A stretch of 10,026 nucleotides of DNA from Clostridia bacterium (GTDB lineage Bacteria; Bacillota; Clostridia; Oscillospirales; Acutalibacteraceae). Position numbers and translations under genes: made by a program. The stretch spans positions 1 through 10,026 of the forward strand of contig JAFQKZ010000019.1 of assembly GCA_017414725.1 (NCBI GenBank), written 5' to 3'. The stretch's first letter is position 1. Each line of letters opens with the position of its first letter. Below the pieces are notes generated by a model. It saw only the letters and a list, made by a program, of their open reading frames with translations. It was not told the origin of the DNA and made no database searches. Below, in pieces: positions 1-10,026 of the stretch.

Positions 1-783
1 ATATTCACTAAAATCTGACATTCTGTTTAAAGTAGGATTAAAATATGAAAATAGCGATAACGTAAAAATTAACAGAAACATTAATATGAACACAGGTAAA
101 ATTAAATTTTTGATAATTATTCTTAATGTTTTTGTTGTAGAATTGTTTTGGTTGAATTTAAAGTTTAACTCCGGGTATTCTTCAAGAATTTTATCGGGAT
201 TTGAAAGTTGCACAATAACATTTGAAGGCTGTATATTAGCTTGATTTATTGATTTTTTTAATTTAAAATCAATATATTGATTACACACGTTTAATATTTC
301 TTTGCAAATCTCAGGGTCATACGAAACGCTTGTCAGATTGACTACCATAGTGTTTTTCTCTCGTTTTGCAATATATAAATTTTCAATATTTTTTGTTGCA
401 ATATCACTATTGTTGATCGTGTTCGATAATATTTTTTGTTCAATATCGCCTATATTGTGTCTAGATAACAGTTCATCATAAACATAATTTTTACATGCAT
501 GAGTATTTAATAACGCAACAAAATCATCTGGTATAGCACGAAAAAAGTTAATATTTTCGTTATTCAGAAGTTCAATTTTCGGCTCTAAATAATAATCAAT
601 TGACGCTACATAAATTTTAGAATCATCAATCACGTCCTTGTTGTTAACTATTTGTTTGTGCGTTGTTAAACTAAAAACAAAAAGAAATACAAAAAATAAA
701 CTTGAAATTAACACTATGTTTTTTTTGATTACTGAAAAAATGTCTTTTATGCCGAATTTGTTAATATTTTCTGCCAATTTCAT
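1..783 (-). CDS. Wzz/YveK-type polysaccharide chain-length determinant, C-terminus cut by window edge
   Basis: Reading the minus strand from ATG at 783, the frame stays open for 261 codons to the window edge. Visible topology: a short cytoplasmic N-terminus, a membrane helix at about residues 22-40 (ILV/F-rich), an extracytoplasmic domain of about 185 residues, and a second helix at about 225-246. The last visible residues, NPTLNRMSDFSEY, resemble the segment after the second helix in Gram-positive Wzz-like proteins (D-P-T-x-x-x-x-x-D), which usually leads to a kinase-interaction tail. This family sets the chain length of exported polysaccharide and often partners a BY-kinase; both roles are inferred here. 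The ATG overlaps the stop of the upstream polymerase by one base (TAATG), and AAAAGGAG lies 5 nt upstream, so start choice is secure and translation is probably coupled. Overall sequence similarity to named members is weak; the call rests on topology and context. Confidence 0.75.
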   Translation of the reverse strand, partial: MKLAENINKFGIKDIFSVIKKNIVLISSLFFVFLFVFSLTTHKQIVNNKDVIDDSKIYVASIDYYLEPKIELLNNENINFFRAIPDDFVALLNTHACKNYVYDELLSRHNIGDIEQKILSNTINNSDIATKNIENLYIAKREKNTMVVNLTSVSYDPEICKEILNVCNQYIDFKLKKSINQANIQPSNVIVQLSNPDKILEEYPELNFKFNQNNSTTKTLRIIIKNLILPVFILMFLLIFTLSLFSYFNPTLNRMSDFSEY

Positions 784-2231
784 TAAAACTCCTTTTCGAT
801 AAAACTATATTTTTGTTTAATATCGTAGCTTTTTGACAATAATTTTGCACCTGCAAAACAAATAATTACTGGGATATAGTATTGTGCGTAAACTAAAAAG
901 CTTATCCATCTGAAACTTGATGTGCGTGGGCAGTAAAAAATTCCCGTTAAAATCACCAAAATAATAGTTCTATTAATGTGATTTTTGTTCATAATAGACT
1001 TAGCTATAGCTCCGAATAAAAAACCTATCGCCAAACTAAAAACTATAATTCCAATATAACCCCAATCGGCATAACTGTCAAGTATGTACGACGAGCCCCA
1101 ACCATGACCCGCGAGAAAATAATCTTTCGCGATGGTGTAGGCGAGACGATTGGCAAGTTGATTGCTGTAAAGTCCAGAGATTTCGTTTTGGCCGGTTCCA
1201 AGTGATTTTGTACCAAACAAAAATTGTGCAATATTACCATAAAATATGTAATCAAGCATGTCCCCAAAGCTATAATTCACAAATCCGGTATATTTGATTT
1301 TCGGAATAGCTTTGTATCCCATACGCAACACATCAAACGAAACGCCTTGCTTATAAAAAAAATCGACTATTAAATTTAACATGTTTTTAATCTCGAGCTT
1401 TTTGTTCTCACGAATATAATTATGTGCACCAAGAAATGCCATTCCTGCGGGCATTCCCAAACACAAAGTGCCTTTTTCAAGTTTTCCGAACCACTCGTTT
1501 TTTGTTTTATTTTCCTTAAAATTTAATATTTCTCTAATTATATAATAAACTATTGCAAACAGTACGCTTTCCACCAATTTGTGTCTTGCGCCGATTAAAA
1601 AATACGGCATGCTTGAGATTACATATAGGCACAATGGGAAAAAAGCTTTGGATTTTTTCGGAAAACATGCCAGAAATATGCACAAAAAATACTTGCACAT
1701 TGACGCAAATATGTTTATTATTAACGGTAATTTTGTGTTGAATGATACATAAATTTCTTCATAATTACGTCCACGCATGTACATGAGTTTTTCGATTTCT
1801 ACTATAAATAAAAAACACACGCTTATATAAAACATAACCATGGAAACAAATTCAAGATTATGAACATAACTGTTTTTTTTAACAATATTTTGATTTTTAT
1901 TTAATATTTTTTCGGAAATATTAACCCCAAGCAAAATACATATTAAGGAAATATATACACTGCCTAGAGCAAAAAGATTTTCACTTACTGTGCTGCAATT
2001 CCAGTAATTTTTTTGAATGATTTTTGAGCTATGAAAAGAATTTATTAATGGTCTACTAATGAAAAATAAGAAAATCACTATATTGAATACAAAAAACACA
2101 TATCTTGAGCTAAATTTTTGGCAAGAATACACTAAATTCGAAATCCAAAAAATAACTATACCATTTAACATAAAATTGTATTTTAAATCTATAAATCCTA
2201 ATATAAATATAATAATTGATAAAAATCTCAA
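783..2231 (-). CDS. Wzy-type oligosaccharide repeat-unit polymerase (integral membrane)
   Basis: A hydrophobic protein of 482 residues counted from the conventional TTG at 2231. It has about ten or more membrane segments (for example near 5-15, 24-36, 44-59, 86-104, 127-145, 170-190, 197-213, 219-234, 254-270, 389-410, 421-434, 444-462) and a long extracytoplasmic loop between about 272 and 388. That loop ends in GHGWGSSYILDSYADWGYIG, a layout typical of O-antigen/capsule polymerases. Wzy proteins join lipid-linked repeat units on the outer face of the membrane. The TTG at 2231 has no SD. A strong SD (AGGAGGTGAG, 2291-2300) overlaps the stop of the upstream glycosyltransferase gene. The frame is open back to 2291 and has an ATT at 2283-2285 nine bases after GGAGG. 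I think the true start is probably there, giving 500 residues. Sequence divergence is normal for Wzy, so the sugar linkage cannot be predicted. Confidence 0.85.
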   Translation of the reverse strand: MRFLSIIIFILGFIDLKYNFMLNGIVIFWISNLVYSCQKFSSRYVFFVFNIVIFLFFISRPLINSFHSSKIIQKNYWNCSTVSENLFALGSVYISLICILLGVNISEKILNKNQNIVKKNSYVHNLEFVSMVMFYISVCFLFIVEIEKLMYMRGRNYEEIYVSFNTKLPLIINIFASMCKYFLCIFLACFPKKSKAFFPLCLYVISSMPYFLIGARHKLVESVLFAIVYYIIREILNFKENKTKNEWFGKLEKGTLCLGMPAGMAFLGAHNYIRENKKLEIKNMLNLIVDFFYKQGVSFDVLRMGYKAIPKIKYTGFVNYSFGDMLDYIFYGNIAQFLFGTKSLGTGQNEISGLYSNQLANRLAYTIAKDYFLAGHGWGSSYILDSYADWGYIGIIVFSLAIGFLFGAIAKSIMNKNHINRTIILVILTGIFYCPRTSSFRWISFLVYAQYYIPVIICFAGAKLLSKSYDIKQKYSFIEKEF

Positions 2232-2290
2232 AAAACATACAAAAAAACTTGTTAAACTTATATTATTTTTATTTGAAATATAAATTAAAG

Positions 2291-2300
2291 CTCACCTCCT
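2291..2300 (-). promoter_or_regulatory. Strong SD for the polymerase gene, overlapping the upstream stop codon
   Basis: The minus strand reads AGGAGGTGAG, matching the 16S anti-SD over nine bases. Its TGA (2294-2292) is the stop of the upstream glycosyltransferase. In the polymerase frame the next codons are GCT TTA ATT TAT ATT. The ATT at 2285-2283 is 9 nt from GGAGG, an ideal distance, whereas the first ATG/GTG/TTG in frame (TTG at 2231) is more than 60 nt away. The site decides the start and suggests initiation at a non-AUG codon. Confidence 0.7.
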
Positions 2301-3254
2301 GCATAATAGTATTTTTCTATAAATTTTTTCTGATACTAAACCTAAAATAATTGATATTTTTCGTTTTAAACTAAAATTTTTGTTCAAAATTATCTTCAAA
2401 ATGTTATGTTTTATTTTGGATTTCATTTCGTTATAATTAGAATTATGTTTATAAGCGTTTGAAAATATAATATTATCGAAAACATGTATATACGACCAAA
2501 AATATCTGTATTCTGCTTCTTTTATGTATTCAGGATAATATCTTTTGGCAAAATTTAATATAAATTCACCGGAATCTATAATGTCTTTTTGTTGATTTAT
2601 ACCAAAAACATTATGCGTGATACTGTTTGGATTACTAACATAATTATATAATTTCGCGGGGGTATATACAACTTTTTTTGCTTGATGAAAAATCTGCGGT
2701 GTCAATATCGTATCTTCAAAAATCTTGCCAACAGGAAATCTTAAATTATTAAACAGCTCTTTTTTATACAATTTATTAACTGTGTATAAACTTAATAATT
2801 TGCCCGAAAACAGATATTTCATACAGATTTTAGAATTAAAAACTTTTATTTTGTTACTATTGAACAAATTATTTTCGGAATTACTTATCTCACAAACAGA
2901 TATATCTGAATTGGTTTTTATCAAATTATTATGCAGAATCTCGTACATATCAGGATTTATATGGTCGTCAGCATCGACAAAACCAATAAAATCTCCCGTC
3001 GCAACGTCAAGTCCGGTATTTCGCGCAGCACTCACGCCCATGTTTTTATCGTGATTTATAATTTTTATTCTAGAATCTTGCAATGCGTATTCTTGACAAA
3101 TCTTCTCAGTATTATCGCGAGAAGCGTCATTAACAATAATTAATTCGAAATTTTTAAAATTTTGATTAATAATAGATTTTATACATGTTTCAATGGTGTT
3201 TTCGGAGTTATAAGCCGGAACTATTATACTTATAATTTCATTTATATTTGTCAT
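2292..3254 (-). CDS. Family 2 glycosyltransferase (GT-A fold)
   Basis: A 320-residue protein with a standard GT2 catalytic domain over about residues 7-215. The N-terminal strand and nucleotide-binding segment are IISIIVPAYNSENTIE (7-22), followed by VNDASRDNT (41-49). The metal-binding acidic motif is DADD at 94-97, and the acidic pair FEDT near 179-182 is where the catalytic base usually lies. The C-terminal 100 residues are variable and probably contact the acceptor. GT2 enzymes of this type transfer a sugar from a nucleotide donor to a lipid-linked oligosaccharide at the inner membrane face; donor and acceptor are unknown. The ATG at 3254 lies 13 nt after the tarJ stop. A GGGAG sequence lies 19 nt upstream, too far for a good SD, so coupled translation from tarJ is likely. 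The gene ends in the SD of the polymerase gene. Confidence 0.93.
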   Translation of the reverse strand: MTNINEIISIIVPAYNSENTIETCIKSIINQNFKNFELIIVNDASRDNTEKICQEYALQDSRIKIINHDKNMGVSAARNTGLDVATGDFIGFVDADDHINPDMYEILHNNLIKTNSDISVCEISNSENNLFNSNKIKVFNSKICMKYLFSGKLLSLYTVNKLYKKELFNNLRFPVGKIFEDTILTPQIFHQAKKVVYTPAKLYNYVSNPNSITHNVFGINQQKDIIDSGEFILNFAKRYYPEYIKEAEYRYFWSYIHVFDNIIFSNAYKHNSNYNEMKSKIKHNILKIILNKNFSLKRKISIILGLVSEKIYRKILLCRR

Positions 3255-3267
3255 GATTTTAATTTAT

Positions 3268-4290
3268 TTATAACTCCCATTTAAAAATAGTCTTAAACGG
3301 AGTATTTAAATCTGTCTTAAAAACCCTGTGGATGTCAGCTATGCTCCTCACAGGTGCGTCCTCGAATATTATCTGCTCAAGGCGTTTTTGGATTTTCGAG
3401 TTTTCTAATATGCTCGCAGCTTTCTCAAAATCTGTTCTTCCTGAACGACTTGACCCCACAAATGTCAGGCCTTTTTCAAGAATATCACGCGTATTAATGG
3501 CAATTTTGTTTTCACTGACACCTAGCAAAATCGCGGTCCCCTGGGGATTTATATGATTTATGATGCTATTTATCGCGTCATGGCTGTAATCTCCGCCCAC
3601 ACACTCAAATGCATGATCGGTCTGAAAATTTTTAGGGAGATCATCTGTTAAATATATGTTATCTGCAAACCAAAATTTGGATAATTTAAACTCATTTTTA
3701 CCAATAATTGTCAATTTCGTGCCCGGAAATTCGTTCTGAATCACACATGACAAGACATAGGCTAGACTGCCGTCGCCCCAAATAGTTATGTTCTCGCGAA
3801 TTTCGTGTGCAATATTCTTAAATCTCTCAACAGCATGAACCGCAACGCTAATAAATTCGCAAATACTTGAAATTTTAATGTCTATATTATTAACAGAAAC
3901 AACGCGGTCCGCAGGTAAATCTACAAACTCGCGCATAAAACCATCATGACCACTAGACAAAAATTTCGAATTTTTTTGATAATTTTCGTAAATTATGCTG
4001 TTAGTTTTGTAATTTTTGTCCGGTGAATTAGGGACCATAACGACTTTATGCCCGGGTTTGTAGGTGTCTGTAGGGTCATAAATTATTTCTCCTACTGATT
4101 CGTGAATTAATGCCATTGGTAATTTTTCACGTAATTTTTTCATGTCACGAAGCCCCAAATAATATCTTTGATCAGCGTGACATATTGACATGTATAACGG
4201 CCTTATTATTAAGCTTGTATTTAAATTTAATTCCGAATATTTTATAGAAAAATTACCCGGAGATGCCAATTGGTATACACAATTAATCAA
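3268..4290 (-). CDS. tarJ: Ribulose-5-phosphate reductase (ribitol-5-phosphate dehydrogenase), TarJ type
   Basis: This 340-residue medium-chain dehydrogenase reduces D-ribulose-5-P to D-ribitol-5-P with NADPH, the first step to CDP-ribitol. It closely resembles staphylococcal TarJ as I recall it: IIRPLYMSICHADQRYY (28-44), LPMALIHESVGEI (57-69), HKVVMVPN (81-88), SSGHDGFM (112-119), FECVGG (218-223) and FVGSSRSG (277-284) are shared landmarks. Probable catalytic zinc ligands are C37, H63/E64 and E145. The cofactor loop is WGDGSLA (161-167), with Ala where many relatives have a third Gly. The start is TTG, chosen because AAGGTGA lies just upstream and the resulting MINCVYQL N-terminus matches the family. 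It overlaps the tarI end by 8 nt, as expected for a pair of enzymes acting in sequence. Assignment to TarJ rather than a generic alcohol dehydrogenase rests on both sequence and the tarI partner. Confidence 0.93.
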   Translation of the reverse strand: MINCVYQLASPGNFSIKYSELNLNTSLIIRPLYMSICHADQRYYLGLRDMKKLREKLPMALIHESVGEIIYDPTDTYKPGHKVVMVPNSPDKNYKTNSIIYENYQKNSKFLSSGHDGFMREFVDLPADRVVSVNNIDIKISSICEFISVAVHAVERFKNIAHEIRENITIWGDGSLAYVLSCVIQNEFPGTKLTIIGKNEFKLSKFWFADNIYLTDDLPKNFQTDHAFECVGGDYSHDAINSIINHINPQGTAILLGVSENKIAINTRDILEKGLTFVGSSRSGRTDFEKAASILENSKIQKRLEQIIFEDAPVRSIADIHRVFKTDLNTPFKTIFKWEL

Positions 4291-5008
4291 TTATGTCACC
4301 TTCTATGATGCTGTTAGCGATTCTGTAGTCGCTTACAGTCGTGATTTTTATGTTAAAACCCGCACCGTCGACCAATTTAACAGGTATATTATTTCGAACA
4401 AAAACGGAGCAAGCATCTGTGAAATTATTTTGCTCATCCGGCGTCAAATTATTATACAAATTTTTGAATTCACTCGCATAAAAACTTTGTGGGGTCTGAC
4501 CCTGATACAAATTTTTTCTGGCAGGTACGGTCGTAATAAAATCGTGATTTGTGGACTCAATAATAGTATCAATTGCAGGTATTACAGTATCGCAAACTCG
4601 ATGTTTGCGGGCATTTTCAATATTATTTTCTATCATTTTAAGCGTCAGAAATGGTCGAACAGCGTCGTGCGTTACTAAAATATGATCTGAACTTTCGCCG
4701 TGATTTTCTTCGATTTTATTAATCATATTTATTATAGTTAAATTTCTGGTTGTACCGCCTTCAACTACAAAAATTTTCTTTTGATAATTATTAATAATGT
4801 ACTTTTTCAGAAGTTCGTGCGTGTAATCAACCCAATCTTTGTGAACTCCGAGATAAACAAAATCTAATTCGGTGCACATCAAAAATTTTTCGAGTGTATG
4901 AATTATTATGGGTTTCTTTTCTTTGCCTAAGGGTAAAAATTGCTTTGGCATATCAGAAATTCCCATGCGTGTTCCGGTGCCACCTGCTACAATTGCTCCA
5001 AAAATCAT
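4283..5008 (-). CDS. tarI: Ribitol-5-phosphate cytidylyltransferase, TarI type
   Basis: A 241-residue member of the IspD/TarI family that couples CTP and ribitol-5-P to CDP-ribitol and pyrophosphate. Visible motifs: AIVAGGTGTRMG (5-16) for CTP phosphate binding, PKQFLPLG (21-28), GGTTRN (84-89), VTHDAVRPF (112-120), YQGQTPQSF (168-176) and KITTVSDYRIA (221-231). The HDAVRPF and QGQTPQSF stretches match TarI well; IspD (methylerythritol pathway) is the main alternative, but the adjacent tarJ and the polysaccharide setting favour ribitol. The ATG overlaps the TGA of the upstream fusion gene (ATGA), with GGAGA about 10 nt ahead of it. Human ISPD (CRPPA) is a homologue that makes CDP-ribitol for dystroglycan. 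Confidence 0.93.
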   Translation of the reverse strand: MIFGAIVAGGTGTRMGISDMPKQFLPLGKEKKPIIIHTLEKFLMCTELDFVYLGVHKDWVDYTHELLKKYIINNYQKKIFVVEGGTTRNLTIINMINKIEENHGESSDHILVTHDAVRPFLTLKMIENNIENARKHRVCDTVIPAIDTIIESTNHDFITTVPARKNLYQGQTPQSFYASEFKNLYNNLTPDEQNNFTDACSVFVRNNIPVKLVDGAGFNIKITTVSDYRIANSIIEGDIID

Positions 5009-6852
5009 AAATTTTCAATCTCCTTTTTGTGCGTTTTGTAAGAATTCTCTAAGTCCATAAAAATTATATCATGATGCGGCTTTTGGTTTTCCAAATCAGG
5101 AATCTTCATATAATCTCCAAACGCCATTTTTAAATACAAGTCATAATTACTTGGCAACGGTATTGATAAGTTCTCGAATTTTTTATAAACAGGATCCTGA
5201 AAAATTTCTTTTGGGTACTCGTTTTGCATATATTTCGGCCCGGAGCACAGTTCCGTAATTTTCTCCGAATCGCAAATTTTGTACTTTGACATCTGCTTTT
5301 CACAGTATTTCCAAATTTTAATTTTTAATTTATTTGGAAGCAATAATAAAATTTTTGAAATATAATATATAATTTTTCCGTGTTTTTCAGGAACATATCT
5401 CGAGCAAAACAACGAATAAATTAAAGCATAAATTTTTTGGATTTTTCTTTTAATCCCGGCCGGAGCACAGCCGTCTAACGGCAAAACATCCAGGCATAAG
5501 CCTTGTGGAATATCCAGATTTTTTTGATTTGGGCGAACAACAGTCGTGTTATTATCGATTATAGTAGTAAATATATTTCCTGTGAATAAATTTTTAGACG
5601 CTCGTAAACATGAATATTTTTGGGTATCTGCGTGATTTTTCCATAAAATTTCAAGCTTGTCATAATCTTCACGCGGCATGAAAACATCTAGATCATCGTC
5701 CCATGGAATAAAACCCTGATGTCTGATGGCACCTATGCACCCTCCGCCACAAACATAAAACTTTAAATTATGTTCTTCACAAAATTCTTTAAAATATTTC
5801 AAAATATTTAGAGATTTTTGCTGAATTTTTTTTAATTTTTCTGAATCTAAATTTATATATGATATTTTTCTCGGCGATTTTTTGAGATTTAAAATTCCTA
5901 CTAAAAATCCCAGTCCATATGATACGTGTAAAATAAAATGCACGAGCATTAATATAAATTTATCACAAATATTTAATTTTTTGTTTTTAAAACTGAAGTA
6001 TAAATTCAATATCAAATACAGGCCCATTACAGAAACAAATATGCTAGACACAAATTTTGAAAATAACGATAAAATCCCAAATAATATTAAAAAAATTACG
6101 AAACAAACAGGTACCAGATGTGTAATCCTGGCAGGTTTTTTATGTTTTTTTATAACTGCAACTTTCCAAAATCCGTATTCAAAATACTGTTTAAACAAAT
6201 CTTTTAAATTGTCTCTGGGATAATATTTGCTTTTTATTTCAGGTGTCATATAAATTTTCATGTTGTTTTCGATCATTCTGAAACATAAATCATCATCTTC
6301 GTTACGAATTAAATTACTATCGTACATACCGATTTTTACGATATCGTCACGCTTAAACGCACCTAAAAATACAGTATCGGTGTATCCCTCGTAATTTTTA
6401 TCGTGATTTTTGCCGCCGCCCAATGCAAATTCAGAGTAATATGATTCAGCAATAATATTCTGAATTCTGTTTCGACTTGCAGTTACGACCGGGCCGCCGA
6501 CATTAGTAGCACCGGTTTTCTTCAAATATTCAATACACTTTGAAATATAATTTTTTGAGTATTCGCTATGTGCGTCGAGTCGAACGATATATTCTCCTAT
6601 AGAGTTTTCTATGCCTATATTTAATGCGTGCTGAACCGTTCTCCTGTGATTATCTATTAGTCTAATATAACTATACTTTTTAGCGTAAGTATTTATGATT
6701 TCTCTGGTCTTATCACTAGACATGCCATCTATCAATATTACTTCCATATTTTCAACAGGAAAATCCTGCGAAATTACAGATTCTAAAAAATTCGAAATAT
6801 ATTTTTCTTCGTTATATATTGGCACAATTACTGATACTATTGTTTTAGACAT
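5005..6852 (-). CDS. Bifunctional GT2 glycosyltransferase - LicD phosphotransferase fusion
   Basis: A 615-residue, first-in-operon protein with two enzymes joined by membrane helices. Residues 4-240 form a GT2 domain: VSVIVPIYNEEKYI (6-19), IDGMSSDKT (41-49), RLDAHSEY (91-98, the D-A-H variant of the metal motif seen in ExoA-like enzymes) and NEDDDLCFR (184-192). Three membrane helices follow at about 245-263, 267-287 and 298-321. Residues about 336-605 form a LicD domain: YVCGGGCIGAIRHQG (366-380), then PWDDDLDVFMPREDYDKL (383-400) with the metal-binding Asp cluster, and GLCLDVLPLDGCAP (451-464). LicD proteins move a phospho-alcohol from a CDP donor to a glycan (phosphocholine in pneumococcus), and fukutin/FKRP use CDP-ribitol. 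With tarI and tarJ directly downstream, ribitol-5-phosphate is the favoured substrate (inference). ATG at 6852 follows AGGAG by 9 nt. No frameshift is needed, so the fusion is real in this sequence. Confidence 0.9.
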   Translation of the reverse strand: MSKTIVSVIVPIYNEEKYISNFLESVISQDFPVENMEVILIDGMSSDKTREIINTYAKKYSYIRLIDNHRRTVQHALNIGIENSIGEYIVRLDAHSEYSKNYISKCIEYLKKTGATNVGGPVVTASRNRIQNIIAESYYSEFALGGGKNHDKNYEGYTDTVFLGAFKRDDIVKIGMYDSNLIRNEDDDLCFRMIENNMKIYMTPEIKSKYYPRDNLKDLFKQYFEYGFWKVAVIKKHKKPARITHLVPVCFVIFLILFGILSLFSKFVSSIFVSVMGLYLILNLYFSFKNKKLNICDKFILMLVHFILHVSYGLGFLVGILNLKKSPRKISYINLDSEKLKKIQQKSLNILKYFKEFCEEHNLKFYVCGGGCIGAIRHQGFIPWDDDLDVFMPREDYDKLEILWKNHADTQKYSCLRASKNLFTGNIFTTIIDNNTTVVRPNQKNLDIPQGLCLDVLPLDGCAPAGIKRKIQKIYALIYSLFCSRYVPEKHGKIIYYISKILLLLPNKLKIKIWKYCEKQMSKYKICDSEKITELCSGPKYMQNEYPKEIFQDPVYKKFENLSIPLPSNYDLYLKMAFGDYMKIPDLENQKPHHDIIFMDLENSYKTHKKEIENL

Positions 6853-6894
6853 ATATTTAAACTCCTGATTTTGATTCTCGCTATCTTAACAGTA

Positions 6895-6923
6895 ATTTTA
6901 AATTGTTTAATAAAAATTGTCAA
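6895..6923 (-). promoter_or_regulatory. Sigma-A promoter of the polysaccharide operon
   Basis: The minus strand has TTGACA (6923-6918), a 17-base spacer and TAAAAT (6900-6895). Transcription would start near 6888 and leave a leader of about 36 nt before the fusion gene ATG at 6852. The -35 box belongs to a 12-bp inverted repeat shared with the divergent smpB promoter. Confidence 0.75.
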
Positions 6924-6985
6924 AAATACTTGGGTTACATGTCGGAATAGCTCCAAATATTACCAAATAAAATGTATTTTTGACA
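6918..6985. repeat. 12-bp inverted repeat spanning the divergent promoter region
   Basis: TGTCAAAAATAC (6918-6929) and GTATTTTTGACA (6974-6985) are exact reverse complements separated by 44 bases. Each arm contains the -35 box of one of the two divergent promoters plus six further matching bases upstream of it. It may be a shared regulatory site, or partly a by-product of two consensus -35 boxes next to A/T tracts. Confidence 0.7.
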
Positions 6986-7008
6986 TTCAATATTATATGA
7001 ATTATAAT
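6980..7008 (+). promoter_or_regulatory. Consensus sigma-A promoter of smpB-ssrA
   Basis: The plus strand has TTGACA (6980-6985), a 17-base spacer and TATAAT (7003-7008), a perfect match to the vegetative consensus. Expected transcription start is near 7015. This places the smpB start downstream of 7015 and supports the CTG at 7046. Confidence 0.85.
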
Positions 7009-7034
7009 ACCAAGTATAATTTATCTGGAAAGTT

Positions 7035-7048
7035 GGTGATTAAAACTG
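7035..7048 (+). promoter_or_regulatory. SD and inferred CTG start of smpB
   Basis: GGTGAT (7035-7040) is complementary to the 3' end of 16S rRNA, and CTG lies at 7046-7048. Aligned to a full GGAGGTGAT, the spacing to CTG is 9 nt. The frame is closed by TGA at 7037-7039, and no ATG, GTG or TTG occurs in frame until 7136, which is inside the conserved protein. Confidence 0.6.
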
Positions 7049-7513
7049 AGAAAAGGTATCATAAAAAATATATCTAAAAACAAAAAAGCTTATCATGATT
7101 ATTTTGTATTAGAAAGCTTAGAAACCGGCATAGAATTGCGTGGTACAGAAGTTAAATCTATACGCAACGGTAGTGTGAATTTGAAAGATTCTTGGTGTTC
7201 AATAATAAAAAACGAATTGTTTGTGAATAATATGCACATAGGTCTGTATGATCATGGAAATATATTTAATACTGACCCTCTGCGAGTCAGAAAATTATTG
7301 GCTCACAAAAAAGAAATTAATAAATTTTTTGGACAAATCAAACTTCAAGGTGTTTCTATTATACCGTTAAGTTTATATTTCAAAGATCAACATGTTAAAC
7401 TGCAAATCGGCTTATGTAAAGGTAAAAAGTTACACGATAAAAGAGCTGTAATCGCCGAGCGAACCGCTAATCGAAATATTGAACGTACTTTAAAAGAGTA
7501 TCAAAAATTTTAA
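7046..7513 (+). CDS. smpB: SsrA-binding protein SmpB
   Basis: SmpB binds the tRNA-like part of tmRNA and brings it to stalled ribosomes in trans-translation. Counted from CTG at 7046 the protein has 155 residues, the usual family length, and begins with RKGIIKNISKNKKAYHDYF after the initiator, matching the normal SmpB N-terminus. Other conserved parts are GIELRGTEVKSIRNGSVNLK, NMHIGLYDHGN, DPLRVRKLLAHKKEI and the C-terminal GKKLHDKR, whose tail enters the mRNA channel of the ribosome. The first standard start codon in frame, TTG at 7136, would remove about 30 conserved residues and has no SD, so it is very unlikely to be the real start. The stop is followed after 1 nt by ssrA, so both come from one transcript led by the consensus promoter at 6980-7008. 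Identity is certain; the CTG start is an inference. Confidence 0.95.
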   Translation: MRKGIIKNISKNKKAYHDYFVLESLETGIELRGTEVKSIRNGSVNLKDSWCSIIKNELFVNNMHIGLYDHGNIFNTDPLRVRKLLAHKKEINKFFGQIKLQGVSIIPLSLYFKDQHVKLQIGLCKGKKLHDKRAVIAERTANRNIERTLKEYQKF

Positions 7514-7514
7514 T

Positions 7515-7937
7515 GGGGGCGTAATGGGTTCGACGGGGAATATGAAGTTAAGTAAGCGAGTAGCGCTGTGACCGCTCAAAACTCACATTTTAATTAAATG
7601 GAAAAGCTTTATATGGCGATAAGCCAAATAAAAACAACAAAAAAGGTGGCAACGTAGTTTACGCTGATTTCAGCAAAAAAGCTACAAAAAAAGCTGCTTA
7701 GTCTTATATAGAAGACGACGTTTCCTTTCAAAGTACCACAATTGACTGGAAGCGACTAAACAGTGGTGAACGTGAATTAAAGAATTTCTCGACTTTGATC
7801 ATGAAATAGAGAATATCTGTATTTTAAATTTGTTTGTGTGTTTCTAGTACAGAGAAAATTTAAACACGAACTACACTCGTAGAAAGCTTAATAGGATTAT
7901 TTTTCGGACAGGGGTTCAATTCCCCTCGCCTCCACCA
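7515..7937 (+). ncRNA. ssrA: Transfer-messenger RNA (tmRNA)
   Basis: The 5' end GGGGGCG (7515-7521) pairs with CGCCTCC (7927-7933), followed by encoded ACCA. The pairing includes G3-U, the alanine identity wobble. GGGTTCGACGGGG (7526-7538) is the hallmark D-arm region of tmRNA. The T-arm is AGGGG/CCCCT (7910-7914/7922-7926) around TTCAATT. Pseudoknot PK1 is visible as AGCG/CGCT (7562-7565/7573-7576) with the loop TGTGA (7567-7571) pairing to TCACA (7583-7587). The tag reading frame follows, then a long structured region expected to hold PK2-PK4. At 423 nt it is longer than the usual 350-400, and the excess lies in the tag frame. It is probably processed from the smpB-ssrA transcript, since only 1 nt separates the genes. 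The mobile element to the right begins at or next to its 3' end. Confidence 0.96.
7600..7701 (+). other. tmRNA proteolysis-tag reading frame (33 codons plus TAG)
   Basis: The resume codon is placed at GGA (7600) because it lies 12 nt after PK1, as in other tmRNAs, and is preceded by TAAAT, close to the TAACT-GGC arrangement I recall for Bacillus subtilis. The frame then runs to TAG at 7699-7701. The peptide (after the alanine from tmRNA itself) begins GKALYGDKPNKNNKKGG and ends YADFSKKATKKAA. It has nine Lys and two Asp, so it is strongly basic, and it lacks the usual ALAA end. A later resume codon (for example GCT at 7663, giving 12 codons) is possible but lacks the A at -4. Confidence 0.65.
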
Positions 7938-9384
7938 TGTGACCCTTATACGAACACATAGTATCGTGTAAGGGTATTTCTATTTTAGAGTCTTTGGCAT
8001 TACAAAAAATGCAGAGTTTATCTTGAATGAGATGGACTTTATTTATGAATGCATCAATAAGAGCTTGACGGAATTTTATGTCAGAAGCATCGCCATTCAA
8101 GAATTTTTGAAAGAAAAATTTAACTTGGTCTATTTCAAGCTTTGGTTTCAAAATTTTTTCTCTTGCAATTTGGACTTCTAGATTTTGTTTTTCTAGTTGT
8201 CTTTTTTCAATTTGAGCAGAAATAATGTCAATTGCTTTTCCGGATTCAAGAGCTTTGATTAAATTATTTGTAGCTGTTTCATTTTCTTTGATTTTCTTTT
8301 TTAGTCTTTTTAAGGTATCGGTGTTGCTTTCTTTTTCAGAAAGAGTACAGACGTTTTTTGAAATTTCATCAATTTTTTCGGGAGTTAGAATTTTCATAAC
8401 CGTATTAATAACTAAATCTTCTATGTAAGATTTTTTTATAGGTTTTAAAGAACATTTTTTCTTTCTGTTGCTACTACATTGATAATACTGATGTATAGTT
8501 TTATTTCTTGAAGTGCCACTAACACCAATAATGCTGGAATTACAATGGCCGCAAAATATCTTGTTAGAAAGTAAATACATTTCTTCTTTAGCTTTTGCTC
8601 TGGCAGGAGCTTTTTTGTTTTTTTGAAGTCTAATTACGGCTTGTTTAAAGGTTTCATCGTCAATTATTCTGGGGATATTTCCGGACATTTCTACACCTTT
8701 ATATGTGTAAATGCCAATGTATTTTTTATTGGTGAGTATTCGGCGGATGGAATTTTTGTTAAACTCATTTCCGAGAGCGGTTTTAGCCCCAATTTGATTT
8801 AGATATCGTATAACGTCAGCCATAGTTTTGCCTGAAATATACATATCAAAAATCTTTTTAACAACGGGTGCAGTGTTTTCGTCAATAACGTAATGTTTAT
8901 CTTCAATTTTATAGCCTAAAATTTTCATACCGCCAATTGCTAAACCTTTTTCAGCGTTAATGTTTAGACCTCGTTTTATTTTTTGAGAAAGCTCCACGCT
9001 GTAATATTCAGCCATGCCTTCAAGAACAGCTTCCATAAGAATACCGCTTGCATCATCGGAAATATTTTCCTTTGCCGAAAGTACACGGACACCATATTTT
9101 TTAAGTTTTGCTTTGTATATTGCTGAATCATAACGATTTCTTGCAAAACGGTCAAGTTGATAAACCAAAACACCCTCAAATTGACGTTTGGCGCTATCAG
9201 AAATCATGCGTTGAAATTCAAAACGATTCTCAGCTTCCTTTCCTGAAATTGCTCTGTCAATGTATTCAGAAATAATGTTATATCCTTTTTGTTTTGCGTA
9301 TTCATAACAAACTTTGAGCTAACCTTCAATTGATTGTTCATTTTGAGAGTGAGAAATAAATCTAGCGCAAATTACAACATTCAT
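7897..9384 (-). pseudogene. Large serine recombinase, inactivated by an amber codon and loss of the catalytic serine
   Basis: Site-specific recombinase of an integrative element. The frame starts at ATG 9384 (overlapping the XRE stop as TAATG) and reads MNVVICARFISHSQNEQSIEG, then TAG (9321-9319), then LKVCYEYAKQKGYNII and onward without another stop to TAA at 7897. The interrupted segment fits the family pattern ARYSS...SIEGQL, so TAG replaces Gln22. The catalytic Ser of the R-x-S motif is Ile10 (ATT; AGT would be one base away). The rest looks intact: YQLDRFARN (75-83), a recombinase domain to about 250, a zinc ribbon with Cys at about 278, 281, 303 and 311, and a coiled coil near 330-410. 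An open frame from ATG 9207 (436 residues) could still be translated but lacks the first 59 residues. The last 13 codons (MVEARGIEPLSEK) are antisense to the 3' end of ssrA. Confidence 0.88.
7942..7975. repeat. Inverted repeat / hairpin just after ssrA, candidate ssrA terminator
   Basis: ACCCTTATACGA (7942-7953) and TCGTGTAAGGGT (7964-7975) pair over 12 positions with one G-U wobble, around a 10-nt loop. The plus strand continues ATTTCTATTTTAG, a weak U-rich run, so it could end the smpB-ssrA transcript. It lies within the last codons of the recombinase on the other strand and close to the presumed element junction, so a role in recombination is also possible. Confidence 0.5.
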
Positions 9385-9761
9385 TAATTATTTTTCTCCT
9401 TTTCTTCGGACAAGATTTGAAACAAAGTGTTTTTCAGACGTTCATTCATAGATGATTTGGGGTCAAAACACATATTAATAAATTCTTTAAGATTTTCATT
9501 TTGTTTTGAAATCTCTTTGATATTTTCAGGTTTATAATCAAAGGTTTTGCCCTGCGGATTATCGGTTCTTCCGAAAATGTAATCCAGTGAAACATCAAAG
9601 TAATCTGCGTACCACAAAAGTGATTCGGTTGAAGGGTCCGCAAGATCGTTTTCATAGCGGTAAACACTTGTTTGTGTTATACCGATTTTTTCGGCTATTT
9701 TTCTTTGTGATAAACCTAATTGTTCACGGAAATTTCTAAGTCTTTCAGCAATGATTTTCAT
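9384..9761 (-). CDS. XRE-family (Cro/CI-like) transcriptional repressor of the element
   Basis: A 125-residue protein with an HTH_3 domain over about residues 6-64: RLRNFREQLGLSQRKIAEKI, then GITQTSVYRYENDLADPS as the recognition region, then LLWYADYFDVSLDYIFGRTD. The C-terminal half (about 70-125) is charged and has no recognised domain; it probably mediates dimerisation. Such regulators hold integrative elements and prophages quiet and often sit next to the integrase. ATG at 9761 follows AAGAGGTG by about 7 nt. Its stop overlaps the recombinase ATG by one base, so the two form one operon. It is driven by a perfect consensus promoter whose spacer carries the palindrome CTTATAAG, a plausible autoregulatory site (inference). 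Confidence 0.92.
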   Translation of the reverse strand: MKIIAERLRNFREQLGLSQRKIAEKIGITQTSVYRYENDLADPSTESLLWYADYFDVSLDYIFGRTDNPQGKTFDYKPENIKEISKQNENLKEFINMCFDPKSSMNERLKNTLFQILSEEKEKNN

Positions 9762-9791
9762 AATATAGCACCTCTTAAGTCTTTTTTAAAA

Positions 9792-9820
9792 ATTATAATA
9801 CTTATAAGCATCTATGTCAA
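9792..9820 (-). promoter_or_regulatory. Consensus sigma-A promoter of the repressor-recombinase operon
   Basis: The minus strand has TTGACA (9820-9815), a 17-base spacer and TATAAT (9797-9792), a perfect match. The spacer contains the 8-bp palindrome CTTATAAG (9801-9808), which could be a repressor operator. The expected transcript starts about 24 nt upstream of the repressor ATG. Confidence 0.8.
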
Positions 9821-9839
9821 CACCTTTTTAGTGTCTGTA

Positions 9840-9855
9840 TTGATGCTTTTATCAA
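9840..9855. promoter_or_regulatory. Dyad TTGAT-N6-ATCAA, candidate operator
   Basis: TTGAT (9840-9844) and ATCAA (9851-9855) are exact inverted arms around GCTTTT, between the repressor promoter and the first rightward gene. Position and symmetry suit an XRE operator; no binding evidence is available. Confidence 0.35.
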
Positions 9856-9869
9856 AAGGAGTTTTTTAA

Positions 9870-10026
9870 GTGTTTATTACAAAGCTACTGTTATCCATTT
9901 CGATAACAGCTTTATTTATCAATCAAATAGTGATTATCTTGGAAAAAGAAAAACAGGCAAAAGAAATCCGTATAATTATGAAAATTATGAACGGAGAACC
10001 ATTAACAAGAAAGGAGAAAAAACATG
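9870..10026 (+). CDS. Small single-pass membrane protein of unknown function, continues past window
   Basis: GTG at 9870 follows AAAAGGAG (9854-9861) by 8 nt, and the frame stays open for 52 codons to the window edge. The predicted protein has a hydrophobic helix at about residues 5-24 (KLLLSISITALFINQIVIIL), then a strongly charged tail with many Lys and Glu. I recognise no family. It lies divergently from the repressor, where early genes of an integrative element are expected. An ATG with its own strong SD begins near the window end in another frame, so this gene must stop soon after the edge. It is short and contains a hairpin-forming sequence, so a non-coding leader is the main alternative. 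Confidence 0.5.
   Translation, partial: MFITKLLLSISITALFINQIVIILEKEKQAKEIRIIMKIMNGEPLTRKEKKH
9881..9913 (+). repeat. Hairpin with bulged stem inside the rightward leader/small ORF
   Basis: CTGTTATC (9888-9895) and GATAACAG (9902-9909) are exact inverted arms around CATTTC. Beyond them, AAAGC (9881-9885) can pair with GCTTT (9909-9913) if three bases bulge out and the outermost inner pair is given up. ATTTATC follows. It could be an attenuator, an operator, or a coincidence within coding sequence. Confidence 0.4.
10008..10026 (+). promoter_or_regulatory. SD and ATG of the next rightward gene (cut by window edge)
   Basis: AGAAAGGAG (10008-10016) is a nine-base match to the anti-SD and lies 7 nt before ATG at 10024-10026. 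Only the start codon is inside the window, so no product can be named. The gene begins in a different frame from the small ORF at 9870 and overlaps its end. Confidence 0.7.

Follow-up and report, generated by a model that had tools for sequence, protein, structure and literature searches.

Organisation of the locus

What does a bacterium make with CDP-ribitol when its tarI and tarJ genes lie behind a LicD gene? We addressed this in a window of 10,026 nucleotides from a Clostridia bacterium, which is an entire contig (G000:C87) of a small, fragmented assembly (864 kb in 150 contigs, 91.8% complete). The source is a gut bacterium with a tiny genome. A preliminary description of this DNA reported a LicD domain with an intact PWDDDLD motif followed by overlapping tarI and tarJ genes, and the open reading frames bear this out. 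All of them are on the minus strand, and the overlaps are 4 bases between the LicD-bearing fusion gene and tarI and 8 bases between tarI and tarJ. The features of the locus are as follows.

5005..6852, minus strand: fusion of a GT2 domain, long helices and a LicD phosphotransferase, 615 aa (ORF; Pfam GT2 and LicD; AlphaFold model)
6367..6834, minus strand: GT2 domain, aa 7-162 (PF00535, E=1.2e-30)
5887..6207, minus strand: four long helices, aa 216-322 (secondary structure of the AlphaFold model)
5116..5781, minus strand: LicD domain, aa 358-579 (PF04991, E=1.2e-43)
5686..5706, minus strand: PWDDDLD motif, aa 383-389 (HMM alignments to 6kaj)
4283..5008, minus strand: tarI, D-ribitol-5-phosphate cytidylyltransferase for CDP-ribitol synthesis (NF001183, PDB matches)
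3268..4290, minus strand: tarJ, ribulose-5-phosphate reductase (6xh9 match; PF00107, PF08240)
2292..3254, minus strand: second GT2 glycosyltransferase, resembling the glycosyltransferase adjoining streptococcal tarP (PF00535, E=4.6e-40)
783..2231, minus strand: TarP-like Wzy polymerase (PF14296, E=4.6e-97)
1..783, minus strand: TarQ-like protein, truncated by the contig end (29 bits on the NCBIfam equivalog TarQ model NF052598, cut-off 350)

TarI passes the NCBIfam model NF001183 'D-ribitol-5-phosphate cytidylyltransferase' with 316 bits (cut-off 166), and each of its top four PDB sequence matches reaches an E-value of 1.7e-63 or lower; two of the four carry the name ribitol-5-phosphate cytidylyltransferase. 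TarJ matches 6xh9, 'Ribulose-5-phosphate reductase 1', along its length (E=3.9e-93). The second GT2 scores 147-171 bits against the glycosyltransferase adjoining the TarP-like gene in L056, L059, L060 and L074, and the TarP-like polymerase is 32% identical (192 bits) to the polymerase adjoining TarQ in S. oralis (L059). The TarQ-like protein is colinear with Parvimonas TarQ at weak similarity (25%, E=7e-07).

The GT2-LicD fusion protein

The AlphaFold model of the fusion protein has a mean pLDDT of 93.9 and a pTM of 0.66. Residues D93 and H95 of the GT2 domain are conserved, as is D186 directly behind it. The four helices, seen in the model, are the putative membrane part of an ExoA-like GT2 and would insert into the membrane. 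This position of LicD behind an ExoA-like GT2 was absent from the preliminary description.

The LicD domain is the only one found by profile search in the assembly, and it covers the whole PF04991 profile (1-227 of 227) with 150.3 bits against a cut-off of 22.6. Its predicted fold is FKRP-like. D385, D387 and D389 align with D360, D362 and D364 of FKRP, for which roles have been described (PMC6965139), and Asp occupies all three positions in 36 of 36 LicD rows. D455, which is Asp in 31 of the 36 rows, is a candidate for the counterpart of FKRP Asp416, a residue left unaligned by sequence. Since FKRP was the only LicD structure in the PDB searches, the fold does not help to choose between ribitol, choline and glycerol.

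Proposed pathway

The operon is likely to produce CDP-ribitol for building the repeat unit of a surface polymer that depends on Wzy/TarP and resembles a teichoic acid or a capsule. TarJ would reduce ribulose-5-phosphate to ribitol-5-phosphate, which TarI would couple to CTP to give CDP-ribitol. The LicD domain, of LicD3 type and with an FKRP-like nucleotidyltransferase-fold site, would then attach ribitol-5-phosphate to the lipid-linked sugar as it grows. To this chain the fused GT2 probably contributes a sugar, which could plausibly serve as the acceptor residue; the next glycosyltransferase would extend the repeat unit, and the Wzy-type polymerase would link the units. We infer which donor and acceptor are used, how the steps are ordered, the lipid carrier and the final location of the polymer. 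A donor and transferase module in three consecutive genes had been proposed earlier; LicD, tarI and tarJ do form a conserved unit (see below), but the LicD gene is a GT2-LicD fusion and therefore probably carries two steps.

Conservation of the gene neighbourhood

In 8 of 11 genomes of the genus, LicD, tarI and tarJ are contiguous and follow the same GT2, with about 60% LicD identity across the eight; LicD-tarI-tarJ is also present in a genome of another genus (G015). Because the window is a complete contig, the whole assembly was searched for TarK/TarL and choline kinase genes and not the leftward flank, where the preliminary description had placed its possible refutation. No TarK/TarL family member (PF04464) was found in the 12 related genomes searched, source assembly included, and no choline kinase (PF01633) above the cut-off in the 12 related genomes, with none in the source assembly.

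Relatives of tarJ occur in 10 of 292 genomes of the class, among the matches listed. Within 5 kb, six of these ten genomes have PF04464 only, three LicD only, one neither and none both, again among the matches listed. The rows entering this count were, for the TarI family, 59 above and two below the cut-off (among the matches listed), 144 for LicD, 10 for TarJ and 74 of those for PF04464; by eye, none of the PF04464 rows left out falls within 5 kb of a TarI that exceeds the cut-off. The ten genomes suggest a rule, for the matches listed, that tarIJ lies beside a TarL-type enzyme or a LicD and never beside both.

The genes at the far end of the locus are more variable. TarP-like and TarQ-like genes adjoin LicD in only two of the eight genus loci, a TarP-like relative being found beside LicD in one of the seven other loci (L028), and a PF04932 protein replaces the TarP-like gene in five scanned loci (L023, L024, L025, L027 and L029). 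With the Wzy-type polymerase varying in this way, the final polymer probably varies too, around a constant core. A rival reading of the product is a ribitol-phosphate-bearing repeat of a capsule or exopolysaccharide in place of a wall- or lipid-bound teichoic acid; it overlaps with the pathway above and departs from it only in the destination of the polymer. The rarity of the TarP-like gene, the five PF04932 polymerases and a TarQ-like match far under the model cut-off agree with such a product, whereas the LicD, glycosyltransferase, polymerase and TarQ-like gene of the window resemble those of streptococcal and Parvimonas tarP/tarQ loci. We give the capsule destination a substantial chance, slightly short of even.

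Relationship of the LicD domain to LicD3

Among named organisms, the nearest LicD proteins found are from Parvimonas micra (55%) and then from the LicD3 position of streptococci (50%). The S. oralis LicD adjoining TarP-TarQ, whose neighbouring TarQ scores 552 bits (cut-off 350), is 50% identical to the window LicD (288 bits), compared with 31% (125 bits) for the presumed phosphocholine enzyme LicD1. The likeness to the LicD3 position thus exceeds that to presumed LicD1 and LicD2, LicD2 being compared by tree and bit scores only.

Quick trees without bootstrap were built from 121 matched ORFs, reduced to 118 by dropping those below 25 bits or 150 aa and to 115 by dropping those below 240 aa; the length filter excluded the streptococcal LicD of L089, which is cut at 142 aa. 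The window LicD falls in a branch of 37 rows (SH-aLRT 98) together with six rows from the streptococcal LicD3 position and 16 of the 17 rows that neighbour tarIJ, and the presumed LicD1 and LicD2 fall outside it. The LicD adjoining tarIJ in G076 also lies outside. Of 20 chosen genomes carrying a LicD from this branch, 15 have TarJ somewhere, including two (L053 and L065) in which its position next to LicD was known beforehand; the other five (L069, L075, L076, L077 and L081), whose completeness is not given, yielded no relative of TarJ at E<=1e-20. LicD3 has been assigned to ribitol-phosphate incorporation (PMC4649388), and transfer of ribitol-5-phosphate from CDP-ribitol is the best reading of the window LicD, though not a new concept.

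The LicD could instead act on a different CDP-linked donor and move phosphocholine or glycerol phosphate, leaving the CDP-ribitol to an unseen enzyme. Published work describes LicD as transferring phosphocholine in the Lic-1 pathway (PMC10434233), and a capsule enzyme of the LicD family takes a different CDP-polyol, glycerol as we read it (PMC11666461). The window protein also scores higher on the cholinephosphotransferase Mf1 model (72.9 bits) than the streptococcal LicD3-position LicD (48.3 bits), but this model has a cut-off of 225 bits, and the presumed LicD1 and LicD2 themselves reach 99.3 and 98.0. Moreover, 30 columns that are conserved in at least 20 of 22 rows set the two presumed LicD1/LicD2 rows apart from the window branch, and neither PF04464 nor a choline kinase over the cut-off was found in any of the 12 related genomes searched, making another donor unlikely.

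That the locus is a decaying remnant without a product, as a small, fragmented assembly, a disrupted recombinase adjoining the locus and two genus genomes with no match over the LicD part in the same-genus search (G005, G008) might suggest, is very improbable given five complete open genes, a sixth open up to the contig end and the retention of LicD-tarI-tarJ across the genus.

Comparison with known systems

The window shares with the pneumococcal-type (type IV) teichoic acid pathway a LicD3-type LicD, tarI, tarJ, a glycosyltransferase, a TarP-like polymerase and a TarQ-like protein. It differs in having tarIJ in the same operon, LicD fused to a GT2, a very diverged TarQ-like protein and, in five scanned genus loci, another polymerase family. 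No tarIJ was seen in the streptococcal tarP/tarQ loci, and tarJ was found in six of six streptococcal genomes; a single cluster like that of the window occurs in Parvimonas micra (L053). Of the hallmarks of a pneumococcal-type locus, tarI, tarJ and, in the window, a TarP-type polymerase are present, while the TarQ model and choline kinase found no match over their cut-offs. The locus works like part of this pathway, yet is not classed with its choline-bearing type.

A further likeness, by description, is to the capsule enzyme Cps7C/CpsC of A. pleuropneumoniae. This enzyme has a bacterial LicD domain with an FKRP-like catalytic Asp and a CDP-polyol donor (PMC11666461); it differs in its TPR part and in polymerising polyol phosphate. 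The enterococcal polysaccharide antigen is likened by description as well: E. faecalis LicD proteins, encoded with a TarI homologue, have been proposed to use CDP-ribitol for ribitol phosphate addition (PMC7188991), but to a different polymer.

As in the ISPD-fukutin/FKRP system, CDP-ribitol synthesis accompanies a LicD-fold transferase with an Asp triad, and in FKRP too a GT-A-like domain precedes the LicD domain (PMC6965139). However, the GT-like stem of FKRP lacks its motif, and FKRP has a zinc-finger loop, whereas the window fusion keeps conserved GT2 residues and has helices in between, and the presumed acceptor here is a bacterial lipid-linked glycan. The proposed comparison with FKRP and LicD1/2 stands for the fold and for a grouping with the LicD3 position, away from the presumed LicD1/LicD2, but the closest parallel is the LicD3 step of pneumococcal-type teichoic acid and not FKRP. 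Nor is this an unrecognised counterpart: ribitol-phosphate roles for LicD proteins have already been assigned or proposed in print (PMC4649388, PMC7188991; see also Gerin et al.). The chemistry is already known, and what is new is the presence of CDP-ribitol and LicD genes in this lineage.

Host lineage

An ATP/ADP translocase (PF03219) was found over the cut-off in all 12 genomes of the genus and G015, G010 having only a 52.6-bit match, and in none of 10 other family members searched. Such translocases also occur in the putative energy parasites of PMC10579323. On common descent with the small-genome energy-parasite clade of Improbicoccus and relatives, only a protein similarity of 52% to P0014 was seen. 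The source bacterium probably has its relatives among intracellular bacteria that draw ATP from the cells they inhabit.

We tentatively propose, at a little under even chances, that a choline-free ribitol-phosphate polymer made through a LicD3-type enzyme is a surface glycan retained by an intracellular, ATP-importing Clostridia lineage despite the loss of much carbohydrate metabolism. The GT2-LicD-tarI-tarJ core would be constant and the polymerases exchangeable, and some members would join the two transferases, for the sugar and for ribitol phosphate, in one two-step enzyme that follows the GT-A then LicD order of FKRP. LicD3-type transfer of ribitol phosphate would thereby reach beyond the streptococci, and the locus points to retention of a surface polymer in bacteria resembling intracellular energy parasites. 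In this lineage a LicD of the LicD3 type could also be assayed in the absence of choline kinase.

Gene content of the locus

The window is one entire contig of an assembly of 864 kb in 150 contigs (91.8% complete). Its genes run leftwards from 6852 as follows:

5005-6852, minus strand: 615-aa GT2-LicD fusion
4283-5008, minus strand: tarI (curated model and solved relatives)
3268-4290, minus strand: tarJ (solved relatives)
2292-3254, minus strand: GT2 glycosyltransferase
783-2231, minus strand: Wzy-type polymerase
1-783, minus strand: TarQ-like protein, truncated at the contig end
right of the fusion: smpB, tmRNA, disrupted serine recombinase

The grouping of LicD with tarI and tarJ noted in the preliminary description is sound, and transfer of ribitol-5-phosphate by LicD from the CDP-ribitol made by TarI and TarJ is likely. 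The concept itself is already known: LicD3 incorporates phosphate-bridged ribitol (PMC4649388), LicD occurs together with TarI in E. faecalis (PMC7188991), bacterial ISPD-LicD fusions and homologues using CDP-choline or CDP-ribitol are described (PMC4873967), as is LicD with CDP-polyol (PMC11666461), and the label 'type IV' is found in PMC12211801. A literature search, with subscription literature mostly outside its scope, gave no title on such a locus in this lineage among the matches listed. New here are the lineage, the GT2-LicD fusion, a core that stays constant while the polymerases are exchanged, and the partition of tarIJ.

The serine recombinase (7897-9384, minus strand), its frame broken by a single in-frame stop near the start, overlaps the 3' end of the tmRNA gene (7515-7937), an arrangement like that of elements inserted at ssrA.

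Ancestry of the LicD domain

Genome contigs were scanned with a LicD profile, and closeness was taken from the 80 loci listed. The nearest named organisms among these matches were Parvimonas micra (55%), followed by Streptococcus mitis, infantis, oralis and peroris (50-52%). In the S. oralis locus L059, the genes after LicD encode a pair of glycosyltransferases, a polymerase of the Wzy type and TarQ, which scores 552 bits against a cut-off of 350. We read this LicD as LicD3 because its position fits the locus numbers in PMC5448163 (licD3 SPD_1201, SPD_1200, tarP SPD_1198, tarQ SPD_1197). Loci L060 and L074 have a flippase-like gene followed by two LicD genes, which are, from their position, presumed LicD1 and LicD2. 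The window LicD shares 50% identity with the streptococcal LicD at the LicD3 position and 31% with the presumed LicD1. A quick tree of 115 LicD rows places it inside a 37-row branch (SH-aLRT 98) that contains six streptococcal LicD3-position rows and 16 of the 17 tarIJ-neighbour rows, the presumed LicD1 and LicD2 rows lying outside; adding three rows to the tree gives a branch of 39 rows with a support of 96. The window and L059 polymerases share 32% identity, and the window's last gene aligns weakly yet colinearly with Parvimonas TarQ. Two genes past the LicD3-type gene, LicD-domain proteins of about 720 aa are encoded in L055:9809-11971 (S. mitis), L058:9802-11946 (S. infantis) and L065:9795-11963 (Granulicatella).

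There is no strict tie between this branch and tarJ. Among 20 chosen genomes bearing a branch LicD, a TarJ relative at E<=1e-20 is present in 15 (established beforehand for L053 and L065) and five gave none at this threshold (L069, L075, L076, L077, L081), where LicD possibly uses a different CDP-alditol. In these five, the branch LicD adjoins an ExoA-like GT2.

Partition of tarIJ between LicD and PF04464

The earlier claim that a TarK/TarL-type transferase is missing extends beyond the window, as PF04464 (TarK/TarL/TagF family) had no match in any of 12 genomes searched (G000-G010, the window's genus, and G015, another genus). Choline kinase PF01633 was above cut-off in none of these 12, with a match of 17.5 bits below it in G007; of the 14 genomes in that search, G076 alone passes.

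Across 292 genomes (>=85% complete, the window's included) of the class, taken to be Clostridia, a TarJ relative at E<=1e-25 is present in ten. Six of these have, within 5 kb, PF04464 without LicD (G296, G238, G200, G301, G176, G085), three LicD without PF04464 (G000, G217, G076) and one neither (G039); the two occur together in none of the ten. Both LicDs of G217 belong to the window's branch; the LicD beside tarIJ in G076 lies outside it.

LicD lies within 5 kb of 13 of the 59 over-cut-off TarI-family genes, against about 0.2 expected by chance, and 10 of these 13 lack a TarJ relative within 2 kb. A TarI-family gene directly adjoins LicD, with no TarJ relative nearby, at G296:C104, G031:C65, G171:C7, G279:C531, G125:C33 and G312:C15, suggesting further CDP-alditol routes that supply LicD enzymes. 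At G310:C50:39997-42429, TarI-family and PF04464 matches are both reported with one open frame length of 862 aa, probably a TarI-TarL type fusion.

Lineage and the GT2-LicD fusion

ATP/ADP translocase PF03219 was over cut-off in 12 of 12 genomes, those of the genus together with G015 (in G010 by a 52.6-bit match alone), and in none of ten other family members searched. PMC10579323 describes a small-genome clade of putative energy parasites, which the window's lineage fits because of PF03219, the small genome and the Improbicoccus match; the terms 'teichoic', 'capsul' and 'ribitol' gave no match in the main text of that paper.

In the fusion, GT2 (aa 7-162) is followed by helices and LicD (aa 358-579). 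Seven other genus genomes (L023, L024, L025, L027, L028, L029, L030) have separate adjoining genes; by first-start guesses, LicD begins 0-9 bases past the GT2 stop and in frame in three, and in a different frame in four. Both domains occur in at least 21 of 707 database proteins, a count taken from the 120 listed and including the window's cluster; one of the 21 is named Candidatus Improbicoccus pseudotrichonymphae. Proteins P0017, P0018, P0019, P0020 and P0099 carry two LicD-like halves in tandem, the start of the first being absent in P0099.

Conservation in the genus

LicD, tarI and tarJ are contiguous in eight of the 11 genus genomes (G000, G001, G002, G003, G004, G006, G007, G010), with a 130-aa frame between LicD and tarI in G003, and also occur in G015. 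LicD is cut by a contig end in G009, and the LicD part of the fusion query had no match in G005 and G008. The downstream end varies: the window-type polymerase and TarQ-like gene are present in two of eight genus loci, the window and L028 (G003). In the five genus loci scanned for PF04932 (L023, L024, L025, L027, L029), a 464-470-aa gene of this O-antigen ligase/polymerase family, instead of the window's TarP-like family, lies downstream of the conserved GT2-LicD-tarI-tarJ core.
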